NCBI RefSeq assembly: GCF_032854445.1 | Contig: NC_088307.1 | Location: 23,130,953 to 23,194,952 of the forward strand | DNA length: 64,000 nt | DNA from: Liolophura sinensis | Taxonomy: Eukaryota > Mollusca > Polyplacophora > Chitonida > Chitonidae | Reading direction: 5' to 3' | Shown: positions 1 to 64,000 of the stretch, piece by piece | How positions within the stretch are numbered: the first letter of the stretch is position 1 | Layout: every line of letters starts with the position of its first letter | Program-made: the position numbers and the translations under genes | Notes under the pieces: generated by a model | Databases searched by the model: none | Told to the model about the DNA's origin: nothing | Seen by the model: the letters and a program-made list of their open reading frames with translations, nothing else

Positions 1-1169
1 ACATTGCGGTTTTTTAAAGTTGAAGTTGGGGTTATAGAAAATCCTAAAAGGGCAATTGTGAAGACCTTCAACTAAAAGGCAAAGAAAACACTGAAATGAA
101 GTATTTATCAGATGAAATACCATGAAACACTGTCCAGGAAAATAGTTTGATTTATTTTTTTAGAATTGTTCTGGAGGACTAAAATTCAATTAAAACATAG
201 GATTCTGTTATGCTCTGTTGGGAACCAGAGAGTATCAGTGACGTCACAGCAATATTTATGATTTGAAATCGTTCCTTTTAAGGTGCATTTGTTGAATAGC
301 TCTAAATGAAGATACATATTGAATTATGAAATATAGCAATCTATATGAGTGTCAAGTGACAAAAAGATGAAGAAAAGTTGACATTACTTCTCCCAATATG
401 GTCAGAAAAGGCCACAGTAAAATCCACAGTCTTAAATGTGTTTTACTAGGTTGAAAAATATTCTAAAATAATACACCAAACTATTTCCGGTATAACGGTA
501 TTTCATCTAACATGTACTTCATGCAAGTGTGTTCTTTGCCTTTAATTTCTTCCCAACATTGGTCAAACTTGAATCTATTAAAAATTCTAATAGTCTGAAT
601 GAATGAAGTTTATTTTCGTAGTGGAGTAGTAAAATGTACGAGTGCAGGTCATGGGATCATAAGACGTAACATAAAAATTTCATGACGTCATTGATTTGAG
701 CTCTTGTTGTACTTGACGATTTAACGGTAAACTACGAAGCTTGACTAAAGGTATTAAATAAGAAATCGGAGGTAATTCTGCCATTGAAGTCCGGAAGGAC
801 CATTAAAATCAGCCAAAAGTGTATTACATGGTAATACCAACACTTTTCTTCCACAAAGTTTGAATGATTATTCAAATAAGAAATTTATTATTGTTTTATT
901 TTGGTGAGCAAATAGCGCATTACTATGTTTGTAAATCACAAAGGCGTACGTGGGAAGGTCTGTCATCAACCTGTGGACGGTCGTGGGTTTTTCCCGGGCT
1001 CTGCCCGGTTTCCTCCGACCAAAAGGCTGGCCGCCGTCGTATGAGTGAAATATTCTTGAGTAAATCGTAAAACAAGAATCTAATAAATAACAAATAAAGT
1101 ACATTTAAATCACAGAGGAATTACGCAGTCAAGAAATCATCTCTATTCTTATGTTTTCTTGTCTTCCAG
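1..1169. other. Intron of the DBH-like gene
   Basis: AT-rich and without coding signal. It holds a SINE copy (about 943..1099) that ends 70 bases before the exon a acceptor. No upstream DBH exon was found here. Confidence 0.5.
943..1099 (+). mobile_element. tRNA-derived SINE family A, 5'-truncated
   Basis: The body starts at GTACGTGGGAAGGTCTG. It carries the conserved core (CGTGGGTTT, GGGCTCTGCCCGGTTTCC, CGCCGTCGTATGAGTGAAAT), then ATTCTTGAG and an AT-rich tail. The tRNA head is missing. Confidence 0.85.
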
Positions 1170-1229
1170 GGAGACGCTCTCATCACGAGTTGTGTTGACA
1201 ACACCATTGACAGACAGAATGCTACAATA
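1170..1229 (+). CDS. DBH: DBH-like exon a
   Basis: Twenty codons in phase 0-0, after a pyrimidine-rich acceptor ending CTTCCAG and before donor GTAAGA. It encodes GDALITSC followed by a NTIDR block. Vertebrate DBH has a Tyr where this protein has Asp just before NT. Confidence 0.9.
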
Positions 1230-3342
1230 GTAAGACTGAGTCTTTAACTTACACATATTTAATACATTCTTTAATTCGACCAAGTATTACACGTGAATTA
1301 CACGTCTTGAGTTTTACTGGAAATATATCTGTACTGAAAACCAAGAATTAATCGTTGTTTTACCAAATATAAATAATTTCACTGTAGGATTACCAGTAGA
1401 TTTTTGAGTGGATGAAAACAAACAAAGCCAAGGAGAAGCTACGCCACTCACCCTTATGTAAGACCACAACAGCGGAAGCTGGATTTGAACTCTCTACGGT
1501 ATTTTTGTTGCAGGGTGGATTTGCAATTACGGACGAAATGTGTGTAAATTACGTGCATTATTACCCGGCTGTAGAACTCGAAGTCTGTAAAAGCTCCATC
1601 ACAACCAACGCTCTACACAGTTTCTTCCGATTTCTTAACAAGTGAGTGGACAAAATATCTTGTAAAGTCAGAATTCAAATCTAGAAAAGAATTTTATTTC
1701 TATGTTTATAAAGAGCATTCGCGGGGATTATCTCATTTGATCAAATTCTGGCATCCGGATTTGTTATTTGCATATGGGAAATAAACAAGTAGGTGGGTTT
1801 TAGTCGAGATCAGTTAAACAGTGCTAGTCTATGCAATCGAAACAGACATTGGTATACCAGCCGTCAACCAAAAAGGAATGTTCCTCGTCAAAAATCACAA
1901 GACCAATTCACAAAACGACGTTTAACACAAATTACCAAAGAACTAAGAAAGTATATAAGGTACGAAAATAGGACGGAATCATACAAAGAGAAGCGATCAA
2001 CAGGTTTCATTGATGTACGAAAGTCCTCTGTCAGACAGGTCGTTTTATACTATAAAATAGGTTAAGCCATATCGGTATGGAAATCAAACAATTAAGGCAT
2101 GAAGGACTTACCCCGCAGAGAGATTTTATTGTCTAATGAAATAATTAATCTATGTATATCGTACTATATTCTTAATTATCTGATTTCATTTACAATGTAT
2201 GTTGCCATGCGCCACTTACTCTGATTTATAATGGTTGTTTCCCTTTGCCGCCAGGTGGAGTGAGGAGAGGACGTCTCCAGGTCACGGTGACCGTGAGAAC
2301 TATCAATCCATCAAATGGACCCCACTGAACGTGCACTTGTTAAACTCTCTCTACGCTTCCGCTCCTCTCTCCATGCAGTGCAACATGTCGTCTGGCAGGA
2401 GATTTCCAGTAAGCATGCGTACGAGCGGACAATCAGTTGCCAAAACCATACTGGTTTTCCGCTTCGCTAACGTTTAGAGCCACATTTCGGCGCCTGTATC
2501 AGAATAGGTCAAATGTCTTTATTCTGACGTTATTCAACAAAAAGCAAGTATCTGAAAAATAAAGGCACATGGCCTGTGAAACTGTGGGCTGGAGCAATTT
2601 CAACGATTTTAAAGAGAGAGTGTTCTAAACGTTTTGTTAACATTGTTGAATTGTAAGTGCATTCATGTTTGTTGAAAGTAGTTCCAATGTGAGACTTTCC
2701 TACAGAGATGTACACTCAAAAAAATAATCTGTTATTTTTAACAGAAAGTCTGCGTGATATCAGAGTGATGCTAGAATGTATTTTGTTGTTACAACACAGT
2801 ATTGTGTCATATTCAGCATATATAATATTCTGTTCGTCTATATTTAACATAATAATCTACTGCAATATGTTGATCCCTTGTCTAGGTAGAATGTATTCTA
2901 GCACTCAGATAGCAGACCGTCTGTTAATTTTAACAGATTATTTCTTGAACGCACAGAGTAACAGAGAACTACCACTAACATGTGGTTCTCGCTGGATCTA
3001 CCGCGGCACTACGTCGGAAATGCATTGGGGACGGCTTGCAGCACCAAATAAAATTCATTAAATCATGAATGAATTATCTAACTAATTAATGTCGAGCGTC
3101 CGGAATGGACTCATAGACTTGTAATTTAAAAGGCTATAAAAGAGATGCGCCCACAAGAAAAGACTAAAAGAATGGAACTTCTGTAATGCTATATATAGAA
3201 ATTATAAATAATAAATAATTAGACAAAAACACAGGTGATTAAAAAAAATGTTTTGTTGCTTTTCTTTTCCCAGGGGGAGTGGGAAGGTATACCCCCGACA
3301 AAAATCACCGAACCATTTTGGGTCCCTGAAGAAAAGTGTTAG
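1170..3342 (+). CDS. DBH: Dopamine/tyramine beta-hydroxylase-type copper monooxygenase, last four coding exons (5' part outside window)
   Basis: Exons 1170..1229, 1514..1641, 2255..2408 and 3274..3342 join in frame (phases 0, 2, 0) into 136 residues plus TAG. They read as the C-terminal catalytic half-domain of the type II, ascorbate-dependent copper monooxygenases. Seen: GDALITSC then NTIDR, GGFAITDEMCVNYVHYYP, a Cys in LEVCKS, APLSMQCNMSS, and a final exon opening GEW. Vertebrate DBH has the same blocks in the same order, and its exon break before GEW is in the same place. The Met of LSMQC fits the CuM methionine ligand. The family hydroxylates dopamine or tyramine at the beta carbon inside secretory vesicles, using copper and ascorbate. 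MCVNYVHYYP favours DBH/TBH over MOXD1 or PHM. Earlier exons are not in 1..1169, which reads as intron. A possible AATAAA lies near 4127..4136. Whether the substrate is dopamine or tyramine cannot be decided here. Confidence 0.92.
1514..1641 (+). CDS. DBH: DBH-like exon b
   Basis: Acceptor TTGTTGCAG, donor GTGAGT, 42 codons plus two bases. It encodes GGFAITDEMCVNYVHYYP and a Cys-Lys-Ser block, the most diagnostic stretch of the gene. Confidence 0.93.
1843..2045 (+). repeat. Interspersed repeat family E
   Basis: Shares GTATACCAGCCGTCAAC at one end and AGGACGGAATCATACAAAG further in with copies near 23.9, 26.4, 27.5 and 52.6 kb. About 200 bp, non-coding, in an intron of the DBH-like gene. Confidence 0.6.
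2255..2408 (+). CDS. DBH: DBH-like exon c with the CuM methionine
   Basis: Acceptor TTTGCCGCCAG, donor GTAAGC. The first base completes AAG, then 51 codons follow, ending in phase 0. It encodes KWTPLNVHLLNSLY and APLSMQCNMSS. Reading through the donor would stop at TAG 2475..2477 with an AATAAA at 2558..2563, so a shorter alternative 3' end is possible. The spliced form is preferred because the next exon matches the family C-terminus. Confidence 0.92.
2711..2950. mobile_element. Fold-back MITE, copy 1
   Basis: Starts TACACTCAAAAA. The inner arms are near-palindromic: GTGATGCTAGAATGTATT on the left and AGAATGTATTCTAGCACTC on the right. It sits in the last intron of the DBH-like gene. The right terminus is eroded. 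Confidence 0.65.
3274..3342 (+). CDS. DBH: DBH-like terminal exon
   Basis: A strong acceptor (TTCTTTTCCCAG) is followed by GEWEGIPPTKITEPF and a stop 22 codons in. The GEW start and a Pro/Thr/Glu-rich tail match the C-terminal exon of DBH. It is too short to appear as a free-standing reading frame. Confidence 0.85.
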   Translation, partial: GEWEGIPPTKITEPFWVPEEKC

Positions 3343-4280
3343 ATGCGATGCGATTACACTGATGCCCTCAAACGTGCTGCGAGTTATTCCCACTTCGTGA
3401 CGTCTTCACCCATTGAGACCACGTTCCCGAGAATGGACTGATCTGCGTTACGCATACCACTTTAATTTTGTCATTTGGGCTTTGCATTTCTTCCATCTCA
3501 TGTAGGCCTATGGAACTGACCAGTAGTTAGCTGAATCGGCGAAATACTTAGATAAGTAAATGACCAAAAGTTGGTCCAGTTTAAATTTTGGCACGATTGT
3601 TTTCTAATGCGGGATGAACTTAAATCCAAAGATCATTCTTAAACTCCAACAAATTCCACTTTGACAAATTTGGATCGTGTAGGCTAGAGAAGGGTGGGAG
3701 AGGTCAGTAAACAATGTGTAATGTATACAATGTAGCAGTAATATAACAATCGAAGAGGACACAAAGTGCATCAAAGTGCAGTGTGAGTGGAACATCTGTT
3801 CCTATATATTTTGTTCAAGAGAGATAAGAAATATGGCATCGAGGTTATTCTATTTTACTACATTGAAACGAAGTGCTAATTTATTCTCTCTATGAAGATT
3901 TTGACACTTATCTTCCATTCTTTGAAAGGAAATATTGTCAAATTATTGTCAAAAGCCTCACACGAAGTTTTTCGGCTTGTCGTACACCTATATTTGTTTA
4001 ACTTATGATAGGAAGCGTATAGATATATGTATATTTTACAGATTGGAGATCACTCAAAATATCTATCCTTTAATTGATTGCTGAAAGACTGTTGACACAG
4101 GCGAAACTAATGCAAAATAACTTTAAAATAAATAAAGTGCAACGATTCAGTTGCTTCTTTTTTGCAGATGCGTGTTAAATGTTTTAGTCCAATGACTCCA
4201 TCTTAGTTTTAAGTGCGTCGTTTGAGCCATGACGTGGTCAACAATGATAATAACAATTAATTATTAATTAATTAATTCTT
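3343..4280. other. Non-coding stretch, 3' flank of the DBH-like gene
   Basis: May include a 3' UTR, with overlapping AATAAA motifs near 4127..4136. No gene or repeat was recognised otherwise. Confidence 0.4.
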
Positions 4281-4281
4281 T

Positions 4282-4612
4282 GATTGCTGTTTAACGACGT
4301 ATTCAAGAATTTTTCACTTGTACTGTGGTGGTTGGTTTCATGTTGGGTGGATGGCCTGGCGTAAACCACTGAACTTTGGTACCATATGTGGGGTGGATAG
4401 CCTGGCATAAACCACTGAACTTTGGTACCATTTGTGGGGTGGATAGCCTGGCATAAACCACTGAACTTTGGTACCATATGTAGGGTGGGTAGCGTGGCAT
4501 AAACCACCTGAACTTTGGTACCATATGTGGGGTGGATTGCCTGGCATAAACCACTGAACTTTGGTACCATATGTGGGGTGGATAGGCTGGCATAAACCAC
4601 TGAACTAAGAGA
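4282..4612. repeat. 46-bp minisatellite fused to a SINE tail
   Basis: About six copies of a 46-bp unit containing GGTGGATAGCCTGGCATAAA and ACCACTGAACTTTGGTACCA. A SINE-type 3' tail (TTTGATTGCTGTTTAACG) is attached at 4282. The unit resembles part of SINE family C (ACCACTGACCTTTGGCAAG), so the array may have grown from such an element. Open frames across it are a by-product of the repeat period. Confidence 0.85.
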
Positions 4613-5269
4613 TGGACTATCCACAATATCGCTGTCCAAGGCCGGGTTTGAACCCACAACTCGTACGTTTCTCATTTCAAAGAAAATAAAACACTTAACC
4701 AAATATATGTATGTGTATCGATAAAGTATCCCACGGGAAGTTTAAAAACATACCGTTCTATTTTTGTGATGCTTCTAGCTTAACCGAGATATCCCAGTTC
4801 AATGTAAACAAAATCGCGTAAAAAGTTAATGGTGCCGCCATGTTTTTAATTTTTAGTCCCAGGTTATGTCAATAACCCAAGAACGCAGGGACGCGACATG
4901 GTGTTTCCGGTTTTTCTAACATGGCGTATCCCATGGCCTCGTAAGAGTAACTACATCAAACCGAAATGGCTGTGGCCGTTTGCTACCATCGCTCTTCGAA
5001 ATAAGAAATGTTAAATTATTATTTATGTCATCTTTCCTTTTAACACATATAGTAGCTGTACACCATGAGCGAATGGAGAGTCTTCGCCACAAAACAGCAC
5101 CAAGGACATCCTTTACGGATGGGGTAAAAGACAGGCCCTACAGTTGAGAATCCCGGTCAATTCATGTCAGGTGAAATCGAGGTTATAAGCGAGACTTGCA
5201 AGCTATCAGATAGACTCGCGTTCACGTGTCAGTATCAGGACCAAAGTCGGGTCGAGTCATACCAAAGAC

Positions 5270-5430
5270 TTTCAAAATGGTACTTGCCGCTGTCTCCCTT
5301 GGCGCCCACCACTGAGAGGTTAGACCAAGGTTAGATCTGGTTGACCCCGCGTCAGTATAATGTGACTCGGTAGGGTGTCATGTCTGGTGTCTTCAGCATG
5401 ATACTTCAGCGGTGACAGCAAATTTGGCCA
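5270..5430 (-). repeat. Interspersed repeat with TGCCGAAGACACCAGACATG-type core
   Basis: The complement of GTCATGTCTGGTGTCTTCAG recurs near 22690 and 58725. It is probably an old tRNA-derived or SINE-like element; ends are not defined. Confidence 0.45.
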
Positions 5431-5574
5431 CATGATGTCGTCCTGTCACAAGAAGACACATGATATGTACACACACCTAATCACTCCTCGTCGTCATATT
5501 ACTGAAAAAATGTTAAGTATGACGATAAACCCCAAGTATACATTCATGCGTGTCAGTCCTATCACTTCGGATAG

Positions 5575-6212
5575 TGATCAGTACCCCCAGAATCCTCAAG
5601 ATCCAGCGAGGCCAAGGCTTTACGATTTAACATGAACCAATACCTCAGAATCCTCGAGATCCAGCCAGGCCAAGGCTTTACGATTTAACATGGACCAATA
5701 CCCTAGAATCCCCAGGATCCAGCGAGGCAAAGGCTTTAGGATTTAACATGGACCAATATCCCCAGAATCCTTGAAATGCAGCGAGGCCAAGGCTTTACGA
5801 TTTAACATGGACCAATACCCTAGAACCCCCGGGATCCAGCGAGGCAAAGGCTTTAGGATTTAACATGGACCAATACCCCCAGAATCCTCGAGATGAAGCC
5901 GGGCCGAGACTTTAGGATTTAACATGAACCAATATCCAAGAATCCACGAGATCCGGCGAAGCCTAGGCTTTAGGATTCAGTATGAACCAATACCCCAGAA
6001 TCCTCGAGACCCAGCGAGGCCACGGCTTTAGGGTTTAATGTGGACAGATACCCCAGAATCCTCGAGGTCCAGCGAGATCCTAGGCTTTAGGATTTAACAG
6101 GAACCGATACACCAGGATCCTCGAGATCCGGCGAGGCCTAGGCTTTAGGATTTAACATGAACCAATACCCTTGAATCCCCCAGATCCAGGGAGACCAAGG
6201 CTTTTAGGATTT
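5575..6212 (+). repeat. About 59-bp satellite array, 10-11 copies
   Basis: Diverged units contain ACCAATACCCCAGAATCCTC, GAGATCCAGCGAGGCCAAGG and CTTTAGGATTTAACATG. The array abuts a reverse-oriented SINE tail at 6211. Confidence 0.9.
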
Positions 6213-6312
6213 ATTTATGTATTTATTTGATTGGTGTTTAACGCCGTACTCAAAAATATTTCGTTTATACGACGGCGGTCAGCATTAGGGTGGGAGGAAA
6301 CCGGGCAGAGCC
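6211..6312 (-). mobile_element. SINE family A, 3' fragment
   Basis: Reverse copy of the 3' end: TTGGTGTTTAACGCCGTACT, then TATACGACGGCGGTCAGCAT, up to GGAAACCGGGCAGAGCC. Confidence 0.85.
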
Positions 6313-6715
6313 AGAACGATGATACGGTCTAACATACAGAAATGTATAAACACGTTTCAACTTTCTCCTGGGGGCGAAAAAATGGTTTTAAATTAGATTC
6401 CCTAAGGCCCCAGCAGGCAGTCCGGACATTAGGTAGTCGGCTGTGGTGACGTCAACGATGATAGCTGTCAAAACAACTTTATTGGGGTAAGAACATGAAC
6501 TGAGTAAGCAAATCTCGTATGTTCCAAGTATGTTCCTGGTATGACGTCATTTCCCATTATGACATAATTCGTGAATTTTTGAAAAACATGAAGTCTAGCT
6601 TTTCTTTAGCTTAGTAAGTCAATACCATTTAAATGTCGAGGGGATACATGGTTAATGGAAGCCGCTGCTATGGATATCTCAAGTCCATATTCTTTATTAA
6701 TGTTTTCTCTTTGAG

Positions 6716-6775
6716 TTTCCTCCCACCATAATGCTGGCCGCCGTCGTATAAGTGAAATAAGTGAATATTCTTAAA
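6716..6775 (+). mobile_element. SINE family A, short 3' fragment
   Basis: Contains TTTCCTCCCACCATAATGCT and CCGCCGTCGTATAAGTGAAA, with a small GTGAAATA duplication. Confidence 0.75.
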
Positions 6776-6984
6776 TGAAGTTCTTGATTGCCTCAATGAA
6801 GCTTCAACTGACCTAAAGTGAAATTGTTTGGTAAAACTTATCGTATACAGATTAAAGAGTTCTTCAAATGTGAACTAAACTGAAACTGATAACAAATGTC
6901 CTTATATTCGTTTGATAGTCCTATGGATAAGAAGTTCTTCGACTGATATTTTCTGTTGCTTGAATCTGAGGAACACGTTCGCAG

Positions 6985-7400
6985 AGAATTTTGCTCCAAA
7001 AAATTGAATTTGTATTACTTCCGAGTGTCTTGCTTTAACCGATACATCGTTGGATAAAGGCATGTTTTACCACAAATAGTGGACAATATTTTTTCGACTC
7101 CGGACAGTGGATATCGAACTGACAGGTTTCTCGTAAAAAGGGGCATTGTCCATCAATAAATTCCCTGGTTTGCTAGTAGTTGTAACCGAGGGGGACAAGC
7201 AAAGTCGGTGGCACCCCCACGAGCAGTATTTCAGGGTAGTAGTTGTACCCGAGTGGGGTATTGAAGCCCCACAGTCGACATTCATTAAAACAAAATCATC
7301 GTATATGCGAAAGCATACATGTGTTTCCAAATAACTATGTGAGTAACAAATCAATAAACAGTACAGTAATGCTGAGTTCCTTTTGAAATAATGTGGGAAA
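6985..7400 (-). pseudogene. Decayed partial copy of the WAP gene terminal exon
   Basis: On the minus strand this copies the 10.2-10.6 kb terminal WAP exon. It keeps a LKYCSWGCHRLC half-domain and the following SKPG start of the next domain, then loses the pattern through deletions; most of the second domain's cysteines are gone. Flanking non-coding sequence is also shared (6835..7735 with roughly 9880..11650), so this is a segmental duplication followed by decay, not a retrocopy. Homologous anchors include CCCACAGTCGACATTCATTA at both loci. It has no intact reading frame for a secreted protein. Confidence 0.7.
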
Positions 7401-7739
7401 AACACACAAAAATAATACTCAGACTAACGATGCCTTACATCCATATCTAGCAAAACGTGGTTCCCCAGTGCATATATATACAAACATATATAAAATTTAT
7501 ATACATACACAGGCACTAGCACGCACGCGCACACACATACATAAGTAGGTTTTGGAAGGCGAGTCAAACCACAGAATGTGCGTCACAACAATTTGCAATC
7601 GAATGATAAAAGCAACCGTGTACACTGATGATACAGGAAGATACGAGATTTCGCTGTTGTTGCCTGTGTGGTCCAGAATGAAGGCTGTTCAGCCAATTGT
7701 TATGCATACGCCAGGGCAAGTTTGCACAAAGTTACCTTA

Positions 7740-7900
7740 AAGAATACATGAAAAGGTACTATTAAACGAAGAGTATGCTTTTAAGGGAAAATAAAGAAAG
7801 GTATGCCAAAATATGGGAACAAATTTAATATTGGAGGCTTATTTTACATTTCTTAATATCCCCCCTCTTTTCTATGCACATTTTCCATCAATAGTTCCAG
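7740..7900. repeat. Interspersed repeat (ATACATGAAAAGGTA type)
   Basis: Resembles 36800..36960 and, in reverse, 40090..40240: ATACATGAAAAGGTA followed by TTTTAAGG. Function unknown. Confidence 0.4.
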
Positions 7901-8097
7901 AACATATATAATATATATTAGAACTATATATCCGAATATCGATCCGAGCAGATCCACGGGTACGCCGATGTGTTATCCAGGAGACCTCGTATAGTGGTGC
8001 AGCATGGCGCATATCCATCATATCAACCTAAAGGAACAACGGGTCTTGTGTATCAAACTTAAAGCCACCGCAAGACGTAGTTGCTATCAGTCAGAAG

Positions 8098-8600
8098 ATG
8101 TCAGACATTGTTAAACCTCAGCAGGACTACCGTGACAAAGCACTCGTTTTGAAAGTAAGTCAGAGAAATCAAGGAAAATCATCCGCGAAAGACTTAGGTC
8201 GCTGCAGCGTGCTCCTTTACGAGGCAGTTTACGAGTTCCTGGTAATTCTCGACGGATGCTTAAATCACAAGTGTACTGCTCCATCAGTGAAGGCCAATGA
8301 TCGAGTGGTTATGCCTCGTCGATGATAGAGCCAGTGCTTGAGAAACTTCATACCGGATATGCTGGTGTTGTTCTAGGAATGCGTGGAACAGACCAAAAGT
8401 CAGTCTCCGATTTTTGAGGATTGTTGTTTTAAGCAGCAGCCACGAGGTTTTGCCGATTTTGTGTCAAATATCAGAAGAGCAAATGTCCCACACGGCAAAC
8501 CAAGACAAATGTCCCACACGGCAAACCAAGGCATATCTCCAACCGCAGACATAGCTTATCCCTCACAACAGTGGAAAAAGGCAGCCTCTACATCCTAGTC
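8098..8600 (+). mobile_element. Ty3/gypsy retrotransposon relic (integrase N-terminal region)
   Basis: Translation gives LVILDGCLNHKC, then NDRVVMPRR and, after a frameshift near 8320, a block reading EPVLEKLHTGYAGVV. That resembles the stretch before and within the integrase H2C2 zinc-binding region of Ty3/gypsy elements, which usually has RVVIP, then LH.GH.G. A stop and at least one frame change make it dead. No LTR was recognised nearby. The assignment rests on a short motif, so an unrelated origin is possible. Confidence 0.4.
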
Positions 8601-9000
8601 GCCAAAGACGCCTGCACAGAGTGACCAGAAGCGTGGCCCCTTTGTAAACAGGGGGCAAAGACTTGTGCGCGAGTTGTTGTTAATTAGTGTTTTACAAGAT
8701 ATTTACAAGATATTGAAGAGCTGATCATTCTGATAAAAAGTCGAAGTCTGAGTCAACTATATTCCTTGAAATATGCAATCTTATGGACATTGAAAAAACG
8801 AGAACCACATCCACAGTGCAATGGTCAGAGAGGGAACTTCAAATCCTTTATAAAGCCCATGCTGACCTGTCGGTTTCAAACGGCGCAGTTAGGATGTGTC
8901 AAATACATATTTGGCAGTTTGTACGGAAATCAGTTTTTTTTTATCATTTCCACTTTTGCCGGATGTTTAGTGACATTAAGCTAACATCTGTCAAATATTA

Positions 9001-9217
9001 AATATTTCACTTATACAATGACGACAAGCTTTATGGTGGGAGGAAACCGGGCAGATCCCGCGGGAAATCCTCGACAATCCGCAAGCCATTGGAAGATCTT
9101 TCGACGTACGACCAAAGAGAAAGACAGCATGACCTGGGCTTGAACTCACAGCGACCGCATTGGTGAGAGGCACCTGGGTCGCTACGCCATGCTGGCGCAA
9201 TAGGCCACGGAAACCCC
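9001..9217 (-). mobile_element. SINE family A, with tRNA-like head
   Basis: Reverse copy from the AATATTTCACTTATAC end through AGCGACCGCATTGGTGAGAG to GGCCACGGAAACCCC, so it includes most of the tRNA-derived head. Confidence 0.85.
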
Positions 9218-9374
9218 AATGGTCAGGATACAATAATGCTAGATACTAGTTAACGCTTATTGCATTATTGTAAAAGACTGTCATTTTCCACGAATTATCC
9301 CATTCATACAACGCTATTCTTTGTATAATGAAACAATCTAAACTTTAGCTTTAGTTTTTTTTTATTTGAATGAT

Positions 9375-9590
9375 GGAATTCATTTCTTTAGTTTATTGTT
9401 GTTTTGAGGTAAGTTTTTTGGATGGAGGAATCCGGAGAGCCCGGTGTAAACCACTGACCTTTGGCAAGTTACTGACCAACTTTCCATCATGTGATCACCA
9501 TATTGGTGGAAGACAGGTTGTCTTTCAGCGAAAAATTAAAAGAGTGTGAAAACGGCGACACAAGCGCCGTCGCCCGCTTATTTTCTCTAA
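9375..9590 (+). repeat. SINE-like repeat family C
   Basis: Carries ACCACTGACCTTTGGCAAG, then CACCATATTGGTGGAAGACA and GAAAACGGCGACACAAGCGC. Copies are near 28.0 and 39.9 kb. The reading frame through it is not a gene. Confidence 0.6.
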
Positions 9591-9820
9591 GGTTCCACAA
9601 GCAAGTTACAGCAGGGAAGCCTAAAAATTTCCCTGTACAATGTACAATTCAGTTTGTTCTTTGTTACCATTGGGTTATCATTGAAAATCTTTTTGCCCCA
9701 TGCTGTCCTGAAGACATCCTTCGTGTGTTTAAAAAAAACCGCAAAGTTTAGTTTTTGTTTCAGCCCAGTAAGACAGTACCTCCGAAATGGCAACTGTCTC
9801 TTTCTGGGTTAATGAAAGCT

Positions 9821-9826
9821 TTTATT
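9821..9826 (-). promoter_or_regulatory. Possible poly(A) signal of the WAP gene
   Basis: AATAAA on the minus strand, 350 bases past the stop codon. Common by chance in AT-rich DNA. Confidence 0.3.
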
Positions 9827-10175
9827 TAACAATGTTCAATCTTTGATGAATTAAGATGTTGACAGTCTTCAAAAAAAAAAATGAAACTGGAACTGACTTT
9901 TGGTAACTTGAAATTTTTGCTAAAATGTAACGTACACAGATAATTGATTTTCTTAGAAGTATTAACTATATTCAAATTTGAACTAAACTGAAAATGATAA
10001 TGTAGTGCATGACAGTGGACTTTCGCAACAGTTTTAGGAGAATTCCTTAGATAAAAAGTGACATTTGCTATTGCTTGAATCTGACGAACACCTTCGCGCC
10101 AGATGTTTTCTAAGAAAAAGGAGTCGTATCCAGTTTTAGAAACATTGTGTACGTGTCACTTCCCGGTGTCCTACT

Positions 10176-10495
10176 TTAACCGATGGCTGGGAACCTTGTT
10201 GGTAAAGAGCATGCTCTCCCACAAAGACTACGACAACATTTCATCGACCTTGGACACTGGGTGTCGGACTGACAGTTGTCTTCGTAACGGATGCAAAACC
10301 CAGTGATATATAGCCGCGGACAATACCCTGGTTTGCTTGTAACTGTACCCGAGGGGGACATGCACCGTCGGCTGCACCCCCACGAGCAGCATTTCAGGCT
10401 ACCGGAGCAAGATTGGTCAGAAGTGCATCCGACAACGCACGGGGTCACCACGCCGTAAGGGGCTCGTGGACAGGAACCGGGTTTGGTTGGCTGAG
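10176..10495 (-). CDS. WAP gene: terminal exon with WAP domains 4 and 5
   Basis: The acceptor TTTTTGCCTACAG gives phase 1; the exon ends at TAA. Domain 4 has [24 protein letters not shown]; domain 5 has [25 protein letters not shown]. Both keep eight cysteines and differ clearly from domains 1-3. Confidence 0.88.
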
Positions 10496-11366
10496 CTGTA
10501 GGCAAAAATGAAAAGTGTAAGTTTTGATTGGTCGTTCTGATTACGGGGTTCATTTTCCGGATTTGCTCAAAGCACATTGACTCTCTCAGCGGAAGCCCCA
10601 CAGTCGACATTCATTAAAACAAAATCATCGTATATGACAAATATATTTCAATATGTAATGTTTTTCAAAATAACTACAATGTAAGCAACAAATAAATACA
10701 TGAACAGTACAATAATGCTGGTGTCCTCTTGGGAAGAATTTAGGAAAAACATATATTAAATCAAATTAATAATGTCTTACATCCGTACGTTTATCAGACA
10801 CCTATATTGTAGTATAATGCGAAGTGCTTATGCTCGGCACATTCATATATACATACATACAAGGTATTCATTGAGGAATCGATGTAGGGTACTTAGGGAA
10901 CAAATTAACACGCCAAGTTTACAGATTTTACTTGTAACCAAATATATCGCATCATGTTCCGGTAACCTACACAGAGGGTGCAAGTTCCACACAATGCACT
11001 TCTCTAAATTATCGGTGAATAACCCTCAAACCAGAGGAGTAAAAGAACAGTACTTCATTCATAAATTTAAATCTGAACTTAACAGACAAAAAATAGGGAG
11101 ATAATCTCCCCGAGTGGATAATCCCTTGGGCAAGTTCGAACTTTCTTATATTTTATGTAATTTATAAATAGGACTGATCACCATGGCTTAAACTACCTGC
11201 CTGTATATATAGCTGTCGCAAGATATGTTGAAATTAAAAAAGCTCTGAAAAATCATCATGATACGGTGAAATTAGTAAGCTAAAGCAACAAGTTCAGTTT
11301 GTCATGTTTCTTCTATAGAATATAATTTTACCACGCACAAAGAGCGTTTTACTGTACACTTTATCC

Positions 11367-11397
<31 letters not shown>

Positions 11398-11427
11398 CAT
11401 ACATACATACATACATACATACATACA

Positions 11428-11461
<34 letters not shown>

Positions 11462-13203
11462 CATACATATACACATACATAAGTAGGTTTGAAGGCGAGT
11501 CAAACCAAAGAATGTGCTTATCGCAACAAATTGCAGTCAAACAATAAAATCTACCATGTACACAGCTGATACAGGTAGATAAGAGACTTCGGTGTTGTTA
11601 ATCATATCATCCAGTGTAACGGCTATTGAGCTGGACACTATGTATACGTACAGCAAGCATCATTAATAAGTAGCAGTTTGTGAAAACCTAAAACATTCAG
11701 TAAGTAAAGACACTAGAACCACTTTCTTATTTCAGATTTTGATTCTCAAGTTTCTTATTTTCCCTCTCACCTAAAAATTGAAACCAGTTCCAAATTAGTA
11801 TTAGTATTACCTTTATTCACCATATTCATAAGGACACACAGATGTAATCTTCGGATATTACAATCGTATGGTGGGAGTAAATATCTTAAACTCGACAATA
11901 GTTATGAACCAATGCAGTCGTGTTTTCTTATGTCCCCCCTTATAAAGGGGAGTAACCCACTTAGGCGAATACATGCTTTGCATGTTCCTGGCAAATGTTT
12001 ATTGTCACCTGTTAACAGTTTTCTAGGATTTTTTGACAAAAGTAGGTTGATCCATTCACAGTTTGACTTGATTAAAATTGATTTACATACGAATCAATAA
12101 CGATTTTTCTCGTAGCTGGAGCTTCTCGCGAAGCCCTTTTTTCCCTTTCTGTTTTGGAGACAGTCGCATAGTGGAGTAGCCTACTCTTATTTCTGGCTCA
12201 TTTTTCAGCATGAGGCTTTGATATTTAACACATGTAGCTGAATAACAGTGCCACAAGCCTTTTTAGATCTTCACTAGTTTTAAAGATATCAATACAAGAA
12301 TATTAAAATTTCCAAAATTTTATCCCTAGATAATCACTCAGACAAGTCTAAAATGAATATTGGAAATTGGTGGGATTGATCTTAGTTCGACTAATAAACT
12401 TAAATAAACAGTTTGTTGAAAATTGGAGAAAAATTAGCATTTTGCAAAAAAGTTCTGATTTTTTGTTGTTGTGCGAAATATTTTATGCGGAATTTTTACT
12501 GAAGAGGACTGCATTATCCTTAAATACAAATTACCGTTATCTATCCCAGCTGACCAGGAGAATACAAACAACCGGCAAATACTTTGGAATATTAATTTTT
12601 CACAAACTGTCAGCCAGCAAGAACTGTGGAAAACCAATTTTCTCAAATTACTTGGTTTATCCCCAGATGAGGGAAATTAAAAAAAAAACCAATGTTTTAT
12701 TTCTCTCTGTTTCTCTTCTAAACAGTTGTTGAGATTTTTATAGACCTTAAACAGAGTAAAAATGCCTAGACTCCTACCAGTATGTGAAGTTTATACATAT
12801 CCGTTTGCCAAAGAATCGATAGTGGCTTGACCCTTAGGCCTACTTACTTGACTGCAATGATACACAGCGCATGCCACAACCGGAAAAGCAACATTTCTGA
12901 CTTCCGGGACACGAGCTGTCGGAGGAACACTGCGCAGTGCACGTAGGGAAATGGCGGGCTTGTATTCCGGTACCTGGACACGTCCCAGGTTTTATTGTCG
13001 GGGCTACAAACGAAGCATCACGACCTTTACTAGCCCGAGGCCAGTTTTAGGACTTACTCCAGGTATTAGCAATAGTCTGTAATAAGGTGTCATACATTTA
13101 GCGGGAATTAGAGTGTAAGCAGTGTTCATATTTAGGCCTAAGATGACTTTTGAAAGGCTTCTAACGATTGACAACTGCTGTTTCAAAAGATTAATCGATT
13201 TGC

Positions 13204-13289
<86 letters not shown>

Positions 13290-13453
13290 ATGTATTTATT
13301 TGATTTAATTATTTGATTGGTGTTTTACGCCGTACTCAAGAATATTTCACTTATACGACGGTGGCCAGCATTATGGGGGTGGAAACCGGGCAGGTTGTTG
13401 AAAGACCTTCCCACGTAGGAAGCCAACATGAGCTGGACTTGAACTCACAGCGA

Positions 13454-13543
<90 letters not shown>

Positions 13544-15283
13544 TTTCTAAATGATTACTTCCCATTCCCAATTGTATAGCCATATACATATTGTATGGCA
13601 TAATAGTAACAGCCATAGTTTATACAAGTTGAAGGCGTGTATATTTACCCATTTGACAAAGTCCCTTACTTTATTTCTCCTGTCAAATTTGAGGAGTATA
13701 TCAGATAAAGGTATTTTATATCTTCATCTAATCTCACTTACTAGATTGTATCGTTACGCAGCGCATGCCACAACCTGAAAAACAGCATTTCTGACTTCCG
13801 GGGCACGAGCTATCGGAGGAGCATTGCGCAGGGCATGTCGGGAAATGGCGTGTTTGGTAACCAGGGCACGTGCCGGGCTTTTCCACGGGGGCTAAAAACC
13901 AAAGATCACGGGCCTACATAGTTTCATGAGTGATAACACAGTGACAAAATTAAATTTGTGTGCAACAGGGTAAAGTTTGTTAATGCAATATAGCGATGAA
14001 ATTACATGGCCTTTGATCAAAGGTATAGTTTGCGTATATTGCTAGTCAACTCATTTTCGATACTTTCTTCAACAAAATAAATAAAATGGACCTAAGCTAC
14101 CCTGGACTACGTTTGTAAACACTAAACTCGTCTCCGTTAAAGTCCAAAGGACATATTCGATGCCTCGCTTCATACTTTTATTCCGTTCGAACAAAAATAT
14201 TGCAACAGTATCGCTACATAATCGTTACACCATGGATTACCTATCTTCTATAGTGAAGTATTGCTGAAACAGTAATGATGACGATCCAGCGGCAAAAAGC
14301 ACTAAGTTGAATAGCAGCAAAAACAGTTATTCTGCGTGCAAGTTGCTTCCTCACAAGCTAGTACCATAGATATTCCCGCTTATTCCGTTAACGTATGTAA
14401 AATTTACGTGTGTGTAAAGAAGTGTGTCAGCCAGTCCATTAATCAATCAGTCAATCAAATAATTAATCAATCGACCAACACTTCGAGCCTATGCATATAA
14501 GCGTATTCATACTTTCACTCAGATGTCATAGTTGCTCAGCTGAACCAGTCATCAACACTCTCAAAAGGATTACAAAGATTATTTAACCCAGCTGAGCTTA
14601 GCCTTGAATTTGCCACAAAAATTGTTTTTAAGTAAGAAACTGTTTATGGAAAACAATTTGTGGTCGTGTGTTTCGCCTGGGCTCTGCACATTTTATAAAT
14701 CTTCAAAAATCTCGCTCATTTAGCTCGGTGTTATTTTTCACCTCCTGCTCCTTGCGACCTACCCGGACGTTCGAAACTATAAATCAACATATACTTACTT
14801 GTCTGCACTGACACACAGCGCATGCCACAACCGTAGAAGCAGCACTTCTGACTTCCGGGACACGAGCTGTCGGACGAGCATCTCGCGGGGCATGACGGGA
14901 AATGGCGGGCTTGTATTCCGGTTTGGTACCCAGGACACCTGCCCGGTTTGTTTACTTGTGGTGCCCGGGCTGTTGACATATACAGAGTAATTAACAATTG
15001 TTGACTGATAATGTCATTTATCGCTAAAAGTAAACACGCGTCCAGCCCCTTGGAATGTCAGCGTAGTACAAAGTTAGACTTTGCTTTGCTTTTGCGAAGT
15101 TTGCTTTTAACTTCGTTGATGACGGTGAACGTTTTGGGCTCATTTTTTGAAATTACTTCAATTTAATTGAACAATCATCAGGAAAATATTAATAAAAATA
15201 ATCACAACTAATTTTACGTCAGGCAAGCAACCCGCACTCAAAGATATTCCTTTGGATGTAGCTTTTTGTACTTATATGTGTTG

Positions 15284-15367
<84 letters not shown>

Positions 15368-15660
15368 TCCGTAATCCTTTAAATTCGATTGCAGTATGAG
15401 TGATAGTTCCAGATGGCTTGATTAAAATTGAATTTGAAAATGACAAATTCTACTGGCAAAATCTGTTCCAGCTTACTGAGCTTATCTGCCAAGCCACTGG
15501 TATTAGTACTGAGGCAGATAAAAGCTGAAACACAATAGCATTAGAGAATTCTCTTACTTGATGACGTAATGGGTACGCACACGGCCTGTGTAGGGCACGG
15601 AGGACGATAGCACCGCGTCGGGATTTCTTTACAATAATGTCCTTGTACACACAAAGTTGC
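10176..15660 (-). CDS. Secreted cysteine-rich protein with five WAP domains (first exon not found)
   Basis: Exons in transcript order: 15558..15660, 14799..14969, 13742..13891, 12848..13003 and 10176..10495. All have AG acceptors and GTAAG donors, and together give 900 bases, exactly 299 codons plus TAA. The first encodes a six-cysteine module (CVQGHYC, then RCYRPPC, then CVP). The next three each encode one eight-cysteine WAP (whey acidic protein, four-disulfide core) domain. The last encodes two, each starting KPG.CP with a KCC pair. Internal exons are symmetric (phase 1-1), as usual for shuffled extracellular modules. WAP proteins are secreted protease inhibitors or antimicrobials; in molluscs, multi-WAP proteins (perlwapin type) occur in nacre. 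A signal peptide is expected upstream but was not identified. An AATAAA complement lies at 9821..9826, about 350 bases past the stop. Inhibitor, shell matrix or immune role is undecided. Confidence 0.85.
11371..11456. repeat. (CATA)n microsatellite
   Basis: About 21 uninterrupted ACAT units. The duplicated locus near 7.5 kb lacks this expansion. Confidence 0.95.
12848..13003 (-). CDS. WAP gene: WAP domain 3 exon
   Basis: 156 bases, phase 1-1. [18 protein letters not shown] then [20 protein letters not shown]. Nearly identical to domains 1 and 2, so these exons arose by recent tandem duplication. Confidence 0.87.
13207..13286. repeat. (TA)n microsatellite
   Basis: About 40 TA units directly beside the tail of a SINE fragment. 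Confidence 0.95.
13311..13458 (-). mobile_element. SINE family A between two TA runs
   Basis: Reverse copy from TTGGTGTTTTACGCCGTACT to GAACTCACAGCGACCGCA. The head is replaced at 13458 by a second TA run. It lies in the intron between WAP domain 2 and domain 3 exons. Confidence 0.85.
13458..13540. repeat. (TA)n microsatellite
   Basis: About 41 TA units, starting exactly where the SINE head is truncated. Confidence 0.95.
13742..13891 (-). CDS. WAP gene: WAP domain 2 exon
   Basis: 150 bases, phase 1-1. [16 protein letters not shown] then [20 protein letters not shown], eight cysteines. Seven residues shorter than domain 1. Confidence 0.87.
14799..14969 (-). CDS. WAP gene: WAP domain 1 exon
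   Basis: 171 bases, phase 1-1. [20 protein letters not shown] leads into [20 protein letters not shown], with all eight cysteines. The usual final Pro after the last Cys is absent. Confidence 0.88.
15284..15365. repeat. (TA)n microsatellite
   Basis: About 40 TA units in the intron between the cysteine-module exon and WAP domain 1. Confidence 0.95.
15558..15660 (-). CDS. WAP gene: N-terminal six-cysteine module exon
   Basis: The acceptor is TTTTTCTCTGCAG, the donor GTAAGA in phase 1. It encodes [14 protein letters not shown], then [11 protein letters not shown]. No family name is assigned. Only the phase-0 frame is cysteine-rich and joins the next exon correctly. Confidence 0.65.
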
Positions 15661-16189
15661 CTGCAGAGAAAAATAAATCACTTGAATTGAACTCCTTACT
15701 CTCTACGTTCGCTTTACATCACTGCCGCCACTAGCAAAATTTGTACAGAAATCTTGAACAACTCCGGGTTCACTGGGGTCACGATGAGGCAGGAAATGAT
15801 GTAAGAAAACCCCAAAAGCTCTGTCATAATCTTTCTTTCTAATAACACTTTCCACACATGCATTCTTTCTGTCTAACTGTTTGCACAGCATGAGTCTATA
15901 ACCAGTACGTGAAACAATTTTATAGTTGAGTGTTGATTAAGTAGTTCCGCGCGAGGACAAAAGTGGTGAGGTTAAGCCTAAACAAGCCTACGTGCGTTGC
16001 AGCGAGCGTACAGAGCGGCACATGCGATGTAAGGAGTGTGCACTTGTTACATACTGATTTAACGTACTGGATTCCTGATCTATCAACTAATTTTTTGTAC
16101 ATTGTTTTTTGTCCTGGAAGTTTTGTATTAAACAGTATTTCGTCTTGTACACAGCAAAATTTTCACCATACGGGGATGTACACGTTATC

Positions 16190-16445
16190 GTACGGTATAC
16201 TGAGCATGAAGGTCACCACAGGCACAGTACCACACACATGTTGATACTTGTGGCACAGCCGGGCAGCTGCAGGGTACGGTGTGGCTCACAACCGCACGGT
16301 ATACAACAGCTGCCTTACGGTATTCTGAGCATGAAGGTCACTGCACAGTACCACACATATGTTGATGCTTGTGGCACAGCCGGGCAACTGCAGGGTACGG
16401 TGTGGCTCACAACGACAGTATACAACAGCTGCCTTATGGTATTCT
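16190..16445 (+). repeat. About 120-bp tandem duplication
   Basis: Two full units and the start of a third, sharing CTGAGCATGAAGGTCAC, CTTGTGGCACAGCCGGGCA and TACAACAGCTGCCTTA. Spacing of the CTGAGCATGA anchors is about 125 bases. Open frames over it come from the repeat. Confidence 0.85.
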
Positions 16446-16844
16446 GACCATGGAGGGGCAGAGTATATACTGTCCAGAGTTTGTTTTTTTCCGTTTGGCT
16501 TATTTTTTTTTTATTTTTTTTTTTTTACCTTTCTAAGCTAAATCCTGCATTGTGCAGAACTGTTTGGTGTCATACAGTTACCGTTTTATGGCCGTGTAAT
16601 AAACAACAGTGGATATAAAAGGCCGAAATTCAGCGGTCTAAAATCGATTGCATATTCCCATAGATTATAGAACCTTAAACATGCCAAACTTACCGCACAT
16701 CCATACTGGGCTTTCACAACTCCAAACCACGTGACCTTGGGAATAAGCAGATATGTTGCATGATGATTTCAACATTCGGATTTCACTATCACCTACTGCA
16801 AGGCTATTTTAGCTTGTCATTTTTATTGTGTATGAAACACGAGG

Positions 16845-17075
16845 AGCGATGCTAGAATGTATACGTGGTATTACAGTAGACTAATCTCTTAAATATAACA
16901 CATATATTCTATTCATTGAAGACAAAGTTTGTATTAGACTAAGAGCATGACATGTTATATATTACACAGTATTAAATTATAATAACAGAATACATCCCAA
17001 CATCACTCAGATAATAGACTTTAATAACATAACAGACACTTGTAAAAATTTACCAGATTTTTTTTTTTGAGTGTA
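16845..17075. mobile_element. Fold-back MITE, copy 2 (5'-truncated)
   Basis: Keeps GATGCTAGAATGTAT on the left arm and the complete right end TTTTTTGAGTGTA. The inner arm has AACAGAATACATCCCAACAT. Confidence 0.7.
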
Positions 17076-17720
17076 CATACACACAGAACACTGTGGAACT
17101 AGACCTCTTCAGTGGAAACGAATAGTTTTTTTGGGGGGGTTGAAATACACGTATATCTGAATATTGACTATAGAAACTTACCAGCAAACTCAACAGTGGA
17201 ATAACCAAGGAAAACATGGTGAAGTGGAACTACCGGTACTGTTTTCACAGCCCACAGCGAGTGATTTGTGCCCTAATCTGTTGTTTTCCACAAAGCCTAC
17301 CACCGTTACTCTGATGAGATATTTATTAAGTGTCGTGCAAATAAAGGCGCATGCGTGGTATTTTCGCTCATCCGCATTTCGTACCAGTCGGACAAGTCGG
17401 TCACGTTCCTCCGTCATTTTAATTTCCCTCCACCCCGGAAGCTTGGTGAAGGCATGTAAAGCACCCAACGTGGACCTGATTTTGAGCCAATGAAAGCCAT
17501 TTGAGATTCTGTGACATTTATCCAACTGCACGAAGTTCTTGGAATTCGTGTGAAGGATGTGTTTAACTTCACATATTTGCAACACATATTTTCAAACAAC
17601 GTGAAAACCATTCTGAACTATGCAAAAAACAAAAACGCAATGATATAGATACAGCCACATGATACACATGACTTGCTATTTATACCAATAATACTTGACG
17701 TATGGACCTGAACACCTCTC
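17076..17720. other. No gene recognised
   Basis: A 131-codon minus-strand open frame (17190..17585) has no recognisable domain. A CCAAT box (17487 region) and a GCGCATGCG motif (17347 region) could mark a promoter, but this is weak. Confidence 0.25.
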
Positions 17721-17721
17721 T

Positions 17722-17752
<31 letters not shown>

Positions 17753-17974
17753 CTTATTTATTTGATTGCATTTTACGCTGAACTCAAGAATATTTCACTT
17801 ACACGACAGTGGACAGCATTATGGTGGGAGGAAACCGGACAGACGCCTCAGGAAACCGCCGACCATCCGCAGGCTGCTGAATTCCGGAGAGGAAGCCAGC
17901 ATGAGCTGGACTTGAACTCACAGTGTGTCTTTGCGCCGTGATGGCGTGCCAACCACCTGGGACACGGAGGCCCC
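17721..17974 (-). mobile_element. SINE family A, full length
   Basis: A TTTA-repeat tail, the core, and a tRNA-like head ending CACGGAGGCCCC. Full length in reverse orientation. Confidence 0.9.
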
Positions 17975-18054
17975 GTCTTTCTTAGTGGAGGATACTCTAG
18001 ACCAGGTTACGTCTAACATATTGCAATTAACATCACTGCATTTTAACCTAATTC

Positions 18055-18190
18055 TGATTAACGCATGGTTCTAAAAGGCGTCCACGTTGCTACCTTTTAA
18101 GCATTTACATGAACAGTCAGAATAAAACGTTAACTGAGGTAAACTGACAAGAGGCTGGGTTTCATGGGTGAGACCATTTGCCAGCGATCG
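18055..18190 (-). repeat. Interspersed repeat family D
   Basis: Reverse copy with GTTGCTACCTTTTAAGCATT and TACATGAACAGTCAGAATAA. One of about ten copies between 18 and 30.5 kb. Confidence 0.6.
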
Positions 18191-18262
18191 CACTGTCGTT
18201 CTTGTTTTACACTGTCGTTCTTGTTTTACACTGTCGTTCTTCACACTACTGTTCTTGTTTTA
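18188..18262 (+). repeat. 19-bp tandem repeat, about 3.5 copies
   Basis: The unit is ACACTGTCGTTCTTGTTTT. It appears to have expanded from the end of the adjacent family D element. Confidence 0.85.
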
Positions 18263-18275
18263 CCCTCTGTGCTGT

Positions 18276-18466
<191 letters not shown>

Positions 18467-18831
18467 CACCAAAGAAGTAAAAATAAGACAGTACGAAAGA
18501 AATTATTACAGAGAAATGGTCAAAAGTTTTCATTTATGCCAGAATGATGCAAGGGATGCAAAAGAAGAGTAATTTTAATAAATTCTTTTTTTTTTCGTTT
18601 AAATTTAGTCCAAGTAAACGTATCGAATTTTTTCAACGTGATGCATATAACACACCTAGGCCTGGGTAGGGCGGAATTAAACATAGCTATGAAGCAGAGT
18701 TAGGATTTTAGATATTTTTCTTCTAAAGATGTATTTCAGTCACACATTTCAACACTTACCGGTCCATCGTAATTTCACGAAAACTGCAAATATTAGGATT
18801 CATACTTATAGGAGAGTTCTTTAGTGCCTGT

Positions 18832-18878
<47 letters not shown>

Positions 18879-18881
18879 TTC

Positions 18882-19133
18882 AAAAATAAATCTTTTAAAT
18901 TTAACAGAAAGTCTGTCATCCTTGTGATGCTAGAATGTATTCTGTTATCGCAGTAGATTATTGTGCTAGATTTTGCAAACATATTCTGTTAATTCAACAT
19001 CACGATTCTGTTAGATTCTAACAGGGTACTATGTTGAATATGACATAATATCGTGTTATAATAACAGAATACATTCCAGCATCACTCAGACAGGAGACTT
19101 TCTGTTAAATATAACAGATAAATTTTTGAGTGT
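18882..19133. mobile_element. Fold-back MITE, copy 3
   Basis: The arms AGTCTGTCATCCTTGTGATG and CATCACTCAGACAGGAGACT face each other; ends CAAAAATAAATC and TTTTTGAGTGT. A TTTA microsatellite abuts the left end. Confidence 0.75.
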
Positions 19134-19169
19134 TTAATTTTTATAAGTAAATTTGTACTTCTACAAAGG

Positions 19170-19225
19170 CGATCAGTTTTATGAGAGTTCACGGAATAAA
19201 CCACCGACCTTTGGCAATGCCTGTT
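19170..19225 (+). repeat. SINE-like repeat family C, fragment
   Basis: GGCGATCAGTTTTATGAGAG then ACCACCGACCTTTGGCAATG. Confidence 0.45.
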
Positions 19226-20384
19226 AATTCATGTTAATAGTGTTATCATATTGGTTACAGTGTTTGCATGCTATGTAGGTCTACATTGCGCCCCTGTAAA
19301 TTTAGCGCCACTGTAGTTTAAAACATTGATTAAACACCTCCACCGTTTTTGGAGGGTGGGAGTAATATATCCCCTATTCACCTTTTCCAGTTAACTAACA
19401 ATGTTTAAATTTACCTTGTTTTCTTTCATATTTCACAGAAAATGATGCACAATACAAGAGAGCTTTTTGTATTATAGTTTAATTAAGACCATCGCTCACA
19501 CTACGAGTTTCCGTGATCTTTAGACGCTGTGACATATCCATCGCGACACTGACCCACTGTCAATTTCCATGCAACCATGGTTACTCACTCGTCGCGTGAG
19601 CAACGCCCACTTGTGAAAACAGCCGCTGACAACACCTGATTATGTCCTACGCGCGAACTAACAAAACGACGCTGACAACAATTGGTGAGTAGGTCACGCT
19701 CAGCCGTCCATTACTGTAAAGTTGTGCACAACACAACGTGAGGGCTTCAAAAACGCAAACAAGACGGAAACAAGAAATAGCTTCGCCCATGCTGTTGCTA
19801 CATCAAAAAGCCTTTGTTTTACGAAAAACACCGAATTTGTCAGGATGTGAAGTAGATGCGGGAAAAGACAATTTCAGAAATGTTCTTCAAAAATGTATGT
19901 TAGATAACCCTTTTTGTTATATCCGTACCCGATTACCTGACATTCAGGGAGTATAGGGAAGTGATTCAATGACAATATACGAGAAAAAATCCGCTGACAA
20001 TACAGGAGGTTCCTCATTTGCCCTCATGGTTTTTGAGTGACAAAGTTCTATTAAAATGCTGATTTTAAAAATGAATGGTGAATTCTTGGCAAGTAACTGA
20101 CGGGTTTTCCAAAGCTTGTCCTTCCATAGTATATGCATTGACAATTGACACATGATAACACATACGCTATAAAATCTGGCCTTATGTCAGTTTACACATC
20201 CAGGCGTCTATTAATATTTACATTTCTTTATTGACTGTCCATGTACGTGCTTAATTAGTATCATCTTGCAGGTTTAGGCAGAATCAGGGAAAAAATATTA
20301 GATGCTGGTAGCCATTTATTTGACTTCAGTGGACTAGAACCATTCAAATCCGATGTTCCCAGTTATCCCACTAGGGTCTACAGT
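19226..20384. other. No gene recognised
   Basis: A relatively GC-rich patch at 19500..19760 and a 72-codon plus-strand frame (19738..19956) rich in Lys/Arg show no known domain. Confidence 0.25.
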
Positions 20385-20545
20385 ATAATTAAAGACGCAC
20401 AGCATAGATAGTAAAATCAGACAGCAGTGTGACAAATGGTGAATGGTCACACGTAACCGGTGAAAAACGGCCTTTTTATTTTATTCTAATTGTTCATGTA
20501 AATGCATAAATAGTAACAACCTACACATGTCATGTGGCTCATCCA
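20385..20545 (+). repeat. Interspersed repeat family D
   Basis: AAAGACGCACAGCATAGATA, then GGTCACACGTAACCGGTGAA and TTGTTCATGTAAATGCATAA. Confidence 0.65.
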
Positions 20546-21185
20546 AGATAACATATCCCCAAAACAGAATGTAGGAGTTTAAAATTCAGTTTAAGAGTCC
20601 AGTACAACATTATTTAGGAACTTATTTTCACTTACATTCGGAGAGTTTCTGCGCTTGATGACCGTAACCCGACCGGGAGAAGTTATTTTTCTCATTGCTT
20701 AAGAGCCATCCAGCAAAACTTTCATCACATGGCACTATACCGTGTGGTACACTTGGCAGAATGGCACAGCACCACAGAGTTCTAAATACTGTAGTACTGC
20801 ACAGCCGTTGCATTGTACTACGTGGTAACGTTGCGAGAATTAAAGGCGTTCAAACGTTTGCGCTTTATGGACAATACTATCCAAGTTTAAGAACTCTGAT
20901 GTCACAGGCAGTTTTTCCAACTCTAATCCCGACACTGTTCCAGTTACCCTTTTTACCCATGATTAAAGGACTGCTGAAATAATGTTCTAAAAAAATTCCT
21001 TCCGCCTGGTGATTAACATCCAAAAAAAGGTGATGTGACGTCAGAGGTCCTAGATACGGTCAGTCAGTATGGCTCATAGTAATCCCACCATAGAATTCAA
21101 ATACCTGAATGCCTTTCAACAGTCTTCAAAAAATCCAAAAATAAAAAATAAATGAAAGCATTTAGTAAATAGTTTTCAGTAACGG

Positions 21186-21280
21186 TAATGTTGTGTGGTA
21201 ACGTTGTGCGGTGAGGTTGTGCGGTGACGTTGTGCGGTGACATTGTGCTGTAACGTTGTATGATAACGTTGTGATTCACT
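21186..21280 (+). repeat. 13-bp minisatellite
   Basis: About six imperfect units of GGTGACGTTGTGC. It sets the repetitive character of overlapping open frames. Confidence 0.8.
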
Positions 21281-21494
21281 ATGCGTATTCGACCAGGCAC
21301 AAAGTGTCTTGTGACAACTGTGTAGCAACGAAAGACGACGGCACGGCAACGAGCGGCCATTGACAGCTCCTTACTGCCATTACATCGCTATAAAGTTGTA
21401 AACAGCTACCGCATGTACAGTGATCAACCTAATATCCCTGTAACTATAGTCTGCAAAGGGAGACAATCTGCAAGGCAGCCAGTCTCCTGAGGCG

Positions 21495-21675
21495 TTTTCT
21501 ATAATGTATGAGACCACGTCACAGCGGGTAAAACCAATACGGTGACGACAGTGTGGTAGTTGGTAAATGGTAACACGTATTACCTGTGAAATACGGCCTC
21601 TTGGCAATTTAACTCATTTAGGGTTTTGTTTTAACCGTTCACGCAAATGCTTAAACACTGGTAAGTTGTATACCC
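21495..21675 (+). repeat. Interspersed repeat family D
   Basis: ACGACAGTGTGGTAGTTGGT, CGTATTACCTGTGAAATACG, TAGGGTTTTGTTTTAACCGT. Confidence 0.65.
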
Positions 21676-22254
21676 CGCAGAACCATTGCTTAAACCGAAT
21701 GAGGTAAACAGAAATTCAAAAATAATAAATAAATGCAGTTTGTTAGAAGATAATTCGGGTTTTGAACCATTGGTATTGGGCAGTGTTGAAAGTTCTCTTT
21801 GTCTAATTTTAAAGAGATGTTTTGCATGAAAGGGGACTCACAATATATATGGCATTGTCCTATACAGTACGCTAGCCTTTTCAGTGCTTTGATAAACCGA
21901 CGACCAATCAAAATTTTCTTTGTGTTGCATACATAAACGAATAAAGAGAGATGAGTTGACTAAGGTCACATGTGTAACAGTTAAGAACATCATCTTTAAG
22001 ATAAGATTAAATTCGACATTGTATAAAGAGTTAATATGAAATTCCAATTAAATGATTTTCAGGGAATTGATAAACCAACGACCAATCATAATTTTCTATA
22101 AACACATAAGCCCTGTCTACCAATGCTGACTAAACCAAAGCAGCAAATGCTATATTCCTTACATATAACACGTGAAGACAGTGTGATAGCTGACAAATGG
22201 TAACACAAGTCCAGCTCATGCTGGCTTACCGAAGGCAAGCAAGCCGCCCCGCCC

Positions 22255-22431
22255 GAGCAATTATACTGATACGGGTCAACCAGTCGTTGCACTATCCCCT
22301 TCATGCTGAACGCCAAGCGGGGAAGTTACAACTTCCTCTTTTAAAGCCTTAGGTCTGACTCCATCAAGGATTGATCCTGGATCTACTGGTCCCGAAGCCG
22401 ACGCTCTACCAACTGTGCTATCCGAGCCGGT
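22255..22431 (-). mobile_element. tRNA-derived SINE family B
   Basis: On the minus strand it starts CCGGCTCGGATAGCACAGTT (A-box-like GATAGCACAGTTGG), then a B-box-like GATCAATCC near 22368. The body has AGGAAGTTGTAACTTCCCCG and GCAACGACTGGTTGACCCGT. It is a different family from SINE A. Confidence 0.8.
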
Positions 22432-22679
22432 CGCAAGTGTTTGAAGTGAGAAACACACCTGGAACCAAAGAAAAACATCTTCAGGCATCTTATAATAGAA
22501 ATGACCCTACTTTCTGTAGGGACCGGTATCCTGATATCTTACACGATCATCTTTGTCTCACAAATGGAGTTCCCTTTGAAGAGTCACGCCATTTTCTATA
22601 ACTTACATTTGTAATCGCACTCTCCTCCATTGAACTGCTTAGCCATAGGCTGAATATGAGCTTTTCCATTATATGTATG

Positions 22680-22730
22680 TATGTATGTATGCCGAAGACA
22701 CCAGACATGACACACACACCCAGTCACATC
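22680..22730 (+). repeat. GCCGAAGACACCAGACATG repeat fragment
   Basis: Follows a short TATG run; same core as at 5.4 and 58.7 kb. Confidence 0.45.
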
Positions 22731-22739
22731 AAACCGATA

Positions 22740-22890
22740 GAATTAAAGACGTACAGCATAGAGAGTAAAACCAGCGACGACAGTGTGATAGTTGGCTAAT
22801 GGTCACAAGTAAACAGTGGAATACACCTCTTATCGATTTACCTCGGTCAAGGGTTTATTCTGACTGCTCATTGTAAATGCAGCAACTTAC
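22740..22890 (+). repeat. Interspersed repeat family D
   Basis: AAAGACGTACAGCATAGAGA, ACGACAGTGTGATAGTTGGC, AAGGGTTTATTCTGACTG. Confidence 0.65.
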
Positions 22891-22964
22891 ACGGTGCTAG
22901 CAACGAAGAGTTGGGAGGGTGGATTTTAGGTGGGGTGGGGTGGGGGGATGTGGAAGAGAGCACC

Positions 22965-23215
22965 TGCCCAGTGGTTGGCGTGTAGTTAAAAGACCCAGAG
23001 GCCTGTCAACAATTTGATCGCTGTGAGTTTAAGTTCAGCTCATGCTGGCTTCCTCTCCAGTCGTACACTGGAAGGCCTTTCAGCAACCTTCGGATGGTCG
23101 TGGACTTTCCCCAGGGCTCTATCCATTTTCCACCCACCATAAATGCTGGACGTATAAGTGAAAAACTCTTGAGTACTGGTACGTTGTAAATCACCAGTCA
23201 AATAAATACAAAAAA
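22965..23215 (+). mobile_element. SINE family A, near full length
   Basis: Diverged tRNA head, then TCAGCTCATGCTGGCTTCCT, core and tail ending CCAGTCAAATAAATAC. Confidence 0.8.
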
Positions 23216-23244
23216 TGAGTCAGTGAGGTGTTTGAATATGAAAG

Positions 23245-23370
23245 ACGTACAGCATAAAAATCAGAACAATGGCGACGGTGTGATAGTGAGATGGTGAGAT
23301 GTAGCCTCTTGTCAGTTTACCTTAGGTACGGTTTTATTTAAATTGTTCATTTAGATGCGTAAATGGTAGC
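23245..23370 (+). repeat. Interspersed repeat family D
   Basis: AAAGACGTACAGCATAAAAA then CTTGTCAGTTTACCTTAGGT and ATTGTTCATTTAGATGCG. Confidence 0.6.
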
Positions 23371-23540
23371 AACATGCACCATGCAACCCTATACCACCAT
23401 GGTTTAAAATGAATCTGGCAAAAATGCAGCGATGTTACTTGGAAGCTATTAAACGTCACTGGTCTCAATGTCGTAACGGTTTCCCCAAGACCTATCCTTC
23501 CAGTACGAGGCGCCAAACGAGGTGGAAACAAGTGCCATTC

Positions 23541-23609
23541 TCACAAACCTCATTGGTGTATAATACGGTCGCTATGAGTTCAAGTCCAGCTCATGCTGGC
23601 TTCCTCTGT
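23541..23609 (+). mobile_element. SINE family A, head fragment
   Basis: ACGGTCGCTATGAGTTCAAG and TCCAGCTCATGCTGGCTTCC only. Confidence 0.7.
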
Positions 23610-23904
23610 GTTTACTTGCCTGATTAAATGCGGTAATCCATCAAACTGGGCTAGTAGTAACTCCGACAATCTCTGCGGCATAACGGGTTTCTTGTGTTTT
23701 GAGAATAAAAAGGTGTAAAAGAGACCTTTGTCTACTTATAAAATACTAAAATAAGAAACTACATGTACATAAAATCTTCCTAATTTCTTGCTTTAATTAC
23801 TATCTCTGGTCTGTCATGGTCGTTGGTGCTGGTCGTTATTTCGGAAAATGATCTTCTGATTACTGACCTGGAAAGCCCAGTATGGTCGATGAATCTTGGC
23901 ATTG

Positions 23905-24045
23905 GAACACACATTCGTATACCAACCAAAATGGACGTTATACGTCAGTAATCGCTAGGCCAATTCCCAAAACAATATACAATACAAACTATCAAAGAAA
24001 ACAGAGAGTGCCTAAAGTGCGAAATTATAACGGATTCGTGAATAT
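23905..24045 (+). repeat. Interspersed repeat family E
   Basis: TTCGTATACCAACCAAAATG, CTAGGCCAATTCCCAAAACA, matching copies at 1.8 and 52.6 kb. Confidence 0.55.
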
Positions 24046-24411
24046 ATGTTACACCTAGATTCGTCTTCGAGGTCACGGCTGTATTTTCAGGTGTAAAATT
24101 CCCTCAGTTTCTGCATTTTAAGTCCGTTCTGGTTTCAAGACAAGTGTTATTTTGAGCATGATTAGTTAAGCGTCTAAAGTTTAAACAGAAAACGCATTAA
24201 TAGTCCGTAATGTCATCATTTACCTGTCCTATATATTTACCTGACCCCTGACAACTGTGACAATTCGTAACATGTATTCTGACCTCTCCAATAAAGTACG
24301 ATTTCACTTGACAATTTTTTTCCGCCAAAATGACAAGGAATGTGACAAAATTTCACCACTCGTGTAAATTCCAAGCGCTGCTACCGTAGATTAAGTAGAG
24401 ACAACCGGACT

Positions 24412-24550
24412 ATTTGATTGGGGGTTTTACGCCGTATATACTCTCTCCAACCGTACGTGGGAAAATCTGCAGCAACCTGCAGATGGTTCGCCGTCGTATT
24501 AGTGAAATATTCTTGTGTACAAGGTAAAACACCAATCACATAAATAAATA
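24412..24550 (+). mobile_element. Rearranged SINE family A pair
   Basis: A reverse 3' end (24412..24437) is joined head-on to a forward copy that lacks the stretch between GCAGATGGT and CGCCGTCGTA. Confidence 0.65.
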
Positions 24551-25294
24551 CGTCTTTCTCAAGAAGACTATATTATAAGCTAGGTCAGGCTGTGCTGGCT
24601 CTTCCATCAAACTCCCTTCTACTCTTTCCACGGCAGATCATTCGAATTTATCAACTGCGTAGTATAAGTAGTGATTTTCATTTTTCCTGGACTGTATACT
24701 TATTTTTTCAAGGCTTCGTGACACCATAATTAGACACTATTTTTACTCCTTGCACATCACGAGCTTCTTGTTTTGTGTGTATTAACTACTTTCTCTTCTG
24801 TCTCAAAAACACCAAATCGTCAGATTTACTGATTTCTTGGTGTCTAACACTGTACTCAAAAATACATCACTTATACATCACTAATATGAGGGTTGTCAAT
24901 TTCACTGGTCTCAGACAATCAGTGGTCTGCTTATCGTCTCTGGAGGTAAGCAGGTAAATTACCGTACATAATTCAATATATAAGAAAGTTTATTCATCAG
25001 TCTTGCGTAAATTTTAAAACGAGAGCTGGATAATATATCTGGGATGTACAAAGACTGGTTTTTGATTTACATTAAATTTAATAAATCCATATTAAAGTTA
25101 GTAGAACAACCATGTGAAACATACGAAGAGATATAGACAAAAGGTATCATATAAACTAGAAATATTCTTACCACCACATAGAAAACCAGGTTCTATTGGC
25201 GCATGGCTGTTCATCCTTGAGGTTGTGGCAAATAGTGTTATGATTTAATAAATCAAGATAGCCCCAAAACCTTTAGATTTACGGTCCGTTCCGT

Positions 25295-26134
25295 TTATGA
25301 CCGGAAATAAGTGCCGTCAAACACGTGACACGCAGGACCAATCAAAGAAATGTTTGTATACGTAGTTTCTCCAGTTTGTGTTGCTTTCACGTATAGTTTA
25401 CCTAACCGAGCATTAATTGCTTTCGTAAATCCTCGACAGTTTTCGTTGAATGCATTACTTCGAAAATCAGTTACTAAGGCAACAGCGGTCGCCCCAGTTC
25501 CGCACGCCCAAGTTTCACCTTTCACTCCGCTCTCGTACGACCGCATAGTTACCTCCCCTTCCCTTTCTTTAGCTATCATGATATTGTCCAGTCCTGTCGG
25601 ATACAATTTAGCATCAGCCTCGATTTTCTCTCCAAAGTTTTGAAGATCAAATTCTTTTACATCTTCGACGAATTCCACATGACAAAGTGTGCGCGTAAAG
25701 ATAGAATAACTTTGATCATTGTGTTTCTTGATTTCACTGACGTCACGAATGCTGATTTCCACCAATCCTTTCTCGACAAGATGGCGGCCCCAGTGCGCCC
25801 CATCCGGTCCGCAAAACGAAAATGTGCCCTCTGGCGGTACGACACCGATCTTCCGGGCAAATTCTACCAAACAGCGGCTTCCGTTGCCACAGAATCCGCC
25901 CAGTTCTCCAGTAGTGAGATGAGTGACATACTGGAAGGCGCAGGATTTGTGGTTGCCGTGGCGACAGTTGATCACCTCCAGTATACAGTCAGCTCCAACT
26001 CCTGTTTTCGTACAGCAGATATCCCTGTTTAACTGTTGATCGGAAAAATCGTGCAGACCCTGTCGGTTATCCACGATGACGACGTGATTTCCCAATCCAT
26101 GGTACTTAGAAAAGGAGATATTAGATGAAGCCAT
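25295..26134 (-). CDS. dapF: Diaminopimelate epimerase-fold protein (DapF-like), intact and intronless
   Basis: A single frame of 279 residues, the usual length of bacterial DapF (about 275). DapF interconverts LL- and meso-diaminopimelate without a cofactor, using two cysteines as acid and base. Both are here: GGFCGNGSRC (about residue 88) and ETWACGTGA (about 211). FSKYHGLGN at residue 8 and GPACHVFDG near the end also match. The start is fixed by in-frame TAA 33 bases upstream. By-eye comparison suggests that several positions that hold the far end of diaminopimelate in bacteria differ: Gln of GFDQ is Cys, the Asn of FNADG is Leu, the Asn of GNPH is Thr, and the Arg of YERG is Ser. The substrate may therefore be another amino acid. 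Animals lack the lysine/diaminopimelate pathway, so horizontal origin is likely. Metazoan-type repeats flank it on both sides, which argues against contamination. A possible minus-strand AATAAA is at 24989..24994. Confidence 0.92.
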   Translation of the reverse strand: MASSNISFSKYHGLGNHVVIVDNRQGLHDFSDQQLNRDICCTKTGVGADCILEVINCRHGNHKSCAFQYVTHLTTGELGGFCGNGSRCLVEFARKIGVVPPEGTFSFCGPDGAHWGRHLVEKGLVEISIRDVSEIKKHNDQSYSIFTRTLCHVEFVEDVKEFDLQNFGEKIEADAKLYPTGLDNIMIAKEREGEVTMRSYESGVKGETWACGTGATAVALVTDFRSNAFNENCRGFTKAINARLGKLYVKATQTGETTYTNISLIGPACHVFDGTYFRS

Positions 26135-26369
26135 AGTCGGTCTAACAGGGACGTCTTTCTCTTACTAGTAATAAACAGTAGAAACCGTTGATATACGGGT
26201 ATAATATTACCACATGTGAAGACAGATCATAGAATCACCTGATGTCTCAGTTATACTATCAAACTAGGTCACACATGCACGTAGATTAAATGCATGCACA
26301 GGTACTCACCGAGTTACCTACACATGGCCAACAACATACTACAGGTACAATACAATTATCTATCTAGGC

Positions 26370-26575
26370 GTCAAAATATTCGTACATCAGCCGTCAACCT
26401 AAATGGGCGTTCCGAGTCAAAAATTGAAATACCAGTTTTCAAAACAACATTCAAGACAAACCACCAAATTACTTACAACATATATAAAGTAAGAAATCAA
26501 GACGGATTCTTACAATGAGAAGCAATGAGCAGTTTTTAATGATGTTGGAAAGCCGCAAGAAATGTTCTAAGTGAA
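26370..26575 (+). repeat. Interspersed repeat family E
   Basis: ATCAGCCGTCAACCTAAATG then AATGATGTTGGAAAGCCGCA. About 240 bases from the start of the intact DapF-like gene. Confidence 0.55.
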
Positions 26576-26844
26576 TGAGTTAAATCGGTATCCAAATCGG
26601 GCACCATGTTAGTTTAAAGTTGTCGATAATCAAAGTATTCATCTCAGCTGAACTTTGATTGTAACTGTTTATACTTTCTAATGTGGCCATTTTATTCAAC
26701 ACGATAAATATACGTCCGGTATCCCCAGGTTAAGCGGAATTATACACAACTATAAAGCACAGTTCCAAAGATCCTGTACACTCCATGCTTTTCTGTTTAC
26801 ATACAACTTTACTGAGCGTAAATTTAAGAAATTTAAAGTGAAAG

Positions 26845-26960
26845 TGAAACTAAAAGTCACAGTTTTTACCGGTGAAATCCGACCCCTTGTCAGTTTACCC
26901 CAGCTAGGGTTTTTTTCCGAACCGTTCATATCTATGTTTAAAAAAGAGCAACGTGCACGC
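26845..26960 (+). repeat. Interspersed repeat family D
   Basis: TTTTTACCGGTGAAATCCGA, CTTGTCAGTTTACCCCAGCT, CCGTTCATATCTATG. Confidence 0.6.
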
Positions 26961-27164
26961 CCCCGTAGCCCCATGGGTTAAGCAGAATTAGATGAAAAGA
27001 ACAGTGGTGTACGCTGCAATTCATTTGACGTCACTGGTTTAGTATTAGCCTGCCCAATGTGTTGTTCTCACACTAAACATACAACATTATAAAAAAATTC
27101 GTTTGACATTGGTGCTTGATAGAATAAATTGCAATTAACATCACGGCATTTTTTTTACCTAAAT

Positions 27165-27355
27165 CTACTTAAGCCGTGGTGCTAAAGGGGGCGTGTAATT
27201 TGCTACTATTTGTGCATTTACATGAACAGTTAGAATAAAACCCTGGCTTAGGTAAATTAATAGGAGGCCATATTTCATCGGTAACCTTTGACCTTTTGTC
27301 AGCTTCCACACTGTCGTCCCTGCCCTAGTTTGCTCTCTACCCTGCGCGTCTTTAA
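27165..27355 (-). repeat. Interspersed repeat family D
   Basis: Reverse copy: ATTTACATGAACAGTTAGAA, CCACACTGTCGTCCCTG, ending GCGCGTCTTTAATT. Confidence 0.65.
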
Positions 27356-27380
27356 TTAGATGTGATATACAGGCCTATGG

Positions 27381-27473
27381 TTTCCACCCACCATAATGCT
27401 GGCCGCCATCGTATAAATGAAATATTCTTGAGTACGGCGTAAAACACCAATAAAATAATAAAATAAATAAATA
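27381..27473 (+). mobile_element. SINE family A, 3' fragment
   Basis: TTTCCACCCACCATAATGCT to AATATTCTTGAGTACGGCGT and an AATAAATA tail. Confidence 0.8.
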
Positions 27474-27560
27474 GGACGTTATCTTGCAAAGAGAAGCAGT
27501 CAACAGTTCCCACTGATTTTGGAAAGACGCAATTAATGTTCCAGACGAATGAGTGAAATC
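27473..27560 (+). repeat. Interspersed repeat family E, fragment
   Basis: GCAAAGAGAAGCAGTCAACA then TTTTGGAAAGACGCAA, starting at the end of the SINE tail. Confidence 0.5.
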
Positions 27561-27999
27561 AGTATTCAACCCGAGTACAATACTAGTATATAAGTTTTCG
27601 ATAATAAAATGTGTATCTCAGTTGCTTTTTGATTGCAACTGTTCATATATCCAAAATGGTAATCTAATTCAGCACGATGAATATACAGCCCATAGCCCCG
27701 GCTAACCATGGTTTTGCTAAAACTAAAAGGAAACTCATGTGTCACACCTAGATGAAGGCTTCAAGCTGCCCTCAACGGGAATTCGTCTCACATGAATACC
27801 CGCATTGACCTAAGAAAAAGTCGCGCTTGGTCGACCAAACATAACCGCGTCAACTCTGTCGACTCTCACTGTGGTATATATGCGTTTCAGTTGCCGGTAC
27901 CCTAGGACAGTTTTCTACCCCATGGGAAAGTACTGGATCCAAAGGGTGGGTGGGTTGGTGGCGTTTGCATCCAAATGAGATATGTTCAACTGTTGATTA

Positions 28000-28215
28000 A
28001 CTCCGTACCCAAGAAGCTTTCCCTGATACGGTGGCAATCAGTTTTACGGGTGGAGGAAACGTAAGAGGCTGAATTGAGGTAAACCACAGGCCTTGAGCAA
28101 GTTACTGAAAATTTTCCCCACTTGTGCAGACTTGCACGCCATATTGGTGGAAGACAAGTTGTCCTTAACGAAACCAACGGCTTAATTACAAAGCCAACAA
28201 AGCCCATGCTAACAC
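28000..28215 (+). repeat. SINE-like repeat family C
   Basis: GGTGGCAATCAGTTTTACGG, GGCCTTGAGCAAGTTACTGA and CGCCATATTGGTGGAAGACA. Confidence 0.6.
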
Positions 28216-28450
28216 TGACAGAGGATGAATCTACAATTTTCCTAAGCAATGCAATGGTAAATCATCGAAGGAATCCAGAAAAGACAGTATTCATATATAT
28301 CTTTTAATCTTTATTCCACCGCAAGCGTGAGCAGATGCATGAAAGGTTTTCTTCGTTGACCAAAGTACCACAGTTACATAAAGCTAGCAAAGTACAATTT
28401 TCATATGGAACTCAAGCTAACTCTTCGTCCATTTTTTTTTTAACAATCTC

Positions 28451-29287
28451 TTATGACCGGAAGTAGGTACCATCAAACACGTGACGAGTCGGACCAATCA
28501 GAGATATGTTTGTATAGTTCGTCTCCCCGGTGCGCTTTGCTTTCACATACAGTTTGCCTAAGTGCACGTTTATCTCTTTCGTGAATTCTGTGCCAGATTC
28601 AACAAATTTATTATTCCGTAGATCCGTTGCTAAGGCAACAGCTGTAGTTCCAGTTCCACATGACCAAGTCTCGCCGTCTATGCTTCTTTCGTAGGAACGC
28701 ATGGTTATCTCCCCTTCATTATCTTCAACAATCATTACATTTGTACCCATAGGATATCTTTTAGTGTCAAACCGAATCTTGTCCCCGAAAGTTTGCAGGT
28801 CAATATCTTTAACACTTTGGACGAACTCCACATGAACAGGAGTCCCTGTGAAAATAAAATAGCTGTTCTCGTTGTAAACCTCGATCTGGTTGACGTCACG
28901 GATGCTGATTTCCACCAAACCGTCATGCACAAGATGGCGGCCCCAGTGTTGCCCATCCGGTCCGCAAAAAGTAAAAGTGCCGTCGTTTGAAATTATGCCG
29001 AGTTTTCAGGCGAAATCTGCCAAACACCGGCTCCCATTTCCACAAAACCCTCCCACTAAACCTGATGGGAGACGGTTTAGATACTCGAATGCGCATGACT
29101 TGTGGTCGCCATGACGACAGTCTATCACCTCCAGCAAGCAGTCTGCACCGATACCAGTTTTTGTATGACAAATTTCCCGTATGAACTGAGGGTCGTTGAA
29201 GTCATACAACCCTTTTCTGTTGTCAACAAAGACAAAATGATTCCCCAAACCGTGGTATTTGGAAAATGGAAAAGACGACGACATCAT
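28451..29287 (-). pseudogene. dapF: Second DapF-like gene, complete but for one in-frame TGA
   Basis: 279 codons from ATG (29285..29287) to the TAA-type end at 28451 stay in one frame, interrupted only by TGA at 29006..29008. At that place the neighbour copy has Arg, so a CGA to TGA change is the simplest cause. It aligns over its whole length with the gene at 25.3 kb at roughly two thirds identity (by eye), with one single-residue gap. Both catalytic cysteines remain (FCGNGSRC, TWSCGTG). It keeps GTP where the neighbour has RTL, and YER where the neighbour has YES, both nearer to bacterial DapF. The many mostly conservative differences suggest that it was under selection for long after the duplication. 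The break could be a recent null allele, a sequencing error, or a readthrough codon. An upstream in-frame ATG at 29303..29305 is less likely as the start, because the neighbour's N-terminus aligns from 29287. Confidence 0.85.
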
Positions 29288-29458
29288 TTTCAGTACAAGA
29301 GTCACTGATAGCTAAGTCACGAAAATAAGTTTACCAGGCTAAACGCCTCAATATAAAGTAAGCCTAACGCTACAGGCGATAGTGGCTCGTATGCCTGGCA
29401 CACGCTATAGCCGTTTATTCCGCTGCAGGGTTGACCTGTATACAGCTAAATACCTCTT

Positions 29459-29459
29459 C

Positions 29460-29490
<31 letters not shown>

Positions 29491-29500
29491 ACACACACTT
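29459..29500 (+). repeat. Poly-C / (CA)n tract
   Basis: About 17 C followed by about 11 CA units, then a C-rich, T-poor stretch to 29540. Confidence 0.9.
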
Positions 29501-29835
29501 CCCCAACCCCTACCCAACCCCATCCCCTCCCAACATCACAAAAGACTCAAATAGCTTATCGTGGATAAATGACGGCCATGTTTGATACTGCGGCGATAGA
29601 GACGATTTAAGACTGTTAAAGTAATACATGCATGGTTGGTCAGTTTTCGTACTGGCTGACGATGTGCAAATGGGATGTATTTATGTTATAGTCAAAACCA
29701 TAAGGTGTAGGCCTACCCGGCTTCACCCACTCAGCTACATGTACTTAATCATAATGCAGTCAATATACATAGAAAGTAAAGATGTAATTTGTCTAGCCCA
29801 AAGCTGTACAACGTACTCGCTCCCTACTATCAAAA

Positions 29836-29902
29836 CCTACTGAAATATCGTTGAGTAGTGTATTATAAAACCAAATATCATACTCAACGATATTTCAGTA
29901 GG
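29836..29902. repeat. Perfect 22-bp inverted repeat (hairpin)
   Basis: The arms 29836..29857 and 29881..29902 are exact complements (TACTGAAATATCGTTGAGTA in the left arm), with a 23-base AT-rich loop. It ends where a family D element begins. Confidence 0.9.
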
Positions 29903-29904
29903 CT

Positions 29905-30030
29905 TTTATAGCGTTGCTACCTTTTAAGCATATACATGAACAACTGGAGTAAATCCTTGACTGAGGTCACTTGGCAATTGATCGAATTTTATCGGTAATA
30001 CGTGCAACCATTTGACAATTATCAAACTCG
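29905..30030 (-). repeat. Interspersed repeat family D
   Basis: Reverse copy: GCGTTGCTACCTTTTAAGCA, ATACATGAACAACTGGAGTA, ATTTTATCGGTAATACGTG. Confidence 0.6.
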
Positions 30031-30295
30031 TCATTGCTCTGGTGTTATCTTCTGTATTTCAATCGTTTATTTGCTTGGGTTTTAACGTCTCTTTCTACAT
30101 TATTTCGGTCATATCACCACGGCACGTGTCCTTGTATGCGGGTCTGACACCATGCTGACATATTTAAAGCGCTGCCTCACACAAACGCCATGCCGAAGAC
30201 AATAGACAATATTGATGTAGCTGGAATTAATATAACAGAATAGTTCCAGGATATAGTGATACCAAGCCGAGTGGTACACAGTCGCTCTTTCAACA

Positions 30296-30317
30296 AAAAA
30301 AAAAAAAAAAAAAAAAT
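30296..30317 (+). repeat. Poly-A tract
   Basis: About 22 A residues before a family D copy. Confidence 0.85.
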
Positions 30318-30334
30318 CGAGCGCATAATACCAG

Positions 30335-30445
30335 CAGCGTCGACAGTGTGAGAGTTGACAAATGCTCACACGTAACCAGGTAAATCCGGCCTCTAGTCAG
30401 ATTATCTCAGTTTGGGCTTTAATCATTCTAACAATTCACGTGAAT
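30335..30445 (+). repeat. Interspersed repeat family D
   Basis: GCGTCGACAGTGTGAGAGTT, GCTCACACGTAACCAGGTAA, TCTAGTCAGATTATCTCAG. Confidence 0.6.
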
Positions 30446-30744
30446 CAATTCATGCTTCATCATGCACGCATGAAAAAAGTAAGACGCATGCGTGCAATAA
30501 CATAAGAGACAGAGGCCTGGGCGAAAAAAGCCTAGCTGTAGGTCTACTGTTTAATATGCACGTTGACGTTTCAAAAGCAATAACCGAGTACAAAGTACGG
30601 AAATCCGATAATTATTTATATCACTGAATATGAAATGTGAAAGCCGCATGTCTGTTCAAACTGGAAAATAGTTACGGACTATGAGTTTCATATTTGAAAT
30701 TCCCTGCATCATGGAAAACGGTTCGCTCCATCTCTCTCACATGC

Positions 30745-31006
30745 TACACTCAAAAAGTTAAACTCAAAAAACTCTGAATTTTAGCAGAAAGTTTGTTGTC
30801 TGAGTGCTGCTAGAATATGTTCTGTTATCAGAGCCGATTGTTGTGTAAAATGCAACACACACATTCTAGTAATTCAACATAAAGATTCTGAAAGACTAAC
30901 AGGATATTATGTTGAATATTGTGTCATAATAACAGTATACATTCTAGCATCACTCAGACAACAGGCTTTCTGTTTAAATAAACAGATTAATTTTTTTTTT
31001 AGTGTA
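30745..31006. mobile_element. Fold-back MITE, copy 4 (both ends kept)
   Basis: Begins TACACTCAAAAA and ends TTTTTTAGTGTA, with the inner arms GTCTGAGTGCTGCTAGAATA and ACATTCTAGCATCACTCAGA. TA at each end fits a TA target duplication as in Tc1/mariner elements. Confidence 0.8.
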
Positions 31007-31700
31007 CCAACTTTATTTACTATATATAAATATCATTTCTTACGTACTGGTATTCCTTACGGAACTGTAGTTTATCTTGCTTTGGAAATGGGTCGGTTTA
31101 TGAGTGGTATACGAATGTCGGAGTCATAGGTTGAATATTTAGACACAAGAAGCGATGAAGTGGACTTTACTATGATTTCATTATATAGTGGGCCTCGCAA
31201 GAACGACAAATGGCGGCGTGAGGAAACCATGCACTTCTACATTTGTACAGGTTAACTAGAAAATGCAGGCAGAAACACTGATCACCAAGCATAAACTCGT
31301 CCAAATCTACCTGGCTGGAAAGTAATGTTTAACAAAAGAGCGTTTTTTTCTTCAATTAGGGCTACTCAGGTTACATGACCATCCTTTTTTTTTTTTTTTT
31401 TTTTAAATATGCAGTTCTAGTGACGTCATATGCTCCATACACAGCCTGTCCAATGAAGCTGTCGCACTATTTGGGACCATCCTTGATTTATTTCGTTCTT
31501 CAACATACCGAAACAATACACGAGTTCGCGGTTTTAACTGCGTTTGGATCCTAAACAAAGCCACGTGGTGACTCATAATGTTCTTAATATTTAGCACTGA
31601 AAATCTTGTGACGGAGTCATACACTCGATACCAGTCAGTGCCAATTATGGTCAGTCGAGCAAAACTCTCCCTGAATGAGCAGATGTTTTAATATATCTGA

Positions 31701-31769
31701 TTTGTATGATTGGTGTTTTACGCCGTGTGCTGAAGAATATTTTACATCAACGGCGGTGCCCGATGTTTT
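31701..31769 (-). mobile_element. SINE family A, 3' fragment
   Basis: TGATTGGTGTTTTACGCCGT then TTTTACATCAACGGCGGTGC, diverged. Confidence 0.65.
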
Positions 31770-32230
31770 AACGTGAGAATGTTTGTTATATATAAACGAG
31801 ATACTTTGATTTCCTCACAGGAAAGTCTTTTCATTTACTTACCAAATACCGAGGATTTACTTTGGCCACTCAGGTTTCCTCGACCTACAGGCATATGAAA
31901 CAGGCGCCCGCCTTCCAGTGAAATATGCTTGGGAGCCAATCAATCGAATCTAACTAAATCTAATCGATTACGGGTAATTTTCGACACAATTTTTCTTCCA
32001 CAGTGTATTTCCACATTTGACGATAGCCTGTATGTACTGGACTTGAAGTCACGGTGACTGCGTTGCTGAGAGAAACCCCGAATCACTTATGCTATTAATC
32101 AGTAAATACAAGGAAGAATTAAAAATCCCTAGAATTAAACACAATGGAAAACTTACAATAATGACGTGCTCGCTTGGTCGAGTCTTTAATAGCTCTTTCC
32201 ATACAGATAAGTCAAAACGGCCATCTTACA

Positions 32231-32291
32231 AGGGAAATATTCTTGGGTACGGCGTGGAACACCCATCAAATCAAATAAATAAATAAACAAA
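32231..32291 (+). mobile_element. SINE family A, tail fragment
   Basis: GAAATATTCTTGGGTACGGC then ACACCCATCAAATCAAATAA. Confidence 0.65.
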
Positions 32292-35239
32292 AAATCTGAG
32301 TCCGATTAAAGATATAACATGATTTATCATTTATTCCTCAAGATAATGTTTTTTTTTGTCTTTTTTACTAATGCTCTGACATAAAGGCGGTAACACTAAC
32401 TCTTCAAATTAACAAATACATTTATATATATATGGTGGGTTTCAGACAAAAAATACAAAGCAATATACACACCTAACTTTAGACTACATGAACTATCGCC
32501 AGAACAAACATCTTGCATTGCAGCTACTTACACACACATGTAGCATACGCTTCTCTGACTGGTAAGATAAGGTACGACGTTTTTAACGTCCTGTAAGAAG
32601 AATTGTGGCCAGGGAGCGAGCGTCGGGACTTGTCCATTGTTGGGTGTAAACAGGGAATATAGCTTCCGGGAATATAGCTTCCGGCGACATAAGCGTCTCC
32701 AGTACAATGGCAAAGAGGTTGACGTTTTAGGTAATTGGAGCAATTGGTGGGGGGGTCTCACACTTGGGGAATTGAGGAAAATGGCATAAAATTACACCAG
32801 TCTGATTTTCTGTGGGACAAAACCAGGCTGCTATTAAAGGGAGTATGACATTACAAATGGGAAATACGTTGATCTTGGATAGCATTGAGATAAAGTTAAC
32901 CAGGACGATAACAATAGTGAATAACGGCACATTCCCGTAATTGTAAGGTTGTATTACAGTTAACCTTGGAGCTTTATCAGAAACAAAAGTATACGTAAGA
33001 AGGCACACATCCAGCCTAAAGTCATCACCCAAGGTATCGCTCTTCTATTTCACCAAAATTTGTTGACTGATGAGAGAAAGTTACAAAGCGTTACAAAAAA
33101 ATAACCTTCCCTATTTCCGTTTTTCCCAGTACCATCATACACAAATATTTACTCTCGTCAACAACGGTGAAGAGACACCGACAGTATGCCGTCCACATCC
33201 CTTAGGGAATCTATTTCGCTTAAGCTTTTTTCGCCTCACGGAGCAATACTAAACAGACAACTTTTTGACCTGCTAAATTTCCGAGAGAAGAAAAAAAAAA
33301 CGTAGTATTTCTCGAAAACTACCTCTCATTCGGAAATGTACTGAAGAAACTCTTAATGGCGACCTTTCAGAATCTCATGTCCTTGATCCAGCATGAGTCC
33401 AGGCAGCATCCACAGGTGACCAGAGAGTGAATTTTAACCAAGTTTTGTAGAAATTACAGGGAATCTACATGCAAATCGCAAACATTTTTCAACATGGACT
33501 CAGTTCTTGATAGTTCAACAAGACGATCTACTTGAAGTATAGTATGAATTCACGAATGACTTACGTATAGTAGAAGGTCAATACACGATACAATATAACG
33601 ACTGGACATAACAAAGGAAGTTAAATACAACAAGTTTGAACAGAGATAGGCCTACATACATATTCAAAAGATGTCGGTGACGACGTGCCACCATCAATTT
33701 CAAATGTCTTCCACACATCACCAAACCATTTTGATAACTTATATATATACATATACAAACACTTTCAAAAATATATTTGATTCTATTCACAAATATCATA
33801 GCAATGCTCTATCAATATCATTTGACCCCTCATGAGGTCACAGTCATGTTACACAGGGACGACACATTTGATTGGATAAATACACAAACCTATTAGCCAA
33901 TAAACAACATGTACATGTACCAAGCGATTTCATTGGTCAAGGTATTTTGTGTGGTACATGTACTAAAAGGTGATCACATTGATTGAGCCGGCCAACTTTA
34001 TCTCCCAGTTTTATTTGTCATATTAAAGATAACAAACGATGGTCGACTATCTGTAGGCACCATGGGCATGTGATTTATGAAGTCAATAATAAAACTCTAA
34101 CAGTGATTTTGTAGGAAATTTTCTATATCAGGTTTCAATTAAAAATCTTGACTAAACATTTGTATGGAATCTAACAGTGTTACTGTCAATGAAGGCTTAA
34201 ACCTCTATGACCAATATTTTTGCCATACATGTGGCTCATGTTTGAAATATAGACTGTATAATTCAGCCCTAAATAAAATCCCCAAATTATTTTTGGGTTG
34301 TACATTAGCACCAACCAGCAAGACAGTTCACATCTAAGAAGACAGCTGATTTCTTTCTCCAACTAAAGTTGCTAAGAAAGGTCAACTACTTCAAGTGCAA
34401 TAATGAATCAAGTAGCACTGGATGGAAAGACGAAAGTTCCTATGAAATGTTCAACATGCCATGGATTACTTTGCTTAACTTGACATGATCTCAAAAATAA
34501 AACTTTGTTCACATCTGACAGGACCGGGATTTGACCTCAACACTACTGCACATCAAGCAATCAAGCAGTCAAAACTAGAAATATCATTTCAGTTGACAAA
34601 TTTCTTGCGTAACTCTCTTCCATACAAAACTACCAGCGTATATCTATATCAAATGCCTAATGTAACCTTTCCCCATTTGTACACTCGTACAACAAGCCTA
34701 ACGTGATCATATATTCATAATTAATGTATCACATATTTTGGCTCTGACGCATCGTTAATATTGAATTCTACTTCTTTTTGGTTAAACCACAATTACTGTT
34801 CACCAGAATATTTTTGATCACACTTTTTGTACTGATTTAAGGTGTTTTGTTCAAAGATTTTATACATCTGGTTGCAAATTTGGGAAGGAAATAACATTAG
34901 AAGTTGTATATCATAATTGGTGGCTGCATCAGGTGAAATGCAAAAAAAAAAAAATTTATTTACAAATCGAACTTAAATCAGCAGAAATATAAATTTAACA
35001 AAAACTTCGAAATATAATTTTAAAAGATAAGAGATTGAAGCCCTAAATCATGCATGCATGTAATTGTCTAACATATCTTAACTTTTTGGAGTAACATCAG
35101 ATAATATTACCGCTATAAGGCAGATCTACGAGCCTTTGAGAACTGGAAAGTTTAGGCATGAAATTTACTTCTACTGAAGTGTGAAAAACTGGACAAATAA
35201 ATGAAATAAGGAATTTTCTAATATATAAGTAATAAGTTT

Positions 35240-35635
35240 ACATCATGTTAATGAACATCATGATTGTAAGAATGTATGCTTACATGGAATAATTCATGAT
35301 TATACGAATGCAATGTTACAAGAGAAAAATTCCATGACTGTAAGACTGTATGCTAACAAGGAACAATGCATGATTGTATTAAGCATGTATGCTTACAAGG
35401 AACAATTCATGACTGTAAGAATGTATGTTTACAAGGAATAATTCATGATTATACGAATGCAATTTTACAAGAGAAAAATTCCAAGACTGTAAGACTGTAT
35501 GCTAACAAGGAACAATGCATGATTGTGAAAATGCATGCATACAGGGAACAATTCATGACTGTAAGAATGTATGCTTACAAGGAACAATCCATGATTGTAA
35601 GAATGTATGCTTACATGCATGCTTACAGTACATTC
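35240..35635 (+). repeat. About 36-bp minisatellite
   Basis: Diverged units of AAGAATGTATGCTTACAAGG and AACAATTCATGACTGT. A repetitive open frame follows the array. Confidence 0.8.
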
Positions 35636-35730
35636 CTGACTGCATTATACATATACATGTAGAATGTAAGCAAACACTGAATGATTAAGCACTGTAAGCA
35701 TGTGAGCATACAAAGAACAAATGAGGACTG

Positions 35731-35907
35731 TAAGAATGTAAGCATACAATCTACAAGTCTTGATTGAAACACTGGACATGGAGCATACAGAATACAAGTC
35801 ACGCTTGTAAGAATGTAAGCATACAATCTACAAGTCTTGATTGAAACACTGGACATGGAGCATACAGAATACAAGTCACGCTTGTAAGAATGTAAGCATA
35901 CAAGTTC
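35731..35907 (+). repeat. 77-bp tandem duplication
   Basis: Two complete identical-looking units starting TAAGAATGTAAGCATACAAT (35731 and 35808) and the beginning of a third at 35885. Confidence 0.9.
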
Positions 35908-36125
35908 ATAACTACAAAGAAAAAATCCTGCTAAACAAAGCCAAACAAATCAAGCAAAATGAAATAGACATATAAAAGTGAATAAATGACCCACTGTCTA
36001 AGAGTACACAATAAAGCGATTATTTGACTGAATGAATGCCTGTGTGGTTACAACCTGGAAGAAATTAACTTCTACAGCATATCGATCTCATTCTGAATGA
36101 AATGAAGTTTCTAATGGATGTTGAT

Positions 36126-36131
36126 TTTATT
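36126..36131 (-). promoter_or_regulatory. Likely poly(A) signal of the copper transporter
   Basis: AATAAA on the minus strand, about 220 bases past the stop codon. Confidence 0.4.
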
Positions 36132-36349
36132 TCCATGAATAATTTTAAATATTACTGTCCTACGTATTGACTTCTCTGCTGGATTTGCCACAAAATAGTG
36201 AGAGTGGTATGTAATTCCATGTCACCACAAGTTTCAGTCAGTGATGATATGGTTGGAGTGACTACGGACGCGGTCACAAATTACAGACTGGTCAGGGTTC
36301 ATGCTGTCGTGGTCGAAGTAGAAGTACGTGCGTCAGAGGGCCACGCCCC

Positions 36350-36551
36350 CTAGTGGCAGTGTTCGTTAATGTCCACCACGATGGCGCGCTTCCAGCCGAA
36401 TGCGAAGTAGCCCGCGCCTGCGCCAAGCGCGATGGCTATACATAGCCAGGCGTTGTAAGTCATGAAAATCAACATAAGGAAGTAGCTGATGACGATCTGG
36501 ACCATATGTAGCAGCGTCTGGAGAAAGTGGGATCCGCTCAGCAAACGAGAC
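36350..36551 (-). CDS. SLC31A1: CTR1 exon 5, TM2, TM3 and HCH tail
   Basis: Acceptor CCCCATTTCAG, ends EHCH and [20 protein letters not shown] holds the MxxxM gate; [11 protein letters not shown] is TM3. Confidence 0.96.
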
Positions 36552-39500
36552 CTGAAATGGGGGCAAAATGAGAATGACCAGAAGGGCAACAAAATATTTC
36601 ATAAGTGAACCCAATGTTTTATTTATTTATTTATTTGATTGGTGTTTTACACCGTACTCGAGAATATTTCACTTATATTACAGCGGCCAGCATTACAGTT
36701 TGAGGAAACTGCCCAGGGGAAAACCCATGACCATCCACAGGTTGATGACAGACCTTCCCATGTATGGCTGCCCAATGTTTTAGTTATTGGTATCATTGTT
36801 GTTTTAAAGGATACATGAAAAGGTATTACAAACATATGGTTTTAAGGAAACTGAGAAGATACATGTAAGCCCAACAAATTTTGTATGCAGGCATATTTTT
36901 AATATTTTTTAATAACTTGTAAGTCCTGTACGTTATCCCATTTTTTTTTTCAATATTCAGAAATGACTTCGAGATGAAAATAATGGGAACGCACGACCAG
37001 TTTAGTGCCCCCTATCCGGGCTCTCACCCAAACAAAGTTGTTTTGACAACTATCATAACTGAATTCAAAACTGCAGGCCACATAATTTCTAGACTTAGGT
37101 CTTTATACAAACAGGATAAAAACCAAGTATTTCATCTAATCTTTAGCACTTGTTGCTTATCACTGGATGACATACTCTTCATGGTGAGAGAGCTGTTCAC
37201 TTTTTTGGAACATGTAACTGCCACTTACCATACAGAATATGTAACATGGTAATTCTTCAACTTTATCGAAGGTTTGCAAAATGTTTATTCAAGCATATCC
37301 TGATGGCACTGTTCTGTATAGACTGATAAAATTCGACTTTTTGTAAAGCCCTGAAATTGACCAATCCAACCAATGTAGTTTTGTCTCCAAAATCAAATTA
37401 AAAAGTTGAACAAATTGAACTTAAAGTTGCTCTTTCAATTGTGAAAAGCTTGAGGAATTTAGGTCACTTCATTCAGATCTAAAAACTCAATGCCAAGTAA
37501 AAACTGATTTCCGAGTGTCAATCAGTCAAGGGACTTACCCGACAGTTTTGTGTGTCTCTGTGAGCATGGTGTCTCCTGCACTCCCATTGGACACCGGCAT
37601 GCTGTGGTAGCGAACGTTGACATTGGCTTTTCTCAACAAGTGTTCTCTTAGCACTTTGAGGCCTTCGTAAAACATGGCGAGGAAGAAGACAGCCACACAG
37701 GCCCCAGCCATTTCTGTTCCACAAACAAACACACTTACGTTGGAATTTCATTTATATACCATTTTTTTTTCCCAACTTCATCTAAGTGTTGATAACAAGA
37801 ATTTGCATAGAAAACATCATTAAAATCAGACAATATCTGAAGCAGTTATACTGCATGAAAATCTACAGCCAATCAGAATGAAGGAAAATTGTTGAATATG
37901 CGAAACTTATGCACAGATTCGGCTGGTCTTTAAACTTGATCTGAGGGACCACAAGATGAACCTGAACATGAGTTTTTATCAAAATCGAACATGTTCGTGA
38001 AGCAATGATTTCAAGGAAATGACTGTTGTGCCATTCCTGCATTCATGACATCTGGATATATAAGCTAGTAATACTCACGTCCCACAGTTGTTACATGCAG
38101 CTGTTGAAACAGAATGTATTCCTTGAAGCCGGTGTGAAAGTACATCTGTAACAAAAAGAAAAACATAGTACATCTGTAAGTAAATAACTTAAGCACATAT
38201 GTAAGTAAATAACTTACGTACAGATGTAAATAAATAACTTAAATACATCTGTAAGTAAATAACTTAAGTACATCTGTAGGTAAATAACTTAAGTACATGT
38301 CTAAGTAAATAAACAAAGTACATCTTTAACAAAGAACAAAACAAAAAAATACAGTACATCTGTAAGAAAATAACACACATCTGTAAGAAAATCAACTAAG
38401 TAAACATCTCACACACAAAAACCCAAAACAAAGTATATTTGTAACAAAATGAACAATGTTTGACTAATTGTTGTACTTAAGCCATACTTAAGATCTTTCA
38501 ATTTAAGTGATGGTAGCCCTTTTTATAGGTGGAGGAACCTATAGGAGGCCCAGGTGTATGAAACAGTTTGCCGTGATCATCTTGGAACATGTAACATTAG
38601 TTAAGTTTGGGTGGCAGATACAAACCTATCATGAGAACAACTTTGTGTATCTCAATTTTTGGTACGTGTAGTACACATGCACTGTAACGTCACAGAAGAA
38701 AATGATGTGTTCTGCTGCGAGTTTACACTAACAAGCCTGCTCTCAGCTCTCATTGGCTGAGAGGCTACACACCCCCAGCATAAATAACAGCGTGTCAAAG
38801 ATGGAGGACGTCATGTAGTTAGCGATTTATTCCAGCTTTGCCGTTTTCAGGCTTTACGTGTATGGCGAGGAAAACTCGCAAAATTATGCAGCAGGCACCA
38901 CCAGATAGAAAAAAATGTACTCTTTTCAGCCTATAGCGTCATGTTTTTAAGTTTTCTTCTCCTTTAACATATTACTGCATACGTATGAGACAAAGATCAA
39001 CAAACAATTGCACACGTTCATGCCATTCTATTACTTAGAAGAGCATGTATATGAATCTGTGGTTGCCCATCACAAGCCTCGCTCCACCTAAAACTGGTTA
39101 TGGTAAATTAGTATTGTAAAGTAAGACCATAATTTTAATTTTATCGACAATGCTCTGGAGATGCTTTAAAAAAAAAAGCATTGATTAACTGAGTCTTTAT
39201 AGCAAGGCTGTAGTCTGATTCTACACTGCATATTAGGAGATAAAAACACACGTTTCATGAATCCCTTAACAAGTCATCCTTTAGGCTAACCCTACCCTCA
39301 AAATTCTCTTTTCACCTGACCCAAACACAACGGACAGTAACCAAACCCGTTTCTGCTTGCACTTACCATCATGCTGTGCTCCATGCTAAGATTGCCATGC
39401 CCGCTATGGTCCATAGCAACGCCTCCGCTGCTGCCCCCCATATCCATCCCGCTCATGGAATGCCCTGAGTGATCACCAGCATTCATCATGTGTGTGGTTG

Positions 39501-42500
39501 TTTCGTGGCCCGTCTACCAAAACAAAAAAAAAAAGACACATCAGTCTGTTTATTTGTTTCTTTTACATCAGAATATTTCATTTGTACACTATCTATCACA
39601 TCTAACAGCCCAGTGGAAATCACCAGGCTGCATTTGCTGACAAATACACTAACTAAAAGCTGTAGCTGAACCAACAAAGCTAGTAGTTGTACTCAAGCAT
39701 TGCAACTTCACATTTTAATTTAGGTTTTTATCCCACGCCAGAGCACTTTCACTCCTACAACAGATGTCACATTTATGCTTGGGCAAAGATTACCAGAGTT
39801 AAAACAGCAAACTGGACTCATATATGCATGTAACCTCACCTGATAATTTTAAATTATTCCTTTTAATACCAGACTGAAGAGTTTTTCACTCATATGATGG
39901 CAGTTAAATTATGTAAAGAGGGGAACTGGGGTGCACATGGTTAATTAAACCACTAACATTTGGCGGGTTAGTGACAAACTTCATGTCCTTCAAGATACAG
40001 TATTCATGTCATACTGGTTGAAGAAAAAGTGGTCTTCACAGAACATGTTAAACTGTCCAAACAAGGCTTAATTATCAAGAAATAAAAAAAAAAGCCACAA
40101 AACTGATTAAAAAATTATATTTTTCTTTCTTGGCATATATTTCTTCACTTTACTTAAAACCATATAGTACCTCTTCATGTATCCTTTATAACATAACACT
40201 GTTCTCATGTACCAAAATCTGTTTTGTCTGCTGACAATGCTGCACAATGTACATGTAATTAAACTTTTAAAACGTAATTTCTGGGGGCCTCCATGGCTCA
40301 GTTGGTTAGTGCGTTAGCACAGCCTAATGACCAAGGAGCCTGGCTTCCTCTCCAGCCGTAAGTGGGAAGGTCTGTCAGCAACCTGCAGATGGTTGTGGGT
40401 TTCCCCCGGGCTTTGCCTAGTTTCCTCCCACCATAATGCTGACAACCGTAGAAGTGAAATATTCTTGAGTACGGCATAAAACACTAATCAAATAAATAAA
40501 TAAATAACTTAAAAAGTAATTTCAAGGTTACTGTATAAGAACTACATTTCATCAAATTTTTTTTATGGTTATGAATTGTATGAGAACTAAATGTACATGT
40601 ATTTTTAATGTGATTCCTGGAATGTTAACTTTCTTTCTTTAGTTTAAAAAGCGTTTGCTTCCTGACTGTTCTGAATTTGGATGGTCAACCACTGATTTGA
40701 ATGCATTTCCATGTCAAAAGACAACCGCTTTCATGATTATACCATGTACATGTCTGAAAAACTGCTGATACAGTGTTAAGGCATAACCTTGCCGTCAAGC
40801 ATTCATTCACTCACTCAGAAAAAAAAAGATGGCCGCTTAACATGTTTCCGAGTTTCAGTGGACAGTACGAATGTCACTTCTATTACGATGTTATGTATAA
40901 CCTGCAGTGTCTGGTTGGTGCTGTAGTCTTGTGTCATCCCTGTTAATACAGACTTTGATCTTGTAATACAGACTTTGACCTTCTGTGAGTATTACTCTTA
41001 CCTGTCCGTGTGCCTAAACTCTTGCTCTATATACTGTCCCACTTTGTTTGAGCATTTCATGCAGCAAAACTATTAAGTGGCTCATTCTGTATGAATCTGA
41101 GAGTTATATTGACTTTAGAAGTGTTCTGAGGTTTGCTGACATTCTACTGGAAAAATCTTATGTTTTTCAAAGTATTTATTTTATAACATTTATTTGCCTA
41201 GCTAAAAATGGTCTTTCCTGGGTGTAAATTTTTAGGTCATTTTCCATATGTTATTGTGTTGTAAAGATTCTAACAATCCATCCTGTTATTATAGCACAGG
41301 AGAAGCATACATTTAGTGCGTAAAATTTACAAAAAATTTACAGCATGAGGACAATATTGAAATATTATTTGTGCTTATATACTTATTTATTTCTAAAGAA
41401 TATTTCACTTATATGATGGCAGCCAGTATTAAGGTGAGAGGAAACTGGGCAGAGCCCGGGTAAAACCCACAACCATCAGAAAGTTGCTGAAAGGTTCTTC
41501 CCCCTTCTGGCCACAGAAGAAGCCAGCATGTGTGCTTGTATATATAATACTATATTTCACTTTCACACCTGTACAAAGTATGGTGGTCAGTTTTAAGTGG
41601 AGAGGAATGGGAGTGTCCCATGTACAGGTAACCACTGGCATTTTCTCAAGTACAGGCAGAAGATGAACATCCTCAAATGAGACATAAATGAATGTGATAT
41701 TGGTAGAAAGTAGGTCAGTATTGTATCCAGAAAACTTGATGCAAGAGCAGTGCTATATTAAAGAGGCTGTAACAGAGATTTTTGGCCAAAAAAAATCTGA
41801 ATTCACAAATCAAACCAAATCAAATCAAAAGTATACCGTATTTACCAGGAAAACCTCAAATTATTGTCTGTAAGAACATATCAGAATTCTACATTTATGA
41901 TATATATTGTTAATATGATTCTAAAGTATTAAATTTGACCCATTTTAAAAATGTAAGGAACTTTCTTTCCGATCTCGAACAGTAAAATGTTCAGACGAGG
42001 CTAATACTTTGTTAAAAGTAATTATTTTGTGCTATTCTAAATTGTGCAAAAAAAAGAAGAAAAAAAAAATTGGACTTGCAGTGATGGATATTTTCCAAAA
42101 AATCTCCTGTATAGTCTCTTTAATGAACAATTAAAGTACATAAATCATAGTCAGGGAGAAGAATCTTTATGCTCTGTACAGAAATAGACACCACAAAGAC
42201 GTAAATAGTATGAAGGTTAAAATTACACCCACATGCACATGTAGAGCAAGTTATTAACAAAATCATCTGATGTAAAGTAAAACTTCAGAAATGACATCTA
42301 GCACTTCACACACACCTGTTGACTGGTATTTTTACCTGTACTTCCCTTAAGTAAGCTCATATCCTGGGTTAAACCGCCGGGTGTGTCAAACCACAGGTTA
42401 ACGAGCTTTTCAGCCTGCCTATGACCTAAGCAAGGAACATATGACCAGGTGAGAGGGTTCCTGTTTAAACTCAGGGCATGGGGACAGGCTGACCCTCACA

Positions 42501-45500
42501 CACACTCCAGCACACAGGTACACCCAGAGTATCACCCGGACGTGCCAGAGAAGCTTACTTACCCTCCATCAACCCTGATACATCCCACACTAAGCCACTG
42601 TATTGTACTTTAGACATGATAAACGAGGGTATAAGGGAATAAGACCTCCTATGAAGTGTACACTGTATGTATTTCACCCAAAATTTGGCATTTTTCTAAG
42701 GACACATTTTGCTTGATTCTTATTGATTAATCCCCATAATAAGGCAACTGAAGAGTTTTTTTTTATTGAAGTTTGATCAATTATTTATCAGAAAAACTCG
42801 AGTTGGCATCAAAACTTTCTTTGTAGCCTTTATATGCTTAATTCTGGTATGACATTATACAGTCTATTAACTTCATTGACATGTACAACATACCATGCAT
42901 ATATCACAAGGCATTTGACACTTTCAACATGCACTTTTTTGCTGACAAGATTAAGTCCTTTGATCTGTGTATTTGTATCAATATGCATGATAGATGAATT
43001 ACTCACATACACCCAATGAGTCATGTACACAAACTGGCTTTCCTCGCATTCCCAGAATGAAAAACAAATACATGTATCCCTACATCTATGATCTAGAGAC
43101 ACTCCCACACAAACATTTTGGTTGGAGAAATTATAATTCTGACTACTTAGAAAAATTCTCCCATGCCTGAATCATGCACAACAAACATTACAAATACTTG
43201 TTTCAAAACAACTCATTTCCAACAGCCATGGCCACTGGTGTATTATCAAATCTCCACAAATTTCACATACATTGTAAAAGCTCCTATAAGTTCCTGTTAA
43301 ACACCTGCTTTTAGCTCATTAATTTTATCAAGATTGTTCCTGCAACCAATATTTCCAGACATTCTGAGAGAGCTATGGTGTGTAGAAAAATAATTTGCAT
43401 AGTTTTATGAAGTTTGCATCTTAAATGACACAAACAAGTAAGTTTTAAGAGTCATTTTTATAATAATTGCCGGAATTTCTCACAACTATTTTCGTACCAG
43501 ATGTTGCCTAGGTTACAGTGCCTTAAGACAGCATCATTTACAAAAAAGTTGAGAAAAACTGATTTACAAAGTCTTGTGAAAGTGGATCCTAATCCAAAAC
43601 ACATATACCTACACCTATATGTCTACATTATACCCAATATCTTAGCGCTACGATATTTATTATCGATTATTTTATTATTCTGGTGTATTTAAAATACAAG
43701 TTAACTTTTTTGTTCCAAATGTACACGTAGGGAGCACAATGCAATGTCCAACATACAATCAAGCTGTAAGTGTATGGGCAACTTAACTTCTGTTGCCAGT
43801 TCAAATGCATGTTCATATATTTATATTAATTAACTAAATTACACCTGAAGCCTTGTAGAATAAATTTGACTAAAAACTCTGATGTCTGCTTTTCCTTAAG
43901 GTATGACCAAGGGTTGCCCAGAATTCTACAAACTTGCCACTGTACTAAACCAGTAAAAGAAACTTTAACACAAAATCTTATTTATTTATATGATTGATGT
44001 TTTACTGCATACTCAAGAATATTTCACTTATATGACAACAGCCAACACTATGGTGGGAAGACACCAGGCTCTTGAAACCCATGACTTTCCGCTTGTTAAG
44101 AGATCTTCTCATGTATGCTGAGAGATGAAGCTAGCATGAACTGGACTTGAACTCACAGCAATCACACTGGTTAGAGGATCCTGGGTCACTCCGGCCCGCT
44201 AATGTTCCAAACCCCTTGGCCACAGAGGCCCACAAAAGCTAAGTCTACATTTAAATGCTGACTAATACGTGTGTACCTCAAATCAACACGTCCCCCGGAC
44301 TCTGCCCGGTTTCCTCCTACCATAAGGGTGGCCGCCGTCGCATAAGTGAAATATTCTTCAGTAAGGCGTAAAACAACAATTGAATAAAAAAATCAATCAA
44401 ACAAATCAAAACAAGCGCAGAAACAAGTGTTATATAACAACCCTAATTCTGCAATACTGTCCATCGCCCCTACACCCGATATTTTGAACATTCTATGAGA
44501 AGGTGTAGAGAAATAATTTGCACAGAGTTATGAAGCTTGCATTTTCAATGACACGAAGAAATAATTTTTTGCATCATTTTCCTAACAGCTGTATGCATAA
44601 CTTTCACTGAAAAAAGAGTCACAGTGATTGAAAAGGTTGAAGATTTACAGTACTGGTCATTGATGTACCTCAACATTATACATGTATTTAAATATAAATC
44701 CTAAAAAATTAATGCAAAAACGCACCCTCAATAAATCTAAACAAATCAAGCACAAATCTGCAATAGCTATGACATAAGTACATTTCGCAATAAGGCAATA
44801 AGTCAATGTTGTTTTGCACACCGGCTATCAGTTTGAGTCAGAGGCACATGTTACAAGATAAGATGTGAAAAAATTGAACCATATGACCTAAAGACAGAAA
44901 GAGCGACTTAATATAGACATGATAGAGCTGTTGTCAATAGTGAAAAAACCTAACTGAACCCAGACACTAATTCTTTCTCACATTAAGACCTCACCTTCAA
45001 AATTACTGAATTTACACTGAAAACAGACCTTTACTGATATTTAAGAAAGTATGATGAGGCTTTCAACATTCTTTATAAATAACCATCTTCAGAGTCTAAG
45101 ACAAGCATGTTAATTTTTCATATGCATTCACATTTACCTGGAAAGATGGCACTTTTAAGGGAAGAGAATCTACAGGTATTTCTTCAGAATCTGCTTAAAG
45201 GTCTTCTATTAGATGACCCTCTATGAGTAAAAAGTATACTGATTAGTTTTAGCTATTAGGAATATTCTGATTTCCCTTACAGTCAACTGAAAAATACTCA
45301 TCCCTGGAGGTTACATATTGAGAAGGTAAGCATAAAGTTTGGTATACTTACTGATATATACGACCAGTCGCTGAGCTATATATGCTTCTACCTGCACAGA
45401 ATAACCCTGCTTCTTAACCCCAAACAACAGATCTATAAGTCAAAACTTTTGACTGGATCTATTTTACCACTGTCTGCAGACACACGGGACACTTCTATGT

Positions 45501-48500
45501 GCACGCAGTATATGCCCATCTAAAACTTCCAAGACACTGAAGGTATGTAGCAATTTTACCAAGTCATTCCTCCCGTTTTACTCTCTGCACGCAGATGTGT
45601 TTTGCATTGTACATGTATTTCCTATGCTGAATTACAGGTGTATCTCTTACCTACCCACAAACAGGAAGATAGTATTCCTTTTCAAACTCACGAGGGTGAA
45701 ACGGTGAGGCTATGTAACCCACATTTCTTATTGCTCCTTAACTTGACAGTATGCAGTTACCTGCGTTCATTCAGGTAGGTCGTATAAACACACAACCTTA
45801 TCACAGTCAAGTGATCTCACAGTGACCATGATGACATACATGTACATGTGCACGTAGGCATGTCAGAAAGGCCCATGAATATGGTAGACATTCAAACCAA
45901 AGAACATAACAAGGGAGACAACCCACATTCTTAGCCTCAACTACAAATCTCAGGCTTGTGTACTTGCAAAAAACAATTCTGGAGTGAGGCATTTAACATC
46001 AGCTGTAGTACATAAATAAGCATTAACCTTCTTTAGTACCATGTAATCCTTATATTGATCCTACATCACTTGCAAAAAATTTACCCATCCGCAGCTACTG
46101 TGTTTTTAGCCCAACCTATTTCCTCTAAAATTCCTGGTTTGTTCATTTTAGCCAATATATATGTAATTGTAGCAGGAATATTGAGTTTCTTTTTTCTCAC
46201 ATGGCCAGACCATCTAATGAACAACATTCTCATATCTTTACTTTTCCAAAAAGGCTGGTAAAAAAATGTAATATTTTACTTTCAACACTAGTAACGTCTG
46301 TCCCAAATTTTATAACATGTAGGGTATACCATAATCAACATATTCAAAATGTTTCCATTTCTCAGGAGTCCAAATATAATGTGGTAATGTGCAAACATGG
46401 TAAAAATCGATTTACCTGTAGACGGATTCATCCAGCAAAACACAAAATACTCCAGTTTTGCTACTAGACAATAATGGGCACAGTGTACACAAGTAATATG
46501 CCCCTTGTTTGGCTCTGAAAACAATAATGATGCTGATGTGATTTGGCAATACATCAACCTTTGGCGTTAAATTGATGGGCCCTCGGCCAGATAAATTCAT
46601 CATGACGTCTCACCCTTTATGGCGGTTACTAACTTCATACATTTCTGCATTATGTCACTGAATAACTTTGCACCTAATGGTGTGTTTTTTGGCCTGGATA
46701 TTGGTCTGATATGGGCCGCATTGACTGTTAACCAGCTCAGACCATGTGAAGACCCTCGATACGATACTGAGGGACTATTTATTTACTTATTTATTTACCT
46801 GATTGTTGCTAACGTGGTACTGAGGAATATTTCACTTATTCACATTATCGTGGGAGGAAATCAGGGCAGAGGTTACTGGATCCCAACGGCCATCTGCAGG
46901 TTGCTGGCAGACTTTCTCCACGTATGACTGGAGAGGAAGCCACCATGAGCCAGACTTGAAGTCACAGCGACTGTATTGGTGAGAAGCTCATAAGCCATGA
47001 TATGTTGCGCTAACATGATAACCACTTGGCCACGGAGGCCGCAAAGACAATACAAAAAACCCTTGATTAGTGATTATTTACTGACTTCATGTAATTTATT
47101 TATTTACTTATTTGATTGGTGTTTTACGCCATACTCAAGAATATTTCACTTATACGACAACGGTCAGCATTATGGTGGGTGGAAACCGGGCAGAGCCCGG
47201 GGGAAACCCACGACCATCCGCAGGTTGCTGACAAACCTTCCCACGTACGGCCGGCGAGGAAGCCAGCATGAGCTGGACTTGAACTCACAGCGTTTTGCCA
47301 TCCTTACATTGCTTCGGCTGTCACAGTTTTCCAGCTGTAAAATTTGTTTTGCCACACTCTTCAATATGTGAACAAGGCTAGCTGTGTGATGTTTTGCCAG
47401 TTAGATTTTCAGCAAAGACGTTTAAAAATAAACACGAAGACCATATAAAGAACACTGCCATGACACAGATAACCCTTTCCATTCCTTTTGACACACATGC
47501 AGATTAGATATATACAACTAGCGTGGTTTTGTCTTCAAAATCAAATATAAAATGTGCATAAAGGGTGCTGAAAGTTGCTCTTTTATAAGCGAAAAGGTTG
47601 AAGAAATAGGGTAAACATGCCCTGTTACAAATTCAGCTCCCTGCTAAAAAACAAACTACACCGTAACTAATTTTGAAAATCGACAGAAAAACCCCCATGT
47701 TGAGCATTTTCCTAGGAAGGTTATATACATCAACCACTCCAGCAGAATTTGTTTGGTAAACATAGTTTGTTTAGAGAACAAAAGCCCCACGCCAAAACCA
47801 GCCGCGTCAGGGTGAGTTGTGGGGACATAAGATTGACAGTGCCGAGGTGAAAATCTGGGGGGAGAGCGAGGGGAGAGGGTTGGCGGGATGTCATTACATG
47901 TACATTATAATATCCACAGTCAACATCACGTATATATGTACAAGTTGTGTTTAATGAGTCAGCAAAAACAGTTTTTTTTGTTTTCTTGAAAAAAGTATTG
48001 CTATTTTTATTGGCCCTGAGAGGTGAACTCTTCAAGAGTATGAGCAGTATTCGCTTTATCGTTCATGCAAGAGAAGATTCTCAATATGTTCAACTCTTGT
48101 TTTATTCTTACAGGCATATCTATATTTCACTTTTAACATGTACTTTATAATAATGATTCCATTAGATTGCAAAATCTATTAATTTAGGCAACATTTCACG
48201 AATTTTACTGGTACTTTTAGGGTCATTGTGAGGCAAGTTTAGAGAGGCCTAACAATGCACACACAATAGTCTTTTCTACTCTGCTGTGTGAGAAGGTCTG
48301 GCAGCAACCTGCGGACAGTCGTGGGTTTCCCCCGGGCTATGCCCGGTTTCCACCCACCATAATGCTGGCCGTCGTCGTATAAGTGAAATATTCTTGAGCA
48401 CGGCGTAAAAAACACCAATCAAATAAATAAATAAATGAATTTCTGCGCTGTGTGGATAAAAAAATGTGTTTTCTCACGAAATCCTGAAACGATCTTAATC

Positions 48501-51500
48501 AACAAATTCAGATGTAGTCAGAGTAACAATCATCCCCCAAATCAGACAAAATGAACACAAACTCATCACTTACATGTACACATTACAAGCCAAGGGGTAA
48601 AAAAAATTTTTTCCCCACCTGTTGCAGGCATTGTTTATCTTAGTAACTGTTTTCGCCACCTGTACATACTCGTTATTAACACATCTGTCTCAGGGTCATC
48701 ATGTTCATTTCATACAACTACAAAACTACAGACATTAATCAATGCTTAGTCCTGAGACTAGTTTTAATATGCGGAATTCTGTCTCAAAATATTTCAGAAA
48801 TTTTCAAGAATAGTGCGCTAGAACACACCTGGAAACTTTTGGTTTCACGTCAGTTGGAAAAATGACATGTTTTAGCCATTAAAATTAGAAATCTAAAGTA
48901 TGGTATTTCAGATACAGTTTAGCATTTTTCAAGATACAGTTTGCTTGATTCGCTGGCAGATTTGGAGTTCGCTCAGGGGGCTGCCGATGCGAAGCGAAAC
49001 AGTAGTGTCGCGACCTACAATTGACCAATGATTTAAATACACACCAAGGCAGCTGATTTTTCCATTTGACTCAATAGTAAATCACGTTGAAAAGTTTGCA
49101 AATGCTGTCTCTATACAATTTTTAACTAGATCGTGTGAGATTCCTTAAGTTGAAGATGTCCATTTGCTTAATAAATCTTTCCAAGAAAATTGCTCCACAA
49201 TGTACATCTTTTTTGTTTTCAGCAAATTGCTAGTGATTTTTAAGTTCTACTGATTGACTGATTCAGCTTACATGACCATTTGTTAAGAGTTTTACGTGAA
49301 ATTTGATTAATTTCTCATCACAAAAAAAAACAAAAACAAAAGTGTCGTTTTATGGCCTTTATGTGTTTCTGAAAGTTCATTTTTACATACAAAACTTTAG
49401 AGGAAAGTCCAAACAGAAGTCTAAACTAACAACTTGGGAAATAAGGGGATAGCCCAGCTATCTGCATGAATAGGCACTCCACATAATGGACAAACCTGGT
49501 CCTGTACCGGAGGAGGGAAACACCTCAGTGCAAATTGACACAGTGGTTTTCAATCAGGTCCAAAACAGACCTCCTGTCTAAGAACCTTAAGGTTTAGACA
49601 CAATTGAGCGCTTGTCAGGAACATGCTGTGTGGACTGAGTGTAAACACATAGGCTGTGTGTAGACGCAGATACTTCAGCACTTTACTCAGAAAACAAGCT
49701 CGCAAATTTTCTCTCAGCAGGATGCAATAAGGTCGATGTTTTTTGCAAACTATGTAATAAGGTCACCATGTACTGCTGTCAAAAAGGTTTTCGATTAAAC
49801 CCCACATCGATGCAACAAGCCCTATATGTATTCCAGGGTAGTACCCAGAATTCTTAAATCCCTTTTAATACACTCATGTAAAATTTCAAAACTGGACTTC
49901 TGTTCAAAAGAAGAATGAAACTACAGGTACATGTATGAACATGTAAGTGCTTGTATTTTGTCATATTAGTATAACTTGTAAGAGATAACTAGGATTTGAG
50001 ATTATAGGAGATGCCAGAATGTTAGACAGTTTCATTAACCAGCTCTGAAATTTAATAAATATCACATGCACTGTCTAAATCTGCAATAAAAAAAAATAGA
50101 AGATATTAAAGGTAAAAACTGGATAAGACAAAACTCATGATATGTTATTAAATTTATAAATAACTACTTGTAGATGACAAAAAAAAGGGAAATAACTAAT
50201 AGAAATGTGGCAATAAAAGCCTAAAAGTGAAGCTCCTTGCAAGCTGTTTGCGTATATTATGTGTGTTCATATTTTGTCTGGTTATTGAGTATTTACTGCC
50301 AATACTGTTAAACAGTTTAAAGGGGATTACTTTAACACCAACCCAGCATTATTTCAAGACAAGTTTGATACCTGTACATGTGTATGTAACTACCCTAAAT
50401 GAACATAAATTTCATCCAGGATTAACTTGCCCGTTTTTCCCGATTTTGAGAGCTCTATTGATTTTAGAACGGTGTTTTGAAGTTTGTTTGGAACATGGGA
50501 TACTATTCTAATGGAAAGCTGTAAGTTTCAGCATCAAAAATAATATTTTGTGACATTTGTATGCCTCTAAAAATGCACTTTTGTGGGCGAAATTTGAGGT
50601 CATTAAGGGTACTACTATCAACCACACTCTGCCAACAAATTGTAGCTAATAGTTTTAAAAGTTGGAATATTCAGTTAGATTTGACATGAATGCTTTGCCT
50701 GGGCTGAAAGAAACAAGCAGCCCATGCATTTCAGATTTAACTGTGGTACTGGCATGCTATTAAGTACAGTTACTATATGCATTTCCAAAAGCAAATAATT
50801 TAAATTTTTTTCTCCGAATCAGACAGAATCAATGATAAACAACAACATCCTCAATCAAACCTTACACTCCCAATCCTATATTTGAACATGAGCAGATTCA
50901 ACATATTGAACTCTTACAATAGGAGTTTACAATTAACTTCTGTTATTCAATTTCCCTGAATGCCTGTCATGGTTATAGTAGGCATGATGGATCCTCACTG
51001 AGAGAACAAGAGACTATCTCCTTGGAGAATGAGGAAGCCATTCTGAGGAAATGAAAGCTACAATTTTAGACTTGATAATCACCTTATCATGCTACACAGT
51101 TAATAATCCTTCAATCAAGATATACTGTTGATAATCACCCAATACAGCTATCCTGTTGATAATCCCCCAATATAGCTATCCTGTTGATAATCACCCAATA
51201 CAGCTGAACTGCTGATAATCACACAATCCCGCTGTATTGTTGATAATCACCCAATACAGCTATACTGTTGATAACCTCCCAATACAGCTATACTGTTGAT
51301 AATCACCCAATAAAGCTATACTGTTGATAATCACCCAATTCAGCTATCCTGTTGATGATCACCCAATCCTGCTATATTGTTGATAATCACCCAATCCTGC
51401 TATATTGTTGATGATCACCCAATCCTGGTGTATTGTTTTTTTTGATCACCCAATCCAACTAAACTGTTGATGACCACCTAATCATACTATCCTGCTCATG

Positions 51501-54500
51501 ATCATCCACTGACCATTGATCATACCACTGATAATCACCCAATCCAGCTGTAACATTGATAATCACCCAATCCAGCTATACCATTGATAATCACCCAATC
51601 CAGCTGTACCATTGATAATCACCCAATCCAGCTGTACCACTAATAATCACCCAATCCAGCTGTACCACTGATAATCACCCAATCCAGCTGTACCACTAAT
51701 AATCACCCAATCCAGCTGTACCACTGATAATCACCCAATCCAGCTGTAACATTGATAATCACCCAATCCAGCTATACCATTGATAATCACCCAATCCAGC
51801 TATACCACTGATAATCACCCAATCCAGCTGTACCACTAATAATCACCCAATCCAGCTTACCATTCATAATCACCCAATCCAGCTGTACCACTGATAATCA
51901 CCCAATCCAGCTGTAACATTGATAATCACCCAATCCAGCTATACCATTGATAATCACCCAATCCAGCTGCACCATTGATAATCACCCAATCCAGCTGTAC
52001 CACTGATAATCACCCAATCCAGCTGTACCACTGATAATCACCCAATCCAGCTGTACCACTGATAATCACCCAATCCAGCTGTACCATTGATAATCACCCA
52101 ATCCAGCTGTACCACTGATAATCACCCAATCCAGCTGTACCACTGATAATCACCCAATCCAGCTGTACCACTGATAATCACCCAATCCAGCTGTACCATT
52201 GATAATCACCCAATCCAGCTTAAATATGAGTATTAAGATATTCCGTCTATAAAGACAGTCGGGGCCTCCGTGGCTCAGTCGGTTAGCGCGCTAGCGCAGC
52301 GTAGTGACCCAGGAGCCTCTCACCAATGCGGTCGCTGTGAGTTCAAGACCAGCTCATGCTGGCTTCCTCTCCGGCCGTACGTGGGAAGGTCTGCCAGCAA
52401 CCTGCGGATGGTCGTGGGTTTCCGCCGGGCTCTGCCCGGATTCCACCCACCATAATGCTGGCCGCCGTCGTATAAGTGAAATATTCTTGAGTACGGCGTA
52501 AAACACCAATCAAAAAAAAAAAAACAAAATAAAGACAGTCTGTTAATCTACGAGTCAAAACTACGAGACTATCGTATACCAGCTATCAACGAATATGGAT
52601 GTTCCAGGTCAATAATCGCATGGCCAATTCCCAAAAAATGACATTATAACACACATCACCAGAGAACGATGAAAACAATATATGAAGTACGAAAATAGGA
52701 CGGAATCATACAAAGAGAAGCAGTCAACAGTTTTCAATGATGTTGGAAAGATGCAAGGTATGTGCTAGGCTTTCCAGACACAGAGTCTATGAAGACACTG
52801 ATAATACCGTGCATATACATCAGCCAGTTGACCAATCACAAAATCCTGAATTTTCATGTGAATCATGTGTAACACAAAGTTACTCATATTTACTTACATA
52901 CCTGTAGTTTTTTTAAGGGCAGGAATGTTCAAATCGTAATCGGCACCTTTGTAACACGTTAGCCAGACGGCCAGGTAAATTTGATTAAGGAAATAAACAC
53001 TGAAGCATGCCAGTGGCTGTAATTGAAGGTTTTTGCAATTCAAAGTTATGCTTCATAATGACCATGAATAATAGAATTGGAAACTTTAAGCATTCAATCA
53101 ATACACTTCTTCTTAAGTATACACAGATAAATAAAAACAAAGTTTGCTGCATATTTGTAAGACAGCGGAAAACTTACCTCACGTAAATGTACAGAAATAT
53201 GTGTGAGGTGAAAACTGTTCAAGGCTGATTGGGCCATTCAATGTCAGGTCACAATATAGGGTTTATATCGATCTATCAAATGTTAATGTGCATTCCTTTG
53301 ACAAGAAGTTTACTGAAAAAGTTACCGCTCATGCAGTTACAATTCATCTACATGACTGTATATTAATTACGTGATGGCAGATATCCGCGCCTTCCCAGAC
53401 ACCTTACAAATATCCTCAAGGCAAAGCTGTAACAAATCCTTTACGAGCTAGAACTGAGCATGTGACCTTATTGGTCAAAGAGCCAGTGGTAGGTTAGTAA
53501 GGGACCATCCCCATAAATCAGTTGCATTTGTTTGGTTTTTTCTTTCTCCTAAATACCCACCCCGATCTACACCCTTCATTTGCCCATTCTACTTAAACGA
53601 TTTACATGAATCAAAAAAATCCTGGTAAATTTGAGTGCACAGCCACTTAACTGAGTGATGACTGCATTCCAAAATATCAGTTTAATTTAAGTAGACGCTA
53701 CTGCATACATACATATGTAGCGCAACTATGACAACATGTTTTTGTAAAATCAATCAGTTTAATACTGCGATCTAAAATGTTATTCTGGAAATCCACGAAG
53801 CTCTCATTTTCTGATATGAAGGAAAAACTTCAGTACTACAGCAGGTGAGGAAAAAAAAAACTCAAAAACTTCTTAATGTTGTGAGATTTCACATTTAAAA
53901 CAGTATGGTACATAAATGCTCTGATGTGTGAGACTACCCTTGAAAGGTTTATAGGTACATTTGTAACAAAAGCCGTTTCCGATTTTTTGTTCATGTCCGA
54001 CTTTCAATAAGAAGTGAGGTTTTTGGGAGACCCGGGTGAAGACAAACATGGTCTCTATCTCTGGGTCTATCAGACAGATCAGAAATGTGAAGGCAGTATA
54101 GTTTGGTCCTTATTAAGGGATTATAAGATTAGAGAGGACAGACAGATCCATCATAACCAATCAAGGCTGCCAGGAAATTTGTGAGTTTAGCCTTTGTATT
54201 TTCTGATCTCACCTTTCATATTTGCTACATGTTGTCGTTGTTATAAATTATGTTCATCACTGAAATTCACATATAAAGTGTAGAGAAAGCATGTAAGTGT
54301 TGGGTAGGGTAATGACATTTCCCTTGTCAAAGATGTATATAAAGATGGATACAGTACCCCATTACAACTCTCGTTTTTCAGGAGGGATGAATGTAATTCT
54401 GTGTATTTTTAAAGTGTAAAGTCTTTTTTGCTGCCAGCCTGCCATTTTTGGTGTACAGGTGCATGCTTGGTGTCAAAATGATGGAAATTGTCTCGGCTTT

Positions 54501-57500
54501 GGGCAGTTATGAGTTTTAATGATGAAAGTTTGAAATTCTGGGCAAGGGGACACAAGGAGACAGGTGGTAATGATTCTGTAAGTGATGTTCCCTTGGCGTT
54601 TTAAGGCACCCCTCCCAGCTGTCAGCATAGAAAAGTCCAGATTTTGATGGTCAAAGAATGAAGTGCCACTTGCAGTATACATGCAATACATGTCTAACAT
54701 ACAAGTACATGTTACAGCAGTAAATGCTTCACCTGCTACAACTACCCAAGAAAGCTTCAACTGCCACAACTACCCAAGAAAGTTTCAACTGCCACAACTA
54801 CCCAAGAAAGCTCCACCTGCAACAACTACCCAAGAAAGCTTCACCTGCCACAACTACCCAAAAGCTTCACCTGCTTCACCTGCCACAACTACCCAAGAAA
54901 GCTTCACCTGCCACAACTGCCCAAGAAAGCTTCAACTGCCACAACTACCCAAGAAAGCTCCACCTGCCACAACTACCCAAGAAAGCTTCACCTGCCACAA
55001 CTACCCAAGAAAGCTTCAACTGCCACAACTACCCAAGAAAGCTTCAACTTCTCTTACCATTGTCTTCCTACATGTATAAATGTATAATTCTTTTACTAAT
55101 TCAACAACAAAGATTTGATTTGTTCATTTTTTTCTTTCTGACATGTTCAAGGTCACCATTTTAAAATCAAGATCTATTTTTCCCTTCTATTTATTTTTGT
55201 ACAAATTTTTTTCTGGGCCCCCTTTTTTTTTCATGCCTTCTGTCATGAAGAACATCTTAACCATGATTGTAATTACAACACTGATACACAAACATCTACT
55301 CTAAACCCTCAACAAACTCAACCACAGACACAGTGGATCTTTTACCAGATTATATGAATGTTATGTGATCTAGACAGATTATTATTTAACATCTGGTACA
55401 TGTACATTCTAACTAAACAGCAAATTTCAGTCTACAAAAAGTTTTGTTTTCGAACTGCTTCTTAATTTACTGCATCTTTACTGATCAGATTTCTTGAGGA
55501 TTGTAAAGGGTACACCTTTAGGTTTAGCCAGTATTTGAAATCAAGATGTCTCTGTCTCTTTCTGATACGTTCCCTTCAATATATTCCCTATTTCGCCCAT
55601 AATAATTTCACCAGATCAAGGTGCCCTGTACACACAGTTTTAAACCTTGTACCTTCATGTATCTGTGAGTTCTCTATATGCACTCTTAACCACACAGTGC
55701 TACGCTCACGTAAACCTCTCTACGTACCAGCCATACCCATGTCAGTTTTGTATAAGTGATAACCTTGTTATCATCACCACAGAACACAAAGGCACCATCC
55801 AGAGCTGTACCGTGACCAGTTTGTCTGTATATCTAAAACACCATACTATCAGTCAATGCTTTAAACACCAAACTATAGTAGTGTATACACTATGCAGTGT
55901 ATATACAACAGAAAAGATTGATATCTCATGAAGGTCCACATGTACAGGTATTCTGGGGGGAATAAAAAACTTGATCAATGGAAACATATTTTGTATATGT
56001 CTCAAGCAAAAAGCAGGATGTTTTTGACATTTTCAGTAGAAATGTTTAATGATGTTAAAATATACATGTACAGTGTACAATGAATTTTGAATATCCGCTC
56101 AAGGCTTCCATTGCCATGCTTCACTTACCTTTCCACATCAAAAATAAAAAAAAATAAAAGGAAATTTGAATTCAACTACAAATGTATAGATGTGTGAGGT
56201 CAGTGCCTGTGATCACAGGTGCCTGGGAAAAAATAACTGGTAAGGTAATATCTCTTCCTTCACCATAATCACCTCATCTGCTTAGGTTTTTATCCAATGC
56301 TATATACCGTACATGCATCCTGGACAATTAAAACTTCTGTTGCTGTACACTCTAATTCCTCAACGTCTACCAGTACGAAAAATCAACTATTATTGTGATT
56401 TATACCACTTTATCATTTCATTTTGGCGATAAAGATATCTTGGCTGGGTTGGACAATTTCAGAGCTTCACAAAATGTATAATTTTAGTCAGTCGACACAA
56501 AATAATGCCCGCAGAATGTGCTTAAACAATCATCTTGCCAACATGCAAAACAGTGTAGTTACAGTAGTTTATAAATGTAGCAAATAAATGCGACTTTTCA
56601 CTTCAGCCTTATGCATTGACGCATCCCATACGAACCTTTATTTCAAAGTTTTCGAAGTTATTGTAATGTATGAATTTCAAAATACTTGTCTAAGAATGTT
56701 CAAGTTTTATAAAGCATGTGCAAAATGCTCTGTGACCAATCGCATTACTTCACTGTCATGACTGTTTAAAAAAAAAAAAAGGTGACATAACAGGATTTCC
56801 TGATAGGTAATTTATATGTGTAAATTGATGACATTTCTTCATGCAGTTTTTCTATTGTCCACCTGAGCAGACAGGTATGACTTGCCCACCTGAGCAGACA
56901 GGTATGACTTGCCCACCTGAGCAGACAGGTATGACTTGCCCACCTGAGCAGACCTGTATGACTTGCCCACCTGAGCAGACTGGTATGACTTGCCCACCTG
57001 AGCAGACAGGTATGACTTGCCCACCTGAGCAGATGGGTATGACTTGCCATTGAAAGACACTTTACATCGCATAATTCATGTAAAACTCCTGACATGTTTA
57101 TGTTTATCATATATTCATTATTTCATTAGCTACTGTGCGTCTGAATAATCTGGCACAACCGAGTTTTAAACAACATTTATATCAATTAATTCTGACAAAA
57201 CTGATACATATATAAATAATACATACTATACTGCACTGTGAAGTTCTCGAACATTTTGATACAAGCATCATACCAAATAATTCAGGGAATAGGCCTGCTG
57301 TTAATGTGAATGAAATAAATAATTCTTTTTTAAAGGAGAGAAATACAAACCGATCTTCCTTACCTAGTATTTGACAACAACATAATCAATTCTCATTGTT
57401 CACAAATGGCTGGAATAAACCTGGTAATCAAATATGCAAATTTTTTAAAACTAATTTAAAAAAAGGTACTTACATGGCCTCCATGGTGGACATGACCTGA

Positions 57501-57503
57501 CAT
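36350..57503 (-). CDS. SLC31A1: High-affinity copper transporter, CTR1 type, complete coding region
   Basis: Coding exons in transcript order: 57474..57503, 39367..39513, 38079..38145, 37539..37713 and 36350..36551 (phases 0, 0, 1, 2). They sum to 621 bases: 206 residues plus TAG (human CTR1 has 190). CTR1 imports Cu(I) across the plasma membrane as a trimer. Seen: a His/Met-rich outer N-terminus ([33 protein letters not shown]), TM1 with [21 protein letters not shown]2 with the copper-selecting MLIFM motif, TM3 with GAGAG packing, and the C-terminal HCH. All are hallmarks of the family. In-frame TAA lies 18 bases before ATG, and the -3 base is A. If the first Met is removed, the N-terminus Ser-Gly-His would be an ATCUN copper-binding site (inference). 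Intron 1 is about 18 kb. A strong acceptor at 57735 suggests an upstream non-coding exon. Confidence 0.95.
36619..36770 (-). mobile_element. SINE family A in CTR1 intron 4
   Basis: Reverse copy with TTTA tail, TTGGTGTTTTACACCGTACT and a core ending GACCTTCCCATGTATG. It ends only about 67 bases from the exon 5 acceptor. Confidence 0.85.
36800..36960. repeat. Interspersed repeat (ATACATGAAAAGGTA type)
   Basis: Shares GGATACATGAAAAGGTATTA and a following TTTTAAGGAAA with 7.74 kb and, reversed, 40.1 kb. Confidence 0.4.
37539..37713 (-). CDS. SLC31A1: CTR1 exon 4, TM1 and cytosolic loop
   Basis: 175 bases; acceptor GTGGAACAG, donor [23 protein letters not shown] and METHKTVG-like ETHKTVG are near-diagnostic for CTR1. 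Confidence 0.95.
38079..38145 (-). CDS. SLC31A1: CTR1 exon 3
   Basis: 67 bases; acceptor TTTTTGTTACAG, donor GTGAGT. It encodes [18 protein letters not shown], corresponding to the F..G..E..LF segment before TM1. Its acceptor sequence is repeated in the upstream intron. Confidence 0.92.
38140..38400 (-). repeat. About 25-bp repeat that copies the CTR1 exon 3 acceptor
   Basis: Seven to nine imperfect units of AAGTACATCTGTAAGTAAAT (plus strand). On the minus strand each contains TTACAGATGTAC, the exact junction of intron 2 and exon 3. Confidence 0.8.
38680..38950 (+). promoter_or_regulatory. Promoter-like block in CTR1 intron 2
   Basis: Within 130 bases: AACGTCAC (38686), an inverted CCAAT in CATTGGCTGAG (38751), CATAAATA (38779) and GACGTCAT (38807). 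A 24-codon frame ([14 protein letters not shown] start) follows. Could be an internal promoter or an interspersed repeat; the sequence alone does not decide. Confidence 0.25.
39367..39513 (-). CDS. SLC31A1: CTR1 exon 2, Met/His-rich ectodomain
   Basis: 49 codons, phase 0-0, after a T-rich acceptor ending GGTAG and before GTAAGT. It encodes [27 protein letters not shown] and SMEHSMM. Gly/Ser/His/Met repeats bind extracellular copper in the family. Confidence 0.93.
39870..40085 (+). repeat. SINE-like repeat family C
   Basis: ACCACTAACATTTGGCGGGT, GTCATACTGGTTGAAGAAAA. Diverged. Confidence 0.5.
40283..40507 (+). mobile_element. SINE family A, full length
   Basis: GGGGGCCTCCATGGCTCAGT head, a short deletion before GGCTTCCTCTCC, core and AAATAAATA tail. 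In CTR1 intron 1. Confidence 0.9.
41380..41532 (-). mobile_element. SINE family A, 3' part
   Basis: AATATTTCACTTATATGATG, GGAAACTGGGCAGAGCCCGG, up to AGAAGCCAGCATG. Confidence 0.8.
42305..42600. other. GC-richer island in CTR1 intron 1
   Basis: Less AT-rich than its surroundings, with a minus-strand donor-like GAGGGTAAGTAAG at about 42560. Could be a cassette exon or enhancer; no family match. Confidence 0.2.
43979..44231 (-). mobile_element. SINE family A, full length
   Basis: Tail to head ending CCACAGAGGCCC. Reverse orientation. Confidence 0.85.
44291..44400 (+). mobile_element. SINE family A, 3' part
   Basis: CCCCCGGACTCTGCCCGGTT to the AT-rich tail, only 60 bases from the previous copy in opposite orientation. 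Confidence 0.8.
46055..46340 (+). repeat. Diverged interspersed repeat shared with 62.15 kb
   Basis: CATCTAATGAACAACATTCT then CATATCTTTACTTTT correspond to TTTCTAACGAACAACATATT at 62.26 kb. Confidence 0.45.
46777..47042 (-). mobile_element. SINE family A, full length
   Basis: Reverse copy ending GGCCACGGAGGCCGC. Confidence 0.85.
47095..47292 (-). mobile_element. SINE family A, lacking head
   Basis: A well-kept core: TTGGTGTTTTACGCCATACT, GGGGGAAACCCACGACCATC, up to GAACTCACAGCG. Tandem with the previous copy. Confidence 0.88.
48284..48436 (+). mobile_element. SINE family A, 3' part
   Basis: GTGAGAAGGTCTGGCAGCAA through CGTCGTCGTATAAGTGAAAT to the AAATAAATA tail. Confidence 0.88.
51130..52222 (+). 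repeat. 28-bp minisatellite, about 39 copies, in CTR1 intron 1
   Basis: Unit: TGATAATCACCCAATCCAGC plus TGTACCAC. Copies at the left edge are diverged and those on the right almost uniform, so the array is growing from, or homogenised at, its right part. There are no unique spacers. Confidence 0.95.
52261..52531 (+). mobile_element. SINE family A, best-kept full copy
   Basis: Head GGGGCCTCCGTGGCTCAGTC with an A-box-like TGGCTCAGTCGG and a B-box-like GAGTTCAAGACC, then the conserved core, tail GTACGGCGTAAAACACCAAT and an A-rich end. Probably the youngest copy. It abuts the minisatellite. Confidence 0.93.
52563..52765 (+). repeat. Interspersed repeat family E
   Basis: ATCGTATACCAGCTATCAAC, TAGGACGGAATCATACAAAG, AATGATGTTGGAAAGATGCA. 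Confidence 0.6.
52766..54720. other. CTR1 intron 1, no recognised element
   Basis: AT-rich sequence without coding signal; a CCAAT-like TTATTGGTCAAAG at about 53470. Confidence 0.35.
54733..55050 (+). repeat. 28-bp minisatellite, about 11 copies, in CTR1 intron 1
   Basis: Unit CTGCCACAACTACCCAAGAA plus AGCTTCAA. Variants differ at the last bases; one unit is shortened near 54860. Confidence 0.93.
56856..57048 (+). repeat. 27-bp minisatellite, seven copies, just inside CTR1 intron 1
   Basis: Unit CCCACCTGAGCAGACAGGTA plus TGACTTG. Each unit has two E-box cores, CACCTG and CAGGTA. It lies about 430 bases from the exon 1 donor. Confidence 0.93.
57474..57503 (-). CDS. SLC31A1: CTR1 coding exon 1 (ten codons)
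   Basis: ATG to donor GTAAGT; encodes [10 protein letters not shown] and ends in phase 0. The exon probably runs back through 5' UTR to an acceptor at 57735 (TCTCTCTTCCACAG on the minus strand). Confidence 0.82.
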
Positions 57504-57734
57504 TGTCAAGTCTTTTAGTTAACTTTTTTCTTCTGTGGACAGCCTCTGGCGGAGAGGGGGGATATATTCTGAATCCAAAGCCTTGTTACTCAGGTAAACT
57601 CCGATGATATTACAAAATCTGTTGGAAAGGTGTCAGGTAACTGTCGAGTTGTAACTCATCTGTGAACGCTCTCCTCGCTCACCTGTTCCTCGGATCAACA
57701 CTAACTTCAATATTGACGCAGCTCTGTGTCACTC
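57504..57734 (-). other. SLC31A1: Probable 5' UTR part of CTR1 exon 1
   Basis: Between the ATG and a strong minus-strand acceptor at 57735. Internal CAGGTGAGC near 57680 could allow alternative 5' UTR splicing. Confidence 0.4.
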
Positions 57735-58724
57735 CTGTGGAAGAGAGAGACACAAAGAGAATAACAACACAGGCCCAAAGGTAAAGACGTTTGTAATTAT
57801 CCGAAAAGAGCAAGGTGTGTTAGACAAACCAAATGGCACTACGAAGGAATTTACAGCAGCGAAACTGTGGTGGATAGTACACAAAAATTGTTGGGGTAAT
57901 GACCAGCAGTAAAGCATCAATGTGGGCACTCTTATCAGTCACAAGGCCATCTCTCTATCAGCAGACAGAGAAAAAACTTGCTCCCCTGTGAGCGGAAAAC
58001 CTCGGCCCATGTCAACACAGCGCTTCCAATTCTTTGGGCTAAAATAACAGCCCTTTTCAACATGGGTTTATTGAAATTAGTCCGGATTGTTAAGAATCTG
58101 ACTAAAGCTTTACATACTGACACTCACAGTACACATCAATCTACCTGTCCATGACTCAGACCTCGTTAAAAGGTAAATTAGGTTTATACAACTACTACCT
58201 GGAATTTGAAAAGGGGTTCCCAAGTGGTTTTTAGTACATACTTATGTTATTTTAACAAAACTGAAAAGATAAGGTTACATTTTGTCATACTAGTCTCTTG
58301 TTATTTTTGGTTATTCCTTTTTATATTACCCACTTATTACTCCTAATAACTGGACTTATTATTTGCAATTAATTTATCAGGTGAATAGGGCCACAGAAAA
58401 ATGTACTGCTTTCAATACTGACTGTCAATTACTAATGTTCTCAGAGCATTTCTGAGAGGTGAAAGAGCTTAAACTTTGTTCCCTAATCTCAAAAAGATTT
58501 AAAAAAAAGAAAAAAAACCCAAAACTTCAAGTTTCATTTCATTTTTCATTTATTTCCTTCATCAGTTTTGAGACCATATCAAACATTTTCTCAATTATAC
58601 AACAGGAGTATGATTGTATGCTTGGGGTTTGACGTTGTACTTAACAATTTTTTAGTCAAATGGACGACGAAGAGTCTTTAGGGCAAGTCCATGCCTTCAA
58701 AGTCCTGCAGCCACTGAAGTATCA

Positions 58725-58805
58725 TGCCGAAGACACCAGACATGACATCCCACCCAGTCACATTACACTGACACCGGGCAAACCAGTCTTGTTTCCTTGC
58801 TTTAA
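58725..58805 (+). repeat. GCCGAAGACACCAGACATG repeat
   Basis: ATGCCGAAGACACCAGACAT then CATTACACTGACACCGGGC; same family as at 5.3 and 22.7 kb. Confidence 0.5.
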
Positions 58806-59465
58806 CTTCTCAGTTCCCATTAAGACGTAACTTACACATTAAACATTTAAGTGCATTTATTTCTATTCACAAATGTAAAAAAAAAATAAATAACCCAAAT
58901 TTAGGATCAGTTTTTATTGGTGCATCTAATGATAAAAAGTCTGCTATTGCCCTATCTTTTTCCATGTGCAGTCCATCATTACAGAGTAACCGTCTGGATC
59001 TTCTCTCTGGCTTATACCACTTGTCCCCTATTATTATTCCATAACATAGGTAGTTAACAGTTACTTGTTAAACTGCTTGACTTTATATAAAAACAATAAA
59101 GAAGTCTGTGTGACCTGACCTCCAGCAAAACAAAGCCAAGTTCATAATGTAGATCAACTACGTGTATCTGCATAAATATCCTTCGCCACAGAATTCTGTT
59201 CTTTCTTTGAAGGCTGTCTATAAAGTACCAGTGACACATGCATAACAATAGCAGCCACATGTGAGATTAGAAAATCCAAATCCGCAAGAATGTAATCAAA
59301 AGTGTTCAGAAAACAAAAAGTTTTCCCTCTTTAATTATAAGCCATGAGTATGCAATCTGTGTCATTCTGTGAGCTGTGTGACTGTGAACAAAAGAGCAGG
59401 CAGTGGTTGGCAGCCTTAAGGGGCTGTCTTTTATCCCACACATCAACTGAAATGAGTACAGACCA

Positions 59466-59479
59466 GTTGCCCTAGCAAC
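59466..59479. promoter_or_regulatory. X-box-like (RFX) palindrome
   Basis: GTTGCCCTAGCAAC, a perfect inverted repeat of GTTGCC with a two-base spacer, the canonical RFX site form. About 2 kb upstream of the CTR1 start codon. Confidence 0.4.
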
Positions 59480-62400
59480 AAGAATTTACATGATGTAATG
59501 TACCAGCCTGACTTGTGACTGGCTGGTGGCTGAGCTCTCATATCCACTGAAACAAGGGCAGGTAACCATTCTTATTACTTCATAACTTCTATTTATTACC
59601 TAAGCGTTTTGCGTCCTACCAAAGATTTCTTTTAGCTTAAACAACGGTAGTCAGCTATACTACTGGAGAAAATTGGAGTGGCTGGGGTAAAACACCACCT
59701 TACTTAGGGTTCATAATCAAGTTCCTTACCCTAATTCTTCTAATTTTTAGAACAGATAGTAGTAGCCCTGAAAGCAAAGAATTACATTTCTCTTCCACTT
59801 TTTTTCGCAAAGTAACGATATGAATGTGTTGTTCATTAAATGGACTAACCATGTGAAAAAACAAGAAACTAAATATTTCTGCTACACTTCCATGTATACT
59901 GGCTAAAATAAGCAGACTACGTTTCCCAGAAATTTAGAACAATTAGGATACTTGAAAGGCCAACTTCAGTTTCAAGAAAAAACTGTTTCAGGTCATTTAC
60001 CATGCTATAAATACCTTTTGAAAGTTTGTTTGGCAGATAGGATGATTTGAAGTTCTATTTCAGTTTCAAGAGAAACTTTCAGCATAACTGAGTTACATGT
60101 ACATGTACATATTTTGATTATCGACAATTTATGAACTAGCACGGTTATACGTACATGATTTGCATACTGATTTTGATTCATTCGCCTAGAACATCCCGTG
60201 CTTCTTTCCCTCATCATTTAAAACTGTTGACCGCTTCTCTTTGTAAGGGTCTGTTCTAATTCATACTTTATATACCTTTTGGTTGTGCTGAATGTTCATT
60301 TGAACCTAGCAATTATCGACCTGAAAGGTCCATTTACTTTGACGGCTGGTACACGGATGTCTGTTTTTATGCCTATATTTACCAGAGTATAAAGCAGTTT
60401 TAAGGTTTGTTTGAAAGGTACAGTACTTGTAGGATGATATTCCTCCTGGAAAATTAGAGCTTCAGATTAGTTTCTAAAAATACATTTTTTTTAAGGCAAA
60501 TACTTGACAAAGGTAAACATGAAACAGTGTACTTCACTTTTACCTTCTTTTTCCTTCTTTTTTTCGCAGGGAGACAGTCAGGGAGGTTCACCAGTGCACT
60601 CGTCGCAAGTGCATTGTGGGAAAAAAAGTCAGTATTATTTCTTTTCTAATTAAAAAAAAATAGTTTGTTTTTGACGCTTGATCAATCCAAAAAGGCACAC
60701 AGTTCTTGAAACATAAGTATATGGGATTTGCTACAATTAAGATAAAAGTTCCCTGTGGCCAATTTCACAATACGTTGTAAATCAATTTTTTGTAATTTTT
60801 TTTGCAACTGACATCATCTGATGACACCATAACATAGACAACGTTTTTTACGAGAAGTTATGACAATATGATATACTTCAAAAACAATTACTGCTGCTTA
60901 ATTTTGTAGCAGCGCAACACACAGTAAGCCTTACTGAAGAGTTTATATGCTCTCACTATTTATTAATACAACCTCGTATACTGCCATGTATAACTGGCTC
61001 CAAATGCTCAGCACACATTTTGTTTTAAAACACATTTAGCCAACAGCAAACTTTTTAAGAGAATAAAAATAATACATATGATTTTTTTCTTTTATACACA
61101 TTTTTAATTTCAGGAATTTTTCAACAGTTCACGCTTTGCTGCACAAAAACACAGTACGTAACAAAATGATTTCAACTTGCAGGGTGGTAATGTGTGAAAA
61201 CAGCCAGATCATATTAACAACCTTAACTTTCGCCCATGAAACATGCTGCTTTTGTTTACCTGTTGGCACATTTTGCCTGATTCCGACAAAAGGGTTTTTT
61301 TAAGAGTTGTTTCGCAGGTTGGACGACAGATTAATGGTAAAATGTCAGTTTTAGCACCACAAGTAATAGTTTTATGACATGTATTTACCTTTATAAATGC
61401 ACTTTTTCAGGTGAAAGTTTTAGTCATGCACAGTAGATTGATACCAGCCATGGGCATGACAATGAGGCTGAAGATCAGGTGATATAAAAGTGCACAGTTC
61501 GTACGTCTGTAATTATTGACAATTAGAACAGAAATGCCATCAATTAGACCATAATCAATATCCTTCTTGTTTCTTATCTTGAGAATAAACAAGGAACAGT
61601 GTTAAAATTAATGTGCCTGTACTTACAATAATGTCCAGTATCCTAAATCTTCAAACTTTTCGCTTATGAAAGATCACCTTTCAGTGCAATTTATTCACAT
61701 TTTTAATTTCATTTTGGAGACAAAACTATATGAGTTGGATTGGCCGGTTTCAGGGCTTTACAAATCATATAATTTTATCAGTCTACAGAGAATAATATCT
61801 TCACACATGTAAAGAGGTTGAAGAAAAACTGCACCTGTCTAAATGTTGCTAAAATGCCCAAACTAACATTGTACAGTTACAAAAAAAAAATGTACATTAA
61901 AATTTATGTCTTAAACTTATACAACTTTGAATATTTAATAGATCAATGTAGATAACTGCAGGTGTTTCCAGTAAATGTGTCAATATTAAGATGTCACTGC
62001 ACAAAATAACAGTGTATTCAAACTTTTATGGTTAAAAATACAGCAACACATTTCACATGCAGTCTGTAGTAATGAGTACATCTGTACCAATTACCAGATT
62101 TTATCCTATAAAATGCACAGGAAAAAGTGCATTTACACAGGCAAATATTGTAACCCTAATTCTTCTAACTTTTGGGACAGCTGGTTGACTCAATAAAAAT
62201 ATAATTGTACCAGGAATACTTAGTTTTTTTTGGTTTTTTTTTTTTTTCACATGCTTAGTCTTTCTAACGAACAACATATTCATATCTTTACTAAAAAAAA
62301 AAAAAAATGGAAGATAAATGTAAATGCAATTCTTTGCTTTCAATGCTACAAATATCTGTCCTAAAAATCAGAAGAATCATAAAAAAAATCCTAAACACCT

Positions 62401-62715
62401 TTTCTGACATCAACAGATCTCTGGGAATCAGCCTAATGATTTAACATGTTGGCTTACGAATAACTTAACAATGAACACAGCTATGTAAGCACGATATTTT
62501 ATGTCCAAATTACATCACTGTTTAATTTCTATCATTACTGATAACTCAAACATTTACATCTATGTTGAAAATATTTGTATTTTGTTGATAATTATTTGTG
62601 CCAGGTTAAATCCCTCCACCTTAAGACAACAGCTAACGAAAGCAGCACATTTTTCGCTGTAGATTCCTGCTGTGATATGACGATACTAGGCCAAGAATCT
62701 GCAAGGGAGAGCGGA

Positions 62716-62737
62716 GGGGGGGGGGGGGGGGGGGGGG
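62716..62737 (+). repeat. Poly-G tract
   Basis: 22 consecutive G residues. Confidence 0.95.
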
Positions 62738-63742
62738 TGACACAATCTCTTAACATCAGCACTGGCCAGTATGCTGGCCCACTGTGCGCCCAGACCCTTC
62801 CATCAACCACACTGCATTCCTCAGGGATATGGCTTCTCAGGTAGGGTTAAATCTCCAGCCTTAAGCACACGTACCCACAGGATCCCTTTTTTAATACCTG
62901 AGCGTCCTCATGAAAGCTAACATATGGCGGTATTAACACACGTACCTGTGTAGCATTGTGATGTGAGGAAGGAGTATGCAGATTTATACAGGTAACACAG
63001 CCTATGTGTGTAATCGCTTGAAACTTTTCACAAGCAACACATGAACAGCTTTATATATCATTCTTCAAGCTTATCGTTTAATACTGCTCAAATCTGTACA
63101 AAACTTGGCTGCCCTACCTAAGGCTACTTATTACCATCAAAAGCAAACATACTCATATCTACCTGTACGTTCAAACCCGACCTGTGATTACTGATGTAAC
63201 AATATTTTATGATCATACTAATATAACAACCCATATTTAAATGTAGGGAAATATACCTACACCTCTACAGGCAGCTTCAGCAGTTTCTCTCTGTATGTAC
63301 TATTAGTATATGTGTATACTATATACATAATAACTATTTTAACATCTATTTCCTTTCTGTTCATGTATATCAACATGTAGCATCACACAAAGCAAATGAA
63401 CTATTACATGTATACTGATCTTAAAACCTGCACCTAACCCACAAAGATGAATAACAACCCAGACACATATCATCTCTGCTTGCCCCAAAGCCACAGTAAA
63501 AATTAAAACACATACATGCATACAGATATGCATAGCCTAGAAACAAGAGGACACACAACTTTTAATACATCGTGGAATGATGCTACCTACCCCTATTTCT
63601 GTAACACAGTCATATCCGTCTCTCATTACCTGGTCTGTCAGAATCCTTAGCACACCAGCCGGCCTGAGCCAAGTCATCAAAGTTGTCATATGTCCTGTAC
63701 ATACAATGTACATGTACATGACCTCTGGGTTAGCAGGCCATC

Positions 63743-63820
63743 AGCCAATCAGCTGGATCCTGACCTCTGAGCTATCAGCCAATCAGTAGGGTCCTGACAA
63801 GCAGGCAATCAGCCAATCAA
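63743..63820 (+). promoter_or_regulatory. Three AGCCAATCA (NF-Y type) motifs
   Basis: CCAAT at 63745, 63779 and 63813, each within CAGCCAATCA; spacing is 34 bases. The block is also a small tandem repeat (GATCCTGACCTCTG and GGTCCTGAC between motifs). Confidence 0.35.
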
Positions 63821-64000
63821 CAGGTTTCAGGGAAGTGATGCTGGCTTTCAATGATACATAGTCTCACTTGACATCAATGCCAGGTGACCCTTGGAACATT
63901 AAAGACTTCCGTCAACAACATCAAAACAACACTGTATGTCTGACACAGTCTAGCAAACAAGGAGACAGCCTGGAGATCCTTGTTTATCATAAATATCATT

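What the first reader, a model, noticed from the sequence alone, without database searches (positions are those of the whole stretch)
25295..29287. Tandem DapF-fold epimerase/racemase genes in an animal genome
Seen: two intronless, full-length DapF-type sequences on the same strand, both with the two catalytic-cysteine motifs (CGNGSRC and CGTG). Known: DapF belongs to lysine/peptidoglycan pathways of bacteria and plants; animals lack them. Inference: a horizontally acquired gene, duplicated in place and kept. Repeats of the host type lie between and on both sides of the copies, so it is not simple bacterial contamination.
Basis: partly seen in the sequence, partly recalled or inferred. Interest (0 to 1): 0.88.

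Follow-up and report, generated by a model that had tools for sequence, protein, structure and literature searches.

The report
Remodelled bacterial-type epimerase genes in chiton
A chiton (a marine mollusc) carries, built into its chromosomes, a small family of bacterial-type epimerase genes; the window holds one working-looking member whose substrate-gripping residues have changed and one old neighbour copy with a stop codon in it.

Summary
Half right. 25295..26134 (-) is an intact, intronless 279-codon DapF-fold gene. The second copy, 28451..29287 (-), has both cysteine motifs but one in-frame TGA (29006-29008). The host is the chiton Liolophura sinensis; a repeat between the copies has a 27-base core with 14,062 exact copies in the genome. 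The genome has 11 DapF loci: this pair, eight on C12 and a canonical copy at C13:720 kb. Relatives occur in four gastropod genera; 23 molluscan rows form one clade (95/88 after dropping seven rows; 55/61 before) beside Bacteroidota-type DapF. So this is an old molluscan family, most simply one ancient transfer. The window pair is near synonymous saturation (dN/dS about 0.09). In the intact copy catalytic residues are kept (0 of 8 changed), but residues gripping DAP's far carboxylate are changed (3 of 4); the canonical copy keeps all 12. The genome also has a multi-exon DAP decarboxylase (lysA); no dapB or murE was found. Best reading: the canonical copy may help salvage microbial DAP towards lysine; the window gene is a re-specialised cofactor-free amino-acid racemase. 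Substrate and expression are untested.

The parts
25295..26134 (-). intact intronless DapF-fold gene, 279 codons; catalytic cysteines C82 (CGNGSRC) and C211 (CGTG)
   Evidence: AlphaFold2 model pLDDT 94.4, pTM 0.92; recognition sub-site residues changed
28451..29287 (-). diverged tandem paralogue of near-equal length, interrupted by one in-frame TGA; both cysteine motifs still encoded
   Evidence: 89% protein identity to the intact unnamed relative P0002 over 267 columns
29006..29008 (-). in-frame TGA, codon 94 of the paralogue
27418..27444 (-). 27-base core of a dispersed host repeat between the two copies (14,062 exact copies in the genome)
28303..28315 (-). AATAAA and ATTAAA hexamers that begin 135 and 142 bases behind the stop of copy 2 (consensus only)
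24989..24994 (-). AATAAA hexamer 300 bases behind the stop of the intact copy (consensus only; ATTAAA also at 25249 and 25082)

Best explanation
A molluscan lineage took up a Bacteroidota-type dapF gene long ago and kept it. In this chiton it has multiplied to 11 loci. One copy (C13:720 kb) keeps every residue scored that bacterial DapF uses to bind both ends of diaminopimelate. The window lineage and the C12 array keep the two-cysteine catalytic sub-site but have lost residues that hold the far carboxylate of DAP. The intact window gene therefore most likely encodes a cofactor-independent, two-base (Cys/Cys) amino-acid racemase or epimerase: one thiolate removes the alpha-hydrogen, the other thiol returns it on the opposite face, acting on an amino acid other than DAP. 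Copy 2 is an old sister gene with a stop that looks recent (one stop, no frameshift in 278 codons), a pseudogene or a null allele. Shown here: gene structure, fold by prediction, family, host, copy number, age of the duplication, constraint, residue pattern. Inferred: transfer direction, enzyme activity, change of substrate, expression.
For: Intact ORF and fold. Host integration. Family of 11 loci. Tree: 23 molluscan rows one clade 95/88, on the Bacteroidota-type side of a 100/100 branch. Constraint: pN 0.184 against pS 0.720 between the two window copies, dN/dS about 0.09. Catalytic residues 0 of 8 changed; recognition residues 3 of 4 changed in the intact copy, 2 of 4 in copy 2, and 3, 3, 4 and 4 of 4 in the four C12 copies scored (of eight); the canonical copy 0 of 12; of 80 bacterial rows N64 and N190 are in 80, R209 and S157 in 79. 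These distal residues are stated to bind the distal carboxyl (PMC8225329 passages; PMC5296763 passages), and alanine mutants of all four equivalents in C. glutamicum DapF (N74, N159, N194, R213) lost nearly all activity (PMC5296763 passage). The Dab racemase PddB has replaced them in a model. The window protein is the only one of 11 family proteins scored that misses the DapF equivalog cut-off (105 against 114.65 bits). Its best fold match is O-ureidoserine racemase, whereas the canonical copy's is a DapF.
Against: For the window copy alone, recognition residues are not significantly more changed than other conserved columns (3/4 against 19/62, p 0.10; copy 2 p 0.35; C12 20914 p 0.059, 20911 p 0.041, 20945 p 0.004). 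N190 is still Asn in the window copy and R209 is kept in copy 2 and P0002. Alanine mutants of the catalytic-end residues were dead too, so the paper does not single out the distal ones. P0002, P0003 and P0004, which share the changed pocket, pass the DapF cut-off (130-133 bits). The Foldseek order may reflect open or closed form, and DapF and O-ureidoserine racemase are close in both lists. AU tests do not reject separate bacterial origins of the window lineage (p 0.091 and 0.251). No expression, activity or read data were seen. 9 of the 23 'molluscan' tree rows are unnamed proteins assigned by position only.
Confidence: 0.6

Rival explanations
1. Vertical inheritance: an old dapF gene of early opisthokonts, kept in molluscs and lost in most other animals, rather than a transfer into molluscs.
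For: DapF and other DAP-pathway genes are reported in choanoflagellates, with amino-acid-metabolism candidates having orthologues in sponges and cnidarians (PMC7971027 passages). A diaminopimelate decarboxylase is listed as an alien gene of a coral (PMC4878875 passage). L. sinensis also has a multi-exon lysA whose nearest solved relatives are Arabidopsis enzymes, so old eukaryotic DAP genes may persist.
Against: All nine intact copies are single open frames without introns; the named non-mollusc relatives found are bacteria, nearly all Bacteroidota. But the lists were capped and no choanoflagellate, sponge or cnidarian DapF was in the trees.
Confidence: 0.25
2. The window enzyme still is a DAP epimerase, working with the lysA product (and the canonical copy) to turn microbial DAP from food into lysine.
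For: Both catalytic cysteines and E208 kept; lysA gene present above its curated cut-off when exons are joined (393.3 against 297.9 bits), while dapB and murE gave 0 matches (controls ring in 11 and 12 of 14).
Against: N64 to Leu, N157-equivalent Ser to Thr and R209 to Ser in the window copy; alanine mutants of these positions are reported nearly inactive in C. glutamicum DapF; it misses the DapF equivalog cut-off. The canonical C13:720 kb copy fits this role far better.
Confidence: 0.15
3. Decaying or non-enzymatic gene family: copies drift after loss of use.
For: Copy 2 has a stop; the C12:21002 copy lost the first cysteine motif by an in-frame deletion; pairs of the recent C12 copies have dN/dS of 0.2-1.1 on few changes.
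Against: 9 of 11 loci are intact, dN/dS about 0.09 for the old window pair, catalytic sub-site unchanged in all six intact copies scored, of nine.
Confidence: 0.1
4. Bacterial contamination or misassembly.
For: Bacterial-like protein in an animal assembly.
Against: Host repeats between and around the copies, 30-Mb contig, WAP-domain exons in the same window, homologues in Haliotis, Gigantopelta, Batillaria and Physella, highest non-mollusc identity listed only 38%. Published HiFi reads average 8,347 bases at 14x, long enough to span the 4-kb pair, but no reads were seen here.
Confidence: 0.01

Closest known systems
Bacterial/plant diaminopimelate epimerase DapF (TIGR00652, PF01678), Bacteroidota-type branch
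   Same: fold, length, two catalytic Cys, residues of the catalytic end
   Different: distal carboxylate pocket remodelled in the window and C12 copies; window copy under the equivalog cut-off; animal chromosome
Whitefly and mealybug dapF + lysA, horizontally acquired (PMC4607527, passages seen)
   Same: dapF in an animal genome, with lysA in the same genome
   Different: the whitefly dapF is placed in Enterobacteriales and tied to bacteriocyte symbionts; here the relatives are Bacteroidota-type, the family is shared by a chiton and gastropods, multiplied and diverged
Non-DAP DapF-fold racemases: PddB (2,4-diaminobutyrate; PMC8225329 passages), HisR/CntK (histidine; PMC11602996 passages), O-ureidoserine racemase 7vdy
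   Same: Cys/Cys PLP-independent mechanism with a changed side-chain pocket; 7vdy is the window model's best fold match
   Different: bacterial; low sequence identity (22% to 7vdy); substrate of the chiton enzyme unknown

Membership tests
DapF (diaminopimelate epimerase) | PF01678 domain over its gathering score | tested here: met
   64.9 against 34.7 bits
DapF (diaminopimelate epimerase) | two catalytic Cys in CGNG and CGTG/CGSG | tested here: met
   C82 and C211
DapF (diaminopimelate epimerase) | over the TIGR00652 equivalog cut-off 114.65 | tested here: not met
   window copy 105 bits; the ten other family proteins scored reach 130.1-179.7
DapF (diaminopimelate epimerase) | distal-carboxylate residues N64, N157 (S in Bacteroidota), N190, R209 | tested here: not met
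   window copy L, T, N, S; canonical C13:720 kb copy N, S, N, R
DapF (diaminopimelate epimerase) | epimerises LL-DAP to meso-DAP | not testable with these tools
   needs an assay
DAP lysine pathway | dapB present | tested here: not met
   PF05173: 0 matches; controls ring in 11 of 14. Searched exon by exon, so a gene of very short exons could be missed
DAP lysine pathway | lysA present | tested here: met
   no single exon over the cut-off; exon composite 393.3 against 297.9
Peptidoglycan synthesis | murE present | tested here: not met
   TIGR01085: 0 matches; controls ring in 12 of 14
Horizontally acquired animal gene | embedded in host chromosome | tested here: met
Horizontally acquired animal gene | nested within one bacterial group in a tree with wide eukaryote sampling | tested here: inconclusive
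   beside, not inside, the sampled Bacteroidota-type rows, 95/88; no non-mollusc eukaryote known to be in the tree

The most novel reading that the evidence does not exclude
Chitons run the last two steps of bacterial lysine synthesis (canonical DapF plus a multi-exon LysA) to salvage DAP from grazed microbes, and from that epimerase have bred a set of new animal racemases, among them the window gene, that make D-amino acids by a cofactor-free mechanism.
Probability: 0.3. Interest if true: 0.82.

Novelty: new variant of a known kind. Interest (0 to 1): 0.62.

Why it matters
Among the papers I looked into, DapF in animals appears only in sap-feeding insects with symbionts (PMC4607527 passages). 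Here it is an old family shared by a chiton and gastropods that has multiplied in the chiton and lost part of its DAP grip while keeping its catalytic core, with a lysA gene in the same genome. That makes two questions directly testable: can an animal turn bacterial cell-wall DAP into lysine, and can a transferred epimerase evolve into a new animal amino-acid racemase.

Tried and rejected
Considered and rejected: contamination; recent tandem duplication (near-saturated synonymous sites; flanks do not align except in repeats); two intact genes (in-frame TGA); NCBI's own model P0001 as the true protein (its last 24 residues differ from the C-terminus shared by copy 2 and P0002). One chiton duplication against two lineages older than the chiton-gastropod split: unresolved (chiton monophyly p-AU 0.395). 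The first tree, with the unknown row enaP0234, gave only 55/61 for the molluscan-like group; dropping enaP0234, L049, L055, L087, L095, P0284 and P0301 gave 95/88, so the rise depends on that choice. Of 80 bacterial loci fetched (505 confirmed, best 80 kept), 33 went into the first tree and 29 into the second; all 80 went into the residue count. At least four of the 80 carry labels other than Bacteroidota (L044, L056, L057, L091; L017 has no phylum), perhaps misbinned. Of 11 chiton loci, 7 went into the trees. Seven paper searches around DapF in molluscs or chitons listed 0, 3, 6, 0, 1, 0 and 2 papers, none of them on molluscan DapF by title and abstract; I opened four of the twelve for passages. 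The library is open-access PMC only. The sixth lysA match, on C7 (29.6 bits), was fetched but not looked into.
Full report
What is there. The minus strand of the window holds an intact 279-codon ORF at 25295..26134 that matches Pfam DAP_epimerase at 9.4e-18. About 2.3 kb upstream on the same strand lies a homologue of near-equal length, 28451..29287, with one in-frame TGA at codon 94. Both carry CGNGSRC and CGTG.

Host and setting. The window lies at C13:23130953-23194952 of a genome of 609,464,459 bases in 632 contigs. This fits the assembly published as the chiton Liolophura japonica: 609,495,693 bases, 632 scaffolds, PacBio HiFi plus Omni-C (PMC11068029; passages, results section). C12 (31,077,156) and C7 (60,359,117) equal two of its scaffolds exactly; C13 and C6 are 3,293 and 3,673 bases shorter than scaffold_9 and scaffold_2, which I cannot explain. 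The species was later corrected to L. sinensis (PMC12441733, read whole), the name in the NCBI protein records. NCBI already lists the window protein as 'diaminopimelate epimerase-like', with a different last 24 residues that I take for a wrong splice (P0001). Dispersed host repeats lie around and between the copies: a 27-base core with 12 matches (up to 3 mismatches) in the window and 14,062 exact copies in the genome, 0 for the reversed control; 27200-27700 matches repeats on the other chromosomes. WAP-domain exons lie at 10179-10610 and 14734-14997.

The family in the genome. Two searches with different queries gave the same 11 loci: the window pair, a canonical copy at C13:720 kb, and eight on C12 between 20.91 and 21.24 Mb. 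Only the best candidates are scored, so 11 is a lower bound. Nine of 11 are intact ORFs; copy 2 has the stop; the C12:21002 copy has an in-frame deletion that removes the first cysteine motif. Six of the eight C12 copies lie 54-61 kb apart, and the 4.5-5 kb stretches fetched around them are 95-98.5% identical (one 469-base piece 93%), so that part of the array is recent. The window pair is old: pS 0.720, pN 0.184, dN/dS about 0.09 (Nei-Gojobori, near saturation, so rough).

Relatives. Relatives with source names come from Haliotis asinina, rubra and rufescens, Gigantopelta aegis, Batillaria attramentaria and Physella acuta. An unnamed protein, P0002, is 65% identical to the intact copy and 89% to copy 2 and is intact, so an unbroken relative of copy 2 exists. 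The highest identity outside the molluscan rows is 38% (P0007, unnamed); the best named bacterium is a Flavobacteriales MAG at 36% (P0011).

Tree. With 71 rows the molluscan-like rows lie together with weak support, 55/61. With 64 rows, after dropping seven (named in Tried and rejected), the 23 molluscan rows, 9 of them unnamed, form one side of a branch with 95/88, and molluscs plus Bacteroidota-type bacteria are split from the five Pseudomonadota, Bacillota and Fusobacteriota rows with 100/100. The window and C12 lineages are sisters (100/99); the canonical chiton copy groups with the gastropod-like rows (95/82). Chiton monophyly is not rejected (p-AU 0.395), nor is a separate bacterial origin of the window lineage (p-AU 0.091 and 0.251). 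One ancient transfer from a Bacteroidota-like donor is the simplest reading, not a proven one.

Active site. I placed E. coli DapF numbering on an alignment; that it equals the H. influenzae numbering of the papers is recalled, but the named residues fall as expected (N64, C73, N157, N190, E208, R209, C217). Residues for the catalytic end (N11, C73, G74, N75, E208, C217, G218, T219) are unchanged in all seven window/C12-lineage rows examined. Residues for the distal carboxyl (N64, N157 with Ser in Bacteroidota, N190, R209) match the bacterial pattern in 12 of 14 other molluscan rows scored, the canonical chiton copy among them; the exceptions are Gigantopelta (one change) and the second Haliotis rubra protein P0131 (two, plus E208). 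In 80 bacterial rows they are kept in 79-80. They are L/T/N/S in the intact window copy, L/T/N/R in copy 2 and P0002, and R/S/V/C, C/G/N/C, C/T/V/C and C/T/V/C in four C12 copies. Recognition against catalytic change: p 0.018 for the window copy, 0.09 for copy 2, 0.002 for C12:20945; against other conserved columns p 0.10, 0.35 and 0.004. So the pattern is clear for the C12 group and suggestive for the window copy alone. The roles of the residues are from passages of PMC8225329 and PMC5296763.

Structure. AlphaFold2 gave pLDDT 94.4 and pTM 0.92 for the window protein and 95.6 and 0.92 for the canonical copy. Foldseek's best PDB match is O-ureidoserine racemase for the former and P. aeruginosa DapF for the latter. 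The differences in score are small.

Pathway. dapB (PF05173) and murE (TIGR01085) gave 0 matches in the genome, while the controls ring in 11 and 12 of 14 genomes. A lysA search gave six matches, none over the cut-off alone: five exon-like ones in order on C6 at 34.559-34.565 Mb and one on C7. Seven exon pieces joined by eye score 393.3 bits against the lysA cut-off of 297.9; the best solved relative is Arabidopsis DAP decarboxylase 1 with 389 bits, human ornithine decarboxylase 44 bits. The chiton thus has genes for both end enzymes of the DAP lysine route and no dapB found to make DAP. Salvage of microbial DAP is an inference. dapA, dapD, dapE and dapL were not searched.

Mechanism. Shown: an intact, constrained gene of DapF fold with both cysteines, in a family whose members differ in the recognition sub-site. 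Inferred: cofactor-independent racemisation of an amino acid other than DAP by the window enzyme; DAP epimerisation by the canonical copy. Known parallels: PddB, HisR/CntK and O-ureidoserine racemase, which keep the mechanism and act on other substrates.

Novelty. DapF transfer into animals is known from whiteflies and mealybugs (PMC4607527 passages), and choanoflagellate dapF has been flagged as transferred (PMC7971027 passages). A coral DAP decarboxylase is listed as alien (PMC4878875 passage). A 2011 survey holds that lysine synthesis and other essential pathways were lost in animals (PMC3287585 passages). Seven searches of the open-access library for molluscan or chiton DapF listed no paper on it. 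The kind is known; the old, multiplied and re-specialised molluscan family with lysA in the same genome is a new variant.

Noticed in passing
G000 C6:34558012-34564825 (locus L117): Multi-exon DAP decarboxylase (lysA) gene on an 82-Mb contig of the chiton, above the curated lysA cut-off when exons are joined by eye; nearest solved relative is the Arabidopsis chloroplast enzyme.
   Followed up: partly
G000 C12:20911359-21238239 (loci L009-L015): Array of eight DapF copies; six lie 54-61 kb apart with fetched stretches about 95-98.5% identical, and one of these has lost the first cysteine motif by an in-frame deletion.
   Followed up: partly
P0009 and P0131 (Haliotis rubra, both listed with a longest contig of 2,101,646 bases): Abalone also has two DapF-like proteins, apparently on one scaffold; the second has changed N64, S157, E208 and the CGTG motif (CGTV).
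   Followed up: partly
window 10179-10610 and 14734-14997 (-): Two ORF pieces with WAP four-disulfide-core domains, probably exons of an animal WAP gene.
   Followed up: partly
P0234 (unnamed, 291 aa, 13.9-kb contig): DapF protein that falls beside the molluscan rows but has no source name; may be another eukaryote. With it (and six other rows) in the tree the molluscan group is weak.
   Followed up: partly
window 51128-52220 and 5585-6213: Long tandem arrays, period 28 (38.8 copies) and 58 (10.8 copies).
   Followed up: no
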